Origin: a bacterium
Lineage (GTDB): Bacteria > UBP15 > UBA6099
DNA: 64,000 bases
Reading direction: 5' to 3'
Assembly (NCBI GenBank): GCA_029564595.1
Contig: JAKQPS010000044.1
Location: forward strand, 62,001-126,000
How positions within the stretch are numbered: position 1 is the first letter of the stretch; each line of letters opens with the position of its first letter. The notes beneath the pieces are model-generated. The model had not been told where the DNA came from and did not search any database. It worked only from the letters and a program-made list of their open reading frames with translations. This document shows, one piece after another, positions 1-64,000 of this stretch. Both the position numbers and the translations under genes were made by a program.

Positions 1-47
1 AGCACGCGGGGTTTCTTCGAGGCCGTTTTCGAAATTTTCTGTTTCAT
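1..47 (-). CDS. N-terminus of a gene running off the window (possibly 3-phosphoglycerate dehydrogenase)
   Basis: Only 15 complete codons are visible (MKQKISKTASKKPRV). The ATG overlaps the TGA of the upstream aminotransferase gene in an ATGA arrangement, so the two are translationally coupled. A serA-type dehydrogenase commonly follows a class V aminotransferase of this kind in serine biosynthesis operons. That is inference from context, because too few residues are visible to identify the product. Confidence 0.35.
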   Translation of the reverse strand, partial: MKQKISKTASKKPRV

Positions 48-1183
48 GAAAGAAAGACCTCCTCAGCCGCGCGGACGCCCGTCCCAAGCTCGAAGTCGTG
101 CCCAAGCTCCTTGAGCGACATCTCAAGCGCGGAGATGGCCAGCAGGACGTCGTGGTGCGTCACGTATCCCATGTGGGCTATTCTGACAATCTTTCCCTTG
201 TACGCGTCCTGCCCGCCTGCCACCCTGCAACCGTACTTGTTGGTGATAAGCGAGGACAGCTTCTTTCCGTCCATGCCTTCGGGGACTTCGAGCACCGTCT
301 CTACGTACGAAAGATGCTCGGAAAAAAGCTTCAGCCCCAGCGCCTTGACTCCGGCGCGGGTGGCGGCGGCCATCTTCTTGTGTCTCTCGTAAATGCTTTC
401 CAGCCCTTCCTCAAACATCATCTTTAACGACTCGTCGAGGCTTATCACCAGCGTCACGGGGATTGTGAACGGCGTGTCGCCGCTCTTCTGCATTGATTTC
501 CTGTACTTCTTGAGGTCGTAATAATATTTCGGAATCTTCGACTCCTCGACCGCTTTCCACGCTTTTTCGCCTCTTACGCCAAGGAAGGAGAGGCCCGGAG
601 GCAGCATGAGGGCTTTCTGCGAGCCGGCGGCCACCATGTCCACCTTCCACTCGTCCATCTTCATCTCAAGCCCGCCCAGACCGCTCACGGCGTCCACGAT
701 GAACAACGCGCCGTGCCTGTCTATCACTTCGCCCAACTCGGCGAGCGGATGCATTATGCCTGTGGATGTTTCGCTGTATGTGATGAAAACGGCTTTGATG
801 TCTTTTTCCTTCGTCAGGACTTCGTCCATCTCTTCGGGAGTCACAATCTTGCCCCATTCGCGGACAAGCTCGACGACTTCGACGCCGTAAACGCGGCACA
901 ACTGAGCGAAACGCTCGCCGAATTTCCCTGTGTTTCCGACCACAACGCGGTCTCCCGGCGAAAGCGCGTTCACAACGGCCATCTCCATCGCGCCGCTTCC
1001 CGACGAGGCGATAATGAACACATCGCCTTCCGTTCCGTAAACCTTTTTCATTCCAGCCACAGCTCTGGCGAAAATCTCGCCGAACTCGGCCGTTCGGTGA
1101 TGCATGATCGGAGCGGCTCCAGCCGCCGCGACTCTGTGCGGAACCTGAGACGGTCCCGGCGTCAACAACACTTCTTTTTTCAT
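44..1183 (-). CDS. class V aminotransferase (alanine-glyoxylate / serine-pyruvate / phosphoserine type)
   Basis: This 379-residue protein is a pyridoxal-phosphate enzyme of the small class V (fold type I) aminotransferases that includes alanine-glyoxylate and serine-glyoxylate aminotransferase. It opens with the family signature LLTPGPSQVP and has the glycine/serine-rich cofactor loop SSGSGAMEMA near residue 60. The aspartate of FIVDAVSGLGG (about 164) should contact the pyridine nitrogen. K190 in GSQKALMLPPG should be the Schiff-base lysine. Length is normal for the family. It is the last complete gene of the rpsF-to-purD run, 1 nt after purD, and overlaps the next gene by 3 nt. A role in serine or glycine metabolism is likely, but the exact substrates cannot be read from sequence. 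Confidence 0.9.
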   Translation of the reverse strand: MKKEVLLTPGPSQVPHRVAAAGAAPIMHHRTAEFGEIFARAVAGMKKVYGTEGDVFIIASSGSGAMEMAVVNALSPGDRVVVGNTGKFGERFAQLCRVYGVEVVELVREWGKIVTPEEMDEVLTKEKDIKAVFITYSETSTGIMHPLAELGEVIDRHGALFIVDAVSGLGGLEMKMDEWKVDMVAAGSQKALMLPPGLSFLGVRGEKAWKAVEESKIPKYYYDLKKYRKSMQKSGDTPFTIPVTLVISLDESLKMMFEEGLESIYERHKKMAAATRAGVKALGLKLFSEHLSYVETVLEVPEGMDGKKLSSLITNKYGCRVAGGQDAYKGKIVRIAHMGYVTHHDVLLAISALEMSLKELGHDFELGTGVRAAEEVFLS

Positions 1184-1184
1184 T

Positions 1185-2462
1185 TTAGTTTATCCTCACA
1201 AGATCTCTTTTTCCTATGTCGTTTCTGTGCCTCTCGCCCTCCCAGCTTATAAGGCGAACCGCCTCGTAAGCCTTGGCGGACGCTTCTTTCAGGTTTGCCC
1301 CTATTCCGGTGACCCCCAGAACTCTTCCTCCGGCCGTGACTATCCGTCCGTCTTTCGCCGCCGTGCCGGCATGAAAAACCACAACATCATCCAACGCGCC
1401 GGCCGCTTCCAGCCCGTTTATCGGTTTGCCCTTTTCGTAACTCCCCGGATACCCCCCGGACGCCATGACGACGCACATAGCAGCCCTGCGCGCTGGCTCC
1501 CACTTCGTTTCCGCCAGTCTTCCTTCCGCGGCGGCAAGACATATCTGCGCTAAGTCTCCCTCTATGAGCGGGAGCACAACCTGCGCTTCCGGGTCGCCGA
1601 ACCTTACATTAAATTCCAGCGTTTTCGGCCCGGCGGCGGTCAGCATCATGCCCGCGTAGATCACTCCCACGAATGGAGTCCCTCGCTTTTTCATCCCGTC
1701 CGCCACCCGTTGCAACACCTGTTCTCTAATCGTTTCTATTAAAGCCGGGGTAACAATCGACACCGGGGAATACGCGCCCATTCCGCCTGTGTTCGGCCCC
1801 TCGTCGTTGTCGTAAGCTCTTTTGTGATCCTGAGACGGGGTGAGAATGACCATGTCGCGCCCGTCGCAGACGGCTAGTATGGAAGTTTCCTCCCCGACAA
1901 GGCATTCCTCGACGACAATCCTCGCGCCCGCGCCGCCGTGCGCTCCGTCCAGCATCAGAGATTTCAGAAAATCCTGCGCCTCGTCTTTGCTCGACGTGAC
2001 GAGAACGCCTTTTCCGGCGGCCAACCCGTCCGCTTTAATGACCAGCGGATACGCGGCCTTTTCCAGATACGCGCGCGCAGGCTCGTATTCGGCGAAATCC
2101 GCGAAATCGGCGGTCGGGATTGACATCTCCCGCATGAAATCCTTCGCGAAATACTTGCTGCCCTCGAGTTGCGCGGCGTATGCGGCAGGCCCGAAAACCT
2201 TTATCCCGGCCTCTTTGAACGAGTCCGCCGCTCCTCTGGTTAGAGGAAGCTCCGGGCCGACTATGGCTAGGTCTATTTTTTGCTGCTCGGCAAAATCCCT
2301 CAACCCTTTCACGTCGCCGTCGGAGATAGAAACGCATTCGGCGACGCCGGCTATTCCGGCGTTTCCGGGAGCGCAGAAGATTTTCTCCGCCGAGCCGCCC
2401 TTCGACAGTTTCCAGCAGAGCGCGTGTTCCCTGCCGCCGCCGCCTATGACTAGAATTTTCAT
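1185..2462 (-). CDS. purD: phosphoribosylamine-glycine ligase
   Basis: GAR synthetase performs the second step of de novo purine synthesis: phosphoribosylamine + glycine + ATP give glycinamide ribonucleotide. The 425-residue protein starts with the typical MKILVIGGGGREHALCWKL nucleotide-binding strand. It has the ATP-grasp lid region (LVIKADGLAAGKGV, about 142-155), the loop EGPNTGGMGAYSP, and the metal-binding segment LEFNVRFGDPEAQVVLP. It lies about 80 nt after dnaB and 1 nt before the class V aminotransferase. Linking glycine use by PurD with a glycine/serine aminotransferase makes metabolic sense. Length and motifs are complete. Confidence 0.97.
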   Translation of the reverse strand: MKILVIGGGGREHALCWKLSKGGSAEKIFCAPGNAGIAGVAECVSISDGDVKGLRDFAEQQKIDLAIVGPELPLTRGAADSFKEAGIKVFGPAAYAAQLEGSKYFAKDFMREMSIPTADFADFAEYEPARAYLEKAAYPLVIKADGLAAGKGVLVTSSKDEAQDFLKSLMLDGAHGGAGARIVVEECLVGEETSILAVCDGRDMVILTPSQDHKRAYDNDEGPNTGGMGAYSPVSIVTPALIETIREQVLQRVADGMKKRGTPFVGVIYAGMMLTAAGPKTLEFNVRFGDPEAQVVLPLIEGDLAQICLAAAEGRLAETKWEPARRAAMCVVMASGGYPGSYEKGKPINGLEAAGALDDVVVFHAGTAAKDGRIVTAGGRVLGVTGIGANLKEASAKAYEAVRLISWEGERHRNDIGKRDLVRIN

Positions 2463-2541
2463 TGGATTGTCCTCCAGTCCGACTTCACCCGAAGTCTGTC
2501 TGACGAGGTTTTGTTGTGTTATTCGATATCCGCGGTCCGTC

Positions 2542-3948
2542 CTAATATTCTTCCCGGGAAGAAGCGTTTTCGAATCTGGTGAACTCCTTGCGGAAAGTCA
2601 AAAAGACCTTGCCGGTCGGGCCGTTGCGGTGCTTGGCCAGAATCAACTCGGTCTTGAGCGGATCGACTTTCTGCGCTTCCGATTCGTCGAACTGCACGCT
2701 TTCGGCGCCCGTCTGGGTCAATTCCAGATAGTATCCTTCGCGGAAAAGAAACATCACAAGATCGGCGTCCTGCTCGATGGAGCCTGATTCGCGCAGATCG
2801 CTCAACTGAGGCCGTTTTTTCTTTATGTCCTTCTCGCGCGTTTCGACCGCGCGGGACAACTGGGACAACACCATTACCGGGACGTTCAATTCGCGAGCCA
2901 TCATCTTCAACTGCCGGGTCATCTCGGAGACCTGCTGCACGCGGCTGTCAGACCACTTGCCGGGCATGCTCATCAACTGCAGGTAGTCGACTATGATGAA
3001 TTCGACTCCGAACTCCTTCTGCATCCTGCGTGCTTTCGCCCTCAGTTCCAGAGGAGTCAGGCCGGGGCTGTCCACTATGCAGATAGGCACGTTGTGGAGT
3101 TGTTCCGACGCCATCGCCAGCCTGTGCCAGTCGTCGTCCCTCAGCCATCCTTCGCGCAGAGCCAGAGCGTCAACCTCCGACCTTGCGCAAAGTATTCTGG
3201 TCACGAGTTGCGTGGCGGACATTTCAAGAGTAAATATTCCCACGCCGGTCTTGTTTTCGACCGCGATATGTTCTGCAAAATTCAACGCGAGACTCGTCTT
3301 GCCCATCCCCGGCCTTGCCGCCAGTATTATCAAGTCCGATTTCTGGAACCCGCCTGTCAGCTTGTTCAGATCTTCGAACCCTGTGGGAAGCCCGCTGACC
3401 TCTCCGCGGTTCTGATATTTGCGGTCGATGATCTCGAACGCCTTTTTCAGTTCCGCTTTGATAGGGGTAATATCTTTGAAAGCGCGGCCCTGCGACATAT
3501 CGTACAGGAGTCTTTCCGCTTCGGAGACAATCTCGTCCGCGCTCTCCTCTTCGTCGTAGGACATCCTGACGATCTCGTTGCCGGTTTTAATGAGATCCCT
3601 GAGCATCGCCTTTTGGGCGACGAGTTTCGCGTATGACGGCGCATGCTCCGGCGTGGGGACGCCCTCCACCAGAGCTGAAAGGTACGCAGGGCCGCCGACT
3701 TTGTCGAGCATCCCCTTCTTGCTCAGCAACTCGACCAGCGTCACCATGTCTACCGGCTCGTTCGCCTCGTAAAGTTCGAGGACGACCTTGTAAATCTCTC
3801 CGTGTTTTTCGGCGTAGAAATGCCTCGGCTCAAGCGTTTCGAGCACGATGGCTATCATGTCTCTGTCCAAAATCATAGAGCCGAGAACGGACTGCTCCGC
3901 CTCGATGCTTTGAGGAGCGACTTTGGAAAATTTCACGTTTTCAGACAT
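2542..3948 (-). CDS. dnaB: replicative DNA helicase DnaB
   Basis: The hexameric 5'-3' helicase of the replication fork, 468 residues. An N-terminal DnaB domain (about 13-115, containing IEAEQSVLGSMI) is followed by a linker and a RecA-like C-terminal domain. Walker A is RPGMGKTS at about 212-219. The Walker B region is FIIVDYLQLM, and the DnaB motif SQLSRAVETRE and the arginine-finger segment near KHRNGPTG are present. No intein interrupts the gene. It sits downstream of rplI in the classic rpsF-ssb-rpsR-rplI-dnaB order, which links replication and ribosome supply. Confidence 0.98.
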   Translation of the reverse strand: MSENVKFSKVAPQSIEAEQSVLGSMILDRDMIAIVLETLEPRHFYAEKHGEIYKVVLELYEANEPVDMVTLVELLSKKGMLDKVGGPAYLSALVEGVPTPEHAPSYAKLVAQKAMLRDLIKTGNEIVRMSYDEEESADEIVSEAERLLYDMSQGRAFKDITPIKAELKKAFEIIDRKYQNRGEVSGLPTGFEDLNKLTGGFQKSDLIILAARPGMGKTSLALNFAEHIAVENKTGVGIFTLEMSATQLVTRILCARSEVDALALREGWLRDDDWHRLAMASEQLHNVPICIVDSPGLTPLELRAKARRMQKEFGVEFIIVDYLQLMSMPGKWSDSRVQQVSEMTRQLKMMARELNVPVMVLSQLSRAVETREKDIKKKRPQLSDLRESGSIEQDADLVMFLFREGYYLELTQTGAESVQFDESEAQKVDPLKTELILAKHRNGPTGKVFLTFRKEFTRFENASSREEY

Positions 3949-4055
3949 AGGGTGAACCGCCGTCCCTGCCGCGCGGGCATCCGCCCGCGCGTGGATCGAC
4001 CGCGGCGTCGCGACACGCTAGCCGCGTCGTTCAGCAACCGGCTTGCGACCGGAGT

Positions 4056-4586
4056 TTATTCGCCCGATTCTTCCGAGCCCGGCTTTTCCGCCGCCGGTTG
4101 TTCGGGAGCTGCTTCGGTTTTCTCTTCCTCAGCCTCTCCGCCTTCCGCGCTGACGATCACCTTAATATTGGCTTTCTTGCCCGAACCCAGCGTCACAACC
4201 ACTTCGAACTCGCCTGTCTGTTTGATGGGAGCTTCCATCTTGACCCTCTTGCGGTCAATCTCAATTCCCATTTTCTCTGTCAGGACTTCGGCGATATGCT
4301 TGCCGGACACTGAGCCGTAGAGTTTCCCGTCCACGCCCGCGTGCGCGGTTATCTCTACCACGGCGCTCTCTATCTTGCCCGCCATCTTGACGAGCTTTTC
4401 TTCGAGCTTCGCCTGCTTCCTTTGCTCGAACTTCATCCTGTGTTCGAGCTGCTTCATCTCGGATTCAATCGCCTGAACAGCCAGCCCTCTGGGGACGAGG
4501 AAATTCCTCGCGTATCCCGGAGCGACGTTCTTTATGTCGTTCTTGTCTCCAAGGTTGTCGACGTCTTTCAACAGTATGACTTTCAT
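4056..4586 (-). CDS. rplI: 50S ribosomal protein L9 with acidic C-terminal tail
   Basis: L9 binds 23S rRNA near the L1 stalk and projects from the large subunit. The N-terminal signature [34 protein letters not shown]-like segment is intact (residues 1-34), followed by the long connecting helix (about 40-75) and the C-terminal domain (about 80-148). At 176 residues it is about 25 longer than usual. The extra tail is rich in Glu, Ala and Pro ([21 protein letters not shown]) and looks disordered. It lies between rpsR and dnaB. Confidence 0.97.
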
Positions 4587-4631
4587 TCAGGTAAAACGCT
4601 CCTTTCAGAAATGGACTGCCGCGCGCGGCGG

Positions 4632-4889
4632 TTAGTCCCGTGTGTAAGGTATCAGAGCCATTTCTCTCGCGCGCTTCAACTGCGTCGTGAGTTTCCGCTG
4701 ATGTTTTGCGCAGCAACCCGACATTCTGCGCGGCTTGATTTTGCCGCGGTCGGTGATGTACTTGTTCATCTGGTCAGCGTTCTTGTAGTCGATGGCTAGG
4801 TCCTTGTCCACGCAGAATTCGCACACTTTGCGCGAGCGTCTGCGGAAAAATCCTTTTTTCTTCTTTTTCTTCCGAGGATCGAAAGACAT
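4632..4889 (-). CDS. rpsR: 30S ribosomal protein S18
   Basis: S18 pairs with S6 on the small-subunit platform. The 85-residue product has a very basic N-terminus ([19 protein letters not shown]) and the conserved core, including [19 protein letters not shown] and the [21 protein letters not shown] motif. Cysteines C19 and C22 (KVCEFCVDK) and the CC pair in the C-terminal half suggest a zinc-binding (C+) form, which is inference. It lies 14 nt after ssb and 45 nt before rplI, in the S6/S18 operon. Confidence 0.97.
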
Positions 4890-4903
4890 GTCAGATTTGC
4901 CTC

Positions 4904-5446
4904 CTAGAACGGCTCGTCGTCGTCGAGCTCGATTTCTTCATCGATTGAGTTATCCGGGTAAGACCCGAAATCCTTCTTGCCGCCTGCGGCGGGTTTGGCG
5001 GACTCTTTGGGCAGAGTCTCCGGTGGAAAATCGCTCCCTTTGGAGAAATAGGGGGCTTCGTATTCCTGACCCGCGAGAGGGACGCCTTGCGACGCGCCCG
5101 CTCCTCCGCCTCCGGCTTGCCTCGCGGGCTTGTCGAGGAACTTCACCGAATCTGCCCTGACTTCGGCTATAGTCCTCTTCTCGCCCTGCGGAGTCTCCCA
5201 GTTGCGAATTTGCAACCTTCCCTCCACCGCCACAAGCTGCCCTTTCACGAGATACTTTTTGCAGGTTTCAGCCAGCTTTTCCCAGCAGACGATTCGGATA
5301 AAATCGGCCTCCTTCTCTCTGCCTGCCTGTTGAAACCCCCTGTCGACGGCGATCGTGAACGTCGCCACCGGCTTGCCAGCTCCGGTCGTGTATCTCATCT
5401 CCGGCTCTCTTGTGAGACGGCCTATGAGAATAATCCGGTTCAACAT
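4904..5446 (-). CDS. ssb: single-stranded DNA-binding protein
   Basis: SSB coats single-stranded DNA at forks and recruits repair proteins. The OB fold covers residues 1-105 ([60 protein letters not shown]). A Gly/Ala-rich linker follows. The protein ends in the acidic tip IELDDDEPF, the standard docking site for SSB partner proteins. The 180-residue length is normal. The start codon lies 2 nt after the rpsF stop, and the gene is embedded between S6 and S18 as in most bacteria. Confidence 0.97.
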
Positions 5447-5448
5447 CG

Positions 5449-5742
5449 CTAATCCCCCTTTCGGATTAGCATGAACCGAACCACGTCTTGCATGTAACCG
5501 AGCTGCTTTTTCAGTTCAGCCAGCGTTGCCGGCTCGCATTTGAAGTTGACAAGCATGTAGCGGCCCTCGTCGAGGCGGTTGATCTGGTACGCGAGCCTTC
5601 GCACGCCCCAGTCGTCAATTCCCTCGACCTCGCCATTGTTGGCTGTGAGGATGCTGCCTATCCTGTCCTGCAATGCGGTCAGGTTCTCCGGCGCCAAGGC
5701 CGGGTCCGTAATGAAAAGCAATTCATAACTATTGTGGCTCAA
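5449..5742 (-). CDS. rpsF: 30S ribosomal protein S6
   Basis: S6 forms a heterodimer with S18 on the 30S platform. The 97-residue protein has the family pattern YELLFITDPAL near the N-terminus, the WGVRRLAYQINRLDEGRYMLVNFKCEP core and the closing VVRFMLIRKGD. The start is a TTG at 5742, preceded at 7 nt by a strong Shine-Dalgarno sequence (GGGAGG). No ATG gives a full-length product. First gene of the operon; a sigma-70-type promoter lies about 85 nt upstream. Confidence 0.96.
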   Translation of the reverse strand: MSHNSYELLFITDPALAPENLTALQDRIGSILTANNGEVEGIDDWGVRRLAYQINRLDEGRYMLVNFKCEPATLAELKKQLGYMQDVVRFMLIRKGD

Positions 5743-5824
5743 CGGCTTACCTCCCTTCGGTCATCGGCTCCGCTGCTATACGCGGCCGTTGCGTCGCTGC
5801 GCGCGGAGCAGAAAGGTTCGAGAT

Positions 5825-5852
5825 ATTCTAGCACAATCGCCGCATTATTCAA
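5825..5852 (-). promoter_or_regulatory. sigma-70-type promoter for rpsF-ssb-rpsR-rplI-dnaB operon
   Basis: On the minus strand a TTGAAT -35 box (5847-5852) and a TAGAAT -10 box (5825-5830) are separated by 16 nt. Transcription would start near 5818, leaving a leader of about 75 nt before the rpsF TTG codon. S6:S18 leader-binding autoregulation is known in other bacteria; I did not find a convincing copy of that hairpin here. Confidence 0.5.
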
Positions 5853-6159
5853 TCCCCGCAAAGAAACCGCAAATATTGCTGTAACAAAATGAATAATTAT
5901 ATATCCTTCGTTTTTCCTCGAATGGGGCCTCGCGCCTTTCGCGCCCGCAGTGCGTCAAACGCATTATCAATATTTGGAATAGAATTGCTCTTTTACTATA
6001 ACCTCAAACATTTTCGATTCGGGGTCGACACCGTAATTGCAAGCTGTAATTAATAGTTTGTTCAGTTCACATCATCTGGCGGCTCCTGTATTTGCTATGG
6101 AAGCTTTGACCTTTTCGTGTCATCGATTTCCTTTACAATTAACGATTTAATTATTATCT

Positions 6160-6165
6160 TATAAT
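6160..6165 (+). promoter_or_regulatory. -10 box of probable heme operon promoter
   Basis: A perfect TATAAT lies about 38 nt upstream of the TTG start of the first tetrapyrrole operon gene. It sits in the most AT-rich part of the region. No good -35 hexamer lies 16-18 nt upstream (TTTACA is 22 nt away). An activator-dependent or alternative architecture is possible. Confidence 0.4.
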
Positions 6166-6203
6166 GTCAGAAGCATATAGATATCGGAAAGGAAGAATCC
6201 GGT

Positions 6204-7010
6204 TTGAAGCTGTTTTCCGTCATTGTGACGATTGCATACGCGGCAGCGTGCGTTGGATATGTGAAATTCGCGCTGATAGATGGCAAGAGCGGAGGAAAGA
6301 CGCTGCGCGCCTTGGCTGTCGGCACGGCGGCGCTCGATTTTTTCTTCCTGATGGCTCTCCGCGGCGCGGTCAAACATCCCCCTCTCACAACAGGGGCGGA
6401 AGCGACCGCCGTTCTGTCTTTCATGCTGGTCGCTATCTATCTTATTTTGGAAAGGTACTCTGAAACAAAATCCGTCGGGGCGCTTATATACGGAGCGGCG
6501 GCGGCTATGCAGGGAACGGCGACTATTTTCATAAAGATTGTTCCCGGCCCGCCCCAGTTCAACGATTCCATGCTTTTTGCGCATGTGGGAGTGGCCCTCA
6601 TAGGTTATGCGGCGTTCACGATTGCTTTCATATACAGCGCGATGTATCTGGCGATGCACAGACAGTTGAAGCGGGGCAGTTTCGGACTGCTGTTCCACAG
6701 ACTGCCTTCTCTGGAGGAGCTAGACGACACTATGTACAGGGCGGCGGTGTTCGGCTTCATAATGTTGTGCGTGTCGATACTACTGGGGTTCGCGCAGGTG
6801 GGCGGAGGGCAGTTGCTGATGGGGGACCCGAAGGTTGCCGCCACCGTTTTCACAGCGCAGATATACCTGATAATACTAGTGGCAAAAATATTTTTCGGGT
6901 GGCGCGGAGTCCGCATTGCCCTCATGTCCGCGATCGGATTCATCGCCGTCGCGGTTTCGATATTCATTCTGAACGTGGCTCCATACACGTTCCACAATAT
7001 TTATTACTGA
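6204..7010 (+). CDS. HemX/CcsA-family integral membrane protein
   Basis: A 268-residue membrane protein with about eight predicted hydrophobic helices, resembling the cytochrome c assembly (CcsA/CcmC) and HemX family. It lacks a clear tryptophan-rich WWD heme-handling motif, which fits HemX better than CcsA. A histidine in MLFAHVGVALIGYAAF and one in the C-terminal NVAPYTFHNIYY are candidates for heme contact. In Bacillus, HemX sits beside hemA and lowers GluTR abundance. Here it is likewise first in the heme operon, just before the siroheme dehydrogenase and hemA. The start is TTG at 6204 with a GGAAAGGAAG ribosome binding site. Heme transport or GluTR control is inferred from position. Confidence 0.75.
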   Translation: MKLFSVIVTIAYAAACVGYVKFALIDGKSGGKTLRALAVGTAALDFFFLMALRGAVKHPPLTTGAEATAVLSFMLVAIYLILERYSETKSVGALIYGAAAAMQGTATIFIKIVPGPPQFNDSMLFAHVGVALIGYAAFTIAFIYSAMYLAMHRQLKRGSFGLLFHRLPSLEELDDTMYRAAVFGFIMLCVSILLGFAQVGGGQLLMGDPKVAATVFTAQIYLIILVAKIFFGWRGVRIALMSAIGFIAVAVSIFILNVAPYTFHNIYY

Positions 7011-7023
7011 CGGGGAAAAACGG

Positions 7024-7662
7024 ATGGCGCGGCGAAAAAACCCGATGTATCCGATGTTTCTGGATTTGGAGGGAACAGACTGCCTAGTGGTTGGCGGCGG
7101 GGCCGTGGCGGAAAGAAAAGTCGAGAGCCTGCTCGAATGCGGCGCGAAGGTGACGGTGGTGTCTCCGCAGGCTACGGACGCGTTGCGCAGTCTGGCGGCG
7201 GAAGGAAAAGCGGAGTTTCGAGAGCGGGCATACGAGGCCGGGGAAGCAGCGAGATATTTTTTAGTGATAGCCGCCACGAACGACGAGGCGGCGAACAAGA
7301 TGATCAGCGAGGACGCGCGCGCGGCGGGCCGTCTCGTTAATGTGGTGGACGTGCCGGACCTTTGCGGATTCTATGTTCCGGCTTCGGTTCGCAGGGGACA
7401 ATTGACTATAGCTATTTCTACAGGCGGAGCGGCCCCGGCGCTGGCTAAGAAGATTCGACGGGACTTGGAAGCGGCGTTTCCGCCCTCTTACGCGGCTCTT
7501 CTTGAAAAGTTAAGGGAGTTCCGTGAAAAGCTAATACAGAGCGAACCGGATGAAAAAAAGCGCATGCGGATAATGAGCAAGGTGGCCGGGTCGCCGGAGA
7601 TCGAAATGTTTTTAAAAGGAGACGAGGCGCCGCTCGGGGCGCTGCTTAAGGAATGCGTCTGA
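7024..7662 (+). CDS. precorrin-2 dehydrogenase / siroheme synthase N-terminal-type protein
   Basis: NAD-dependent oxidation of precorrin-2 to sirohydrochlorin, and in bifunctional relatives iron insertion to siroheme. The 212-residue protein (Met8p/CysG-N/SirC family) shows the Rossmann motif VVGGGAVAERKV (about 23-34) and the segment NVVDVPDLCGFYVPA. The aspartate in VVDVP corresponds to the catalytic aspartate proposed for dehydrogenation and chelation in this family. It also has the ISTGGAAPALAKKIRRDLE stretch and a short C-terminal helical part. It overlaps the hemA start by 10 nt. Whether it can also insert iron is unclear; no separate SirB/CbiK chelatase is seen in the window. Confidence 0.9.
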   Translation: MARRKNPMYPMFLDLEGTDCLVVGGGAVAERKVESLLECGAKVTVVSPQATDALRSLAAEGKAEFRERAYEAGEAARYFLVIAATNDEAANKMISEDARAAGRLVNVVDVPDLCGFYVPASVRRGQLTIAISTGGAAPALAKKIRRDLEAAFPPSYAALLEKLREFREKLIQSEPDEKKRMRIMSKVAGSPEIEMFLKGDEAPLGALLKECV

Positions 7663-8939
7663 CGCTTGTCGGTATCAACCATGATACAGCGCCCGTTGAG
7701 ATACGGGAGCGTTTGGCGTTTTCGGAAGCAGAGGCCGAGTTGGCTTTGAACGAGTTGAATGCCGACCCCCGCGTCGAGGAATGCCTGCTGGTCAGCACAT
7801 GCAACCGGACGGAACTTCTGGCGAGGCATTCTCCGATGCCGGGAGAAGAAGCCGCCGGGGTTCCATTGTGGCTTATCAGCAAACTCAAGGGATGGAAAAG
7901 CGCCGCCGCGCTGGACGACGGGCTGTTTTACTCTTTTCACAACCGGGAAGCGGCTAGGCACGCTTTCAGGGTAGCGGCCGGGCTGGAGTCCATGATGCTG
8001 GGCGAAGCGCAGATTCTAGCGCAGATGAAAGACGCGTACGCTATCGCGACCCGCGCCCGCTCAAATGGTTTTATGTTAAACAAGTTGATGCACGCGGCAT
8101 TCCGGTCCGGCAAGCGCGCGAGGTCGGAAACGGAAATAGGCGTGGGCGCGGTGTCGGTCAGCCTAGCGGCCGCCGAGCTTGCCCAGAAAGTGTTCAGAGA
8201 CATCTCAAAGAAAAGAGCGCTGGTTGTCGGAGCCGGAGAAATGGCGCGCCTGACGGCAGAGCATTTTATTCAAAAGAAAATCGGCTCGCTCGCGGTGACG
8301 AACAGGACGGACGAGTCCGGGCGCACGCTGGCGGACTCGCTCGGCGGTCATTTCACGCCGTTTAAAGACATGAGAGCGGCACTTGTCGACGCTGACGCGG
8401 TTATCGCCGCCACCGCCTCCCGCGAGTTCGTAATCGACGAAAAGACCGTCCGCGCCGCCATGCGCGAACGGCAGAACCGCGCTCTGTTCATCATCGACAT
8501 CGGGGTGCCGAGGAACGTCGATCCGGCTGTAAAAAAAATCTTCAACGTGTTCGCGCACGATATCGACGACCTGAGAAAGATCGTGGACGCGAACCTCGGC
8601 AGGCGCAAGCGGGAAGTCCCGCGCGTCGAGCGCATCATCGAAGAGGAGCTTGACGATTTCGTTGAATGGTTCAGGTCTCTCGAAGTGACTCCTGCGATAA
8701 AGGAACTTGTCGAGTGGGCTGAATTGGTGAAGAGAAACGAAGTCGATAAGAGCGCGAAGCATTTCTCGCCGGAACAGAGGGAACAGTTGGAAGCTCTGGC
8801 GCAAGGACTGGTCGGCAAACTGCTGCACCCCCCAATCTCTCTTTTGCGCGAGAGCAAGCACGGGGGCGCGGACGACGCTCCTTACTGGGTGGCGACGATA
8901 AGAAAAATATTTGATCTGGAGAACAACGGGCGTGAGTAG
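7653..8939 (+). CDS. hemA: glutamyl-tRNA reductase
   Basis: First committed step of the C5 pathway: glutamyl-tRNA(Glu) is reduced by NADPH to glutamate-1-semialdehyde. The 428-residue protein has the catalytic cysteine C50 in LVSTCNRTEL, the region GLESMMLGEAQILAQMKDAY, an NADPH-binding domain starting at KRALVVGAGEMARLTAEHF, and the C-terminal dimerisation domain. The start overlaps the previous gene by 10 nt, and the stop lies inside the hemC start region. Control by heme and by the HemX-like protein is known in other bacteria and plausible here. Confidence 0.97.
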   Translation: MRLTLVGINHDTAPVEIRERLAFSEAEAELALNELNADPRVEECLLVSTCNRTELLARHSPMPGEEAAGVPLWLISKLKGWKSAAALDDGLFYSFHNREAARHAFRVAAGLESMMLGEAQILAQMKDAYAIATRARSNGFMLNKLMHAAFRSGKRARSETEIGVGAVSVSLAAAELAQKVFRDISKKRALVVGAGEMARLTAEHFIQKKIGSLAVTNRTDESGRTLADSLGGHFTPFKDMRAALVDADAVIAATASREFVIDEKTVRAAMRERQNRALFIIDIGVPRNVDPAVKKIFNVFAHDIDDLRKIVDANLGRRKREVPRVERIIEEELDDFVEWFRSLEVTPAIKELVEWAELVKRNEVDKSAKHFSPEQREQLEALAQGLVGKLLHPPISLLRESKHGGADDAPYWVATIRKIFDLENNGRE

Positions 8940-9876
8940 GCTTATTATCGGAACGCGGCGCAGCAAGCTGGCGCGCATACAGTCGGCATTCGTCAGGGAC
9001 TCGCTGGCCGCGATATTCCCCGGTCTGGACATCGAGGAGAGAATCATAGTGACGACGGGGGACAGGATACTCGACGCCCCTCTCGCGAAGATAGGCGACA
9101 AGGGGCTTTTCACCCGCGAGATAGAACAGCAGTTGCTGGACGGCGAAATCGACATGGCCGTCCACAGCTACAAGGACCTGCCGACGGAGCTTCCCGCCGG
9201 GCTGGAAGTCGGGGCGGTTCTGGAAAGGGCGCCGGCGGAGGACGCGCTGATAGGCGCGCCGGGCGCGTCTCTTGAAAATCTTCCGGCTGGCGCGCGGGTC
9301 GGCTCAAGCAGCCTGCGGCGGATTTCGCAGCTTCTGCGCAGGCGGCCCGACGTCAAAGCTGTGGACATCCGGGGCAACGTCAACACCCGGCTGGACAAAC
9401 TTGACGCCGGCGAATACGACGCGCTTATCCTAGCGCTGGCGGGTTTGACGCGCATGGGTTGCGCGGACAGAGTTTCGCTCGTGCTGGGCGAAGATGACAA
9501 CTGGCTTCATGCGGTCGGACAGGGCGCTCTGGCGGTGGAAGTCCGCGCGGACGACTCGCGCGTCAAGGAGATCGTAGGCGCTCTGGAGCACCCGCCGACC
9601 CGCGCGGCGACGGACGCCGAACGCGCTTTCCTGCGTGAGCTTGAGGGCGGATGTCAGGTTCCGGTAGGCGTTCTCACCTCAGCGCTCCCGAACGGCAGGC
9701 TCAGGCTTTCGGGAATGGTGGCCGGATTATGCGGGTCGCCGTTTTACGAAGGCGAGGAGACGGGCCCTGCGGAAGAAGCCTCGGCGCTCGGCGGACGCCT
9801 TGCGCGGCGTCTAATAGCGGAAGGCGCGGGCGCGGTTCTGGCAGATATCCGCTCTCAATGCCCCAAAATGTATTGA
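8932..9876 (+). CDS. hemC: porphobilinogen deaminase (hydroxymethylbilane synthase)
   Basis: Polymerises four porphobilinogens to hydroxymethylbilane. I place the start at GTG 8932 (MSRLIIGTRRSKLARIQ). This gives the standard N-terminus, has GGAG at 8918-8921 as ribosome binding site and overlaps the hemA stop by 8 nt. A TTG at 8911 is less likely. The 314-residue protein shows GDKGLFTREIE, the VHSYKDLPTELP motif with the catalytic aspartate region, SSSLRRISQ, and the dipyrromethane-cofactor cysteine C241 in LEGGCQVPVG. All key residues are present. Confidence 0.96.
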   Translation: MSRLIIGTRRSKLARIQSAFVRDSLAAIFPGLDIEERIIVTTGDRILDAPLAKIGDKGLFTREIEQQLLDGEIDMAVHSYKDLPTELPAGLEVGAVLERAPAEDALIGAPGASLENLPAGARVGSSSLRRISQLLRRRPDVKAVDIRGNVNTRLDKLDAGEYDALILALAGLTRMGCADRVSLVLGEDDNWLHAVGQGALAVEVRADDSRVKEIVGALEHPPTRAATDAERAFLRELEGGCQVPVGVLTSALPNGRLRLSGMVAGLCGSPFYEGEETGPAEEASALGGRLARRLIAEGAGAVLADIRSQCPKMY

Positions 9877-9894
9877 TTCCCGGAGAAAAAACCT

Positions 9895-11424
9895 ATGGCA
9901 AAAACAGGAAGAGTCACGCTGGTCGGGGCCGGGCCGGGGGATCCCGGACTAATCACTGTCCGAGGCCTCGAAGCGATAAAAGACGCCGATGTGATTATCT
10001 ACGACTACCTAGCCAACCCCGCCCTGCTCAAACACGCGAACGAAAAAGCGGAAAAAATATACGTCGGAAAGAAAGGCGGGGCGCACACGCTGAGACAGGA
10101 CGGCATAAATCAGTTGCTGTATGACAAAGCCGCGTCCGCCCCCCATGTCGTCAGGCTCAAGGGGGGCGACCCCTACATATTCGGACGCGGCTCCGAAGAG
10201 ATGTCCTTTCTTGTTCAGCGCGGAGTCGAGGTCGAGGTTGTTCCGGGCATACCCGCCGCGTTGGGAGCTGCGGCTTACGCCGGAATCCCCTTGACGGACA
10301 GGCGGCACACGTCCACCCTCGCGTTCGTCACCGGACACGAGGACCCGTCCAAAGACGACAGTTCAATCGACTGGTCGAAGATTTCCACCGCGGCGGGAAC
10401 GCTCGTGTTCTATATGGGCGTCAAAAACCTTCCCGACATCGTGTCGAAACTCATCGGGAACGGCCGCTCGCCTCAAACCCCAGTGTCGATTGTCGAATGG
10501 GCGACGATGCCGCGACAGAGAGTGGTGACCGGAACTCTCGAAGATATCGTTGCCAAAGCGGAAAGCGCGAATGTGAAGCCGCCGGCCCTGACTATTGTAG
10601 GAGAAGCGAACGAGCTTAGGGGCGAACTGGCGTGGTTCGAGAAGAAACCTTTGTTCGGAAAAACGATTGTGGTGACGAGAAGCCGGGCGCAGGCAAGCAA
10701 ACTCGACGAGGCTCTGAGGCGGCTGGGCGCGGACACGATAGAGATGCCGACCATCGCGATAGTTCCGCCGGACGACTGGGGCCCGATGGACGCCGCGGCG
10801 GGCGAACTCGGCTCGTATCACTGGGCGATTTTCACCAGCGTCAACGGGGTCGAATACTTCATGGAGAGACTCTGGAAAATCGGCGGCGACGCGCGCAACT
10901 TCGCAAACGTCAGAGTGGCGAGCATCGGACCGGCGACATCCCAGAGGCTCCGCGATTTCGGCATTGTCCCTGATTTCCAGCCTGACAAATATATCGCCGA
11001 AGAGATATTTGAAGGTTTGTGCGGGATCGAGCCGCCGGACGGCAAGAAGTATCTTATGCCGAGAGCGGACATAGCGAGGGAAGCCCTGCCCCGCCTGTTG
11101 CGCGAACAAGGCGCGAAGGTGAACGAGGTCGTCGCGTACAAAACCGTTCCGGGAGATTTCGACATCGAGGCGCTGCGCGCGCGCGTCGCTGACGGCGATG
11201 TGGACGCCGTGACCTTCACAAGCTCCTCGACTGCCCGCTTCTTCGCCGAAAGGATGGGCGCGGATTTTATCGCCGCGAACGCGAATAGATTCGCGGGAAT
11301 CTCTATAGGCCCGGTAACTTCCGACACTATGCGCAAATACGGCATACCGATCTCCGCCGAAGCGGACGACTTCACGATTCCGGGACTTGTGGCCGCCGCG
11401 CTGAAGTTCTTCGGCGCTAAATGA
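9895..11424 (+). CDS. cobA-hemD: fused uroporphyrinogen-III C-methyltransferase / uroporphyrinogen-III synthase
   Basis: A 509-residue two-domain enzyme. Residues 1 to about 245 form the SAM-dependent methyltransferase that makes precorrin-2 (VTLVGAGPGDPGLITVRGL, VVRLKGGDPYIFGRGSEE, EVVPGIPAALGAAAYAGIPLT). Residues from about 255 to the end are HemD, which cyclises hydroxymethylbilane (KTIVVTRSRAQASKLDEALR, FTSVNGVEYF, ASIGPATSQRLRDFG, VTFTSSSTARFFAE). Domain order is CobA then HemD, as in several Firmicutes and Deltaproteobacteria. Channelling uroporphyrinogen III straight to precorrin-2 fits an operon that makes heme from siroheme. Its start lies 18 nt after hemC. Confidence 0.96.
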   Translation: MAKTGRVTLVGAGPGDPGLITVRGLEAIKDADVIIYDYLANPALLKHANEKAEKIYVGKKGGAHTLRQDGINQLLYDKAASAPHVVRLKGGDPYIFGRGSEEMSFLVQRGVEVEVVPGIPAALGAAAYAGIPLTDRRHTSTLAFVTGHEDPSKDDSSIDWSKISTAAGTLVFYMGVKNLPDIVSKLIGNGRSPQTPVSIVEWATMPRQRVVTGTLEDIVAKAESANVKPPALTIVGEANELRGELAWFEKKPLFGKTIVVTRSRAQASKLDEALRRLGADTIEMPTIAIVPPDDWGPMDAAAGELGSYHWAIFTSVNGVEYFMERLWKIGGDARNFANVRVASIGPATSQRLRDFGIVPDFQPDKYIAEEIFEGLCGIEPPDGKKYLMPRADIAREALPRLLREQGAKVNEVVAYKTVPGDFDIEALRARVADGDVDAVTFTSSSTARFFAERMGADFIAANANRFAGISIGPVTSDTMRKYGIPISAEADDFTIPGLVAAALKFFGAK

Positions 11425-11458
11425 CTTAGAAGGACAAATACATTCGGAGCGAAAATAG

Positions 11459-12643
11459 ATGATAGGCATATCAAAACTGTACTGCGGGACGGTCGAGCCG
11501 TCCGACGCGCTGAGATACGGCAGGCAAAGCGGACGGCTTCCGTCGCACCTGCTTCAGTTCTCTGAAGATAAGAAACCTGTCGTGGTGTGGAACATGGGGA
11601 GGCGGTGCAACCTGCGCTGCGTCCACTGCTACTCGCAATCGCGCGACATCAACTATGAAGGCGAGCTTTCGACCGCCGAGGGGCGCGCGCTCATCGACGA
11701 CCTGTCAGCGTTCGGATGTCCGGTCGCCCTGTTTTCGGGAGGCGAGCCGACCATGCGCCCCGACCTTTTCGAGCTGGCCGAATACGCCGTGTCCAAAGGC
11801 ATGCGCGCGGTAATATCCACAAACGGCACTCTCATAGACGACAAGATGGCGGAGAAATTCAAACGGATCGGCCTTTCATACGTCGGGGTGAGCTTGGACG
11901 GCCTGAGGGAAACCAACGACAAGTTCAGGGGTATACCCGGAGCGTTCGACGCGGCTCTGGCCGGGATCGACGCCTGCAAAAGGCAGGGAATAAAAGTCGG
12001 CCTGCGGTTCACCATCAACAAGCGCAACGCGTCGGATATCGGCGGGATTTTCGACCTGCTCGAAGAGAAAGACATCCCCCGGATATGTTTCTATCACCTC
12101 GTCTACGCAGGGCGGGGCGCAAAGCTCATCGAAGAGGATTTGTCGCGGGAGGAGTCGCGCCGGGTGGTGGACCTGATAATCGACAGGACAGCGGATCTTC
12201 ACGCGCGCGGCATTGAAAAAGAAGTCCTCACCGTGGACAACCACTGCGACGGGCCTTATGTTTATCTGAGGATGTTGCGCGAGGGCAACCCTCGCGCGGA
12301 CGGCGTGATGGAGTTGCTAAAGATGAACGGCGGCAACAGCTCCGGCTTGGGCATAGGCTGCGTAAGCTGGGACGGGAGCGTTCACGCCGACCAGTTCTGG
12401 CGCCACCGCTCGTTTGGAAACGTAAAGGAGCGACCGTTCAGCGAGATTTGGTCTGACACATCCGACCCCCTGATGGCGAAACTGAAGGAAAAGAAGAAAC
12501 ACGTTGGCGGCAGGTGCGCGAAATGCCGTTTCCTCGACGTGTGCGCCGGAAATTTCCGCGTGCGCGCAGAGGCGGTTTACTGCGATGAATGGGCGCAAGA
12601 CCCGGCCTGCTACCTGACCGACGATGAAATCGGATTGGAGTGA
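11459..12643 (+). CDS. ahbC: 12,18-didecarboxysiroheme deacetylase (radical SAM AhbC)
   Basis: Radical SAM enzyme that removes the two acetate side chains of didecarboxysiroheme to give Fe-coproporphyrin III in the alternative heme pathway. The N-terminus [21 protein letters not shown] is characteristic of AhbC/NirJ1. The [4Fe-4S] cluster motif is C50-x3-C54-x2-C57 ([14 protein letters not shown]), and the glycine motif is [11 protein letters not shown]. The C-terminal part has further cysteines typical of a second cluster ([29 protein letters not shown], a later Cys-x-Asp-Glu). Its length of 394 residues is normal. It overlaps hemB by 4 nt. Anaerobic chemistry is implied. Confidence 0.92.
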
Positions 12644-13632
12644 CGCTCATGGAATTCCCGATTGTTCGAATGAGAAGGATGAGAAGGACCGAAACTCTAA
12701 GGCGGATGACAAGAGAGACGACGCTGAGCGTTGATGACCTGATAGCTCCGCTTTTCATTATTCCCGGCTCCGGGGAGCGGAGAGCTATCGCCTCGATGCC
12801 CGGACAATATCAGATGTCGGCGGACGCCGCAGCAGCAGAATGCGAGTCGCTTTTCGCTCTCGGTGTCCCGGCGGTCATATTGTTCGGCTTGCCGGACAAG
12901 AAAGACCCCAAAGGCGAGTCGGGCGTCAAGGCGGACGGCGTAGTGCAGAAAGCGACGGCTTTAATAAAAAAGGCCGCGCCGGATTTGTGCGTGATAACGG
13001 ACGTCTGCCTTTGCGAATACACGTCGCACGGCCATTGCGGTTTGCTGAAAGGCAACGAAGTGGACAATGATTCGACGCTGAAGCAGCTCGCGCGGATGGC
13101 GCTGTCCCACGTGGCGGCGGGGGCTGACATGGTGGCTCCGTCTGACATGATGGACGGACGCGTCGCGGCCATACGCGCCGCGCTCGACGAATCCGGATTC
13201 GGCATGACTCCCATAATGTCTTACGCCGCGAAATACGCCTCGGCCTTTTACGGCCCGTTCAGAGACGCCGCTGACAGCGCGCCTCAGTTCGGCGACAGGC
13301 GCTCGTATCAGATGGACCCGGCAAACAGGCGCGAAGCTCTTCGTGAAATCGACCTTGATGAGGGAGAAGGCGCGGACATCCTCATGGTGAAACCTGCGCT
13401 GGCTTACCTTGACGTAATCGCCGCCGTCCGCGAGCGCTCGAACCTCCCCTTGGCCGCCTACAGCGTAAGCGGCGAGTATTCGATGATTATGGCTGCGGCG
13501 GAACGCGGGATGCTCGACGCGGACCGCGCGATGTTCGAGTCTCTCACTTCCATCAAGCGCGCGGGCGCGGATATGATTCTGACGTACTTCGCAAAGGCGG
13601 TCGCGGAAGAGTTGAAGAGGAGGCGCGGATGA
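12640..13632 (+). CDS. hemB: delta-aminolevulinic acid dehydratase (porphobilinogen synthase)
   Basis: Condenses two 5-aminolevulinate molecules to porphobilinogen. The 330-residue protein has the cysteine-rich zinc-binding stretch [14 protein letters not shown], which marks the Zn-dependent class. It also has the substrate Schiff-base lysine regions [19 protein letters not shown] and [13 protein letters not shown], and [15 protein letters not shown]. It is placed between the two radical SAM genes, overlapping ahbC by 4 nt and ahbD by 4 nt, so this part of the operon is translationally coupled. Confidence 0.97.
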
Positions 13633-14729
13633 AAGTCGGCATGGACGGCGGCGGAAGACCTGCCGGGCCTGCGCCTCGGCTGGTGGCTTGGGAAACCACG
13701 CGCAGATGCCCAATGAAATGCAAGCACTGCCGAGGCTCCGCGCGCGATCAGGACTACGCGGGCGAGCTGTCACCGGCGGAAGCGCGACTGCTCATTGACA
13801 ATATCGCTTCCTTCTCAAAACCGATACTAATTCTCACAGGCGGCGAGCCGATGACCCGCGAGGACATCTATGACATAGCGCGCTACGGGACTGACAAAGG
13901 GTTGCGCGTCGTGATGTCCCCTTGCGGGCCGCTCATCACTCCTGAAACCGCCTCGAAGATGAAGGAGTCCGGCATACAACGCATCAGCGTCAGCATCGAC
14001 GGCGCCACAGCGGCGACTCACGACAAATTCAGAGGCGTCCCCGGAGCGTTCGATGGCGCGCTTCGAGGCATCGGCCACGCGCGGGACGCGGGAATGGAGT
14101 TCCAGATCAACACCACTGTGACCAAACACAATATTTCCGAGCTGGCGGACATACTCGCGCTCGCTGAACGGCTCGGAGCCGTTGCCTTCAACCCGTTCCT
14201 GCTCGTTCCGACCGGGCGCGGCAAAGCCATATCCGACCTTGAAATACCGCCCGGCGAATACGAGCGCGCCCTCAACTGGGTCTATGAAAAAAGCCTCGAA
14301 ACCGACATACAGTTCAAACCCACCTGCGCGCCTCACTACCACCGCATATTCAGGCAGCGGGAAGAAAAAGCGGGCCGCGAGGTAACTCCGAAGTCCCACG
14401 GGCTTTTCGCCATGACAAAAGGCTGCATGGGCGGAGACGGCTTCGTCTTTGTCTCTTATGACGGCATTCTTCAGCCATGCGGCTTCTTCGACGTCAACTG
14501 CGGCGATTTGCGGCGCGAAAACTTCGACTTTAAAAAAATCTACGAGACTTCCAAAGTGTTCAACGAATTGAGGGACACGCGGACATACAAGGGGAAATGC
14601 GGCGTGTGCGAATACGTGAAAGTCTGCGGCGGGTGCAGGGCCAGAGCGCTGGCTCTTTCAGGCGACTATCTGGCCGAGGAGCCGTTCTGCGTGTACACGC
14701 CCAAATCGATGAGGCGCGGCGATGGATGA
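13629..14729 (+). CDS. ahbD: heme b synthase (radical SAM/SPASM AhbD)
   Basis: Converts the two propionates of Fe-coproporphyrin III to vinyl groups, the last step of the siroheme-dependent heme route. The N-terminal radical SAM motif is C27-x3-C31-x2-C34 ([16 protein letters not shown]). The glycine motif is [11 protein letters not shown]. The SPASM-like C-terminal region carries [47 protein letters not shown] and a final cysteine, enough for an auxiliary cluster. The 366-residue length is normal. The gene overlaps hemB by 4 nt and ahbA by 8 nt. Confidence 0.92.
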
Positions 14730-15174
14730 AATCGACAGGCTTCTGCTCACTTTGATTCAGAGGGAATTCCCGCTCTCGGAGCGGCCTTACGCCGAGATCG
14801 CCGAAAAGGCGGGAGTCGCCGAGAGCGAAGCCATTGCGAGGATCGAAGCGATGAGAGAAGAGGGCCTTATCCGGAGGATGGGGGCCTCTCTGAACCCGCG
14901 CGCGCTCGGCTACGTCAGCACGTTGGCCGCGGCGCGCGTCGCTCCCGGCAGAGTGGATTCCGTAACGAATTATATCAACCGGTTTAACGAGATCACCCAC
15001 AACTACGAGCGGGACGACGAGTTTAACGTGTGGTTCACCGTCATAGCGCGCGACGAGGCGGCGGTGGCCGCAATCATCGACGACATAAGAAAACATTCGG
15101 GGGCCGACGAGGTAATCGACCTTCCGGCGACGCATATCTTTAAGATTAAAGTGAACTTCGACCTTACGAAATGA
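14722..15174 (+). CDS. ahbA: siroheme decarboxylase subunit A (AsnC/Lrp-like)
   Basis: AhbA and AhbB form a heterodimer that decarboxylates siroheme to 12,18-didecarboxysiroheme. The proteins resemble AsnC/Lrp regulators but act as enzymes. The 150-residue product has an N-terminal winged HTH (LLLTLIQREFPLSERPYAEIA, GLIRRMGASLNPRALG) and a C-terminal RAM-like domain with HNYERDDEFNVWFTVIARD, including the histidine/tyrosine pair implicated in substrate handling. Its position between ahbD and a second homologue supports the assignment over a plain regulator. Confidence 0.88.
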   Translation: MDEIDRLLLTLIQREFPLSERPYAEIAEKAGVAESEAIARIEAMREEGLIRRMGASLNPRALGYVSTLAAARVAPGRVDSVTNYINRFNEITHNYERDDEFNVWFTVIARDEAAVAAIIDDIRKHSGADEVIDLPATHIFKIKVNFDLTK

Positions 15175-15181
15175 GGGCCGG

Positions 15182-15664
15182 ATGGAGTTTGCGGAAAAGG
15201 AAATAAGGCTGTTGCGCGCTCTGCAGGAAGACCTCCCCGTGCGCGAGAGGCCGTACGCTGATTTGGCGGCGCGCGCGGGCATGTCTGAAGCCGAGGCTCT
15301 CGAAATCGCCCGCAGATGGAAAGAGGCCGGCATTATCAGAAGGATGGGCGCGTTCATCAGACACCGCAAAGCCGGCGTCATAGCCAACGGAATGGTCGTC
15401 TGGGACGTCCCGGAAGAAAGGGTTGAAGAGGCGGGGCGCGCGATGAGCGCGCGCGACTGCGTCAGCCACTGCTACGCCCGCCCGCGCTCGGACAAATGGC
15501 CCTTCCGCCTATACACGATGATTCACGGCGCGACAGAGGACGAAGTCAGGGAACAGGCGCGCCTGCTATCTGAAGAACTGCGCGTCGAAAATTTCAGAAT
15601 TCTATTCAGCTTGCGCGAGTTGAAGAAATCCGACACCAAACTTTTTATGGAGGAAGACAGATGA
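15182..15664 (+). CDS. ahbB: siroheme decarboxylase subunit B (AsnC/Lrp-like)
   Basis: Second subunit of the AhbAB siroheme decarboxylase, 160 residues. It parallels AhbA: HTH half with VRERPYADLAARAGMSEAEAL and IIRRMGAFIRHRKAG, then a RAM-like half with SHCYARPRSDKWPFRLYTMIHG. The C-terminal FRILFSLRELKKSDTKLF matches the typical ending of AhbB. It starts 7 nt after ahbA, and its stop overlaps the hemL ATG by 4 nt. The two subunits are clearly paralogous but well diverged, as expected for an obligate heterodimer. Confidence 0.88.
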   Translation: MEFAEKEIRLLRALQEDLPVRERPYADLAARAGMSEAEALEIARRWKEAGIIRRMGAFIRHRKAGVIANGMVVWDVPEERVEEAGRAMSARDCVSHCYARPRSDKWPFRLYTMIHGATEDEVREQARLLSEELRVENFRILFSLRELKKSDTKLFMEEDR

Positions 15665-16950
15665 GCCGCAGCGCGGACCTGTTTGCTGAAGCGTTAAAAT
15701 GCATCCCCGGCGGCGTGAATTCGCCTGTAAGGGCGTTCGGGTCGGTCGGCGGCGGGCCAAGATTCATTGACAGCGGAAAAGGCGCAAGGATAATCGACGC
15801 CGACGGCAAAGAATATATAGATTGCGTGGCGTCTTGGGGACCGCTGATACTCGGCCATTCGAGACCTGAAGTGGTTGCGGCGGTGAAGGCGGCCGCAGAG
15901 CGCGGCGCGAGTTTCGGCGCGCCCACATCAGCAGAAACCCGGCTCGCGAAACTCATCGTAGATATGGTTCCGAGCGTGGAGAAGGTCAGGCTGGTCAACT
16001 CCGGAACCGAAGCCACTATGAGCGCCGTCAGACTCGCCAGAGCCGCCACGCGCCGGGACAAAATCATCAAATTTGAAGGCTGCTATCACGGGCACGCGGA
16101 CAGCTTTCTCATCAAAGCAGGAAGCGGAGCCCTCACCCTCGGCCAGCCAAGCTCCCCCGGCGTCCCCGCCTCGCTTGCCGCAGACACTTTGAACGCCGAC
16201 TACAACAACGTCGATTCCGTGAAAAAACTTTTTGACGCTCTGCCCGGACAAATCGCCTGCGTGATTCTTGAACCTGTGGCCGCAAACGTCGGCGTGATTC
16301 TGCCGGAATTGGGATTCCTCGAAGACCTGCGGCAGTTGACGGCCGAGCGAGGCGCGTTGCTGATTTTCGACGAGGTTATCACCGGATTCAGGCTTGCCCC
16401 CGGCGGCGCGCAGGAACACTTCAACATCTCCCCCGACCTTACCACGCTCGGAAAAATCATCGGCGGGGGGCTGCCCGTCGGGGCATACGGCGGCCGCGCG
16501 GACCTCATGGACATGATGGCTCCTTCCGGCCCTGTCTATCAGGCCGGCACTCTGTCTGGAAACCCGATCGCGGTCGCGGCGGGAATAACCACGCTCGAAA
16601 TACTCATTAACGATTCGCCCTACCAACGGATGGCCGCTCTCGCCGACAGGCTTTTTGATGGTCTGGAAAAAGGCGCTCGCGACAACGGCGTAGATATCGC
16701 CGTCAACAAGATAGCGTCCATGGGCTGCGCCTTCTTCGCGCCCGGCCCGGTGAGAAATTACGCTGAGGCCCTGAAAAGCGACACAAAGCTTTTCGCGAGG
16801 TTCCACTCCCTTATGCTTGAGCGAGGCGTCTATCTGGCGCCGTCTCAGTTCGAGGCGTGCTTCGTCGGGGCCGCGCACACCGAGGCCGACGTCGACGCGA
16901 TATCCGCCGCCGCCGCCGAATCGCTAAAAGTCATCAAAAGCGGAAGCTGA
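15661..16950 (+). CDS. hemL: glutamate-1-semialdehyde 2,1-aminomutase
   Basis: Converts the HemA product glutamate-1-semialdehyde to 5-aminolevulinate using pyridoxamine/pyridoxal phosphate. The 429-residue protein shows PGGVNSPVRAFGSVGG near the N-terminus, the VNSGTEATMSAVRLARA cofactor loop, EGCYHGHAD, FDEVITGFR and the Schiff-base lysine K265 in TTLGKIIGGGLPVGAYGG. It ends the tetrapyrrole operon and closes the C5 branch together with hemA. It overlaps ahbB by 4 nt. Confidence 0.97.
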   Translation: MSRSADLFAEALKCIPGGVNSPVRAFGSVGGGPRFIDSGKGARIIDADGKEYIDCVASWGPLILGHSRPEVVAAVKAAAERGASFGAPTSAETRLAKLIVDMVPSVEKVRLVNSGTEATMSAVRLARAATRRDKIIKFEGCYHGHADSFLIKAGSGALTLGQPSSPGVPASLAADTLNADYNNVDSVKKLFDALPGQIACVILEPVAANVGVILPELGFLEDLRQLTAERGALLIFDEVITGFRLAPGGAQEHFNISPDLTTLGKIIGGGLPVGAYGGRADLMDMMAPSGPVYQAGTLSGNPIAVAAGITTLEILINDSPYQRMAALADRLFDGLEKGARDNGVDIAVNKIASMGCAFFAPGPVRNYAEALKSDTKLFARFHSLMLERGVYLAPSQFEACFVGAAHTEADVDAISAAAAESLKVIKSGS

Positions 16951-16995
16951 CCAAGCCGTCGGCGCGAACCGCGCTTAGCAGCAGCCGGAGGGCTG

Positions 16996-18525
16996 ATGAA
17001 AGTTCTTCTTATACAACCGCCGAAACACTTCTGGCCATATATCAGCGCGGACGACAATTTTCTGACTCCGCAATGGATGCCGTGTCTGGCAGCCTCCGCC
17101 CGCGCCGCCGGGCACACCGTCGCCACCGTCGACTGCGCCCCTCTAAAAATGGGCTGGAAGAGCCTCGCCGAAACCATCAAGCGCGTCGATCCGGACGCCG
17201 TCGGCGTGGGAGAAAACCACGCGGTTTACAGCCATGAATCAATCAGGGCTTTGAAACTCGCCAGAGAAATATGCCCCGGCGTAAAAACAATCGCGGGCGG
17301 CTCTCATTTTACCAACCTCATCGAAGACACTCTGAAGAATGACTTTATAGATTACATTGTCTGCCGCGAGGGCGAAGAGTCTTTTGTGGAATTGCTCGCC
17401 GCGATTCCCGACGGCGAAAGCGCTGTCGGCGGAGTCAAAGGAATCGCTTTCAGGAAAGACGGACGCGCGGTGGAGACGCCCCCCCGGCCGCTCATCAGCG
17501 ACCTCGATTCCCTCCCCCTCCCCGCCTACGACCTGATGCCGATGCATCTTTACGGGACATCGAAGTTTCTTTTTTCTCCCGGCGGCGCGACCATTCATCA
17601 CAGCCGGGGCTGCGTCAGCAACTGCCGCTTCTGCGCTTGGTGGAGGCAGATGGCGGACGTAGAGCAGAGCGAAGACGGCTCCGTCTCCCTCAAGCCGCGC
17701 TGGCGCACCAAATCCGTGCAAAACACTATTAATGAAATCCGCGTCCTTGCCGAAACACATAACAAGCGCTGCCTAGTCTTCGTTGACGAATACTGGAACA
17801 AAGACCCGGCATGGAGCGCGAGTTTTGCGGACGCGCTGATCGCCGAAAACCTCGGCGTCGAGTGGTTCGCATTCATGCGCGCCGACGCGGTCATCCGGGA
17901 CGAAAAATCCGGCGTGTTCGAGAAACTTGCCCGCAGCGGTCTTGTCCATGTCTCCATCGGCGTCGAACGTGTCGAACAGGACGAGCTTAAGGACATGGGC
18001 AAGCCTTTCTACAGCGAAAACACCGCTTTGGAGTGCTTCGGCATTCTCAAAAATAAATATCCTAATATTTTCAGGCAGGGCACTTTCATCGTCGGCGTGC
18101 GGCACGAAACCCCGGCGAGCATGCTCGCCCAAGCGGATTTCGCCCGGCGGCTCGAACTCGACTATCCGGGCTTTCATCCGATTACCCCTGTTCCGGGCAC
18201 CGCCTTCTGGTCGGAAGCGGAGGCGGCGGGCTGGATAGAGACGCGCGACTTCGCCGATTACGATTGGATGACCCCCATCATAAGCTCTGAGAACATGTCG
18301 CGGGAGCGCATCGAGGAACTGCTCATCGTGTTGAGCAAAAGGTTCGTCTCCCTTAAGTGGTTCCTGAAAGGGATAACCAGCAAGGGCTTATACAAACGCA
18401 AGATGTACATCTGGTGGCTGATTGTCACCATCCGGGTTCTGCTCACTTCCATCCGGTCGTTCGTCTGGCCGTTCAAGACAAAAGTTTACGCGAGTCTGGT
18501 AAAGCCTCCGTGGTACGACGACTGA
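16996..18525 (+). CDS. B12-binding domain radical SAM protein
   Basis: A 509-residue member of the cobalamin-binding radical SAM superfamily (BchE/HpnJ-like architecture). Residues 1 to about 150 form the B12-binding Rossmann domain (MKVLLIQPPKHFWPY, ARAAGHTVATVDC, DAVGVGENHAVY, KTIAGGSHFTN). The radical SAM core follows, with C-x3-C-x2-C in SRGCVSNCRFCAWW. A C-terminal helical part has hydrophobic stretches (WWLIVTIRVLLTSIRSFVW). The substrate cannot be read from sequence; relatives methylate or rearrange lipids, porphyrins or antibiotics. It starts 46 nt after hemL with a GGAGGG site and is followed 20 nt later by a GT39-like gene. A glycolipid or membrane-lipid role is as plausible as a tetrapyrrole one. 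Confidence 0.85.
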   Translation: MKVLLIQPPKHFWPYISADDNFLTPQWMPCLAASARAAGHTVATVDCAPLKMGWKSLAETIKRVDPDAVGVGENHAVYSHESIRALKLAREICPGVKTIAGGSHFTNLIEDTLKNDFIDYIVCREGEESFVELLAAIPDGESAVGGVKGIAFRKDGRAVETPPRPLISDLDSLPLPAYDLMPMHLYGTSKFLFSPGGATIHHSRGCVSNCRFCAWWRQMADVEQSEDGSVSLKPRWRTKSVQNTINEIRVLAETHNKRCLVFVDEYWNKDPAWSASFADALIAENLGVEWFAFMRADAVIRDEKSGVFEKLARSGLVHVSIGVERVEQDELKDMGKPFYSENTALECFGILKNKYPNIFRQGTFIVGVRHETPASMLAQADFARRLELDYPGFHPITPVPGTAFWSEAEAAGWIETRDFADYDWMTPIISSENMSRERIEELLIVLSKRFVSLKWFLKGITSKGLYKRKMYIWWLIVTIRVLLTSIRSFVWPFKTKVYASLVKPPWYDD

Positions 18526-18544
18526 ACGCGAAAAGAGGAACGGG

Positions 18545-20374
18545 ATGATAACGAAACGCGGCGCGAAAACAACCCTCCTTGTCTTCGCCGCCCTTGCGGC
18601 AGGGTACGTCTTGTTTCATGCGGGAACGCTCGACCTTACGAGGCTGTGGACGGACGAGATCCGCACGGCGAACGCCGCCGCGATAGGCTGTCCGTACAAG
18701 GCCGCGCAATACGCCTCCACAGCCGATCCTGACGGAATCGCCTACAGCGCAGTCGCATCAATCGCGGTTAAACTTGCCGGCCCATCCGAAACTTCCCTCA
18801 GATTCCCCGCTCTCATTTTCGGGGCTCTCTGCATCCCGCTTTTATTTTTGATTCTTTCGCGCGCGACCCCGGCGGGCGTTTCAATCGTCGCTCCGCTTGC
18901 CCTGTTCTTCTCCCCGCCTCTATTGTTCGCATCCATGACCGCGCGCGGATACTCAATGTTCGTTTTCTTCGCCCTTGCCGCTCTTCTTGCGACGCTCCGA
19001 GCGGCGGAATCCGGCATCTCTAAAATGCGCGCCGCTTTGCTATTCGTCTCTTTTGCCGTCGCGTCCTTGATCGATCTGAATATCTGGATCGCGCTCCCAG
19101 CCGGAGCGGCTATTGTTTTCATGAAACGAAGAAATGCCGGAGACGTCCTTAGATACGCGGCGGTCGCATTCGCGGGACTCGCTCCCGCTCTGGCGCTTCG
19201 GCTTGCCATGCCCGGATTTGCGCCTCCATCTCCTGAATCCCCCGCAGACATCGACGCATGGCGCCTTTTGGTTATGACTTACACTGGAGCATACGGCGGC
19301 TTTACGCCCGCCAACGCCGCTCTCGCCGCCGCCTCATTTCCTCTTGCCCTCCACGGCTTATACCACTCGTTGCGTTTCCACCGCTCCAGTCTCGTTCACA
19401 TTTTTATATGGTTCGCATTCATCGCGTTCGCTGCGGTCGCTCTCTCGGGCGCGTCCACGGTTTCGCTCAAAAAGATAATCCCCCTGATTGCCCTGCTGGC
19501 TCCTTTTGCCTGCCTGATCTTTTCCGTATCTCCCTGTGCCTTCGCGTCGAACTTGCTCAAGCGCGACATGGCCGGAGTCTACTCTATAACGACATTTATA
19601 CGAATGGCCGCGACCGGGTTTATCATTCTCTTTTCCCTTGTGTTTTACGTCGCCTACACCGTTAAATGCGTTTCTCAAACACATTTCCGTGAGAGAGAAA
19701 ACTGGAGGGAGCCTATCTCCGAAATAGCCTCCGGCGCGGCTCCCGGCGACGCGCTCGTCGTGAAGGCTTCAGACTCCGTCGCCATCTCCTACTTCATTAA
19801 ACCCGAAGACGCCGCCAAGCTGAACATCGTCAAAGTCGAAACGCCCGAAGAGGCCGCGGCCGCTCTTAGATATCATCCCCGTTCTTGGTTGATCGCAAGA
19901 GACAGGTCCATTCGAGGAATAGAAACTGGGCGCGAAACAGACTGGCGCATCCGTTCCCCTTTCGCCAAACGCTTCGGCGGCGCGCTCGGCGACATCCTCT
20001 TTTTTAACTTCGACGGATACTTCATCGACTCCGCGTCGGAATTTATCATCGCGTCTAGCGCGCCCGCCGGGACTGCCTCGGATTCGCCTCTCCATATCCG
20101 TTGCTCCCCTGCCCCCGGACGCTCATGCTCCTTCAAAGTGTTCCTGCCGGAGTCGGACGAGTATTCATTTCTGTTGACCGCTCCCGGATCGGATTCCGAT
20201 TTCAGCTTTTCCGTTTCTTTCTGCGGGGAACCGAGACTGCTTGCCGCCGGCCCCGGCGAGGCCGCCGTCCTGTCCGGCAAGTTCCGCGCAGGCTCGTGCG
20301 AGGTGGATATTTCATTCGCAGACCCCGCCCCTTCTTCATTGCGCGTAGGTATCTCTAAAAAAGAACCCTTGTGA
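18545..20374 (+). CDS. GT39/PMT-like polytopic membrane glycosyltransferase
   Basis: A 609-residue membrane protein with about ten hydrophobic helices in its first 400 residues and a soluble C-terminal domain of about 200 residues. The N-terminal acidic pair in LTRLWTDEIRTANAAAIG sits in the first periplasmic loop, as in lipid-phosphate-sugar-dependent transferases of the PMT/ArnT type. DPDGIAYSAVASIAVKLAGPSETSLRFPALIFG fits the same region. The soluble tail ends in a beta-rich segment. Two other genes here (43147 and 51043) share the layout. Sugar and acceptor are unknown. It probably shares a transcript with the preceding radical SAM gene. Confidence 0.75.
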   Translation: MITKRGAKTTLLVFAALAAGYVLFHAGTLDLTRLWTDEIRTANAAAIGCPYKAAQYASTADPDGIAYSAVASIAVKLAGPSETSLRFPALIFGALCIPLLFLILSRATPAGVSIVAPLALFFSPPLLFASMTARGYSMFVFFALAALLATLRAAESGISKMRAALLFVSFAVASLIDLNIWIALPAGAAIVFMKRRNAGDVLRYAAVAFAGLAPALALRLAMPGFAPPSPESPADIDAWRLLVMTYTGAYGGFTPANAALAAASFPLALHGLYHSLRFHRSSLVHIFIWFAFIAFAAVALSGASTVSLKKIIPLIALLAPFACLIFSVSPCAFASNLLKRDMAGVYSITTFIRMAATGFIILFSLVFYVAYTVKCVSQTHFRERENWREPISEIASGAAPGDALVVKASDSVAISYFIKPEDAAKLNIVKVETPEEAAAALRYHPRSWLIARDRSIRGIETGRETDWRIRSPFAKRFGGALGDILFFNFDGYFIDSASEFIIASSAPAGTASDSPLHIRCSPAPGRSCSFKVFLPESDEYSFLLTAPGSDSDFSFSVSFCGEPRLLAAGPGEAAVLSGKFRAGSCEVDISFADPAPSSLRVGISKKEPL

Positions 20375-20393
20375 TTTTCGGAGACTCTCTATC

Positions 20394-21473
20394 ATGATTG
20401 AGCTTCGCGAAGGAAAAGCCATAGACGTGCTCAGGGACGACGGCGACGCGGTGGAACTCCTCGTCGAATGCGGCGGCAAACAAGTCAAAGCCGTCTGCTA
20501 CCCCGCTCTCACCGGCCCGGTCTCTCCGGGCGACACGCTTCTGTTGAACACCACAGCCGTCCGCCTCGAACTCGGCTCCGGCGGAAGGCACTTCGTAGCG
20601 GCGAATCTTTCCAGCCCCGAAAAGGAACTCTCCCCTTCGAACGGCCACATAATGAAACTGCGCTACACTCCCTCCCAGTGCCGCGCCGCCTGCGCCGAAG
20701 AAGAAGGCTCTCCGCATCGCGCCGCCATCGAATCCTTCAATTCCCTCGCTGGCGCGCCCGTAATCATCGGTGGTCTTCACAGCATGGTCGCCCCTGTCTG
20801 CGCCGCCCTTAAGTCCGCGCGCCCGAAAATAAATATCGTTTACATCATGACCGACGGAGCCTGTCTGCCGCTGGCATTCAGCAGAACAGCGCGCGCGCTT
20901 AAAGACAAAGGCATAATCTCCGCCACCGTCACTTGCGGCAACGCGTTCGGAGGCGACATCGAAACCGTGACCAAATTCTCCGCGCTCGCAGCGGCCCGCT
21001 CCGCGCTCGCCGCTGACGCGATTGTGGTCGCAATGGGCGTCGGCATCGCCGGAACCGGAACCCGCCTCGGCCACGCCGGACTCGAAGTCGGCGAATGGAT
21101 AAACGCCGCCGCCGCCCTCGGTGGAACTCCGGTCGTCGTTCCGAGACTGAGCTTCGCCGACGAAAGAGAGCGGCATCGCGGGGTCAGCCATCACACTCTC
21201 TCAGCTTTGACTGTCGCCGCCCTCGCCCGCGCCCGCGTCGCACTCCCGTTACTGCCTCCCGATCAGGCTTCACTTGTCAAACAGCAACTTGCCGAATCCG
21301 GAGCAGCCGCGCGGCACGACATCGTCGAGGCGGACGGCTCAGCGGCCGTCCCCGCGCTCGAACAAGCCAGCATCCGCGTCACCACCATGGGCCGAGGTCC
21401 CGACGCCGACCCTGCTTTCTTCCTCGCCTGCGGAGCCGCCGCCTCTGTTGCCGAACGCCTCTTGAGCCGCTAG
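20394..21473 (+). CDS. DUF3866 family protein
   Basis: A 359-residue cytoplasmic protein matching the DUF3866 family, whose function is unknown. The N-terminal beta-rich part (LREGKAIDVLRDDGDAVELL, GDTLLLNTTAVRLELGSGG) is followed by a Rossmann-like part. That part contains HIMKLRYTPSQCRAACAEEE, VIIGGLHSMVAPVCAALKS, YIMTDGACLPLAFSRTARAL, VTCGNAFGGDIETVTKFSAL and MGVGIAGTGTRLGHAG. Conserved glycine and aspartate clusters suggest an enzyme. It starts 19 nt after the GT39-like gene and precedes the MoxR/VWA pair; a shared operon is likely. Confidence 0.85.
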   Translation: MIELREGKAIDVLRDDGDAVELLVECGGKQVKAVCYPALTGPVSPGDTLLLNTTAVRLELGSGGRHFVAANLSSPEKELSPSNGHIMKLRYTPSQCRAACAEEEGSPHRAAIESFNSLAGAPVIIGGLHSMVAPVCAALKSARPKINIVYIMTDGACLPLAFSRTARALKDKGIISATVTCGNAFGGDIETVTKFSALAAARSALAADAIVVAMGVGIAGTGTRLGHAGLEVGEWINAAAALGGTPVVVPRLSFADERERHRGVSHHTLSALTVAALARARVALPLLPPDQASLVKQQLAESGAAARHDIVEADGSAAVPALEQASIRVTTMGRGPDADPAFFLACGAAASVAERLLSR

Positions 21474-21535
21474 ACTTTTGTCCGGCGCTCCGGCCTTTCG
21501 CCCGACGCGCCAATATCTCGACTGGATGAACGCCG

Positions 21536-22354
21536 ATGAAAAAGCAATTCAAAGGTACCGAAAGCTACATCGCCTCCGACGCCTTGAGCGAAGTGGTCAA
21601 CGCCGCGACCGCTCTCGGACGCCCGCTGCTCGTCAAAGGCGAACCCGGAACAGGCAAAACTCTTCTCGCGCACGCCGTCGCCAAAGACCTCGGCAAACGC
21701 CTTCTCGTCTGGAACGTCAAATCCACAACCAAAGCCCGCGACGGCCTCTACATCTACGACACCGTCCAAAGACTCCACGACAGCCGTTTCAGCGACCACG
21801 ACGTCTCCGACATCAAAAACTACATCAGGATGGGAAAACTCGGCGAAGCTTTTACAGCCGACGAACAAGTCGTCCTCCTCATCGACGAAATCGACAAGGC
21901 CGACCTCGAATTCCCCAACGACCTGCTCAACGAACTCGACGAAATGTCCTTCCACATCCACGAGACGGACGAGACGATTTCCGCCCGACACCGCCCCATC
22001 GTCATCATCACCAGCAACAACGAAAAAGAACTCCCGGACGCGTTCCTGCGAAGATGCCTCTTCCATTTCATAGCATTCCCGGACGAACAGATGATGGAGC
22101 GCATCGTCAAAGTCCATCACCCGGACATCGAAAACAAGCTGCTCGCCGAAATCATTAAAAAATTCTACTGGGTGCGAAGCTTGGATTCCCTTCGAAAAAA
22201 ACCGTCCACAAGCGAAATCATCGACTGGGTCAGCGCCCTCGTTTCAGGCGGCGTCGACCCGCGCAGAATCAAAAAGGAAGTTCCGTTCCTCGGCGTCCTC
22301 ATCAAAAAAGAACAGGACATCGACATCGTTCTGGCTCAGGCAAACCCGTACTGA
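21536..22354 (+). CDS. MoxR-family AAA+ ATPase
   Basis: A 272-residue AAA+ ATPase with Walker A VKGEPGTGKTLLAHAVA (about 35-50), Walker B VVLLIDEIDKADLEFPNDLL, sensor 1 IVIITSNNEKELPDAFLRRC and an arginine finger RRC. MoxR ATPases act as chaperones that mature or activate partner proteins, usually with a von Willebrand factor A protein encoded next door. That is the arrangement here, with the partner 29 nt downstream. The natural client cannot be told from the window. Confidence 0.92.
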   Translation: MKKQFKGTESYIASDALSEVVNAATALGRPLLVKGEPGTGKTLLAHAVAKDLGKRLLVWNVKSTTKARDGLYIYDTVQRLHDSRFSDHDVSDIKNYIRMGKLGEAFTADEQVVLLIDEIDKADLEFPNDLLNELDEMSFHIHETDETISARHRPIVIITSNNEKELPDAFLRRCLFHFIAFPDEQMMERIVKVHHPDIENKLLAEIIKKFYWVRSLDSLRKKPSTSEIIDWVSALVSGGVDPRRIKKEVPFLGVLIKKEQDIDIVLAQANPY

Positions 22355-22383
22355 CGCAACGCCGCGCGCCGAGAAAGGATTTT

Positions 22384-23628
22384 ATGTTCACCGGCTTTTT
22401 TTTCACCCTCAAACGCTTCGGCGTCCCGGTCTCCATCAACGAGTGGATGACCCTGCAAGAAGCGTTGAAGGCGGGCCTCACAGACGCAAGCCTCAGCGTC
22501 TTCTACCGTTTGGCCCGCGCAATCCTTGTTAAGAATGAATCTTATTATGACCGCTACGACCGCGCGTTCGCGGAATATTTCAAAGGAATCGAGAGCGACG
22601 ACATACTTGTGGACGAAATACTCAAGGGGCTTGAAGAAGTCGATCCACTGACTCTGACTGAAGCGGAAAAAAGACTGCTTCAAGCGCTCCCGCTGGAAGA
22701 AGTTCTTGAAAACTTCCGCAAGCAGTGGGAAGAAGGGCACTTCAAAGGACACGTCGGCGGCGACCGCGCCATCGGCACAGGCGGCAGGTCCACTCAAGGC
22801 GCTTTCGGTTACAACCCAGCAGGCATCAGAATCGGACAAGGATACGGCAGGCACGGCTCCGCCATCCAGATCGCGGAAAAACGGGAGTTCCGCAACTACT
22901 CCAGCGACATGATTCTCGATACCCGCATCCTGCGTGTCGCCTTGTCAAAACTCAGAACATTGCTCCCGGAAGGCCCTTTCGACGAACTTGACATCGACAA
23001 CACCATCGATAAAACCTGCCGCAACGCCGGCGACCTCGAACTCGTGTGGAAACGAAGCAGAAAAAATAAAATTAAAGTCCTTTTAGTCATGGACGTGGGC
23101 GGCTCAATGGAGCCATACCATTGGGCTGTCAGCAAGCTGTTCAGCGCCGCCAAATCGCAGATCAAAGACCTCAAACACTATTACTTCCACAACTGCGTAT
23201 ATCAGGACCTCTGGACGGACATCGAGCGCAGCTCCTCCGTCCCGACTTCCGAAGTGATGAGCCAATACGACAAAGATTACAAAGTCATATACGTCGGAGA
23301 CGCCAGCATGGCCCCGAGCGAGTTGCTTGACGTCAACGGCTGCATTGAGTATTTTTACCGCAACGAAGAAGCCGGAATATGGTGGCTGCACAAACTCATG
23401 GCCCGGTTCCCGGCGTCCGTCTGGCTCAACCCCATGCGAAGGCGCATCTTCGAAACATCCCTGTCGGGCCGCATGATCTCCAAAATCTTTCCCATGTTCG
23501 AACTGACCCTCGACGGATTGGACGAAGCAATCCGCGCCCTCCTTAAACCCAAACGCCCCAGAATTACCACAGAGGAAATCCAGTCTTTCATAAACCGCCG
23601 CAACCGTCCGTATCAAATAATGTACTGA
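22384..23628 (+). CDS. VWA domain-containing protein (CoxE-like)
   Basis: A 414-residue partner of the preceding MoxR ATPase. The N-terminal 200 residues are helical and contain KRFGVPVSINEWMTLQEALKAGL, typical of CoxE-like proteins. The VWA domain begins at KIKVLLVMDVGGSMEPYH. The metal-binding motif reads D-V-G-G-S instead of the classical D-x-S-x-S, so the first serine of the MIDAS is replaced by glycine. HNCVYQDLW and VIYVGDASMAPSEL carry later MIDAS-like residues. CoxE/MoxR pairs assist metalloenzyme maturation in carbon monoxide dehydrogenase systems. The nearby MoaD/AOR genes make a metalloenzyme client attractive, but they are on the opposite strand. Confidence 0.88.
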   Translation: MFTGFFFTLKRFGVPVSINEWMTLQEALKAGLTDASLSVFYRLARAILVKNESYYDRYDRAFAEYFKGIESDDILVDEILKGLEEVDPLTLTEAEKRLLQALPLEEVLENFRKQWEEGHFKGHVGGDRAIGTGGRSTQGAFGYNPAGIRIGQGYGRHGSAIQIAEKREFRNYSSDMILDTRILRVALSKLRTLLPEGPFDELDIDNTIDKTCRNAGDLELVWKRSRKNKIKVLLVMDVGGSMEPYHWAVSKLFSAAKSQIKDLKHYYFHNCVYQDLWTDIERSSSVPTSEVMSQYDKDYKVIYVGDASMAPSELLDVNGCIEYFYRNEEAGIWWLHKLMARFPASVWLNPMRRRIFETSLSGRMISKIFPMFELTLDGLDEAIRALLKPKRPRITTEEIQSFINRRNRPYQIMY

Positions 23629-23688
23629 ACCATAAATATCGCCGAAAGTTTTTTGGATAATAATGCCGAGCCTTGTTTCCGCGTCGCT

Positions 23689-23949
23689 TCAGCCGCCGCC
23701 GGTGGGCGGAAGAATATGCAGCGTGTCTCCCTCTTTCAAGCGAGTGGACACTCCCCGCATAAAAACTATGTTCTCTTCATTCAGAAAAATATGGCAGGAA
23801 TTCAAAACCCGGTTAAAATCAGTTCCGAAACTGCTCTTCAGGTGGCGGATAACATCCTTTACGTTCGCGGCCCGGCATAAAATCTCGTCCGATCCCGCCC
23901 GCGCGCGCAACGCCGCGTAGAACCTAACCGTCACTTCCGGCTTGTCCAT
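23689..23949 (-). CDS. MoaD/ThiS-family sulfur carrier protein
   Basis: An 86-residue ubiquitin-like sulfur carrier (VTVRFYAALRARAGSDEI, FLNEENIVFMRGVSTRLKEGDTLHILPPTGGG). MoaD-type proteins end in Gly-Gly, whose carboxylate is adenylated and thiocarboxylated to deliver sulfur into molybdopterin. Here the end is GGG, one residue longer than usual. The ATG overlaps the stop of the aldehyde:ferredoxin oxidoreductase gene by one base (TAATG). A dedicated MoaD beside a tungstopterin enzyme is a recurrent arrangement, so it probably serves that cofactor. Confidence 0.88.
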   Translation of the reverse strand: MDKPEVTVRFYAALRARAGSDEILCRAANVKDVIRHLKSSFGTDFNRVLNSCHIFLNEENIVFMRGVSTRLKEGDTLHILPPTGGG

Positions 23950-25862
23950 TACTTTGACGCCGAAATCCCTATGCCGAGTTTGGCAAGCTTCTTCTTTTTC
24001 GGAACGCCCGTCGCGTCCCAGCCGCGAACCTTGTAGTAGCCGGGAAGCATCTTGGCCATCGCCGCCCTGAGCGGCGGCCTTTTCGGGTCGAGCTTCTCGT
24101 CCATGAACCTTCCAGGCAGCGTGTCCTGCGCCGCGCCTTCTCTCACATTAAACATACGCTCAATGTTGTATCCCCGCTCTCCCGCCTGCAAGAATTTTCC
24201 CAGCGTCATCTTCATCCCGGTCAGTTTTCCTATCACCAGAGAGTGCGGAATCATCACCGGCATGTTCATCGGCATCCCCCACGGCAGTATCATCGCCGTG
24301 TGGTCCATCGCAAGCCCGGACACTCCCAGAACCTTCGATATTATCTTCGACAGAAGTCCTCGTTTGTTTATCTTGTGCAGAAGCTTGTGCATTATGGCGT
24401 ACGTCGTAAAAATACAATTTCCCGACGCGCTTACCGCCTCGAAAATATTCTGTTGAAAAACAGTCCACGCCGCCTTGGACGCCGGCGAATACGGGTCCAT
24501 AGTAATTGGCCCCGTGCGCTCCATGAAAATCATATACCCCGCGTTGATGTGGCAGCCTCCCCTGTTGGACACCGCATATCCCAGCCCCATTCCGACCGAC
24601 GACCGCGGATCATAACAAGCCACTTCCAGCCCCCGCGCGTTAATCGCGAACTCCTCGCCGCCATATTTCCTTGCCATCGCCCGCGATCCCTCGGCTATGT
24701 CGTTCCCGATTCCCCGCCTGTGCGCTATGTCTTCCAGCAACTGCTCCATCCATCCGAACTCCCCGAATTTTAAGTCCGATTTCAGCAACCCCTTCTGCGT
24801 CAACTCAATGGCAAAGCCTATCGAGTTTCCGCAGCTTATCGTGTCTAGTCCCAGCAAATCCATCTGCCGATTCCATTTATTGATGAGCGTCAAATCATTG
24901 TTCAGGATATTGGAGCCGAAAAGCCCCAGCGTCTCGAACTCCGGCCCCTTCACTTGTTTGCCGTCCACCTCGACCACTCTACCGCAACGGATCGGGCACG
25001 ACAGGCAGCCCATGTTTTTCACAAGATATTTTTCAGCCAGCGTCTCGCCGCTTATCATCTCGGCGTCCTCATATCTGCCCCGGCTGAAATTCGCCGTCGG
25101 CAGCGCGTTGCTCAGATTTATCGGGTTGACCAGATTGGCGGTTCCGTACTTCGGCAGCGTTTCGCCCGTCGTTGGATGGCTCTTGAGCATGTCGATCCAG
25201 TTCTTTACCGCTTTCTTAAATCCTTCCGGGTCCGCCGCCTCTATCTTTTTCGAGCCTTTCGCCTGCAACGCCTTAAGGTTCTTTGAACCCGCCACAGCGC
25301 CGAGTCCGCACCTGCCCGCCGCCCTTTCCTGCGAAATCAGACACGCGTATTTCACAAGATTCTCCCCCGCAGGCCCTATCACCAGCTTGCCGGTCTTCGG
25401 GCTTAGCGCCTCCTGCGTTTTCTCCGTGTCCAATCCCCACAGATGAGACGCGTCCTTTATCTCCGCCCCTTTTTCCGTGATGTCTATATAAACCGGTTTG
25501 TCCGCCTTGCCTGTTATCACAATCCCGTCGTACCCGCACCGCTTAAGCTGAACGCCGAAGTCGCCCCCGCAGTTGGACGCCCCGATGGCCCCCGTCAGAG
25601 GACTCTTCGCCGACACGTTGAATCGGCTGGTGCACGGCGCGTTGCTTCCCGTAAGCGGCCCAGTGTTGACTATCAGCATCGCTTCAGGCGACAGAGGGTC
25701 TATCCCCGCCTTCTGGTTGTCCATAAGTATCTTCGTCGCCAAGCTCTTGTTGCCGATGTAAAGTTCCCTGTCGCGGTCGGTCACGTCGAATTCCGAGACC
25801 TCCCCCGTGGAAAGATTCACCTTCAGCATGTTTCCCATATAGCCTTTGAACTTAGTCGCCAT
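23949..25862 (-). CDS. aldehyde:ferredoxin oxidoreductase (tungsten enzyme)
   Basis: A 637-residue member of the AOR family, which oxidises aldehydes to acids with ferredoxin using a bis-pterin tungsten centre and a [4Fe-4S] cluster. The N-terminal domain (GYMGNMLKVNLSTGEVSEF, YIGNKSLATKILMDNQKAG) and the pterin-binding GPLTGSNAPCTSRFNVSAKSPLTG-like stretch are recognisable. The cluster-binding cysteines lie in NMGCLSCPIRCGRVVEVDG, with a later cysteine in the DTISCGNSIGFAIELTQKG region. The sequence ends with a Lys-rich tail. It is co-transcribed with the MoaD-like gene. Aldehyde substrate unknown; molybdenum cannot be excluded. Confidence 0.93.
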   Translation of the reverse strand: MATKFKGYMGNMLKVNLSTGEVSEFDVTDRDRELYIGNKSLATKILMDNQKAGIDPLSPEAMLIVNTGPLTGSNAPCTSRFNVSAKSPLTGAIGASNCGGDFGVQLKRCGYDGIVITGKADKPVYIDITEKGAEIKDASHLWGLDTEKTQEALSPKTGKLVIGPAGENLVKYACLISQERAAGRCGLGAVAGSKNLKALQAKGSKKIEAADPEGFKKAVKNWIDMLKSHPTTGETLPKYGTANLVNPINLSNALPTANFSRGRYEDAEMISGETLAEKYLVKNMGCLSCPIRCGRVVEVDGKQVKGPEFETLGLFGSNILNNDLTLINKWNRQMDLLGLDTISCGNSIGFAIELTQKGLLKSDLKFGEFGWMEQLLEDIAHRRGIGNDIAEGSRAMARKYGGEEFAINARGLEVACYDPRSSVGMGLGYAVSNRGGCHINAGYMIFMERTGPITMDPYSPASKAAWTVFQQNIFEAVSASGNCIFTTYAIMHKLLHKINKRGLLSKIISKVLGVSGLAMDHTAMILPWGMPMNMPVMIPHSLVIGKLTGMKMTLGKFLQAGERGYNIERMFNVREGAAQDTLPGRFMDEKLDPKRPPLRAAMAKMLPGYYKVRGWDATGVPKKKKLAKLGIGISASK

Positions 25863-25917
25863 TCCCGCTCCTCCGAAACGATGCTTGTTGTTTTTGTTGC
25901 GCCTCGGCTTTCGCGCG

Positions 25918-27405
25918 TTAAATCTTCTCCTTCAGATACTCCACCGCTTTTTTCAGTTGAACGTCCTTTTCGAGGTCCAAGCCCGTTTTCTGTTCCTCTT
26001 CTTCGTCCGGGTCCAGCGAATCTATAAAAAGAAGTCCCGTCTTTTCATCTATGCTCGCCTTAGTCCCGAACATCTGCGCCACATCGTCCACATTCAGATA
26101 GCGCTTGTTGTTGACCACCGTATAGTGAATGTCTTTAAGCGGATTCTTCTTGAAGACCACGCCGTTCTTTCCGTGAAGCTCGGATATCGCGAACTTGCCG
26201 ACTTTTCCGGGCGCGTGGCCATCGTCTTCATCTCCGTTGTCCGCCTTCTCGTGCGCGTCCACGCTGTCCTGCGACACCGCTATGTCAGGAATGATTCCGG
26301 ATTTGTTGATATCCCTCTTCTTCGCCGTAAGGTACTTATCCGTCGTAACCAGAATCGCCGAGTTGTCGCTCAGCCTGAAAACCGTCTGCACAAGCCCCTT
26401 GCCGAACGTCGTCTCCCCTATCAGAGTGGCCGCCTCGTGATCCTGAAGCGCCCCAGCCACTATCTCCGACGCCGACGCGCTGTACTTGTTAACCAACACC
26501 ACCGTCGGCACATTAACTATCTTTTTCCGCTTCGCGTAGTACGTGACCGTCCGTCCGCTCCTGCTCTCCCTATGCACAATCGGGCCTTCGTTCACGAACA
26601 ACCTTGCCACGTCGATCGCCGACGGCAGAAGCCCGCCGGGGTTGTATCTCAAATCCAATATCATCGCCTTCATGCCCTGCTTGTTGAACATCGTTATCTG
26701 CTCTTCCAGTTTCTCCGCCGAAAGCTCGCTGAACGTGTCCAGCTTCACATAGCCAATCTTGCCGTCCAGCATCTTCGCCGTGTTTATCGGCTTCAACTCT
26801 ATGATGTCCCTTACTATGTCGAATTCCTTGCCGTCCTCCTCGAAGCCCCTCCGCCAGATAGTGAGCTTGACCGGCGTCCCCTGTTCCCCGCGAATCCTCG
26901 CCACCGCGTCGTCCAGCGCCATTTCCTCCGTCGCCACCCCGTCTATCTTTATTATTATGTCCCCCGCCTTCAAACCGACTTTATAAGCCGGAGTTCCCTC
27001 TATCGGGGATATCACAGTCAACTGCTCATTCCTTATTCCGATAGTTATTCCTATGCCGCCGAACTTCCCCTTCGTGTCGATGGACATGTTGTTGTACGCC
27101 TTCGGGTCCATGAACCGGGTATACTGATCTCCGAGAGAGCGAAGCATGCCCCGAATCGCGCCATACGTCAGGTCCTTGGTCTTTTCCTCGGACACCGTGT
27201 CGTCGATATAGTTGCTTCTTACGATATCCAAAGCCTCGAACATGAGAGGGAACCGATCGTCGTATTGGCTCATTCCCTGAGCATGGATGTTCTCCACACC
27301 CAAAGCCCTTCTGATTTTCGATTCGTTCATGCCGCCGTAAAACGCCATCGTTATCACGGCGATAAGCATTGATAGTTGCAGCAGCGATTTTGCCGTTTTT
27401 TTCAT
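25918..27405 (-). CDS. S41-family carboxyl-terminal processing protease
   Basis: A 495-residue exported protease. A signal anchor occupies residues 7-24. A PDZ domain follows at about 105-185 (KFGGIGITIGIRNEQLTVIS, GLKAGDIIIKIDGVATEEM). The S41 catalytic domain contains MILDLRYNPGGLLPSAIDV, the likely nucleophile S311 in NKYSASASEIVAGAL and K336 in ETTFGKGLVQ, spaced 25 residues as in Tsp/CtpA. Beyond about residue 425 is an extra C-terminal module (YTVVNNKRYLNVDDVAQMFG) resembling the copper-amine-oxidase N-terminal-like domain. It is encoded downstream of ftsX, as S41 proteases often are with ftsEX. Cell-wall or envelope protein processing is the likely role. Confidence 0.93.
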   Translation of the reverse strand: MKKTAKSLLQLSMLIAVITMAFYGGMNESKIRRALGVENIHAQGMSQYDDRFPLMFEALDIVRSNYIDDTVSEEKTKDLTYGAIRGMLRSLGDQYTRFMDPKAYNNMSIDTKGKFGGIGITIGIRNEQLTVISPIEGTPAYKVGLKAGDIIIKIDGVATEEMALDDAVARIRGEQGTPVKLTIWRRGFEEDGKEFDIVRDIIELKPINTAKMLDGKIGYVKLDTFSELSAEKLEEQITMFNKQGMKAMILDLRYNPGGLLPSAIDVARLFVNEGPIVHRESRSGRTVTYYAKRKKIVNVPTVVLVNKYSASASEIVAGALQDHEAATLIGETTFGKGLVQTVFRLSDNSAILVTTDKYLTAKKRDINKSGIIPDIAVSQDSVDAHEKADNGDEDDGHAPGKVGKFAISELHGKNGVVFKKNPLKDIHYTVVNNKRYLNVDDVAQMFGTKASIDEKTGLLFIDSLDPDEEEEQKTGLDLEKDVQLKKAVEYLKEKI

Positions 27406-27501
27406 GTCGCTTCTCCTATAATGTTGTCGCTTGGATTAGTATAGTATTATTATTCTGGATTGGCAAAAAATGAACGGCTCGGATGATATCCTGCGCTGAC
27501 T

Positions 27502-28389
27502 CTAATCTTCCTTTTCCAGCAGATATCTGCCTAGCGAGATGAAACTGCCCGCCAGCCCCATCACCACTCCGGCGAAGAGAAGCGTAAAAACGATGAGTTT
27601 GGACATCGACGATGCGTCCACTATCGGAATGATGAACGGAAGCGAGCTTTGCGCTTTCGTGCTCATCATATAGTATCCTGCGGAGGCCAGCCCGGCGGCT
27701 ATCACCGCCCCTATCACTCCCAGCGCCATGCCCTCCAGAAGGAACGGCCAACGGATGAACCATGACGTCGCTCCGACCAGCTTCATCGTCCTTATCTCCG
27801 CCTGTCTCGATATTACCGTCAGCCGGATCGTGTTCATTATCGTGAACATCGCCCCTATCGCCATCAGCAGCGTCAGAAGATAGCCTACCGACTTCACCGC
27901 GAGGCTGAGCGCCAGCAGCCCCTGTAGAATCTTCGCTCCGTACTGCAGCTCCGCCACGTCGTCCATCCCCGATATCCTGTCCGCCACATCGTCTATGTGC
28001 CTCGGATCACCCACCCTCACCACTATCGTGTGCGGCAGCGGGTTCTCCTCCGGCGGCATGTCCAGCGAAAGATTTAAATCCTCCTGAAGCTTGTCCAACG
28101 CCCTGCTCGGAGACACATATTCGACCCTTCTGACATGTGACAGCTTCATGATTTCATCCTGCAACTGCTTGATACGGTAATTGTCAGTTTTCTCTTTTAA
28201 GAACGCCCGGATTTCAACCTGAGAAGTTATCTCAACAAAAATATTGTTAATGTTAGTGATTATCGCCAGCGACAAACCGAACGTCAGAAGAGACACCATT
28301 GTGGTGCTCGCCGCCGCCGCCGTCATCAGCGGATTCCGCGTCAGATTCTTCCACAACTCCTGAAAAAAGAAAATCGTGTTGCGTCCCAA
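27502..28389 (-). CDS. ftsX: cell division ABC transporter permease FtsX
   Basis: A 295-residue protein with FtsX topology: a first membrane helix (TTMVSLLTFGLSLAIITNI, about 27-46), an extracytoplasmic domain with the EIRAFLKEKTDNYRIKQLQDEI and YVSPSRALDKLQEDL segments, then three C-terminal membrane helices (AVKSVGYLLTLLMAIGAMF, LLEGMALGVIGAVIAAGLAS, LIVFTLLFAGVVMGLAGSFI). FtsEX signals to cell-wall hydrolases at division. It follows ftsE by 4 nt and precedes the S41 protease. Confidence 0.95.
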   Translation of the reverse strand: MGRNTIFFFQELWKNLTRNPLMTAAAASTTMVSLLTFGLSLAIITNINNIFVEITSQVEIRAFLKEKTDNYRIKQLQDEIMKLSHVRRVEYVSPSRALDKLQEDLNLSLDMPPEENPLPHTIVVRVGDPRHIDDVADRISGMDDVAELQYGAKILQGLLALSLAVKSVGYLLTLLMAIGAMFTIMNTIRLTVISRQAEIRTMKLVGATSWFIRWPFLLEGMALGVIGAVIAAGLASAGYYMMSTKAQSSLPFIIPIVDASSMSKLIVFTLLFAGVVMGLAGSFISLGRYLLEKED

Positions 28390-28393
28390 TTAT

Positions 28394-29110
28394 CTACTCT
28401 CCGCGAACGTCTTCCAAAGAGTCCGCGCAATGCGCGAACCCCGGCTGCTGGTCCGAAACCACTATGCCGTTCTCTATCCTGACGATGCGCTTCCGGCTGC
28501 GCTTCACCGTCTCCATGTCGTGCGACGCCACAAGTATCGTCGTTCCCCGCGTCGTCTGAATCTCCAACAACAGCTTGATGATTTCCATCGATGTGTCCGG
28601 GTCTAGGTTCCCCGTCGGCTCGTCCGCAAGAAGTATCAGCGGGTCGTTCACAATCGCCCTCGCGATGCTGACGCGCTGCTCCTGTCCCTTGGCCAGCGAC
28701 CCCGGCAGCGAATCCAGCTTGTCCTCCAGCCCCACCAGCTTCACCACCTGCGGAACCCTTCTCTCTATCTCATAATCGGACGCCCCTATTACATGCAGCG
28801 GGTACGCCACATTCTCGTACACCGTCTTCGTCGGCAGAAGCCGGAAGTCCTGAAACACCACTCCCACCTTCCGCCTCAGGTGCGCTATCTGCCGCTCGGA
28901 ATAGTCATACGTGTCTTTCCCAAGAACTCTTACAGAACCACGGCTCGGCATGATGTCCATGTAAACCATTTTCAACAGCGAAGACTTGCCGCAGCCGGTC
29001 GGCCCGACGAGAAATGATATCTCGCCTTTCGAAAAAGACAAACTGACATCCTTAAGCGCATGCACTTTGTCTTTGTGGTAAATCAGATGGACTCTTTTGA
29101 AATCAATCAT
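28394..29110 (-). CDS. ftsE: cell division ATP-binding protein FtsE
   Basis: A 238-residue ABC ATPase partner of FtsX. Walker A is LVGPTGCGKSSLLK (about 35-46). The signature motif appears as LAKGQEQRVSIARAI; the usual LSGG is replaced by LAKG, a small deviation. Walker B is LILLADEPTGNLDPDTS, followed by VASHDMETVKRSRKR. Length is normal. It heads the ftsE-ftsX-S41 operon; a terminator for the upstream gene lies just before it. Confidence 0.95.
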   Translation of the reverse strand: MIDFKRVHLIYHKDKVHALKDVSLSFSKGEISFLVGPTGCGKSSLLKMVYMDIMPSRGSVRVLGKDTYDYSERQIAHLRRKVGVVFQDFRLLPTKTVYENVAYPLHVIGASDYEIERRVPQVVKLVGLEDKLDSLPGSLAKGQEQRVSIARAIVNDPLILLADEPTGNLDPDTSMEIIKLLLEIQTTRGTTILVASHDMETVKRSRKRIVRIENGIVVSDQQPGFAHCADSLEDVRGE

Positions 29111-29153
29111 ATTGACAGATTTTCGTTCGCCCGGACCGCGATTGCGGCTGATA

Positions 29154-29185
29154 GAAAAAAACCCCTTGGAATCCTCGGGGTTTTT
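29154..29185 (-). terminator. intrinsic terminator after the PorV-like gene
   Basis: Stem AAAACCCC (29158-29165) / GGGGTTTT (29177-29184) with an 11-nt loop. On the minus strand it is followed by a run of T (GGGGTTTTTTTCT). It separates the PorV-like gene from ftsE. On the plus strand it also ends in TTTTT, so it could act in both directions. Confidence 0.8.
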
Positions 29186-29221
29186 CGCTTTTCACAGTTC
29201 TTGCTCTCGCAAGGCTTATCA

Positions 29222-30127
29222 TTAGAAATAAACTATCGCGCCGAATCTCTGCGTCTTCTCAAGCCCGAGTCCGGACTTGTTCTTGAATGAATAGTTTATC
29301 TGCCACTGGTTGCGGGTGAAACCCAGCCCCGCCGTCACGACCTCGTCGTCCACGCCGGCGCGCACCACGAATTCCTCCTGCAATTTCTTCTCAATCCCGA
29401 AATGAACAGTCGACTCCTCGCCCAGATCGCTTATCTGTATGGCGTACAGAGAATCATTGTCGGACTTCCTAGAAAACCCCACGCTTATATTGGGATTTAA
29501 CTTGTCGGCTGAAACATCCCTTGTTGTGTTGTTGGTTCTCAACTCGCCGAACAAATCCTGAATAGTGGCTCCCACCGTCGTAGCTTCGTCCACAAGATAG
29601 AGAAGCCCGACGTCGACGGAGAATCCGTCGCCCGAAAGGCCTATTCCCGATATCTCTCCTATGCTATTCCTTGACGAATCAATTGTGGCCGGAGGATTAT
29701 ACTTCTGTTTTCTCCATTTTATGGCTGCCCCGATATAAGTCTGAGGGTCAACCTGCCTCGAACCGGCTATTGTGTAAAGGTCGTCCATCCAGTCGCCACC
29801 GCCCATCAGGAAGTCGCTGGCGTCTATGTGCGACCACGAGGCCCCGTATCCTCCGTCCGCGTACGCGACATGGTTATAATCGATGCCCCAGCCATAGAGG
29901 TCCGTGTGACTTATCTGAGCATGTCTGTTCTTAACGAGCGCAAGACCGGCGGGATTCCAATAAATCGCGCTGGCGTCATTGGCGACCGCCACGAAGGCGT
30001 TGCCCATCGCCTGCGCCCTCTCTCCGACTGTCGGCATCCCCGAATCTGCTTTTCCGGCAAACGCCGCCGCAGGCGCGATCGCCGCAATTATCGCGGCTGC
30101 CGCCGCTAGAACTTTCATTCTCCGCAT
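29222..30127 (-). CDS. PorV/UPF0164-like outer-membrane beta-barrel protein
   Basis: I place the start at ATG 30127, with GGGAG 8 nt upstream. This gives a 301-residue protein with a clean signal peptide (MRRMKVLAAAAAIIAAIAPAAAFAG). The mature N-terminus (PTVGERAQAMGNAFVAVANDASAIYWNPAGLALV) is the hallmark of the PorV/PorQ/UPF0164 family of FadL-like barrels. The rest is rich in alternating beta strands and ends in an aromatic residue (RFGAIVYF), as outer-membrane barrels do. It lies 20 nt downstream of a secreted protein with a FlgD-like C-terminal domain. PorV proteins are attachment or shuttle factors in type IX secretion in Bacteroidetes; a related role here is only suggested by the pairing. 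Confidence 0.82.
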   Translation of the reverse strand: MRRMKVLAAAAAIIAAIAPAAAFAGKADSGMPTVGERAQAMGNAFVAVANDASAIYWNPAGLALVKNRHAQISHTDLYGWGIDYNHVAYADGGYGASWSHIDASDFLMGGGDWMDDLYTIAGSRQVDPQTYIGAAIKWRKQKYNPPATIDSSRNSIGEISGIGLSGDGFSVDVGLLYLVDEATTVGATIQDLFGELRTNNTTRDVSADKLNPNISVGFSRKSDNDSLYAIQISDLGEESTVHFGIEKKLQEEFVVRAGVDDEVVTAGLGFTRNQWQINYSFKNKSGLGLEKTQRFGAIVYF

Positions 30128-30147
30128 CTGCGTTGCTCCCACTGTTT

Positions 30148-31947
30148 TTATTTCATTACCACTATGCCTTTTGTGTAATCCAATGTGCTCCCGCCGAAAT
30201 TCTGCCCCGTGCAATTGGCATATATATTGAATATATACATACCGTTCGCAACGAAGTTTTCGCCGCCCTCGTACGTCGTCCCGTCCCATACACAGCCTTC
30301 CTGCCAATAACACATATTGCATAAATGCGGGCTGGAAACGCTGCACGCGTCTAACGACGCCGTCGAATTATCCAGATGTCGTATCAATCTTCCATCAAGC
30401 GAATATATCCTCGCGGACACATCCGCCGTGTCGTTCAACTGGAAGAAAACCTTCAGCACCATATTCCCGCCCGCTCTGAACGGAAATGAACTCGGATACG
30501 GATGGTTGCCTTCGACAAAATCAAATCTGGTCCCTTTGATTATGTCGCTGCCATTAATTTTTCCTGTCGCGCTTAGATATATACTGGACGGGTCGCTGGG
30601 ATCGAACTCCGACGGGTATGAAGTCTCAAGTCCGCCCGAACTCTGCGCCACCACCGCAAAAAAGATGTCCGTCCCCGACTTAACGGCCGTTCCGGGAATA
30701 GTCGCCGTCACGTCGCCGTTCGGCAACAGCATAGATATCAGATTCAACTGCGTCAGCGTGGGAGTTCCGGAATCGTTGGTGTAATAGAACTTCAACTGCG
30801 TTATCCCGCCGCTTTCCGGATCGGTGACATTGAACTTTACGTTTATGGCTCCGTTCTCTACGAACGGCGGCCTTAGAGTCTGCATTGTGACCACCGGCGG
30901 GTCTCCGCATCTACATTTGACCGAACTGGTCGACACCGGATTGCTGCTTATACAATTCGAGCTTGCGCCCACTACGTTGTAGGAAACATAGGTATCGTTC
31001 AACGTTACTTCTTGCGTGTAAGGCGACGAAGTTTTGGGAACGGCGGCCCCCCCCGAAGTCGGAGTCACATCAACGCGAATATCATTGCATGGCGTAAAAG
31101 CCGTCGTCCCGCCTAGAGTCGTCACGCATCCCGTCGGGAGCGTGAAAGCCAGCGACACATCCGCCGGGGTTCCGTCGGTATCGCTGGAACACACGCCCGC
31201 CCTTCCCGCGCAACTGAGAGCGCCTAGCGTCGGCTGCCTTACGAAGCAGGGAGTAGAAGATATGTTGATGATTGTCGATATGCCTTTGTGCTGAACGGCG
31301 CATCCGCAAGCCTCCGTCAGCATCTCGCAGTATGCGTCGTCGTAAAGGTTGCTGAAAGATTCGAACGCGAATGTGTACGCCGCCGTCTGTTCGCTCGCGT
31401 ATATGTTTTTAAACACCAAGTTCTGCATCAGAAGATTCGTGTTCGGAGTGAGTTTTCCAAGCGCTCCCTGCGCCACCTTCGTGTAATAATTTCCACTTTC
31501 AACCGTTATGAAATCATCGACAAGATTGACCCAATTAGCTATGGAAATGGGATTCCAAATCACAGGGTAAGTACCGCATACGGATTGTGGCGCGTCGCCG
31601 TCGCATGCTTCTCCGGGAGGCGCTTCTGTTATAGAAGGTCTTGAGTCGTGGCAGTTGCAACTCGCCGGGTTGGCCATCGTTGGGTCGAAACGCACTTTGG
31701 CTTGAAACCCGGATAGCGTTTTCGCTGTTGTAGCGTCCTGTTGAAAAACCACGTCGAGTTCGATTTCTGAATCGGAGGAGTAGAATTCCGCTTCTAAAGG
31801 CGTCGTTCCGGCTCCCGATGCGCAAACCGCCGCATCCGTTAACGTATAGTCCCCGTTTTTCAACATGCACAGGTGGGCGTTGGCCGCCGTCCCGAACATT
31901 ATCGTAATTGCGAGAATCGTTGCGTGAAATATATATCTCCTAATCAC
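30148..31947 (-). CDS. large secreted protein with C-terminal FlgD-Ig-like domain
   Basis: The chosen start is GTG 31947 (a TTG at 31950 is equally possible). AGGAGG lies at 31957-31962, and the promoter at 32021-32049 rules out the longer ATG start at 32016. The product, about 599 residues, begins with a signal peptide (MIRRYIFHATILAITIMFGTAANA). Near the N-terminus a cohesin-like beta domain is likely (IELDVVFQQDATTAKTLSGF, AKVRFDPTM), followed by cysteine-rich beta segments. The C-terminal 110 residues (NMVLKVFFQLNDTADVSARI, SLDGRLIRHLDN, NGMYIFNIYANC, YTKGIVVMK) have the FlgD-Ig-like pattern found at the C-termini of many secreted surface proteins. I do not recognise the middle. It is transcribed with the PorV-like gene, possibly its exporter partner. 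Confidence 0.75.
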   Translation of the reverse strand: MIRRYIFHATILAITIMFGTAANAHLCMLKNGDYTLTDAAVCASGAGTTPLEAEFYSSDSEIELDVVFQQDATTAKTLSGFQAKVRFDPTMANPASCNCHDSRPSITEAPPGEACDGDAPQSVCGTYPVIWNPISIANWVNLVDDFITVESGNYYTKVAQGALGKLTPNTNLLMQNLVFKNIYASEQTAAYTFAFESFSNLYDDAYCEMLTEACGCAVQHKGISTIINISSTPCFVRQPTLGALSCAGRAGVCSSDTDGTPADVSLAFTLPTGCVTTLGGTTAFTPCNDIRVDVTPTSGGAAVPKTSSPYTQEVTLNDTYVSYNVVGASSNCISSNPVSTSSVKCRCGDPPVVTMQTLRPPFVENGAINVKFNVTDPESGGITQLKFYYTNDSGTPTLTQLNLISMLLPNGDVTATIPGTAVKSGTDIFFAVVAQSSGGLETSYPSEFDPSDPSSIYLSATGKINGSDIIKGTRFDFVEGNHPYPSSFPFRAGGNMVLKVFFQLNDTADVSARIYSLDGRLIRHLDNSTASLDACSVSSPHLCNMCYWQEGCVWDGTTYEGGENFVANGMYIFNIYANCTGQNFGGSTLDYTKGIVVMK

Positions 31948-32020
31948 CAACGTATTCCTCCTTGCAGGATATCCCTTTTTTGCGCGCCGCCGCTTTCCGC
32001 CTGTCGGCCCGGTCATGCAG

Positions 32021-32049
32021 ATACTATACTATATATATTCCTTTTTCAA
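32021..32049 (-). promoter_or_regulatory. sigma-70-type promoter for the secreted protein/PorV-like operon
   Basis: On the minus strand TTGAAA (32044-32049) and TAGTAT (32021-32026) are spaced by 17 nt in an AT-rich stretch. Transcription would begin near 32014, about 65 nt before the GTG/TTG start codons. Confidence 0.5.
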
Positions 32050-32330
32050 GCGCCTTGAACTTTCAATTCTTTCATCCCTATTATTTCACAAATCCTTTTA
32101 TGAATACAATACTTAAAATAAATTTTCCATATAGCATAATTATTGCCTGAAATCATTATATTCAAACCCGAGCCGTCAAAATTCCACATTCCGTCGCAAT
32201 TTCGGAATCCAGCAACAGCCGGACAATACGCGCGCAGCCACTTCTCCTCCTTGCTTTCCCATCCACAATTTGTCGCCCATGTCCCCGAACAAGCGCTACC
32301 CATATCTCCATCTCTATAAAATCGCCGCAA
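32046..32330 (-). other. open frame of uncertain status in AT-rich intergenic DNA
   Basis: A 94-codon frame (TTG start) contains the cysteine/tryptophan-rich segments GSACSGTWATNCGWESKEEK and AYCPAVAGFRNCDGMWNFDG, which look more like real protein than random translation. The second half (IWKIYFKYCIHKRICEIIGM) looks like noise from AT-rich DNA. There is no convincing ribosome binding site. It could be a fragment of a small cysteine-rich secreted protein or a decayed gene. I do not recognise it. Confidence 0.25.
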
Positions 32331-32360
32331 TCTAAATTAATGCGCATGCGTTAGCGAACT

Positions 32361-32425
32361 CAGGGGCGACCCGCTGGGTCGCCCTAATTACCTTCCAATC
32401 CGGTCGACCCAGCGGGTCGCCCCTG
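32361..32425. repeat. perfect 21-bp inverted repeat with nested palindromes
   Basis: Arms at 32361-32381 and 32405-32425 are exact reverse complements with a 23-nt loop. Each arm is itself a hairpin (GGGCGACCC-GCT-GGGTCGCCC). There is no T-tract, so this is not a standard terminator. The style resembles REP-like intergenic palindromes. Confidence 0.8.
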
Positions 32426-32563
32426 CGAATAATATATTTTTTTGCCATTTATACCAGTTCTTAATTGATTGTATCCCACCATTTGTTTGCCATGCACATA
32501 ATTTTTCCTTTGTGCATAAGCGAGAACAGCAACAATTAATAAGGAATTCCAAATCACAAACCA

Positions 32564-32781
32564 GAATCCTTCGTTAGGATTCTGGAACGATTATTCAGAG
32601 AGGATGAAACGCGGAACGCAAGGCGCATTTGTTCAGTGAGGGCGGGGTTGCCCCGCCCCGAATAGTCGCAGTCATTGGGCGCGGAAAACGCGCCCCTACT
32701 GAACAAAAAAATGCGGCGGCAACAAAGCAGTTCGTAACTATAAAAATCGCCCCGGTTCGTCGGCTCTATCGACGAATCCGG
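32564..32781 (+). repeat. 218-bp hairpin-rich dispersed repeat, copy A
   Basis: This copy is near-identical in layout to the copies at 38186-38403 and 41093-41309, all in the same orientation. It contains, in order, a GAATCC/GGATTC hairpin, a variant of the GC-rich hairpin (GGGCGGGG/CCCCGCCC, loop TTG), GGGCGCG/CGCGCCC with an A-rich loop, and a closing GTTCGTCG...CGACGAATCC inverted repeat. It lies just past the 16S terminator. It is the most diverged copy. Confidence 0.85.
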
Positions 32782-32809
32782 TTTAAGATAAAAGATGAAC
32801 AGGAATAAG

Positions 32810-32847
32810 TTTAAAACAAAGAAGCCGGCTTGCGCCGGCTGCTTTTT
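32810..32847 (-). terminator. intrinsic terminator of the 16S rRNA transcript
   Basis: On the minus strand the stem AGCCGGC/GCCGGCT with a GCAA loop (32823-32840) is followed by TTCTTTGTTTTAA. A GNRA-type tetraloop and U-rich tail make a strong terminator. It sits directly after the rRNA processing stem, so the transcript contains only 16S rRNA. Confidence 0.85.
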
Positions 32848-32848
32848 A

Positions 32849-32872
32849 GAACTTGACAATTGAATAGTGAAG
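32849..32872. repeat. 3' half of the 16S rRNA flanking (processing) stem
   Basis: These 24 nt are the inverted partner of 34614-34637 with a single mismatch. In the 16S precursor they would form a long duplex bringing both ends of the rRNA together, the usual substrate of RNase III. Confidence 0.8.
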
Positions 32873-32942
32873 GGTTGACCCGTTGCAATCGACCTGGAGT
32901 ACGCCGGATCGCTCGCATTTCCGCAGAGCTTCCTAGCGTATT

Positions 32943-34530
<1,588 letters not shown>

Positions 34531-34613
34531 AATAAATTAAATTGATTTCTTGGGGTTGTGATTCCCCGGTCCCCTGCCTAAGCAGGCTTCCGGTTCTTCG
34601 TTGCAACTGGCTT

Positions 34614-34637
34614 CTTCACTATTCAATTTTCAAGTTC
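34614..34637. repeat. 5' half of the 16S rRNA flanking (processing) stem
   Basis: Leader-side arm that pairs with 32849-32872 in the precursor rRNA (24 nt, one mismatch). It lies about 85 nt upstream of the mature 5' end of 16S rRNA. A small CCTGC/GCAGG hairpin lies between it and the gene. Confidence 0.8.
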
Positions 34638-34683
34638 CACCGTTCCGACTGGCATCCCGCCTGTCTTCACGCGACAATCGCAT

Positions 34684-34713
34684 ATTCTACCGGGTGGGTA
34701 TCGTTACTGTCAA
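34684..34713 (-). promoter_or_regulatory. strong sigma-70-type promoter of the 16S rRNA gene
   Basis: Perfect -35 TTGACA (34708-34713) and near-perfect -10 TAGAAT (34684-34689) with an 18-nt spacer. An A/T-rich tract with an A8 run and TTTTC lies just upstream and could serve as an UP element, typical of rRNA promoters. Confidence 0.8.
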
Positions 34714-34840
34714 GACTTCAGAAAACTTTTTTTTCAACTTCCCGCTTGCTCTTCTATTATACCCATCCCCGCCGCTTTTTCAAGCGCCCGGAACTCTAAA
34801 GTTTTCACGCGGGCAATCCCGCGCTTTTCACTCTGCCCGC

Positions 34841-36925
34841 TCAGCGCAGTATTATCCTCGCGTCCACCGCCGCGCATCCCTTTCCTTCCTCATACGCTAT
34901 CAAGGGATTGATGTCCAGTTCTTTTATCCTCGGAAACTTCGTCACGAGTGTGGACACTCTGAAAAGGACATCTTTGAGAGCGTCGCGGTCGGCGGGCGGC
35001 ATGCCTCTGAAAGCGCCCAGCATTTTGGTTGCTTTTATTTCGGCAAGTAGCGCCGAAGCGTCCAACGGCCCTATGGGGGCGACTCTTATCGAGATGTCTC
35101 CGAGGGCTTCCACCGCAACGCCGCCGACGCCGAACGTCACAACATGTCCGAAGGATTCGTTCAGAGTCGCGCCGACTATCATTTCTCGCCCTTGCTCGGC
35201 CATCTTCTGCACATGAACTCCGGACAGGACGGCTCCGGGAACTTTTTCCGCTGTCGTCTTCATCATCTCTTCAAATGCGGCGCGGCATTCTTCGTCGCTC
35301 GATATGTTCAGTTTCACTCCGCCGGAATCCGTTTTGTGCAAAATATCCTTTGACGCTATTTTCATCGCCACGGGATATCCCATCCCGGAGGCGGCGGCGG
35401 CAGCTTCTTCGGCGGTGGCCGCTAGTTTGACGGGGACGGTGGGAATGCCGCAGGCTTGCAGGACATCCAGCGCTTCAACGCCAAGCCTTCCGCCCTCTCC
35501 CGCCGCGTCAAGCGCGCTCTTTATTCTATCTTCATCTAAATCTTTCATTGTGGGCTTCTGGGAACGAAGCTCATAAGCGGAGGAATGATGGTTGCGCAGG
35601 ATGGACAGCGCGCGCAACGAGCCTTCCGGGCTGCTGAATATCGGAAAATCGGTGGTTTTTTGAATCTGCGAAATATCGCTCGGAGAGCCGACGAGGGACA
35701 GCGCTATGGGCTTGGGTATCCTCTTCAGCATCGAGTCGAGAATCGGAAAAATATTCACGCTGTCGGATGTCAGGCCGGTGTCTCGCATAAAAATCCAAGA
35801 AAGTATTAGCGCGTCGAACTGAGGCTCCTGCATGGCGCGAACGACGGTGTGCGCCACCATCTGGAGATCAAACATGTCGCCGAGGTCGAGCGGGTTGGTC
35901 AGTCTTATCACGCCCGCGCGCACATGTTTCGATACGTCGTCTACGAAATCCTTGCTGAACGGCGGTATCTCGAATCCGTATTTTTCGCACATGTCGGCGA
36001 GGATGACGGCGTATCCGCCCGTCGGAGTTAGGATGGCCACCCGGTTGCCTTTCATGGGGGGCATCTTGAATATCTTGCAGGCCGCCGTCATATCGTGCAT
36101 GTTTTCGATGCGGGCGACGCCTACTTGCTTCAGGGCGGCATCCACCACGCGGTCGTCGTTGGCTATGGCAGCGGTGTGAGAGGCGGCCACTCGCGCGCCG
36201 GTGGCGGTGGTGTTGGATTTGAGCGCCACAATCGGCTTGCGGCATCCGCGCACCGCCTCCATGAACTCCCGTCCCTTGTCTATCTCTTCAAGGTACATCC
36301 CGATGACTCCCGTGCAGTCGTCGCTTTCAAGGAAAGGTATCAAGTCCTGTTCGCCGATGTTCAGCTTGTTGCCGAGACTGACGTATTTATTGATTCCGAG
36401 GTTCTGCGCGGCGAACATGTATATGAAGCTCAGCCCTACGCCTCCGCTCTGGGTCATCAAGGAAACATTGCCGACGGGAAATCGGCTCATGCGCACGAAC
36501 GGCAGACATACTCCGTGGTCCTGATTGATTATGGCGAGGCAGTTCGGCCCGATGAACCGGATGTCGTTCTCGCGGGCGACGTCTATCAGACGCTGTTCGA
36601 GTTCCTTGCGTTCGCCGCCGAACTCTGAGAAGCCGCCGCTGGAGATGCACACTCTTTTTATCCCTTTGCGCGCGCAGGCTTCGAACTGTTCGGGAACCGC
36701 GCGGGACGGAATCAGCATGACTGCCAGCCCCACGTTGCCGCTTATGTCCTCCACGCTCTCATATATCTTCAAACCAAAGACCGAGCCGCCTTTTTTCCCG
36801 ACCGGGTATATGCGCCCCTGATATTGGAAATCGAGCAGGTTTTTCACGATATTCCTGCCGAAATTGTCGTGAGATTCCGAAACTCCTATGACTGCTATGC
36901 TTTCAGGATAAAATATTTTTCGCAT
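34841..36925 (-). CDS. acyl-CoA synthetase (NDP-forming), fused alpha-beta ADP-forming acetyl-CoA synthetase type
   Basis: A 694-residue enzyme converting acyl-CoA + ADP + Pi to acid + CoA + ATP, an energy-conserving reaction in anaerobes. Residues 1 to about 130 are the CoA-binding Rossmann domain (FYPESIAVIGVSESHDNFGR, GPNCLAIINQDHGV). The succinyl-CoA-ligase-like domains follow, with the phosphohistidine expected in VAASHTAAIAND. From about 470 to the end is the ATP-grasp beta part (GIPTVPVKLAATAEEAAAAA, YPVAMKIASKDILHKTDSGG, LDINPLIAYEEGKGCAAVDA). GGAGG lies upstream of the ATG. Together with the aldehyde:ferredoxin oxidoreductase it could support peptide or amino-acid fermentation fed by the oligopeptide transporter; that link is inference. 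Confidence 0.93.
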   Translation of the reverse strand: MRKIFYPESIAVIGVSESHDNFGRNIVKNLLDFQYQGRIYPVGKKGGSVFGLKIYESVEDISGNVGLAVMLIPSRAVPEQFEACARKGIKRVCISSGGFSEFGGERKELEQRLIDVARENDIRFIGPNCLAIINQDHGVCLPFVRMSRFPVGNVSLMTQSGGVGLSFIYMFAAQNLGINKYVSLGNKLNIGEQDLIPFLESDDCTGVIGMYLEEIDKGREFMEAVRGCRKPIVALKSNTTATGARVAASHTAAIANDDRVVDAALKQVGVARIENMHDMTAACKIFKMPPMKGNRVAILTPTGGYAVILADMCEKYGFEIPPFSKDFVDDVSKHVRAGVIRLTNPLDLGDMFDLQMVAHTVVRAMQEPQFDALILSWIFMRDTGLTSDSVNIFPILDSMLKRIPKPIALSLVGSPSDISQIQKTTDFPIFSSPEGSLRALSILRNHHSSAYELRSQKPTMKDLDEDRIKSALDAAGEGGRLGVEALDVLQACGIPTVPVKLAATAEEAAAAASGMGYPVAMKIASKDILHKTDSGGVKLNISSDEECRAAFEEMMKTTAEKVPGAVLSGVHVQKMAEQGREMIVGATLNESFGHVVTFGVGGVAVEALGDISIRVAPIGPLDASALLAEIKATKMLGAFRGMPPADRDALKDVLFRVSTLVTKFPRIKELDINPLIAYEEGKGCAAVDARIILR

Positions 36926-37142
36926 TGTCGTTGCCTCCGCCGTTCTTTAATGAGCCGTTTGGCCGGGCGTCTCCCGGCTTCGCTAAGAGGAACATTATAA
37001 CTCCGCGAGCGACCGAGAGTGAAGCGGAAACAGAAATCGGCGCGCTATAACCCCAAGCGCTTGTCGGATTATTTTTTAAAAAAGGAATAAAAACGATTTC
37101 TGCCGAGTCTAACATGAAAAAGCGCGATGTGAAGCCGGCCGA

Positions 37143-37724
37143 GTGGACAAGCATGAGAACATAGAGCAGTTGTACGACGAATACGGCGAGCGGGTTTTCA
37201 ACGCCGTGTTTTGCATGCTCGGAAGATATCAGGACGCCGAGGATATAACGCAGGAAACATTCGTGTCGGCTCACAGGCGCTGGGACGAGTTCGAGGGTAG
37301 ATCAAGTCCATACACATGGCTGTACAGAATAGCGATGAACGCGGCTAAGACCCATCTTAAAAAAAACGCCCGGCGCGCTAGGCTGTTGTGCGACATCGGA
37401 GCCGAGGCGGCGGAACAGAGCGGGACGACCGGGACGGAAGACGAGGTTGAAAGGCGTTTTTTTGAGGACGAGGCGAGACGAGCGGCGACGGCGGCAATGA
37501 TGCGTCTTCCGACGAAATTCAGAGAGGTGATCGCCCTCAGGTGCGTCGAAGGTCTTTCATACGTCGACATCTCGAAAATCACCGGCGTTTCCATCGGCAC
37601 AGTCGAATCAAGGCTTCACAGGGCAAAAGAACGTCTGAGAAAAGAAATGCGCGAAATACCATCGAAAAAGGAAGAGAACCATGAAAAAATGCACGTTTCA
37701 AAAGCGCGCGCGGCTCTACGCTGA
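37143..37724 (+). CDS. ECF-type RNA polymerase sigma factor
   Basis: A 193-residue extracytoplasmic-function sigma factor. Region 2 spans about residues 8-75 (LYDEYGERVFNAVFCMLGRY, DAEDITQETFVSAHRRWDEF, PYTWLYRIAMNAAKTHL). Region 4 spans about 125-180 (LPTKFREVIALRCVEGLSYV, KITGVSIGTVESRLHRAKER). The start is a GTG with a weak ribosome binding site. Its 3' end overlaps the anti-sigma gene by 44 nt, giving strong translational coupling. It probably controls the downstream envelope-stress genes; no clear GGAAC-type autoregulatory promoter was found. Confidence 0.93.
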   Translation: MDKHENIEQLYDEYGERVFNAVFCMLGRYQDAEDITQETFVSAHRRWDEFEGRSSPYTWLYRIAMNAAKTHLKKNARRARLLCDIGAEAAEQSGTTGTEDEVERRFFEDEARRAATAAMMRLPTKFREVIALRCVEGLSYVDISKITGVSIGTVESRLHRAKERLRKEMREIPSKKEENHEKMHVSKARAALR

Positions 37725-38181
37725 GGGAGAACTATCCCCATCCGAAGCAAGAAATGTTCGTCATCATCTGCTCGAATGCGCCTCCTGCATGAGCCTAGCG
37801 AGGGATACTAGGTCGATGGCGGAGACGTTCGAGCAGCTTGGAAAAATCAAGCCGACACCGGCGCTGAGAGACAGAATACTTTTCGATTTGTCCGGCGGAG
37901 AATCCTCCGCCGCAAGAATGAATCCGGGCGCGGTCGTTTCGATGTGCAGAAAGATCGGGGCCGTCGCCGCTTGCGCTCTCTTCCTGTTCGGCAGCCTAGT
38001 CGCTTTAAACCTGAAAGAAACAAAAATTAAGAATGTTGTCGCGACATCGGAAAACGGCTCTGCAATAGCAAAAAACAGCCCTGAATACTATCCGTTCAGC
38101 CTGCTGGAGGAAAGCGACAGGACTTTTCTGTCAGGCGACATCTCAAGCGCGTTCGAGAATCTGTACGCGCTGCCGGAATAA
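37681..38181 (+). CDS. zinc-finger anti-sigma factor
   Basis: A 166-residue membrane-anchored anti-sigma factor. The N-terminal ZAS-type zinc finger is visible as RHHLLECASCMSLARD (H-x3-C-x2-C, about residues 23-38), preceded by LYAEGELSPSEARNV. One membrane helix lies at about 100-118 (IGAVAACALFLFGSLVALNL). The extracytoplasmic C-terminal part of about 45 residues includes YYPFSLLEESDRTFLSGDIS. It should hold the overlapping sigma factor inactive until an envelope signal arrives. Start ATG with GGAAGAG upstream. Confidence 0.88.
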   Translation: MKKCTFQKRARLYAEGELSPSEARNVRHHLLECASCMSLARDTRSMAETFEQLGKIKPTPALRDRILFDLSGGESSAARMNPGAVVSMCRKIGAVAACALFLFGSLVALNLKETKIKNVVATSENGSAIAKNSPEYYPFSLLEESDRTFLSGDISSAFENLYALPE

Positions 38182-38185
38182 ACTC

Positions 38186-38403
38186 GAATCCGACATTAGG
38201 ATTCGGGAGCGATTGTTTAGAGCGGATGAAATGCGGAACGCGAGACGAATTTTTGAGGTAGGGGCGGGGTTGCCCCGCCCCAAATTGTCACAGTTATTGG
38301 GCGCGGAAACCGCGCCCCTACTGAACAAAACAATGTGGCGGCAACGAAGCAGTTCGCCGCTATGAAAATCGCCCCGGTTCGTCGGCTCTATCGACGAATC
38401 CGG
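38186..38403 (+). repeat. 218-bp hairpin-rich dispersed repeat, copy B
   Basis: It begins 5 nt after the anti-sigma stop codon and ends 31 nt before the Spy-like gene. It carries the same four inverted repeats as copies A and C, including GGGGCGGGG/CCCCGCCCC and GGGCGCGG/CCGCGCCC. It probably forms several hairpins in the operon transcript and could affect expression of the downstream gene. Confidence 0.88.
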
Positions 38404-38433
38404 GATAAAAAGTTATCACGGAGGAAAACGATA

Positions 38434-38997
38434 ATGGAACAAGCAAAGAAATGGATAATTTTTTCGGTGGCGCTCGTGTTCGTCGCCGGTTTTCTCGGCG
38501 GCGCGTTCGCGGGTATGACGCTCGAAAGGAAAGGGCTGTTTTCAGGCGGCAAGCCGCCCATGCCGGAGCCGATGCAGTCGCGCCTGCCGCATCACGAGCA
38601 GATGAGGGAAAATTTCGCTCGAATGCTGAAAGAAGAACTTTCTCTGTCGGACGCTCAGGCGGCTCAACTGCTTGTGATAATTGAGAACAACGAGCAAGAG
38701 ATGATCAGACACAGGGACGAAATGTGGAACAGCATTCAGCAGATGAGACAGAAAATATCTACCCAGATAAAAGAAATTCTCGACGAAGAACAGAAGACAA
38801 AGTTTTCGGAACTTGAAGAAAGGATGGCGAGAGATTTTGAAGGCAGGGTAAAAGGGCCGATGGGAGAAAGAGGAGAAGATGGAGGTTTCGGGCCTCCGAA
38901 ACCTCACAGGGGCATTGGGCCGCGAGACGGCGGGGAACCGTTTCGGGGCGGACCGCCTCCGCAAGAACCTTTCGATCTGGAAGACCGGAAAAAATAG
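38434..38997 (+). CDS. Spy/CpxP-like periplasmic stress protein
   Basis: Start ATG 38434 (MEQAKKWIIF) has GGAGG at 38420-38424, which is better than upstream starts inside repeat B. The 187-residue protein has a signal anchor (about 6-27) and then a proline-rich stretch. A long amphipathic helical domain follows (LKEELSLSDAQAAQLLVIIE, EMWNSIQQMRQKISTQIKEI, DEEQKTKFSELEERMARDFE), similar to heavy-metal-resistance/CpxP/Spy proteins with an LTxxQ-like motif. The tail is Gly/Pro-rich. Such proteins are typical targets of envelope-stress sigma or two-component systems, which fits its place after the ECF pair. Confidence 0.8.
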   Translation: MEQAKKWIIFSVALVFVAGFLGGAFAGMTLERKGLFSGGKPPMPEPMQSRLPHHEQMRENFARMLKEELSLSDAQAAQLLVIIENNEQEMIRHRDEMWNSIQQMRQKISTQIKEILDEEQKTKFSELEERMARDFEGRVKGPMGERGEDGGFGPPKPHRGIGPRDGGEPFRGGPPPQEPFDLEDRKK

Positions 38998-39205
38998 CGG
39001 AGAACAGCGACCGCGCCGAACATCTCCCGTCCATCCTTTAAAGGAGGGATCGCCTATTGAGATTGTAGCATTAAAGATTTGAGCCGCATCCGACGGACTC
39101 CATGACGGATGCAAAATAAAGGCCGGACCTTTTCAGGAAGCCTTTAAATGCCTCCGAACGACTGAAGAGGCGAATGGTTTTACATTGCCAAATTTGAGGT
39201 GAAAC
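38998..39205 (+). promoter_or_regulatory. structured leader upstream of the repeat-protein gene
   Basis: Non-coding gap of about 208 nt with three possible hairpins: GCATCCG/CGGATGC (about 39088-39114), AAAGGC/GCCTTT (about 39119-39146) and GCCTC/GAGGC (about 39150-39172). A strong AAAGGAGGG at 39040-39048 is not followed by a convincing start codon (only a short ATT/TTG frame). I found no match to a known riboswitch consensus. Confidence 0.3.
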
Positions 39206-40102
39206 ATGAGCTTGGATAGAATCGACAACTCTAATATGTACCTTGCGATGCTGCAGATGGTTCAGCCGACTGGCATAACCGCCAACAACGTCGCAACCGG
39301 GCAGAGCGGAACGGACGGCTCGTTGAGCGTTGACACCGCCTATCTGTCTTCTTCATCCGGGACGCTCTCGGCGCTGTGGAGCATCCAGCAAACGGACCCG
39401 GAAAGTTTCAAAAGCATTTTGAACGAAATCTCGTCAAAGCTGCTTGCTGCCGCCGATGAGTCAAGCGAAGATTCCATCGTTTCCGGGATTCTGTCGGAAA
39501 TAGCCGCAAAGTTCAGCGAGGCGGCTGAAACGGGAGACCTCTCGACGCTGGCGGCAGGCGGGGCTAGAGAGGCCGGCCACAGACCGCCCCCGCCTCCTCC
39601 GCCCCCAATGGCGGAATCCGAGGTTATCAGCGCGGTCGAACAGGCGAACGAGGACTGCGGCGGCGTCCTCGGCGATATCTCAGGCATGTCGCTTAGCGAA
39701 ATTTTCGAGAAACTCCTAGAACTCAAGGAAACGGACCAAGAGAGCTACGAAACGTTGCTAGCTTCCATTGAGGAAGAATTGGTCGAGGCTTTCGAGGGCA
39801 TGGAGGGTTTTGAGGCGGAAGCTTCCGCCGCTCTGGCGGACAGTTTCTTGGCCAGTCTAGAATCCGGGGAGTTAACGCAAACACAGCAGCCTCCCCCGCC
39901 GCCTCCGCCTCCGCCTTTTGAATCGCGTTTCTCGGCATACACAACCGACGCGTCTACCGGAAGCCGAAGCTCGATGTCGGAGATTTTCGATGCGAGCGAC
40001 AGAGCGAGCGCGACTGTCACGGACAGTTGGGAAACAGCCATCAAGGAAGCCCGCGATGTTCTGCTGGCGGCCCTCGGTTCATCCCGCGTAGCCACAAGCT
40101 GA
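39206..40102 (+). CDS. unrecognised protein with two internal repeats and proline-rich linkers
   Basis: A 298-residue protein that I do not recognise. It has no signal peptide or membrane helix. Two similar units of about 65 residues are seen. One is near 55-118 (IQQTDPESFKSILNEISSKL, then GILSEIAAKFSEAAETGDLS). The other is near 166-228 (LKETDQESYETLLASIEEEL, then LADSFLASLESGELTQTQ). Each is followed by a proline run (PPPPPPPP and PPPPPPPPP). The same unit occurs once in the next gene. Predicted character is helical and acidic. The gene has GAGGTG upstream and is 69 nt from its relative. It may belong to the ECF sigma regulon by position. Confidence 0.65.
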   Translation: MSLDRIDNSNMYLAMLQMVQPTGITANNVATGQSGTDGSLSVDTAYLSSSSGTLSALWSIQQTDPESFKSILNEISSKLLAAADESSEDSIVSGILSEIAAKFSEAAETGDLSTLAAGGAREAGHRPPPPPPPPMAESEVISAVEQANEDCGGVLGDISGMSLSEIFEKLLELKETDQESYETLLASIEEELVEAFEGMEGFEAEASAALADSFLASLESGELTQTQQPPPPPPPPPFESRFSAYTTDASTGSRSSMSEIFDASDRASATVTDSWETAIKEARDVLLAALGSSRVATS

Positions 40103-40171
40103 GCGGCACGCCGGATAGACGGCGACGTCTCGCGCCGCCTTTCGGCTTGACACCATTAAAGGAGAAGGACA

Positions 40172-40936
40172 ATGGATGTTTCGGGAACCCAGAATTTGAC
40201 TTCCAACATTCAGCAGTACATGAACGTCATGAAACAGCGGATTGATTCGGCAATCAACGACGCGGTGAGCGGAGCGAATGTCGAGAACGGAAATCCGCTG
40301 GGAGACACGTTCGAATTTTCAGGGCCGGCCGACCTGCTTTCGAAGCTTTCGCAGCTTCAAGAGGCGGACCCGGAGAAGTTCAAGGAACTGTGCGCCGACA
40401 TCGCAGCAAAGTTGCGAGAAGCGGCGTCAAACTCGGATGCCGATGGGATGGACGCCGGAATGCTTGAATCGCTGGCGACCAGATTCGAAACCGCGGCCTC
40501 GACCGGCGATCTGACGTCTTTACAGCCGCCGCAAATGGAGCGCGGCGGCGGCGGACCGCAGGGCGCGGGCGGCGCTCCCCCGGCGGGCGCTTCGGGCGCT
40601 TCCGGAGGCGCGGGCGGCGTGGCCGCCTCGGAAGAATGTTCCACTTGCGCCGTCTGCGGAGCGAAAATCGAGGACGGAGCCTCCTCATGCTCCAAGTGCG
40701 GCTCTGAAGTGAACGAAAGCGATTCCGAGGAAGAAACAGATTCCACGGACGCCGCCGCTCAGAACGCTAAAATCGCTCAGTATCTTCTTTACTCAACGGA
40801 ATCCGAGCAGAACTCGCTTCTGGAAGCGTTGACCAAGCTGTGGGAAGAAAACGGCTCCAAATCCGATTCCGGATCCGACGCCATGAGCGAAATTAGAGAA
40901 ATGTTGACGCAGGCTTTCGAGCGGATTACGCAGTAA
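40172..40936 (+). CDS. unrecognised repeat protein with central zinc ribbon
   Basis: A 254-residue relative of the preceding protein. Residues about 45-118 carry the shared unit (LSQLQEADPEKFKELCADIA, then MLESLATRFETAASTGDLTS). A Gly/Ala/Pro-rich linker follows, then a C-x2-C...C-x2-C zinc-ribbon-like segment (CAVCGAKIEDGASSCSKCGS), an acidic Ser/Asp/Glu stretch and a C-terminal helix (SEIREMLTQAFERIT). It lacks a signal peptide. AGGAG precedes the ATG. The shared unit plus ribbon suggests a protein-interaction or scaffold role, which is only inference. Confidence 0.65.
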   Translation: MDVSGTQNLTSNIQQYMNVMKQRIDSAINDAVSGANVENGNPLGDTFEFSGPADLLSKLSQLQEADPEKFKELCADIAAKLREAASNSDADGMDAGMLESLATRFETAASTGDLTSLQPPQMERGGGGPQGAGGAPPAGASGASGGAGGVAASEECSTCAVCGAKIEDGASSCSKCGSEVNESDSEEETDSTDAAAQNAKIAQYLLYSTESEQNSLLEALTKLWEENGSKSDSGSDAMSEIREMLTQAFERITQ

Positions 40937-40943
40937 CGCGCAG

Positions 40944-41080
40944 TTTCACGCGCGGAAATCGTGAAAATCCGCTCGTCTTACTCTCACGCAGACCGGAAGC
41001 GACGGCAACGCGAGTCAGACTACTACTAATCAGGTCATCTCGCGCTCACAAGCCGAAGCTTCCGGTCTCTTTTTTTATTC
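40944..41080 (+). ncRNA. possible structured RNA or long-loop terminator after the repeat-protein gene
   Basis: A nested set of inverted repeats: TTTCACG/CGTGAAA (40944-40966), then a perfect 10-bp outer stem GACCGGAAGC/GCTTCCGGTC (40991-41000 with 41058-41067) enclosing a 6-bp stem CGCGAG/CTCGCG (41009-41014 with 41039-41044). The outer stem is followed immediately by a T-tract (41068-41077). It ends transcription of the repeat-protein genes. The enclosed 57 nt are more than a simple terminator needs. Confidence 0.4.
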
Positions 41081-41092
41081 CAAAAAAAATCC

Positions 41093-41309
41093 GAATCCGT
41101 CATTAGGATTCGGGCGCGATTTTTCAGAGCGGATGAGTCTCGGAACGCGAAACGCATTTTTGAAGCCGGGGCGGGGTTGCCCCGCCCCAAATTGTCACAG
41201 TTATTGGGCGCGGAAACCGCGCGCCTACTTAACAAATAATGTGGCGGCAACAAAGCAGCTCGCCGCTATGAAAATCGCCCCGGTTCGCCGGCTCAAACGA
41301 CGAATCCGG
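41093..41309 (+). repeat. 218-bp hairpin-rich dispersed repeat, copy C
   Basis: Closest to copy B; the central block around GGGGCGGGG/CCCCGCCCC and GGGCGCGG/CCGCGC is almost unchanged. It lies between the convergent ends of the repeat-protein gene and the propeller/toroid gene, 13 nt after the T-tract of the preceding structured element. One arm of the second hairpin has a C-to-G change. Confidence 0.88.
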
Positions 41310-41367
41310 AACAAAATATCGCTCATTGCGAGGAAGATGTCAGCTATTGTTTTTCGATGTGCGGCAG

Positions 41368-43104
41368 TCAGTCCGATTGCGGAACGATCATTCCGTGGTG
41401 GCGCGCCATCCAGTACGGGAGCAGGAAGAACTGTGCCATAGCCTCGGAGCGCCCGCCGTCGTCGGCGTCGAGCGCGAGCATGTTTTCAGACCATCTTATC
41501 GTCCGCGCTTCTTCGTAAGGAAGGATGGAGGCCATCTGAGGCGAGCGGAACCTGTCGTTTTTGGGAGAGAGTTTGACGTCCGCGCGGACGCTGTTGAAAA
41601 CGGAATGTTTGACGAGGTCTAAAGGAAGCTCGCGTAGCGTCTGGACCGCCGCGTCGAGGCCGTAATTCTTCCGAGCGAACGCTCCGAAGATGATTATCTG
41701 CTCGGGGTTGCGGTTGGGTAGCAGCTCTACATGCGACCTTCGAAGCCCTTCTAAATAGTAGTCGCTCCTCAGTTTTTCGTTTTTCTCATACCGCAGCAGA
41801 TTGTAGAAGCTGAGGTATCCCATTTCGTAGCTGTCGTGGTTTATCTGGTTGCGGTCGCAGATAGATTTCCATTCGCGGACGTTGCGGTGGTAGTTATGCT
41901 CTTTGACGAGTTTTTTATAGTGTTCGAGATATTTTTCGTCGCCGGTGACATGGTGAGCGGAGATAAGGGCGTTGAGGATTTCCGCGGAATTCAGGCCCTG
42001 ATCGCCGAGAGGGCCGGGGCCTCGGTTTATCCATTCAGGCTCGAAGTGGCCGTCGCTAGTGGTTTTTCCGTCCACGCCGACTAATCGGTAGCCGTTGTCG
42101 ATAATGTGGTCCATCATGCGTGCGAAGGCGGAGGCGATGCGCGCCTTTTCGTTTTCGTCGGCGCAAAGGTCGTAATATATCGGCAGACCGAACGCATGTC
42201 CCACCACCTCGTCCACGCTGGTGTCGTTTTTCCAGCAGAGGGACTTGTCGGGAAGAAAATGCCAGTTGTGAGGATCGGAGCCGGGGCATCGTTCCGGTGG
42301 CAGGACGCTGCGCGCGGGCAGTCCGCCGAACTCGTCGGGAGAGACGGTCAGAAGAAGCAGCATAGCTTCAAGAGAGCGACGGGCGTTAGCTAGAGCGTGC
42401 GGATCGCCCGTCGCCGAATATCTGAAGCATTCGGCGGCAAGATACATCTCCGTCCATTGCCCGTCGTTGTCATCGTCGGTGAGGAAAAAAGAGTTTACGT
42501 CGCCGGGCGAGCGAAGCGGAGAATCAGTGATGAAGCCGTCGCGGTTGTGGCGCGCCTGCATTATTTCGCTGAACAAGAGAGCCTTCTGTTCGAGAGTCAT
42601 TTCGCGCTGCTCTATCCGTCCAAGGCCGCCGTCCGTGTTGACGATGACAGAGCGCCCGTCGGCGGAGACGGAGAGAGCCGACACGTTGTCGCCGGGGAGC
42701 CATCTGCGGCCAGCAAAATATCTCCAGCCACTGCCGTCGAAGCGGATTACACCCCGCGCGGTTCCCGTCCAGAAAACGCCGTCCGGCCCGAAATCCACGC
42801 ATGCGATATCTTCGTAAGGAAGCCCCTGCTTTCCGGTTATCGTTTTGGTGGAACCGTCGGGAAAAGAGACGATTATCCCGGCGGAGGAAGCGGCCCAAAT
42901 CGAGCCGTCAGGCGCGGCGGCGGATTTCTTGCAACCAATCGAATCGGCTGTCGTGTCGCCGCTCGCGGCTCCTTTCGTCCATTGCAGGTACGAAGTGTCG
43001 ATTAAAAAATCGATGTCTTTTTCGGCGTCGGCAAGAACGCCGGCGCAAAAAAACGCAATGATTATCGTTATCGCCATCGTGACGGTTATGCCATATTTTT
43101 TCAT
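41368..43104 (-). CDS. secreted protein with N-terminal propeller repeats and C-terminal alpha/alpha-toroid-like domain
   Basis: Start ATG 43104 with GGAGG upstream is preferred over 43143. The roughly 578-residue product has a signal peptide (MKKYGITVTMAITIIIAFFCAGVLA). Residues to about 170 contain blades like those of two-component-regulator propellers (SAAAPDGSIWAASSAGIIVS, VDFGPDGVFWTGTARGVIRF, ALSVSADGRSVIVNTDGGLG). The rest is helical and tryptophan/histidine-rich (FFLTDDDNDGQWTEMYLAAE, INHDSYEMGYLSFYNLLRYE), like six-hairpin glycosidase-type toroids. No catalytic residues can be assigned. It starts about 40 nt after a GT39-like gene on the same strand, suggesting surface polysaccharide work. 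Confidence 0.65.
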   Translation of the reverse strand: MKKYGITVTMAITIIIAFFCAGVLADAEKDIDFLIDTSYLQWTKGAASGDTTADSIGCKKSAAAPDGSIWAASSAGIIVSFPDGSTKTITGKQGLPYEDIACVDFGPDGVFWTGTARGVIRFDGSGWRYFAGRRWLPGDNVSALSVSADGRSVIVNTDGGLGRIEQREMTLEQKALLFSEIMQARHNRDGFITDSPLRSPGDVNSFFLTDDDNDGQWTEMYLAAECFRYSATGDPHALANARRSLEAMLLLLTVSPDEFGGLPARSVLPPERCPGSDPHNWHFLPDKSLCWKNDTSVDEVVGHAFGLPIYYDLCADENEKARIASAFARMMDHIIDNGYRLVGVDGKTTSDGHFEPEWINRGPGPLGDQGLNSAEILNALISAHHVTGDEKYLEHYKKLVKEHNYHRNVREWKSICDRNQINHDSYEMGYLSFYNLLRYEKNEKLRSDYYLEGLRRSHVELLPNRNPEQIIIFGAFARKNYGLDAAVQTLRELPLDLVKHSVFNSVRADVKLSPKNDRFRSPQMASILPYEEARTIRWSENMLALDADDGGRSEAMAQFFLLPYWMARHHGMIVPQSD

Positions 43105-43146
43105 GCTGCAAGCCCTCCATGCCACATACGCAATGCGCAACATTAG

Positions 43147-44646
43147 TCATTCTTTGACAAACTTGAGCAACAGGCCCTCAGGCTCTGCGGAGAGGTTTGT
43201 TATATGGAACTGAGTATTCTCAGCCTCTACGAACTCGTGTTTGAGCAGATTCAGCATTGATCCTTCGGGGTCGACGCGAGTCCTTGTTCCAAGACCATAA
43301 AACGCATAAATATTTTCGGAGCCTTGAACATCGACGGCAATCCTTTCAAGGTCGTCGATGGAGAGATGAGGGATGGAGACGTATGGTTTGAGAGGGTCAT
43401 AGGAGTCGGGCGCGGAAATGACGCGGGCTTCGCCTTCATAAAAAGCGTCGAACAGATTTGACAGGTACGGCGGATTCAGGATAATCACATCGCGAGAAGA
43501 GACGGTCGCGTTCAGTTGGCGTATCACATCGCGGGTGTCAGGCTCGTTTCTAGCGGAAGAGTAATAGAAGAACAGGGCGAAAGCGGGAAGAAGCGCAGAA
43601 GCAACAAGGGTGGCGCGACCGCGGAAAGCCCGTTCCAGCCCGGCGGCTACGCACAGATAGAACATGGGAGCGAGCATAAAATGGTATTTCGGAAAAAAAT
43701 AAAGGCCGAATAACAGCATTAGAAGCCAGTTAAGCAGAATTGAGAAAACGGCGGCTGAAAACCAAAGCCGAATCAGTCTGTCTCGGAATAACCGGATCAG
43801 ACCGGCCAGAGCCGCGGCGCTCCAGAGCGCAAACCAAAACCATTGCAGCGCGTGAACGCCCGGCAGAAAATGAGTCCCGGTGAATTCCCAGAAAACTTTA
43901 AATAAACCGCCGACTGGAAACGTGGAGAGATGCTCGGTCAAAGAGTGAAATCCGACGAATTCAAGTTGGCGGGAAGTCTGCCCTGAAAGCGAGCCGAGCC
44001 ATGGTAGAAATAGAAGCAGAGAGAAGAACATCGCGGCAAACCAGCGCGCCGCCGCGCGACGGCGGGAGCCGACGGCGACGGCTTCCACCGCTATGTAGAT
44101 TGTCATTCCAGCTAGGCATAGGATTCCGATGTAGAACGAATAAGCCAGCAAAGCGGCGGCGGCTCCAAGAGCCGCAATCCCTGAAAAAACCCGGCGTTCC
44201 GCCATGCGCGATTCCACGAAAATCACCAGCATAAACGCGAGACCGGCGAGAGTTCCGTATCTCAACTCCTGCGCGATGTTGACAGAGAACGGAGACAATG
44301 AATAAAGGATGAAGGCGGAGAGGGCTATTGCCGGGCCTGCTACGCGTTTTCCGACCGTATATAGAAGCGCTCCCGCGGCGCAACCGGCGAGGGCGGGGAT
44401 GACGCGCAGAACAGTCGGGCTGGCTCCTATTGAAGAAAACGGATGAAGAAGCAGATAAAACAAAGGGGGATGGTTTTCCGCTGCGGATGCCCGCAGAATA
44501 TCTGAAGGCGAAAGCCGGGATATTGTGAAACTGAACGCCTCGTCGATATTGAAAACGCGCGCGTCGAGCATAAAAACGCGCAACGCCGCGCAGAACAAAA
44601 AAACGGCGAGCGCCGCCATCCGCGTGTTTCGTTCGCCGGTTGTCAT
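43147..44646 (-). CDS. GT39-like polytopic membrane glycosyltransferase
   Basis: A 499-residue membrane protein with about eleven hydrophobic helices. It has the GT39/ArnT-type first loop, with an acidic pair in LDARVFNIDEAFSFTISRLS followed by SAAENHPPLFYLLLHPFSSI, a strongly typical motif (D-E then H-P-P). A C-terminal soluble domain of about 120 residues carries TVSSRDVIILNPPYLSNLFD. Such enzymes move sugars from lipid phosphates to proteins or envelope glycans outside the membrane. It is the upstream partner of the propeller/toroid gene. Confidence 0.85.
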   Translation of the reverse strand: MTTGERNTRMAALAVFLFCAALRVFMLDARVFNIDEAFSFTISRLSPSDILRASAAENHPPLFYLLLHPFSSIGASPTVLRVIPALAGCAAGALLYTVGKRVAGPAIALSAFILYSLSPFSVNIAQELRYGTLAGLAFMLVIFVESRMAERRVFSGIAALGAAAALLAYSFYIGILCLAGMTIYIAVEAVAVGSRRRAAARWFAAMFFSLLLFLPWLGSLSGQTSRQLEFVGFHSLTEHLSTFPVGGLFKVFWEFTGTHFLPGVHALQWFWFALWSAAALAGLIRLFRDRLIRLWFSAAVFSILLNWLLMLLFGLYFFPKYHFMLAPMFYLCVAAGLERAFRGRATLVASALLPAFALFFYYSSARNEPDTRDVIRQLNATVSSRDVIILNPPYLSNLFDAFYEGEARVISAPDSYDPLKPYVSIPHLSIDDLERIAVDVQGSENIYAFYGLGTRTRVDPEGSMLNLLKHEFVEAENTQFHITNLSAEPEGLLLKFVKE

Positions 44647-44713
44647 GCCGATATTATAGCGCCGTCGAAATACCGGGCTACACTGAATTGGAAAACGTTT
44701 GTTCGCGCGGTTA

Positions 44714-45655
44714 TCAATTCGCCCATGGAGGAATCGGTTTCAAAGCTTCTTCCTTGGTGGCCGGGACAATAGTCGTGTATTCGTAAACCTGAGGATTCAC
44801 GAGAATTTTGCTAAAGTTTCCGTTGAACGCGGCCGAAGCTGGCGGAATCACCCAGTATGAGTTGAGCACCGCGGCTTCTCCAAACCCGTGCCAGACTGTG
44901 TCGTACTTCAACTGTCCGCCTTCTCTTGTTCCAGAAAACTTCAGATAATAGTCTTCGCTCTTCTCGGTTTGAACGCTGAACATGGGGAGATAATATATCC
45001 TGTCCTGCTCCGTCCATTTGCCTTTGAGAAGAAACACTATCTCCGCGAGAAGTCCCAGAGGTTCGCCGCTCATAGGGAATGTCCTCGGAGCCACAGCCGG
45101 AGCATCCTCGTACTTTATCGAAATCACTCTATTGGTCCAATCGTAATAGGCGGTTTTGTTTATTCTTACGGATGAAGGCGGCGCGTAGGATTTTGCTCCG
45201 CTTGAGTACAACGACCAGAACTGTGTAAGGAATCTGGCGTTGCTCTCAATGTGTGTGCGCATAACTCTTCCGGTCGAGTGGTGAAATGTTTCAGACACTA
45301 TGGTCTCGGTTTTTTGAAGATTCATATCATGATAGTTCTGCTCTGTGCGGCTGATCATGGTGACAACTTGATTGCCTGCCGGGTCCGTCTCGAACTTGTG
45401 GATGATATAGCCGTATCTGAAAGTCCCCGACCTCGGATCTGTGACTGACACAGTAAAATACTGCTCCTGCGGATTCAGCTTGACAGGGGCAAGCATTTGC
45501 GGAGTTATCCTTAAAGCGCCCCTGAGTTCCGGTTTCACGTATCCAAGGGATCGGGGGTCGGACTGGGCGAAGGCGCGCGAGGCGAAACAAGCCAGAGCCG
45601 CCGCCACAACCATCGCCACAAAGATTTTTTTCGTTTCGCGTTTCATCGCCGACAT
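44714..45655 (-). CDS. secreted protein of unknown function
   Basis: A 313-residue protein with a signal peptide (about 8-30, VAMVVAAALACFASRAFA). The rest is beta-rich: QEQYFTVSVTDPRSGTFRYG, VVTMISRTEQNYHDMNLQKT and DWTNRVISIKYEDAPAVAPR look like long strands of an outer-membrane-lipoprotein-carrier or DUF3108-like fold. I cannot assign a family with confidence. The start may be the second ATG (45646), because a possible -10 (TAAAAT) overlaps the first. It stands alone between convergent or divergent neighbours. Confidence 0.6.
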   Translation of the reverse strand: MSAMKRETKKIFVAMVVAAALACFASRAFAQSDPRSLGYVKPELRGALRITPQMLAPVKLNPQEQYFTVSVTDPRSGTFRYGYIIHKFETDPAGNQVVTMISRTEQNYHDMNLQKTETIVSETFHHSTGRVMRTHIESNARFLTQFWSLYSSGAKSYAPPSSVRINKTAYYDWTNRVISIKYEDAPAVAPRTFPMSGEPLGLLAEIVFLLKGKWTEQDRIYYLPMFSVQTEKSEDYYLKFSGTREGGQLKYDTVWHGFGEAAVLNSYWVIPPASAAFNGNFSKILVNPQVYEYTTIVPATKEEALKPIPPWAN

Positions 45656-45805
45656 TTTAACACAACCCCGGGCAAGATGTAAAAGAGGGAACGCGGGAAA
45701 TCATTCCGGCCCCGTGATCCCTTCCGCCCGTTTTGGCTTCATTATGGAGACGCGTCGTTTTTTGGATTATAATTCCGCCGTAAAACGTATGAAAGGACGA
45801 GCGCG

Positions 45806-46978
45806 ATGCAGGACGACCCGATAAGACCAAAAGAGAAGTTCCTGATGTTCGGAGCTCCCGCGATAGAGGACGACGAGATCGAGGAAGTTGTGGCCAGCAT
45901 GAAAAGCGGCTGGCTCGGCACAGGCCCCAAGACCGCCCGCTTCGAGGATGACTTCAAGAGCTACAAGGGCGCGCGGCACGCCGTCGCCGTCAACTCATGC
46001 ACAGCCGCTCTTCACCTGAGCATGCTCGCTTCCGGGCTTCAGCCCGGAGACGAGGTAATCACCACCGCAATGACGTTCTGCGCCACCGTCAACGCCATTA
46101 TCCACTCGAAGGCCGTTCCGGTCATTGCGGATATCGACCCGGCGACGATGAATATCGACTGCGCCCATGTCGAGAAACTGATAACAAAAAAAACCAGAGC
46201 CATCCTTCCCGTGCATTTCGCCGGAAGGCCATGCGATATGGACGCGCTGTCGGCTATGTGCGAAAAACACCGGTTGAAACTCATCGAGGACTGCGCGCAC
46301 GCCATCGAGACCAGATACAAAGGGCGGGAGGCCGGAACGTTCGGCGATTTCGGTTGCTTCAGTTTTTACGTGACCAAGAACATCGTCACGGGGGAAGGCG
46401 GCATGATTCTCGCAAGCCGCGAGGAAGACGCCGCGTGCCTCAAGACTCTCGCCCTTCACGGCATGTCCAAGGACGCATGGAAACGCTTCGGCGACGAAGG
46501 ATTCAAACACTATCAGGTCGTGGAAGCCGGCTTCAAATACAACATGATGGACATTCAGGCGGCTATCGGCATCCATCAGTTGAAACGCATCGGGAAATAC
46601 TGGGAACGCAGGCGCGAAATATGGAACCGTTACAACGACGCTTTCAGTTCGCTGCCAGTGGAGATTCCTGCGGATCCTGAACCTGACACCAGACACGCTT
46701 ATCATCTCTATACAATTCTTATTAATGAAAACGCGTCGGGCGTGAGCCGAGACTCCTTCCTCAACGCGATGACCGCCGAGAACATCGGCGTCGGCGTGCA
46801 TTACATGAGCATTCCGGAGCATCCGTTCTATCAGAAAACATACGGATGGAAACCGGAGGACTACCCTGCGGCCATGAGCGCCGGAAGAAGAACGGTCAGT
46901 CTGCCTCTCTCGGCAAAGCTCACGGACTCCGATGTCGAGGACGTTATCGCCGCAGTGAGAAAAAGCCTGAAAATGTGA
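45806..46978 (+). CDS. DegT/DnrJ/EryC1/StrS-family aminotransferase
   Basis: A 390-residue PLP enzyme that aminates keto sugars on nucleotide carriers. It shows SGWLGTGPKTARFEDDFKSY, NSCTAALHLSMLASGLQPGD, EDCAHAIE (cofactor-binding aspartate at 162) and the Schiff-base lysine K191 in FGCFSFYVTKNIVTGEGGM. Later features are YNMMDIQAAIGIHQLKRIGK and VGVHYMSIPEHPFYQK. All catalytic residues are present. It likely supplies an amino sugar for surface glycans and heads a run with methyltransferases. A TATAAT-like box lies shortly upstream. Confidence 0.92.
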   Translation: MQDDPIRPKEKFLMFGAPAIEDDEIEEVVASMKSGWLGTGPKTARFEDDFKSYKGARHAVAVNSCTAALHLSMLASGLQPGDEVITTAMTFCATVNAIIHSKAVPVIADIDPATMNIDCAHVEKLITKKTRAILPVHFAGRPCDMDALSAMCEKHRLKLIEDCAHAIETRYKGREAGTFGDFGCFSFYVTKNIVTGEGGMILASREEDAACLKTLALHGMSKDAWKRFGDEGFKHYQVVEAGFKYNMMDIQAAIGIHQLKRIGKYWERRREIWNRYNDAFSSLPVEIPADPEPDTRHAYHLYTILINENASGVSRDSFLNAMTAENIGVGVHYMSIPEHPFYQKTYGWKPEDYPAAMSAGRRTVSLPLSAKLTDSDVEDVIAAVRKSLKM

Positions 46979-47006
46979 CGCCGCGCAGGCGGACGGAGAA
47001 TAAAGG

Positions 47007-47546
47007 ATGTCTGCTGCTGAACATGAGATAAAAACGCTTGACGTCGGTTGCGGGACAAGCAAGGAGCCCGGTTCCGTCGGGATGGACCGCGTGGCGTCGG
47101 TGCGCCCGGACGTGCTGCACGATATAGACAGTTTTCCGTGGCCTTTCGAGGACTGCTCTTTCGACAGAGTCCTGCTCAAGCACGTCATCGAGCATGTCTC
47201 GGATGTGGTCAAAACCATGGAAGAGATACACCGTGTCGGAAAAAACGGGGCGAAGGTTCTAATCATCACTCCTCACTACTCGTCGAGCAATTCATGGACC
47301 GACCCGACACACAAGCAGCATCTTGGGTTCTACACTTTTGAATTTTTCTGCGGCGGCGAAGGACGAATCGGCTTCTACACGGACGCCCGGTTCGAGATAG
47401 TTTCAAAGAAGCTCGATTTCTTCGGAAGATACCGGAGGCTGGGAATCGAATGGCTGGCGAACAAGATGCCGCGCTCATGGGAGAAATACCTCTGCCACAT
47501 CTTCCCGGCGAGGAACATGACAATTCAAATGCGGGTAATCAAATGA
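47007..47546 (+). CDS. SAM-dependent methyltransferase (class I, Methyltransf_11-like)
   Basis: A 179-residue class I methyltransferase. Motif I is IKTLDVGCGTSKEPGSVGMD (about 8-27). The post-I segment is DSFPWPFEDCSFDRVLLKHVIEH-like (the D-x-V-x3-H-V-x-E-H pattern of family 11). YSSSNSWTDPTHKQHLGFYT follows. The substrate is unknown. It starts 28 nt after the DegT-type gene, and its stop overlaps the next ATG (ATGA). Confidence 0.85.
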   Translation: MSAAEHEIKTLDVGCGTSKEPGSVGMDRVASVRPDVLHDIDSFPWPFEDCSFDRVLLKHVIEHVSDVVKTMEEIHRVGKNGAKVLIITPHYSSSNSWTDPTHKQHLGFYTFEFFCGGEGRIGFYTDARFEIVSKKLDFFGRYRRLGIEWLANKMPRSWEKYLCHIFPARNMTIQMRVIK

Positions 47547-48733
47547 AAGACTCAAAGAAAATAAAGCTCGATTGTTGCGTGGACATGCCGGACAAAGCGA
47601 AGAACGTAAAAGCGTTCCTCGTGATGGAGATAATGGAGAAAGCGCAGGAGATGGAGCGGGCGGGCGCGGATGTCATCCATCTGGAGGTGGGCGAGCCGGA
47701 TTTCGACACGCCTGCGGCGGTGGTCGAGGCGGCGAAAAACGCCCTCGGCGGCGGAAAAACCCACTACACCCACAGCATGGGATTAATGGAACTGCGCGAA
47801 GCCATCGCCGCGCACTACGACAAAAACTACGGCGTCGATATCAACCCGGACTGTATAATCGTCACTTCCGGGACATCCGCTGCGATGAGCTTGGTCTTCT
47901 CGGTTTTAATCAAGCCCGGTTCTGAAGTTATGATAACCGACCCGCATTACGCTTGCTATCCGAACTTCATAAGGTTCGCCGACGGAGTCCCCGCGATGGT
48001 TCCCGCCGACGAGCGGGACGGTTTCCAGTTCAGGACGGAAGCGCTGAAAGAGCGGATAAACAGCAAAACATGCGGAGTATTAATCAACTCGCCGTCGAAC
48101 CCGGCGGGAACAATCATCAACGAGCGCGGGCTTAAAGACATAGCGGAACTCGGCATACCGGCGATATCCGACGAAATCTATCACGGGCTTGAGTACGGGG
48201 GCGATAAAGCGCGCTCGATTCTGGAATATACGGACAACGCGTTTGTGATAAACGGGTTTTCAAAGCTGTACGCGATGACGGGCTGGCGGGTCGGATACGT
48301 AATCGGGCCGAAGGAATGCGTGCGCGTGATGCAGAAACTTCAGCAGAACTTTTTCATATCTGCTAACTCGTTCGTTCAGTGGGGCGCGATAGCCGCGCTC
48401 GAACAGACTGCCGAAGACGTCAGGCTCATGGTCGAAACTTACGACAAGCGCCGCAGGTTCATGCTCTCGGAACTGAAGGACATGGGATTCGATATCCCGG
48501 TGGACCCGACAGGCGCTTTTTATATTATGGTCAACATGAAACATATCGATCCTGATTCTTATAAGCTAGCGTTCGAGATTCTGGAGAAAGCGCGCGTGGC
48601 GGTCACCCCGGGGATTGATTTCGGCTACGGCGGCGAAGGCTTCATAAGGTTCTGCTACGCCAACTCGATAGAAAACATCGCCGAGGGGATGAGGCGGCTG
48701 CGAGGGTTCCTCGGTGAAAAGGCCGGCTCCTGA
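47543..48733 (+). CDS. class I/II PLP-dependent aminotransferase
   Basis: Start ATG 47543 overlaps the previous stop by 4 nt; longer starts would run through the upstream gene. The 396-residue fold type I aminotransferase has VIHLEVGEPDFDTPAAVVEA, the asparagine in INSPSNPAGT, the aspartate in ISDEIYHGLEY and the Schiff-base lysine K241 in FSKLYAMTGWRVGY. An arginine near the C-terminus (EGFIRFCYANS) should bind the substrate carboxylate. It resembles aspartate/aromatic aminotransferases; the exact substrate is not determinable. Confidence 0.92.
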   Translation: MKDSKKIKLDCCVDMPDKAKNVKAFLVMEIMEKAQEMERAGADVIHLEVGEPDFDTPAAVVEAAKNALGGGKTHYTHSMGLMELREAIAAHYDKNYGVDINPDCIIVTSGTSAAMSLVFSVLIKPGSEVMITDPHYACYPNFIRFADGVPAMVPADERDGFQFRTEALKERINSKTCGVLINSPSNPAGTIINERGLKDIAELGIPAISDEIYHGLEYGGDKARSILEYTDNAFVINGFSKLYAMTGWRVGYVIGPKECVRVMQKLQQNFFISANSFVQWGAIAALEQTAEDVRLMVETYDKRRRFMLSELKDMGFDIPVDPTGAFYIMVNMKHIDPDSYKLAFEILEKARVAVTPGIDFGYGGEGFIRFCYANSIENIAEGMRRLRGFLGEKAGS

Positions 48734-49557
48734 TGCCAATAGGTTTCGACCCCGGCGAGATTTCCCCCGAATTCCTGAAAAAGTATTACGCTGACTCGAA
48801 GGGGATGCCGTGGCAGGCCCCTAAAGAAGAGTTCCTCCGGGACCCCGCCAACAGACTTAGAGTTGAAATACTAGTCGAGGAAATCTGCGCGACGGCTCCC
48901 TCGACGGCGCTCGACGCAGGATGCGGAGCGGGCGTCATCGCGTCCTTAATCGCGGAAAAACTGCCTAGCTGTTCGGTTTCCGGCATAGACGTCGCGCCTC
49001 TTGCGCGCCCGGTTCCCGGTGTGGATTTCAAGACGGCGGACATTGCCGCCCTGCCCTTCGGCGACAATTCTTTCGACGCGGTGGTATGCTCGGAAGTCCT
49101 TGAGCATCTTTTCGACCCGGCGGAGGCGGCCAGAGAAATCGCAAGAGTCCTCGCGCCCGGCGGGTCGGCCTTCATAACTGTCCCCAATCTTTTTTCGCTC
49201 GACTCAATAGATGGAGCGACGGGGGCGGTATCCGCGTTGTACCGAGCGGCATCGCGGGCGCGAGGCGGAGATAACGTTTCCACGCACACCACGCACATAA
49301 CGCGTATGTCTCCTCGGCGATGGAAAAGATTGTTGGAAGTGAACGGGCTGTCCGTAGCAAGCGACGCCCCGGTGTATCTTTTTCCATACATCCCCTATTT
49401 CCTCAAGGTCGCAAAACGAGCGGAGTTTTCGCTTTTCGCTGCGGATTCTGTTGTGACGGCGTGGAGAGAGTTTGAAAAACGCGCGGGCAAGCTTCCTCTG
49501 CTCAAAATCGCAGGGCAATTTCATTTCTTCCGATGCGTAAAAAAAGAATTGAACTGA
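48733..49557 (+). CDS. SAM-dependent methyltransferase (class I)
   Basis: A 274-residue methyltransferase with motif I LDAGCGAGVIASLIAEKL (about 56-73), the acidic SAM contact in VSGIDVAPLARPVP, and DNSFDAVVCSEVLEHLFDPA. TTHITRMSPRRWKRLLEVNG is typical of ubiE/coq3-like family 11 proteins acting on lipids or sugars. It overlaps the aminotransferase stop by 1 nt, so the four genes from 45806 to 49557 form one unit. Confidence 0.85.
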   Translation: MPIGFDPGEISPEFLKKYYADSKGMPWQAPKEEFLRDPANRLRVEILVEEICATAPSTALDAGCGAGVIASLIAEKLPSCSVSGIDVAPLARPVPGVDFKTADIAALPFGDNSFDAVVCSEVLEHLFDPAEAAREIARVLAPGGSAFITVPNLFSLDSIDGATGAVSALYRAASRARGGDNVSTHTTHITRMSPRRWKRLLEVNGLSVASDAPVYLFPYIPYFLKVAKRAEFSLFAADSVVTAWREFEKRAGKLPLLKIAGQFHFFRCVKKELN

Positions 49558-49573
49558 CCGCCGAAGCGTGGAA

Positions 49574-50278
49574 TCAGGAGAAATCGTTCGTCGGTCTAGC
49601 GACGAATCTGATTCTGAATTTGGGCGGGCGGGCAATCACGCACGTGACCGAGCAGTTCGGCATGAACCCGATATGCGGAGCGGCGATGAGATAGTTGAGC
49701 GGGTTGCGCTCGACAAGCTCCAAGAGAAGAGCGGCAAGAAAAAAGTTGTGCGCCACAGCCACGACGCGCTTGCAGGGCAGAGCGCCGAGAGTGTCCAGAC
49801 AGTATCCGGCGCGCCCCATCAAATCCGCCCGCGACTCGAAGCCCGGCAGTCCGAACTTCGACCAGATATTGAACGCCACGCCCACCCCGACTTCCATCAT
49901 CCTGTCGCGAATCGCCTTGCCGCCGGGGATGTTGTACATGGTCTGCGACATCTTATTTTCGGTTTTTAGGCCGCCGAGAGTGCCTTTCTCAATGTGAACT
50001 TCGCGAAGTTCTGGCATGAACTGAATCGGCATATTATGCATTTCCGCCAGCGGCTGGGCGGTGAGAGTGGAGCGGGTAAGTCCGCTCGAATAGAGCATAT
50101 CCGGCTTGATGCGCCTAGCTTCAAACCATTCGGCGGCGGCGCGCGCCTGCATCTCGCCCAGTTCCGAGAGCGGGTTGTCAAGGAAACCCTCGTCGTTGAC
50201 GCTCATCTCGTCGAAAGAGACGCCCGCCACGTTGTCGAGCGATTCTCCGTGCCTCACAAAGTACAGTTCCGTCGCCAT
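49574..50278 (-). CDS. histidine phosphatase family (phosphoglycerate mutase-like) protein
   Basis: A 234-residue histidine phosphatase. The catalytic motif is LYFVRHGESLDN (RHG, nucleophile His 10). NPLSELGEMQARAAAEWF and the second arginine in YSSGLTRSTLTAQPLAE follow, then a glutamate acid/base region (ELREVHIEKG), and the closing histidine in VVAVAHNFFLAALLLELV. A small-molecule or protein phosphatase is likely. It lies last in a minus-strand run with the STAS and HTH genes. Confidence 0.85.
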   Translation of the reverse strand: MATELYFVRHGESLDNVAGVSFDEMSVNDEGFLDNPLSELGEMQARAAAEWFEARRIKPDMLYSSGLTRSTLTAQPLAEMHNMPIQFMPELREVHIEKGTLGGLKTENKMSQTMYNIPGGKAIRDRMMEVGVGVAFNIWSKFGLPGFESRADLMGRAGYCLDTLGALPCKRVVAVAHNFFLAALLLELVERNPLNYLIAAPHIGFMPNCSVTCVIARPPKFRIRFVARPTNDFS

Positions 50279-50342
50279 TGTCGAACCTCGCAGGATGTAA
50301 GGCGGAAAAAGCGGAACGGTTGCTCCGCAGGCCGCCGAAAAT

Positions 50343-50726
50343 TCAAAGCTCGTAGTTGATGTTTATGATTTCAAGCCGCAAGAGCCGTCCGAAGTTCTCC
50401 AGCGCGCCGCCCAAATCGTCGAATATCCTGAACCTGTTGTCTATCCCAAGCATGGAGAAAACGCTTCGGACGTTTTTCTGAGGATTGCACAATAGAAGAG
50501 AGCCGCCCCTTTTTTCTATCATGGAGGCGAGTTTGATAACAAGCCCGATCCCGGCGCTGTCGAGAAATTTCACCCTGTTGAAATCGAATATGAAATTTAG
50601 GCACATCTTGTCGAGAATCTCTTGGATGATTATCTCGAAGCTTGGGTCTTCGTGTCTGGCGAGATTGCCGCCGAACCTGACAAGAATGACCGGCGGCTCG
50701 TCGACTCGTGGAAGATTTCTATCCAT
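50343..50726 (-). CDS. STAS-domain protein (anti-sigma factor antagonist type)
   Basis: A 127-residue STAS domain. The phosphorylatable serine region is NRVKFLDSAGIGLVIKLASM (D-S-A-G, as in SpoIIAA-like antagonists), and GGSLLLCNPQKNVRSVFSML is the following strand-helix unit. An N-terminal stretch of about 25 residues precedes the domain. Such proteins release sigma factors or activate partners by serine phosphorylation switching. No matching kinase is seen nearby, so the partner is unknown. Confidence 0.82.
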   Translation of the reverse strand: MDRNLPRVDEPPVILVRFGGNLARHEDPSFEIIIQEILDKMCLNFIFDFNRVKFLDSAGIGLVIKLASMIEKRGGSLLLCNPQKNVRSVFSMLGIDNRFRIFDDLGGALENFGRLLRLEIININYEL

Positions 50727-50750
50727 GCTTTGGGCTGCCGCTCCGCGCGT

Positions 50751-50972
50751 TTATTTTATTTCGTATTTCTGGGGCGGCTTGTTTTTGTCGCGCACCCATT
50801 TTGCGATGTCCGACAATTTAAAGCGCACTAACTTCTCGTCCACCCTGACATGAGGTATGCGGCGGTACTGCACCCATTCGACAAGAGTGCGTTCGTCAAC
50901 CTGTATCATCTTGCTCATCTCGGGAATGGAGTAGAGCCGCTCTTTGGGCGGTTCGTTCTTTTTGCGGGCCAT
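50751..50972 (-). CDS. small excisionase/MerR-type helix-turn-helix protein
   Basis: A 73-residue protein consisting essentially of one HTH (LYSIPEMSKMIQVDERTLVE, then WVQYRRIPHVRVDEKLVRFK). It matches the excisionase/MerR-like DNA-binding fold used in regulators and recombination directionality factors. No integrase or attachment site is present, so a regulator is more likely than a phage excisionase. It precedes the STAS gene by 24 nt. Confidence 0.78.
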   Translation of the reverse strand: MARKKNEPPKERLYSIPEMSKMIQVDERTLVEWVQYRRIPHVRVDEKLVRFKLSDIAKWVRDKNKPPQKYEIK

Positions 50973-51042
50973 CCCTTGTTCACCTCGCCGCGAGTGTTTT
51001 GGCTATTCTATCACCTAACGCGCCTCAGTTCAATGTCAAACG

Positions 51043-52593
51043 CTACGGATTCGTTTTTTCGCCCGGCGCGCGACGGTCTTTTCTAGCGCAAATCAGAATT
51101 CCATCATGAGCGGTGATCAGGTCGTAGTCATCCCTGACAAGTTTCTGTATGAAAGCGAAGAGTGGTTTCTGCGCGGCGGCGACCTCGTATTGCGGTTTGC
51201 CTTTTAACGCCGCCTCCATCCCTTCGGATAGAAGCGGGGCTTCGACGACAATCAGCTTGGGAGGATTTTCGGCTACTTCGTAAATGAATTCTCTTATTCG
51301 TTCGTCCGCGTATCCTTTAATGAAGAGCGGCTTGATGGTGGCGTGTCTGGTGGGAGCGGCGCGGCCCGAAAGCGCGTACACAAGCGCCGAATCGCTCCAG
51401 ACCAGAACCCGCTCGTCCGGGGCCGCATTCCGCGCAACGAGTTCCGCGACGAATTTCTTGTGGAACCATTCCATCGGGTCGCCGCCCGGACGCGTCCAGC
51501 CTGAATTGCCGTGAGAATGGGCCGGGGCAACGGCATGGAACGCGACCGCCGAGAGACTTATCAGAAAAAAAAGGAGAGACGCGCGGCGGCGAATCGGGGG
51601 CGAGGACATCCGGCTCTCATCGAAAAGGCTCCCCGCTCCCAGCATGACTGTCGCCGGAAGCAGAAGAGATATGAACGACGACGGGGTTAAAAAGCCGGAC
51701 ACCGGGATTGCGGCTATCTCAAAAAACAACCATGCCGCGATGGCCTGTCTGAGATGAGCCGAACCGGGTTCATCCGCCACGCGCTTTGCGCCGGAAAAAA
51801 ACAACAGAATAAGAGGCGAAACCAGCGCCGCGATTTTTACCGCGCACGAAAAGCAGAAATCGAGTCGCGGCAGCGCCCCGGCGGCGGCAATTACATGCAG
51901 GTTCGAGCCTAGCGCCTGCGCGAACGGAGCGGCTACCCCGGACGCGAACAACGCGATGGCGAGCGCCGCAGGCGGAACGATAAAACCGGCGATAGAAGCG
52001 CCCGCCCTGCCTCGAACGGCGATAAGCCCCACAACGACCAGAGCGGCTTCGCGCCCGACGAAACAGGCAGCCGCCCCCGCCGCTAGGCCCGAAGCGAACG
52101 CGGCTCTGAAACCGTCTTTTTTCGTCCTTTTCACGAGCGACAGAAAAAACAGAGCCGAGAACAAAGCCGCCCATGAGTGCGGCGAGTTAGGAGCGCCGAA
52201 GCTTGTCAGCGCCGCCGACGCCATAAAGAACCACAAAGCCGCCGTCCCTGCTCCTAAGGACGCCGCCCCTATGCTTTTCAATATAAAGAACACTGCCGCG
52301 CCCGCTCCCGCCAACCACAACAACTCCATCACTGTGGAAGTTATGAATGTCGGCCCGACAAGTTGAGCGAGGGCGTTTACGATAATCGTGCCCGGAAGGC
52401 GGTCGTACCACACATCCGCGTATGGAAGCCCCCCTTGCAGAAGACGTCCGGCGGCGTACAGGCTCAAGGATGATTCCGCATGCGCTATGTCTCCGGGGGA
52501 CTCAAGTCGGAGTCCGGCTGCCACAAGCGCGCCGCAAAGGACGACTATCAGCGTCCTAGCGCCCGCGCTTAATGTCGATTTCATTCCATCCAT
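51043..52593 (-). CDS. GT39-like polytopic membrane protein
   Basis: A membrane protein of about 516 residues with about ten hydrophobic helices and a C-terminal soluble part of about 130 residues (LLSEGMEAALKGKPQYEVAA). The start is uncertain: 52593 (MDGMKSTL) is chosen because a TATAAT box at 52618-52623 makes the earlier ATG at 52629 unlikely; 52584 is also possible. The first loop has GDIAHAESSLSLYAAGRLLQ and ADVWYDRLPGTIIVNALAQL, resembling the GT39 pattern but less clearly than the gene at 43147. Sugar and acceptor are unknown. Confidence 0.7.
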   Translation of the reverse strand: MDGMKSTLSAGARTLIVVLCGALVAAGLRLESPGDIAHAESSLSLYAAGRLLQGGLPYADVWYDRLPGTIIVNALAQLVGPTFITSTVMELLWLAGAGAAVFFILKSIGAASLGAGTAALWFFMASAALTSFGAPNSPHSWAALFSALFFLSLVKRTKKDGFRAAFASGLAAGAAACFVGREAALVVVGLIAVRGRAGASIAGFIVPPAALAIALFASGVAAPFAQALGSNLHVIAAAGALPRLDFCFSCAVKIAALVSPLILLFFSGAKRVADEPGSAHLRQAIAAWLFFEIAAIPVSGFLTPSSFISLLLPATVMLGAGSLFDESRMSSPPIRRRASLLFFLISLSAVAFHAVAPAHSHGNSGWTRPGGDPMEWFHKKFVAELVARNAAPDERVLVWSDSALVYALSGRAAPTRHATIKPLFIKGYADERIREFIYEVAENPPKLIVVEAPLLSEGMEAALKGKPQYEVAAAQKPLFAFIQKLVRDDYDLITAHDGILICARKDRRAPGEKTNP

Positions 52594-52649
52594 TTCCGGC
52601 ACCCGCTTATATCTGACATTATATAACATTAAGTAAAACCCGAATATTG

Positions 52650-52678
52650 TTGCCCTGCCGATTGGGTTTTGATATATT
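52650..52678 (+). promoter_or_regulatory. sigma-70-type promoter of the oligopeptide transporter operon
   Basis: TTGCCC (52650-52655) and TATATT (52673-52678) with a 17-nt spacer. Transcription would start near 52685, giving a leader of about 40 nt before ATG 52725. It rules out an earlier in-frame start at 52647. Confidence 0.6.
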
Positions 52679-52724
52679 AAGTTTCAATGCAGTCTCATTA
52701 AAAAGATATCGGGAGCGTGAATAT

Positions 52725-54380
52725 ATGGTGAAGAGGAATCGCAAGGCGAACGGAATAAGAAGCGCTTCGGCGAAACTTGTGGTCGCGGCGCTAGCGATCG
52801 CGATGCTCGCCGGGTGTTCGGGCAAGCCCAAGAGCGACGACTCATCAGGCAAGCCTTTCCCAAAGCTTCAGCTTCTCTACAACATCTCGGAAAGCCACAA
52901 GCTAATTGCCGAAACCCTTCAACAGATGTGGAAAAAAGAGTTGGGCATACAGGTCGACCTAGCCAACGTCGAATGGAAAACATATCTTAAGTCTCTCCAA
53001 TCTTTAGATTATCAGATAGCCCGCGCTGGCTGGATAGGCGACTACCCCGATCCGAACACGTTCCTCGACATGTTCGTCACCGACGGAGGAAACAACCAGA
53101 CGGGATGGAGCAACGCTGAATACGACAGGCTGATAAAAGAGGCGTCGATGGAGGGAGACGCCGACGAACGCATGAAGATGTTCCACGACGCCGAAGAAAT
53201 TCTGATGAAAGAAATGCCGATAATGCCGATTTATTTCTATGTGAATAAAAACCTCGTGAAGGACTTCGTCAAGGGAATGCATTTCAATATGCGCGACCTT
53301 CACATTCTCAAATATGTCTATCTTGAGAAAAATGGAAAAGTTCTGCCGCCACAGGAGCAGGTGTTCCACTTCAACCTTTCAGCCGAGCCGGAGACGCTCG
53401 ACCCCGGACTGATGACTGGAAGCGTGGAGTTTACAATCTCGACGCAGATATTCGAGGGACTCGTGCAGTACGACCCGGACACTCTTGAACCCATTCCGGG
53501 AATGGCGGAAAGCTGGGAGGTCAACGACGAGCACACCGAATTCGTTTTCCATCTGCGCCGCGACGCCAAATGGACGAACGGCGACCCGGTTACGGCGGGC
53601 GACTTCGTTTATTCATGGAAAAGAGTTCTCGAACCGGAAACGACCGCCGAATACGCGTATCAACTCTTTTACATCAAAAACGCGAAAAAATACTATGACA
53701 AGGAAATTTCCGATTTCTCGCAGGTGGGATTGAAGGCGGTGGATGATTTCACGCTGAAGGTGACGCTTGATTCCCCGACACACTTCTGGCTCGACCTGCT
53801 CGCTTTCCACACCCTGATGCCGGTCAACAAAAACTGCGTCGAGAAATACAATGACAAATGGACGAGGCCGGAGAACATCGTGACCAACGGGCCGTTCAAG
53901 CTGACTGAATGGAAACCCAAAAGCAAACTCGTCATGGTGAAAAACCCCGGCTATTACGACGCCGCAAAAGTCCGCCTATCGAAACTGGTCGCGTACTCCG
54001 TCGAGGACAACATCACGGCGGTGAGCATGTTCGAGGCCGGACAGTCCTACTGGGTGAACACGATTCCGTTGCCGTACTCGGAGAAATATTCAAACGACCC
54101 GCAGGCGAAGAAGACGGATTTTCTTGCGGTCTATTATTACAGGTTCAACACGACGAAAGAGCCGCTGAACGATCCCCGCGTGCGCCGCGCGCTCAACCTT
54201 GCGATTAACAAAGATGAGTTGGTGAAGTTCGTGACGAAGTCTGGAGAGAAAACGGCGACGACGTTTGTGCCTCACATGCACATGAAGGACTACGAGCCGC
54301 CTCAAGGCGAGGACTATAATCCCGAAGAGGCGCGCCGACTCCTGCGGGAAGCGGGCTACGCTGTGAAGACCGGAAAATAA
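52725..54380 (+). CDS. oligopeptide-binding lipoprotein with circularly permuted domain order
   Basis: A 551-residue SBP family 5 lipoprotein. Signal peptide and lipobox end at LAGC (C31). In OppA/DppA proteins the mature chain runs from FNLSAEPETLDP through IFEGLVQYD and RRALNLAINKDELV to EEARRLLREAGY, then PKLQLLYNISESHK, IARAGWIGDYPDPNTFLDMF and MPIYFYVNKNLV to the end. Here residues 45-202 are the usual C-terminal part and residues 212-551 the usual N-terminal part. The gene stops at REAGYAVKTGK, exactly where the segment now at residue 45 would normally follow. The normal ends are joined by EKNGKVLPPQEQV. No part is missing. Start ATG 52725 follows GGGAG and the promoter at 52650. It lies 21 nt before oppB. 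Confidence 0.9.
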   Translation: MVKRNRKANGIRSASAKLVVAALAIAMLAGCSGKPKSDDSSGKPFPKLQLLYNISESHKLIAETLQQMWKKELGIQVDLANVEWKTYLKSLQSLDYQIARAGWIGDYPDPNTFLDMFVTDGGNNQTGWSNAEYDRLIKEASMEGDADERMKMFHDAEEILMKEMPIMPIYFYVNKNLVKDFVKGMHFNMRDLHILKYVYLEKNGKVLPPQEQVFHFNLSAEPETLDPGLMTGSVEFTISTQIFEGLVQYDPDTLEPIPGMAESWEVNDEHTEFVFHLRRDAKWTNGDPVTAGDFVYSWKRVLEPETTAEYAYQLFYIKNAKKYYDKEISDFSQVGLKAVDDFTLKVTLDSPTHFWLDLLAFHTLMPVNKNCVEKYNDKWTRPENIVTNGPFKLTEWKPKSKLVMVKNPGYYDAAKVRLSKLVAYSVEDNITAVSMFEAGQSYWVNTIPLPYSEKYSNDPQAKKTDFLAVYYYRFNTTKEPLNDPRVRRALNLAINKDELVKFVTKSGEKTATTFVPHMHMKDYEPPQGEDYNPEEARRLLREAGYAVKTGK

Positions 54381-54401
54381 AGGAACGGATTCCGAGGACG
54401 A

Positions 54402-55319
54402 ATGCTTAGATATGTCGCCCGGCGGCTGCTGACCGCCATCCCGGTCCTCTGGATCATCGTCACCATCACTTTTTTTATGATGCGTCTGGCGCCGGGCGGG
54501 CCTTTCTCCAGAGAGCGCGTCATGCCGATCGAAGTGCAGAAAATGATTGAGGAGCGCTATCACCTCGACGAGCCTCTTGTTAAACAATACTTCAGATACA
54601 TGGGCAATTTGCTCAGGGGAGACCTCGGCCCTTCGTTCAGATACAAAGACAGGTCGGTAAACGAGATACTCGCCGCAGGGCTGCCGACCACTCTGCAACT
54701 GGGGTCTCTCGCGCTGCTGTTCGCGCTATTGGTGGGCATACCCGCCGGATGTTTGGCGGCCTTCCGCCAGAATTCCGCCGTTGACTATGCGGCGATGTCT
54801 TTTTCCATGGTCGGCGTCTCCGTGCCGAACTTCGTCGTCCTCTCCACGCTTATTTATTTCTTCGCCGTGAAGTTGAAGATTCTGACTGTCAGCGGCTGGG
54901 GACGCTGGGACCAGATGATATGCCCCGTTGTGGCTCTCGGCCTGATGTACAGCGCGTATATCGCCAGACTGTCCCGCGCGGGGATGCTCGAAGTTATCCG
55001 TCAGGACTTCATACGGACCGCGCGAGCGAAGGGACTGCCCGAGAGGCTGGTCATCATCCGGCACAGCATCAAGGCCGGACTGCTGCCTGTGGTTTCCTTC
55101 CTCGGCCCGGCGGGAGCCGCCATTCTCACCGGCTCGCTTATCATAGAGACCATCTCAGGCGTTCCCGGCATAGGCCGCGAGTTCGTCAACTCCGCGCTGA
55201 ACCGGGACTACACTCTTACCATTGGCACGGTGATTCTATACAGCGGATTTCTGATTATATTCAATCTTGCGGTGGATATCGTTTACGCATTTCTGGATCC
55301 GAGAATTGTTTACGAATGA
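54402..55319 (+). CDS. oppB: oligopeptide ABC transporter permease OppB/DppB
   Basis: A 305-residue permease with six membrane helices. The typical N-terminus is MLRYVARRLLTAIPVLWIIV, with an extracytoplasmic loop ending in RGDLGPSFRYKDRSVNEI. The EAA coupling loop appears as RTARAKGLPERLVIIRHSIK, with the conserved Ala-Lys-Gly. The C-terminal region IIETISGVPGIGREFVNSAL is standard. Conventional domain order and length, in contrast to the binding protein just upstream. Confidence 0.95.
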   Translation: MLRYVARRLLTAIPVLWIIVTITFFMMRLAPGGPFSRERVMPIEVQKMIEERYHLDEPLVKQYFRYMGNLLRGDLGPSFRYKDRSVNEILAAGLPTTLQLGSLALLFALLVGIPAGCLAAFRQNSAVDYAAMSFSMVGVSVPNFVVLSTLIYFFAVKLKILTVSGWGRWDQMICPVVALGLMYSAYIARLSRAGMLEVIRQDFIRTARAKGLPERLVIIRHSIKAGLLPVVSFLGPAGAAILTGSLIIETISGVPGIGREFVNSALNRDYTLTIGTVILYSGFLIIFNLAVDIVYAFLDPRIVYE

Positions 55320-55359
55320 CAACTGGGCGAGGGCGACGAAGCCCCGGTCTTAAAAAGAC

Positions 55360-56277
55360 ATGACGAACGATAATGAAAAAACCAGAGCGGCGGCGGACAT
55401 CCAGCCGGTGAAAGGCACGAGCCTCTGGAAGGACGCGTGGCGTAGGCTGTTGAAAAACAGAATGGCGGTGGCGGGCGGCGCGCTGCTGATACTCATCGCC
55501 TGCGCGGCGATCCTCGCTCCTGCCCTCACCCCATACGCTTTCGACGAGATACACCTTTCCGACGGCAACCATCCGCCATCGCGGGAATATCCTCTGGGAG
55601 CCGACCATCTCGGACGCGACCTTCTGACCAGAATCCTGTACGGCGGACGCGTTTCTCTGGCGGTGGGCATCGTCGCCACTTTCGTCAGCATCATAATCGG
55701 CGTCAGCTACGGGGCAGCCGCCGGATACCTCGGCGGCCGCGCGGACAACATAATGATGCGCTTTGTCGACATCCTTTACGGCCTGCCTTTCATGTTTCTT
55801 GTCATCCTGATGATGGTGATATTCCACAACGCCCCGGCGGAAAAGAAACTTTACCTGCTGTTCATCGGGCTTGGCGCGGTGCAGTGGCTGACGATGAGCC
55901 GCATAACAAGAGGCCAGACTCTTTCTATAAAAACGAAAGAGTACATACTAGCCGCGCGCACTTCAGGCGCCGGCGTGTTCCGGATCATCTCCCGGCATGT
56001 CATCCCGAACCTGCTCGGCCCAGTGATTGTTTACGCGACCCTGACCGTCCCGGCGGTTATGCTCGAGGAAGCGTTCCTGAGTTTCCTCGGCCTCGGCGTT
56101 CAGGCCCCGATGGCAAGCTGGGGGTCTCTCGCTTCCGACGGTCGGCAATCGCTGGACACCTATCCATGGCAGATGATTTTTCCGGGACTCGCTCTCGCGA
56201 TAACCCTGTTCTCCCTCAACTTTCTGGGAGACGGCCTGAGAGACGCGCTCGACCCGCAGATGAAAGACCAGAAATAA
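55360..56277 (+). CDS. oppC: oligopeptide ABC transporter permease OppC/DppC
   Basis: A 305-residue permease, second of the pair. An N-terminal cytoplasmic segment of about 35 residues is followed by a first helix (MAVAGGALLILIACAAILAP), the motif PLGADHLGRDLLTRILYGGR, the core helices, and the EAA-type loop ILAARTSGAGVFRIISRHVI. The C-terminus (LEEAFLSFLGLGVQAPMASW, FLGDGLRDALDPQ) is typical of DppC/OppC. It sits 40 nt after oppB. Confidence 0.95.
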   Translation: MTNDNEKTRAAADIQPVKGTSLWKDAWRRLLKNRMAVAGGALLILIACAAILAPALTPYAFDEIHLSDGNHPPSREYPLGADHLGRDLLTRILYGGRVSLAVGIVATFVSIIIGVSYGAAAGYLGGRADNIMMRFVDILYGLPFMFLVILMMVIFHNAPAEKKLYLLFIGLGAVQWLTMSRITRGQTLSIKTKEYILAARTSGAGVFRIISRHVIPNLLGPVIVYATLTVPAVMLEEAFLSFLGLGVQAPMASWGSLASDGRQSLDTYPWQMIFPGLALAITLFSLNFLGDGLRDALDPQMKDQK

Positions 56278-56298
56278 CGACTCGGAAGAACAATTAAT

Positions 56299-57294
56299 AT
56301 GGCCGAACCGGTACTGTCAGTTCAAAACCTCGTCACCAGATTCCACACGGCGGACGGAGTGGTGCGCGCGGTGGACGGAGTTTCGTTCGACCTCATGCCG
56401 GGCGGCTCGCTAGGCATTGTCGGCGAAAGCGGCTGCGGAAAAAGCGTCACCCACCTCTCCTTCCTCGGACTCATCCCCCAGCCTCCCGGGAAAATCGAGG
56501 GCGGCAAGGCGCTGTTCAAGGGCAAAAACCTGCTAGCGATGAAACCGGGAGAGTTGCGCAAAGTCCGAGGCAACGACATCGCGGTGATTTTTCAAGACCC
56601 TATGACTTCGCTAAACCCTGTGCTGAAAATAAGCCTCCAGATGACAGAAGGCATGATGATTCACAAAGGAGCGTCGAGAGCGGAAGCGGAGGCGCGCGCG
56701 CTTGAACTGCTGCGCGCCGTCGGCATTCCTTCTCCTGAAAAAAGATTCCACGACTACCCGCACCAGTTCAGCGGAGGGATGCGGCAGCGAGTGATGATAG
56801 CTATGGCCCTGATGTGCGAGCCTGCCGCGCTCATCGCCGACGAGCCGACTACGGCGCTCGATGTGACCATTCAGGCGCAAATCCTCGAACTCATCCAGAA
56901 AATGAGAAAAGAGACTGGCGTGGCAGTCATCCTCATCACCCATGACTTGGGCGTGGTGGCTAGCGTGTGCGAGGACATTCTGGTGATGTACGCGGGGCGA
57001 GTAGTGGAAAGCGCCGCGACCGGCCCCCTCTTCGCGCGTCCTCTTCATCCTTACACCTTCAGCCTGCTCCGCTCCATCCCCCGGCTGGACGCGGAACGAA
57101 AAGAGCGCCTCTTCTCCATTCCCGGACTGCCTCCCGACCTCATTCACAACCCGCCGGGATGCAATTTCAATCCGCGTTGCCCGTTCGCGGTGAAACGCTG
57201 CTTCAGCGAAGAACCGCCCCTGACGGAGATCGAACCCGGAAGAAAAGTCGCCTGCTGGGTGGATATCGAATCGAAAAAGGAGCGCGCCACATGA
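56299..57294 (+). CDS. oppD: oligopeptide ABC transporter ATP-binding protein OppD/DppD
   Basis: A 331-residue ABC ATPase. Walker A is [15 protein letters not shown], the signature [17 protein letters not shown], Walker [15 protein letters not shown] and the switch histidine is in [10 protein letters not shown]. The C-terminal oligopeptide/dipeptide extension carries the cysteine motif [21 protein letters not shown]-x5-C-x6-C as in OppD/DppD proteins that bind an iron-sulfur cluster. Its stop overlaps the oppF start by 4 nt. Confidence 0.95.
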
Positions 57295-58268
57295 GTGTGT
57301 CTCCTCTGCTATCGCTCCGTGACGTCAAAGTCCACTTCCCAATCCGGACGGGCTTCATCCGACGCAGAATAACAGGCTTCATCCGCGCTGTGAACGGCGT
57401 CTCTTTCGATATTGAAAAAGGGGAAACCCTCGGACTGGTCGGAGAAAGCGGATGCGGAAAAACCACCGCTGCCAAGGCCATCCTCGGTCTTGAAAAAACG
57501 GCGGCGGGAGAAATCACTTTCGACGGAAAGAACATCGCAGGACTACGCGGCGAAAATCTCCGCATGATTTACAAAGACCTTCAGGTGATTTATCAGGACC
57601 CGTACGCGTCTCTGAACCCGCGCATGACAGTGCTCCAGATAGTCACCGAGCCTCTCGCTTGTTTCAATGTAATGAACGCGCGGGAAAGGCAGGCCCGCGC
57701 CGAGGAACTTCTAGAAACCGTCGGGCTTGACCCGCGCTACATAAGGAGATATCCACACGAGTTCAGCGGCGGCCAGCGGCAGCGCATCGGCATCGCCCGC
57801 GCGCTCGCTCTCAATCCCTCGCTGATTATCTGCGACGAGCCGGTGAGCGCTCTGGACGTCTCCATCCGCGCGCAGATAATAAACCTGCTCGAAGACCTGC
57901 AAAACAAATACCACTTCAGCTATCTTTTTATTGCTCACGACCTCAGCGTAGTGCGGCACATCAGCAACCGCGTCGCCGTCATGTATCTTGGCAAAATCGT
58001 AGAAATAGCCGACTCGAAGGACATCTACGCGTCGCCCGCTCACCCGTACACGAAAGCTCTTCTCTCCGCCATACCGATACCCGACCCGGAAGTGGAGGCA
58101 AAGCGGCGGCGCATCATCCTTACAGGAGACGTCCCCGGGCCGGATTCAGAAATTCCCGGATGCGCGTTCGCGTCCCGCTGCCCGGTCAAGATCGACCGTT
58201 GCGAAAAGGAATCCCCCGCGCTCCGAGAAATCGCCCCCGGCCACTCGGCCTCATGCTTCCTCGCATAA
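57291..58268 (+). CDS. oppF: oligopeptide ABC transporter ATP-binding protein OppF/DppF
   Basis: Start ATG 57291 (ATGA overlap with oppD, AAGGAG upstream) gives the standard 325-residue ATPase. It has a family-typical N-terminal stretch containing KVHFPIRTGFIRRRITGF. Walker A is [17 protein letters not shown], the signature EFSGGQRQRIGIARALA, Walker B LIICDEPVSALDVS and the switch ILIAHD-type histidine is in LFIAHDLSVV. The C-terminal cysteine motif GCAFASRCPVKIDRCEKESP is present. It ends the operon, so both ATPases and both permeases are intact. Confidence 0.95.
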   Translation: MSVSPLLSLRDVKVHFPIRTGFIRRRITGFIRAVNGVSFDIEKGETLGLVGESGCGKTTAAKAILGLEKTAAGEITFDGKNIAGLRGENLRMIYKDLQVIYQDPYASLNPRMTVLQIVTEPLACFNVMNARERQARAEELLETVGLDPRYIRRYPHEFSGGQRQRIGIARALALNPSLIICDEPVSALDVSIRAQIINLLEDLQNKYHFSYLFIAHDLSVVRHISNRVAVMYLGKIVEIADSKDIYASPAHPYTKALLSAIPIPDPEVEAKRRRIILTGDVPGPDSEIPGCAFASRCPVKIDRCEKESPALREIAPGHSASCFLA

Positions 58269-58347
58269 ATGCTAATATCGAATTAGGGTTGAATCTTTTG
58301 ATATCTTGGCGTTTCGAATCGGATATCGCCGCTTGAACTTTGCGCGG

Positions 58348-58563
58348 TCAGATGTTGAGGATTTTCTCCGCCAGCGCGCGAAGGCTTTCGGAACCGGACA
58401 ACAGCGAGTCCGCCTCCTCGTCTATCTCAAGAATCTCGTCGGAAGTCAGTATCTCTTTGCACTTGTCCATTATCTCTTCCATTTCCTCCTCGTACGGCAA
58501 CGCGCTGTCGAGTATCCGGAAACAAAGATAGATGATTCTGATGTCAGCTCTCGAAATTGCCAT
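58348..58563 (-). CDS. small acidic helical protein of unknown function
   Basis: A 71-residue protein (MAISRADIRIIYLCFRILDS, then EEEMEEIMDKCKEILTSDEI, EIDEEADSLLSGSESLRALA). It looks helical and strongly acidic, with no signal peptide and no recognised family. It lies convergent with oppF and upstream of no obvious partner. The codon pattern and clear ATG with GGGAGCGGG upstream support expression. Confidence 0.6.
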   Translation of the reverse strand: MAISRADIRIIYLCFRILDSALPYEEEMEEIMDKCKEILTSDEILEIDEEADSLLSGSESLRALAEKILNI

Positions 58564-58749
58564 TGAACCCGCTCCCTCCGCGTCATCCGGCGCAGAAAGA
58601 TTGTATCATGCCGACGAAAATATTTGAAGTCCGGCCCGCTTAAAGATTGACCCGCATTTCTAGCAATGAGGATTAAGAAAAAAGCCGCCTATTCATATCA
58701 AGCTATTTAGAATGCTCTTGATCCTGAAGACCGCCGCCGGAGTCGGCCG

Positions 58750-59298
58750 CTAAATTTTTCCGGGACTCCACTCGAAGTTCATTCCGTCCATCGCGCCCAG
58801 ACCGCCGAGGAGCCCGGTCAGCCCTCCCATGATCGTGGAAAACGCGAACAGCGCGATGCCCAAACAGAACGCGACGAGCGCCGCGATGAACAATGACCGG
58901 TTCGTGTTCGACACGTCCAGCGCCGCCTCTGTGTTTCCGGCTATCGCCAGAGCCCTAATCTTCGACGCGTTCACCATTATCACTATTCCCAGAACAAGCG
59001 TTACTGGGAACATAAAGTTCAGAGCGCAGCAACACATGAGAGAAAAGATTGTCATAAGCGTTCCGTGCGCCATGTAGTCGGGAATTCCCACGCTTCTGAA
59101 ATCAAGCCGGCGGTATGCGCGCGAGGGAGCCGCATTTGCATAGTAACCGCCGGGAGCCGCGCCAGCTCCGGGCGCGGTCTGCCCCTCGGGCGGAACCGCC
59201 CCGCCAGTTTCCTGCGCCATTGCGGAAAGCCTCGCGCCGCACGCGTAGCAGAACCGCGACTCATCCGCGTTCATCTTCCCGCATTCCGAGCAGTACAT
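58750..59298 (-). CDS. zinc-ribbon CD225/dispanin-like membrane protein
   Basis: A 182-residue protein. The N-terminal zinc ribbon is MYCSECGKMNADESRFCYACGARL (C-x2-C...C-x2-C, written here over residues 1-24). A Pro/Gly/Ala-rich linker follows. The C-terminal domain has YMAHGTLMTIFSLMCCCALN, a CCC-bearing first helix with GIVIMVNASKIRALAIAGNT and a second helix (SLFIAALVAFCLGIALFAFS). This is the CD225/dispanin (IFITM-like) pattern. Membrane association with cytosolic zinc ribbon is likely; function unknown. Confidence 0.82.
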   Translation of the reverse strand: MYCSECGKMNADESRFCYACGARLSAMAQETGGAVPPEGQTAPGAGAAPGGYYANAAPSRAYRRLDFRSVGIPDYMAHGTLMTIFSLMCCCALNFMFPVTLVLGIVIMVNASKIRALAIAGNTEAALDVSNTNRSLFIAALVAFCLGIALFAFSTIMGGLTGLLGGLGAMDGMNFEWSPGKI

Positions 59299-59396
59299 GG
59301 AATTTCCTCCGTTCGCGGCGACGAATCGCCCTGCTTTTTATTATATCCCTTTGCGCCGCGCTGGGAAAGCTTTGCCGCGGCAGCAACCGCCGCGTT

Positions 59397-60425
59397 TCAT
59401 TTCATCTTGCGCGGTTTCTTTTTCTTTGCCGCAGGAGCGGCTTGCTTTTTCGCGCCGCTCGGGATTCTTTTCGCCCTCGCGTGACTCTTTGCCATCTCCG
59501 CCGCGATTCCGGCTATCTCCTGTCTAAGACTCTCCGGCGCGAGCGCTTCGGCTCCTTCCCCCCAACTCATTATCCAACGACGGATTTCCAGTGTGCCGGC
59601 AACTTTTGTTTTAAATATTATTGAGCCGTCTTCCAGTTTGATGATTTCCTGTTCGGGCTGCCAGCGGTGCTCTTCAATCAATGGAGCCAGCTTGGGAGAA
59701 AACAAAACCTCCACGTCCGTCTCCGCGCCCTGAAAAACCGCCCAGCTTCTTCTCACATGGTCCTCGATTGAAAACCCTTCCGGATATTCGAACTTTTCCC
59801 CGGTCGCCTCTATGTCCTTCATCCTGTTCACTCGGAATGTGCGGACTTCGCCCCTGCTATGGCATCCGCCCAACACATACCATGAATTGCCTCTGAAGAT
59901 CAGGCCGTACGGGTCAATCTTCCGACGCGTGGTCTTGCCGCTGCTGTAGGAGTAGTACGAACACTCGATGGTCGATCGCGACGCAACCGCCTCGTTCATC
60001 GCTTTGAGCGCGTGGTTAAGCTCCGAGCTGCCCTTGCCTCGAACGCTCACTTTGCCTTCGAGAGCCATAACCATCCGCCGGGATTCTTCAGGGAGAAGTT
60101 CGAGCAGTTTTGCCGCCGCCCCGCGCGCCAGCTTCGAATACACGTCGTCCTTCTGCCCTTCGAGCATGGTTCCGCACATGACAAGCGCGAGCGCCTCGTC
60201 TATCGTGAGCCGCACGGGAGGCAGCGCGCTCATGCTCAGATACGAATAACCTTTTCCGTTGTACACAAGAGGGATATTGGCCGCGTTCAGTTCGTTCAGG
60301 TCGTCGTACAACCTTTTCTCGGATATCTCGAAATATTTGGCGAGTTTCTTCGGCCCCCAGTCAGGGTGATATTTGATGACGGTGAGAAGCTCAAGAAGCC
60401 TTGCGAGTCTGAGGTGTTTCGCCAT
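59397..60425 (-). CDS. WYL-domain transcriptional regulator
   Basis: A 342-residue regulator. The N-terminal winged HTH (RLARLLELLTVIKYHPDWGP, KLAKYFEISEKRLYDDLNEL) recalls DeoR/HTH_11. A WYL domain follows around 165-235 (SRSTIECSYYSYSSGKTTRR, IDPYGLIFRGNSWYVLGGCH), with WYL seen as W-Y-V. The C-terminal extension domain holds FEYPEGFSIEDHVRRSWAVF. The tail is Lys/Ala/Pro-rich. WYL regulators sense nucleotides, nucleic acids or other ligands; no defence genes are nearby to hint at a role. Confidence 0.88.
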   Translation of the reverse strand: MAKHLRLARLLELLTVIKYHPDWGPKKLAKYFEISEKRLYDDLNELNAANIPLVYNGKGYSYLSMSALPPVRLTIDEALALVMCGTMLEGQKDDVYSKLARGAAAKLLELLPEESRRMVMALEGKVSVRGKGSSELNHALKAMNEAVASRSTIECSYYSYSSGKTTRRKIDPYGLIFRGNSWYVLGGCHSRGEVRTFRVNRMKDIEATGEKFEYPEGFSIEDHVRRSWAVFQGAETDVEVLFSPKLAPLIEEHRWQPEQEIIKLEDGSIIFKTKVAGTLEIRRWIMSWGEGAEALAPESLRQEIAGIAAEMAKSHARAKRIPSGAKKQAAPAAKKKKPRKMK

Positions 60426-60457
60426 GCGTCCTCCCGCGCCGCCGCGCGCGGCGCGAA

Positions 60458-61018
60458 TCAGTATACCTCGAACCTGAAGAATTTCGAATCGCCCTCTTCG
60501 CTCTCGTTTTCGCCGGAACCGGAAGTGAATGTTATTTTAACATGCGGCCCGGCGGCTATAGACCTTCCTCTGTCGTCACGCTCGTATGTCGCTCGGGCGT
60601 CCGCCTTGCTCGCGGCCATGTCCGCAGCCTCGGCGATAGTCACCCTCGTTATCGTGTGAATAGATATTCTTTTGTCGGCAATTTCCGGCGCGCATTCGAA
60701 GTCCACGTTCGGAGCTTTTTCGCTCCACGCTTCGAGCATGTCGCCAACCCTCGCTCCGTCTACCGACATCGGGGCCAGCATCGCGTTCAAACCGGACGGC
60801 CTCAACTGAAAAAAAGCGACCGCCATCCAAAAACCCGCAAACAGGGCCATGCGGCGGGACGCCTTGCGGCTCCCTCTGAATCTGACGTCGAAAAGAAGTC
60901 TAATCGCGAACACGACGGGAAGGAGGATGAACAACGCCAGAGCGGCGTTGCTGTACGGCATCCACGCGGCGGCTGTCCCAAGCCCCGCACCGGCGATTAA
61001 CGCTATCAGAGAATCCAT
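60458..61018 (-). CDS. membrane protein with STN-like periplasmic segment
   Basis: A 186-residue protein with two or three N-terminal hydrophobic helices (about 2-20, 24-45 and 56-72). A soluble half follows, reading VGDMLEAWSEKAPNVDFECA, PEIADKRISIHTITRVTIAE and AADMAASKADARATYERDDR. That half resembles the STN/secretin short domain (TonB-dependent receptor and secretin N-terminal type). The C-terminus is acidic. No secretin gene is in view. Family assignment is tentative. The ATG is 51 nt upstream of the next feature's terminus on the same strand. Confidence 0.5.
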   Translation of the reverse strand: MDSLIALIAGAGLGTAAAWMPYSNAALALFILLPVVFAIRLLFDVRFRGSRKASRRMALFAGFWMAVAFFQLRPSGLNAMLAPMSVDGARVGDMLEAWSEKAPNVDFECAPEIADKRISIHTITRVTIAEAADMAASKADARATYERDDRGRSIAAGPHVKITFTSGSGENESEEGDSKFFRFEVY

Positions 61019-61068
61019 CGCGGTTCCCCCCTCGCCGCCGCCGCGAAGAGCCTGCGGCTCGCCTTTCC

Positions 61069-61791
61069 CTAAAATCCCCGCAACTCTTCCAAGTTCGTTC
61101 TGGCCATCGCGCCCACTTCCCCGAACGGAGCTATCTCTAGAATCTTCCGGAACGCCTCTTCCGCTTTCCGGCTCTCCCCCAACTGCCTGTACAACATGCC
61201 CAGATTCATGTGGGCGGGCACAAAATATTCGCTCATCTCTATTATCTTCTTGTATCCGAGTTCCGCTTCCTGCAACAACCCCGTCTCGTGCTTCTTTGCG
61301 GTTTCCTCGTACATATCGAGGATCACGTTTCCGACTTCCATTTCGAAAAACCTGTCTATGCCGACATTTATGAGGAGAGTCGCGATCGGAGCGAAGATGA
61401 ACCCGGCGGTGGTGAGGGCGACAGCCGTGGCGATCGGCACATCCACCAGCGTGCGCCCGTTGCTCTTGATTCTCACGCGCGTCAGGTTCGTCTGCCTCAC
61501 AAGCTCTCTGAGCAAGTTCTGTATCTGCCTGCCGCTGACCTCGTAAACATCCGCCGCGTACGCGTTAAAATCGCCCGTCTGATTCCTGAAATTGCTTAGC
61601 GTCTTGTCGTAGTCGCTTCTGGATTCGGGACGCGACAGTATGTTGTACGCGCGGTTCACTTCCCGGAACGCCTTCTCGTCGCCGTTCCCGGTGTCGGGGT
61701 GTAGCTGTTTGGCAAGCCTGTAATACGCTTTTTTTATCTCGTCGGCCCCGGCCGTTTCCGGCACGCCGAGAATTTCATAGAAGTTATCCAT
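61069..61791 (-). CDS. J-domain protein with C-terminal TPR repeats
   Basis: A 240-residue protein. The J domain covers residues 1-66 with the HPD motif intact (RLAKQLHPDTGNGDEKAFRE). A central hydrophobic segment (about 135-160, AVALTTAGFIFAPIATLLIN) looks like a membrane hairpin. The last 80 residues form TPR-like helices (KKIIEMSEYFVPAHMNLGML, KAEEAFRKILEIAPFGEVGA). It should recruit DnaK to a membrane-located client; no glycine/phenylalanine or zinc-finger region is present, so it is not a classical DnaJ. Confidence 0.85.
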   Translation of the reverse strand: MDNFYEILGVPETAGADEIKKAYYRLAKQLHPDTGNGDEKAFREVNRAYNILSRPESRSDYDKTLSNFRNQTGDFNAYAADVYEVSGRQIQNLLRELVRQTNLTRVRIKSNGRTLVDVPIATAVALTTAGFIFAPIATLLINVGIDRFFEMEVGNVILDMYEETAKKHETGLLQEAELGYKKIIEMSEYFVPAHMNLGMLYRQLGESRKAEEAFRKILEIAPFGEVGAMARTNLEELRGF

Positions 61792-61834
61792 CTTAAATTA
61801 TCCCGCAAGAGAGCGCGAGCCTTCCCTGTCTGAT

Positions 61835-63517
61835 TTAACTGGAGGATTCTTTCATCAGTTCGTCGGCGCCCGCCGGCGGGACAGCCTTTTTCCTGCGTTT
61901 TTCAAACAGCAGGATTACGATCCAGTAAGGCGCGAGCACGGCCAGCGTCGCCAAGCCTGTCGCCCACTCCCTGCCCGCCACCGGCATCACAGGGGGAAGC
62001 GCGAACAGCACGAGAGCCACCGGAATAACCGCCGCCGCCGCCGGTTCGTAAAACGCGCTCCATGGAAACTTCAGTCCGAACACTCTGACCGCCATCACGA
62101 AACACACCGCGCATCCGATCCACACCGGCCCTATGAATCCGGCCATAGGCCACAGTATGTTCCTCGTGTACGACAGCGCCGTTATCGACACCGTCATCGC
62201 AACCACCACCGCCACTAGTATGACCGCAGGTATCTGCGGTCTCTTCAGTCCTGTAAACATGTTGATGAGCACAAACAGAAGCGCAAGCCCGGAGCCGCCT
62301 ATTACGCCGAGAACGCCTAGCGGGTGCATGACTTCGGCGGGGAACTCCTTGCCGTTCATTATCTCGATCAGCGGGCCGATGATCACTCCGAACAGAGCTA
62401 TAAAGCATCCGATTATGGCCATCGACTGAGACATCGCTGAAGTGTAGTAGTGCTGCATCAGATCGCGCCTGCCCCTGTCTTCCGCTTCCGACATCGCAGG
62501 AATCACCGCCACGGCAATGCCGGTGATCAACATCGGGGCAAGCCCGTAAATGAGCGCGTTTCCGAAATGCCCGATAGCCGCTTCGCAGCTTTTCGATGCG
62601 GTTTCATAAACACAATTGCGCGCAGAACTGAAAAGCGGCCCTCTCATTCCCTCAAACGGCAGCCCGTTCATCCCGACCACGCGCACTATTATCGTCGTCA
62701 GGTTCTGAGCCAGAGTCATGCTGAAAAAAGCCACCGCCGTGATTCCGCCGAACTTTAATATCCGACCATACAACCCGTGCGCGGACTTGAACGCGATCAG
62801 CCTCTTAACCGGAACCAGCCCGGTTTTTCCCACCACGTACAACGCCACGCCCAACGCTATGAGATGCCCTATCCCGACTCCCGCCACCGCGCCTACGACA
62901 TCCCATCTGTCCGCGCCCGGCATCGTCCTGTGCGCCGCGACTATCAGCGCCGTCGACGCCGCGAATATCCCTATCGGATACACTATATTGCCGATTGTCA
63001 TTAAATCGAGGCGCTGGAATCCGTTCAGAATTCCGTTCACCCCCCAGAACAGAGCCATGAAGGCTATCGTTATCATGAACACGATCGTCAAAGCCGCGGC
63101 GAAAGCGCTCATAGCGCCGGTCGACGCCGCAAGCAGAGAGGCCGCCGTCGAGACCGCCACCACTCCCAACGCGACCACGAACATCAGCCGGCAGCCGTCC
63201 GTCATGAATTTCAACGATTCGTCGAATTCATTTTCATAATGCTTCGACACGAAAGTGACTATAGTCTGCGGGATGCCTAGCGCAATCAGAGTCGCCACCG
63301 CGTACGCCGCCTGAAACAGCGGGGAAAACAGCCCCATGCCCTGTTCTCCCAGAAGCCTCGGCGTGACAGCCATCCACATGGCCTGAAACACCCCTCCCGC
63401 CAGAAACCCGGCCATCGCCACTATCCCGCCCGCGTTGAACCGTTTCTTCTTTTCCTCGTCCGTCGTCCCCGCGCTGAACACATCTCCGCGCTTTTTCTTT
63501 TTCGCCTCTTCGGCCAT
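61835..63517 (-). CDS. oligosaccharide flippase / MATE-like polysaccharide transport protein
   Basis: A 560-residue membrane protein with about fourteen hydrophobic helices, preceded by a Lys-rich cytoplasmic N-terminus (MAEEAKKKKRGDVFSAGTTD). The signature GLFSPLFQAAYAVATLIALG and ALIYGLAPMLITGIAVAVIP-type segments match the polysaccharide biosynthesis/flippase (Wzx/MurJ-like, MOP superfamily) fold. It probably flips lipid-linked glycans, fitting the three GT39-like genes and aminosugar genes of this region. Exact subfamily (Wzx, MurJ or spore-type) is not certain. Confidence 0.82.
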   Translation of the reverse strand: MAEEAKKKKRGDVFSAGTTDEEKKKRFNAGGIVAMAGFLAGGVFQAMWMAVTPRLLGEQGMGLFSPLFQAAYAVATLIALGIPQTIVTFVSKHYENEFDESLKFMTDGCRLMFVVALGVVAVSTAASLLAASTGAMSAFAAALTIVFMITIAFMALFWGVNGILNGFQRLDLMTIGNIVYPIGIFAASTALIVAAHRTMPGADRWDVVGAVAGVGIGHLIALGVALYVVGKTGLVPVKRLIAFKSAHGLYGRILKFGGITAVAFFSMTLAQNLTTIIVRVVGMNGLPFEGMRGPLFSSARNCVYETASKSCEAAIGHFGNALIYGLAPMLITGIAVAVIPAMSEAEDRGRRDLMQHYYTSAMSQSMAIIGCFIALFGVIIGPLIEIMNGKEFPAEVMHPLGVLGVIGGSGLALLFVLINMFTGLKRPQIPAVILVAVVVAMTVSITALSYTRNILWPMAGFIGPVWIGCAVCFVMAVRVFGLKFPWSAFYEPAAAAVIPVALVLFALPPVMPVAGREWATGLATLAVLAPYWIVILLFEKRRKKAVPPAGADELMKESSS

Positions 63518-63682
63518 CGGTTTACCGCCCGCGTTTAATTTGAACGTACCGCACAGGCAATAAGTCTACCACCATACGGAGGAATAATGGAAGAGGCGCG
63601 CGCGTCCGGCTCCCTGCGCCCCGGCGTTTGCCTTTTCCGCATCCGCGATTAAAATGATTCCACAAGATTTGGAGGCGCGAAA

Positions 63683-64000
63683 ATGATTCCTGTTGTTTCT
63701 TTTGTTGGAGACTCGAACACTGGCAAAACATCTCTTGTCGAGAAGATTGTCGCGGAACTCTCATCGCGCGGATACAAAGTGGGAACGGCAAAATTCACGC
63801 GTTGCGACTTCGATCCGGACACAGAGGGAAAGGACACTTTCAGGCACACTGCCGCCGGCGCTTACGCCACCGCGCTCGTCGCCCCCCGGAAAACCGTCCT
63901 TTTCATTCCATCCGAACCCGCCCCCTCGCTCGATGAAATCGTTTATCAGTATTTCACCCTAGCAGATATAGTAATCGTCGAAGGCGGCAAGGAGCAGGAA
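63683..64000 (+). CDS. mobB: molybdopterin-guanine dinucleotide biosynthesis protein MobB (partial)
   Basis: The first 106 residues are visible; the gene runs off the window. Walker A is GDSNTGKTSLVEKI (about 9-16). The family pattern FDPDTEGKDTFRHTAAGAYA is intact, although the usual histidines before it are replaced (KFTRCDFD instead of KH-x2-H-x-FD). GGAGG at 63671-63675 precedes the ATG. MobB-type GTPases help attach nucleotides to molybdopterin or tungstopterin cofactors, which connects it functionally to the aldehyde:ferredoxin oxidoreductase/MoaD genes at 23689-25862. Confidence 0.88.
   Translation, partial: MIPVVSFVGDSNTGKTSLVEKIVAELSSRGYKVGTAKFTRCDFDPDTEGKDTFRHTAAGAYATALVAPRKTVLFIPSEPAPSLDEIVYQYFTLADIVIVEGGKEQE

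Follow-up and report, generated by a model that had tools for sequence, protein, structure and literature searches.

An oppBCDF operon led by an OppA-type peptide-binding lipoprotein gene in circularly permuted order

Natural circular permutants of large, dynamic three-domain proteins are rare. The closest described case is TpMglB-2 (Tp0684) from Treponema pallidum, a sugar-binding lipoprotein of cluster B ('Type Ic / Cluster Bc') with a naturally occurring circular permutation, which was recognised from the crystal structure; the protein binds glucose and changes conformation, ligand binding is functional in vitro, and the arrangement occurs in several lineages (PMC4990184). The statement in an earlier note on the DNA studied here, that no such rearrangement was known for this family, stands for OppA and cluster C, for which searches of the open-access literature yielded no report of a permuted protein, but would not hold for solute-binding proteins generally. 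Here, we analyse a gene at 52725-54380 of a 64,000-nucleotide stretch of bacterial DNA (the window, genome G000) and identify its product, with high confidence, as an oligopeptide-binding lipoprotein of the OppA type (SBP family 5, cluster C) whose circular permutation is natural and genuine, with the mechanism and origin proposed below.

The gene lies on the plus strand as an uninterrupted frame that translates to 551 residues, in which a signal peptide with a lipobox (Cys31) is followed by the C-terminal ~160 residues of an OppA and then by its first ~335 residues; C-terminal OppA motifs are found at residues 45-202 and N-terminal OppA motifs at 212-546. This placement of the terminal motifs ahead of the initial ones had been read by eye in the earlier note, and both the PF00496 and the PDB alignments bear it out. 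The protein matches PF00496 (SBP_bac_5) in hmmscan at 309.6 bits (cut-off 32.4) over two stretches, the best of which pairs residues 255-549 with profile positions 1-282, while a profile search of the contigs locates the profile end (279-367) upstream, at window positions 52824-53096 (G000:C57:114824-115096), and the split-profile search that had been suggested returned two stretches in the expected reversed order. The top PDB matches in phmmer are OppA and DppE proteins, each aligned as two stretches in swapped order, and this two-part similarity to OppA structures is far above chance (E 3.5e-101). Residues 212-527 and 40-184 align with residues 20-337 and 363-508 of Bacillus subtilis OppA (8are_A), and residues 212-546 and 48-186 with residues 13-354 and 361-499 of S. 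Typhimurium OppA (1b05). A collinear full-length alignment to a normal OppA, which the earlier note had named as refuting its reading, does not exist in the PF00496, phmmer or relatives' comparisons; relative to SBP family 5 the stretches are reversed, and the full complement of fold segments from a single OppA is present. As the equivalents of residue 546 and residue 41-42 are separated by only 0-3 residues in normal-order relatives, one loop has been cut, the fold is complete and nothing is doubled, in agreement with the open frame without a missing part that had been claimed. The new ends belong to a Gly-rich loop that leads from the helix '...EEARRLLREAGY' to the strand 'KLQLLYN' (OppA 354-361). 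The features of the gene and its surroundings are collected in Table 1.

Table 1. Features of the permuted oppA gene and its operon in the window, and the group B loci.
Feature	Coordinates or genomes	Strand	Basis
Signal peptide of permuted OppA, residues 1-30	52725..52814	+	translation; genus-wide; signal-like start also in L006, L007
Lipobox Cys31 (LAGC, residues 28-31), presumed lipid anchor	52815..52817	+	sequence
Short flexible stretch from anchor to new fold start, residues 32-41	52818..52847	+	pLDDT low over 1-39
C-terminal OppA part, now first, residues 42-202; includes D106	52848..53330	+	phmmer/HMM/BLAST alignments
Native C-terminus/mature N-terminus join, residues 203-211, NGKVLPPQE	53331..53357	+	normal-order relatives; confident model
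N-terminal OppA part, now second, residues 212-546	53358..54362	+	phmmer/HMM/BLAST alignments
New C-terminal tail, AVKTGK-family end, residues 547-551 + stop codon	54363..54380	+	translation; other group A ends
oppB-type permease	54402..55319	+	PF00528, PF19300
oppC-type permease	55360..56277	+	PF00528, OppC_N PF12911
oppD-type ATPase	56299..57294	+	PF00005, oligo_HPY PF08352
Frame with oppF-type ATPase	56967..58268	+	PF00005, oligo_HPY, matches from residue 143
Group B permuted OppAs, loci L108-L116	G794, G593, G675, G855, G518, G748, G650, G843, G660		

The native ends are joined through the sequence KYVYLEK-NGKVLPPQEQVFHFN. The segment EKNGKVLPPQ had been taken for a linker, an interpretation that has to be given up: normal-order relatives terminate in, for example, LHPLKEAYLEK, and the mature part of the normal-order relative L087 starts with CGSDSDYFGKVLPPKGQVLRFNN, so the segment comprises two native tails fused, the native C-terminal tail (KYVYLEK) and the native mature N-terminal segment, and is not new. 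The L087 protein itself (L087:2058-4175, minus strand, genome G354) carries an insertion of ~130 residues near OppA 125.

An AlphaFold2 model of modest confidence (pTM 0.67, mean pLDDT 73.5) was obtained from a shallow, 14-row alignment of the permuted congeners and the separate halves of normal relatives. The join is ordered in this model (pLDDT 92 over residues 201-210 and 85 over 211-220), and the new ends are flanked by a helix (533-542) and a strand (48-52). Foldseek returned OppA structures as the best matches to this model, with TM ~0.55 and ~358 columns alignable in sequence order, a restricted span that is expected of a sequence-ordered method if the other ~160 residues are swapped. 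Asp419 of OppA holds the amino group of the peptide. This ligand aspartate is conserved, D106 of the permuted protein being aligned with Asp419 of S. Typhimurium OppA. The lipobox (LAGC, residues 28-31) was recognised by eye behind the signal peptide, and a cysteine occupies the Cys31 position in six of the six proteins of the phylum described below (group A); it is a sound deduction that the putative lipid anchor would now grip the protein via another lobe.

The oppBCDF genes that had been reported intact 3' of the permuted gene are confirmed by their Pfam matches, and the binding protein is encoded together with oppB, oppC, oppD and oppF as in an Opp importer. The true start of oppF is probably near 57.3 kb, the frame otherwise overlapping oppD. 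At every group A locus checked oppB follows the permuted oppA, with oppC and oppD where the contig extends. No normal-order OppA for the opp operon was found in the group A genomes, in which the permuted protein is the only close OppA; the single other PF00496 protein of G000 (L002) is in normal order, remote (24% identity) and unlinked to the opp operon. In G006, the remaining genome examined from the phylum and 78% complete, oppCDF is present and neither oppA nor an adjacent oppB was detected, and an unrelated divergent gene precedes oppC of this cluster (L097). Divergent to the opp operon of the window, 51043-52629 (minus strand) encodes a 528-residue protein that has no Pfam match and is 89-91% conserved in the three congeners checked; the window also contains a complete bacterial 16S rRNA gene (RF00177) at 32954-34529, on the minus strand.

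The search for homologues of the same order, also suggested at the outset, led to independent assemblies: the same permuted, full-length order is present in six species (group A) from three genera and two families of a small phylum, at 63-98% identity. Four of the four species examined in the genus have it at 96-98% identity, the three congeners being public MAGs of separate projects (UBA6099, ADurb.Bin236, USCA_metabat.19), and it recurs at 63% identity in G004 and G005, one from a second genus within the family and the other from a second family within the order. The gene is under purifying selection, with pairwise dN/dS values within the genus of 0.03-0.10 over the whole gene, based on 35-115 synonymous differences per species pair, and low values in each half.

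To look further afield, a profile (A1) that spans the join of the native ends, and so detects permutants cut outside the profile, was used in a survey that covered ~930 genomes at strict thresholds, and the frequencies that follow are lower bounds. Across 386 genomes spread over Bacteria, an unbroken match to the join was found, among the matches listed, in the six of the phylum only; the few other listed matches across the join in these 386 genomes are tandem genes with stops or reach into the signal region. The large phylum of G058 was represented by 399 genomes, nine of which gave an unbroken join match (group B, Table 1). The group B members that were extracted are permuted OppAs whose cut falls in the loop that is also cut in group A, and oppBCDF follows them; the genomes of two of the nine species are single contigs. 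They resemble the protein of the window in their OppA type, cut loop and downstream oppBCDF and differ from it in belonging to another phylum, in their 37-44% identity and in their start, which is a Sec signal peptide ending in ...A-AKPLPK without a lipobox; the AU test described below assigns them a separate origin. The group B gene of G843 (L115), in one of the single-contig genomes, contains one in-frame TGA at ~7006-7008 on the minus strand ('PIYW*SRL' against 'PVYWRSRL' in G660), which is either a nonsense change or a sequencing error. The idea that permutation is a general adaptation to the lipid anchor is unsupported, as anchoring cannot be the general reason when group B shares the cut loop and yet starts with an ordinary Sec signal peptide that lacks a lipobox.

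Two further permutants (groups C and D) are known from one sequence each. The OppA-type lipoprotein at L119:4984-6786, on a plasmid whose record (OY725879.1) bears the name Subdoligranulum variabile, is cut near OppA residues 130-135 and lies directly after oppBCDF; it has Ser-rich stretches at both ends, and no feature is annotated there in the copy of the record that was examined. That at L150:1526-3346 (G510, minus strand) is cut near OppA 284-286 and lies after oppF. Both share with the protein of the window the OppA type, the joined native ends, the lipobox and the adjoining opp genes, and differ from it in using two other cut loops. Viral contigs scanned with the join profile yielded no relative, and the 38 matches in phage records, chiefly those of Enterococcus and Listeria, are of normal type or partial.

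A single ancient permutation, passed on by inheritance or transfer, could in principle lie behind all of these proteins, and the cut loop shared by groups A and B is what would be expected of it. For maximum-likelihood trees, all sequences were first rearranged by script into the same order. Group A, group B and the pair C/D are each placed with normal-order relatives of their own, on starred branches, such that the permuted label requires three changes on the tree. AU tests reject a clade of A and B (p 0.0006 for the first data set and far lower for the second), as well as clades of B with C/D and of A with C/D, and C and D are moreover cut elsewhere. A common origin is therefore very unlikely, and permuted OppAs arose at least three separate times. 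Groups C and D are sisters on the tree, cut at different loops; they may reflect two events or a fused tandem ancestor that was trimmed separately.

If two distinct proteins of family 5, or fragments of them, had been fused, instead of one gene being permuted, this would also give two separate homology blocks, as are seen here, and could account for the somewhat unequal G+C of the two halves (0.47 and 0.54). The halves nevertheless sum to one complete OppA with neither overlap nor gap, and in separate trees of each half the six group A proteins stay together as a single clade, whose place within the family agrees between the halves with no supported conflict, making such a fusion highly improbable. 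That the assembly merged a tandem pair of normal oppA genes into a seemingly swapped order deserves mention, since such tandems occur commonly (L037, L085, L088) and all group A genomes are MAGs. Both joins are, however, in frame and in the same order in the six separately assembled species, and the order recurs in the nine species of another phylum, including the two with single-contig genomes; because the order is conserved across species, misassembly is excluded for groups A and B, and as a general explanation it is barely credible. That the gene is decaying or has lost its function, with a frame that stays open by chance, for which only the internal TGA of G843 might speak, is hardly to be entertained given the low dN/dS, the conservation across families with the ligand aspartate kept, and the position of the only close OppA of group A genomes at the head of an intact opp operon.

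The permuted OppA is real and conserved, and very probably functional. It would be exported and lipidated on Cys31, and would adopt the ordinary two-lobed OppA fold with the native ends fused and the new ends placed in domain III, in a loop that leads from a helix to a strand. Peptides would be bound between the lobes, with D106 standing for OppA Asp419, and handed over to the adjoining OppBCDF importer. As to its origin, we propose that a mature OppA was duplicated in tandem and in frame, after which the outer halves may have been lost and the first signal peptide retained. Tandem oppA genes elsewhere make this duplicate-and-trim route plausible: in L085 (G274) and L086 (G123) tandem oppA genes share one frame and are parted by one stop codon, and a Verrucomicrobia MAG (L037:4645-10019) has a head-to-tail row of three oppA genes in normal order, of which the first and second overlap in their frames. 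Such in-frame tandems are plausible candidates for intermediates of the permutation. More tentatively, and with considerable doubt, the at least three origins and at least three cut loops might mean that proteins of the OppA type form a class that readily becomes circularly permuted in nature, in which the use of the same loop by two unrelated groups would reflect selection on folding, export or OppBC docking beyond a merely permissive loop.

Repeated, separate permutations with close normal-order relatives and intact operons make it possible to ask what an importer needs of the chain order, ends and anchor of its binding protein. Annotation based on order returns two partial PF00496 hits, and the permuted class would be overlooked; its members also offer end points already tested by evolution for the design of peptide-binding sensors and fusions. 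Compared with the OppA/DppE-type proteins of family 5 (8are, 1b05), the protein of the window retains all fold segments, the Asp419 equivalent, the place at the head of oppBCDF, the signal peptide and the lipobox, and differs in that its parts are swapped, with the native ends joined and the new ends between OppA 354 and 361. Compared with TpMglB-2, it is likewise a naturally permuted binding lipoprotein of an ABC importer found in several lineages; it falls outside 'Cluster Bc', its homology being to cluster C peptide-binding proteins, and whereas TpMglB-2 is a cluster B sugar-binding protein cut at another position, the OppA-type protein described here belongs to cluster C and was permuted independently.
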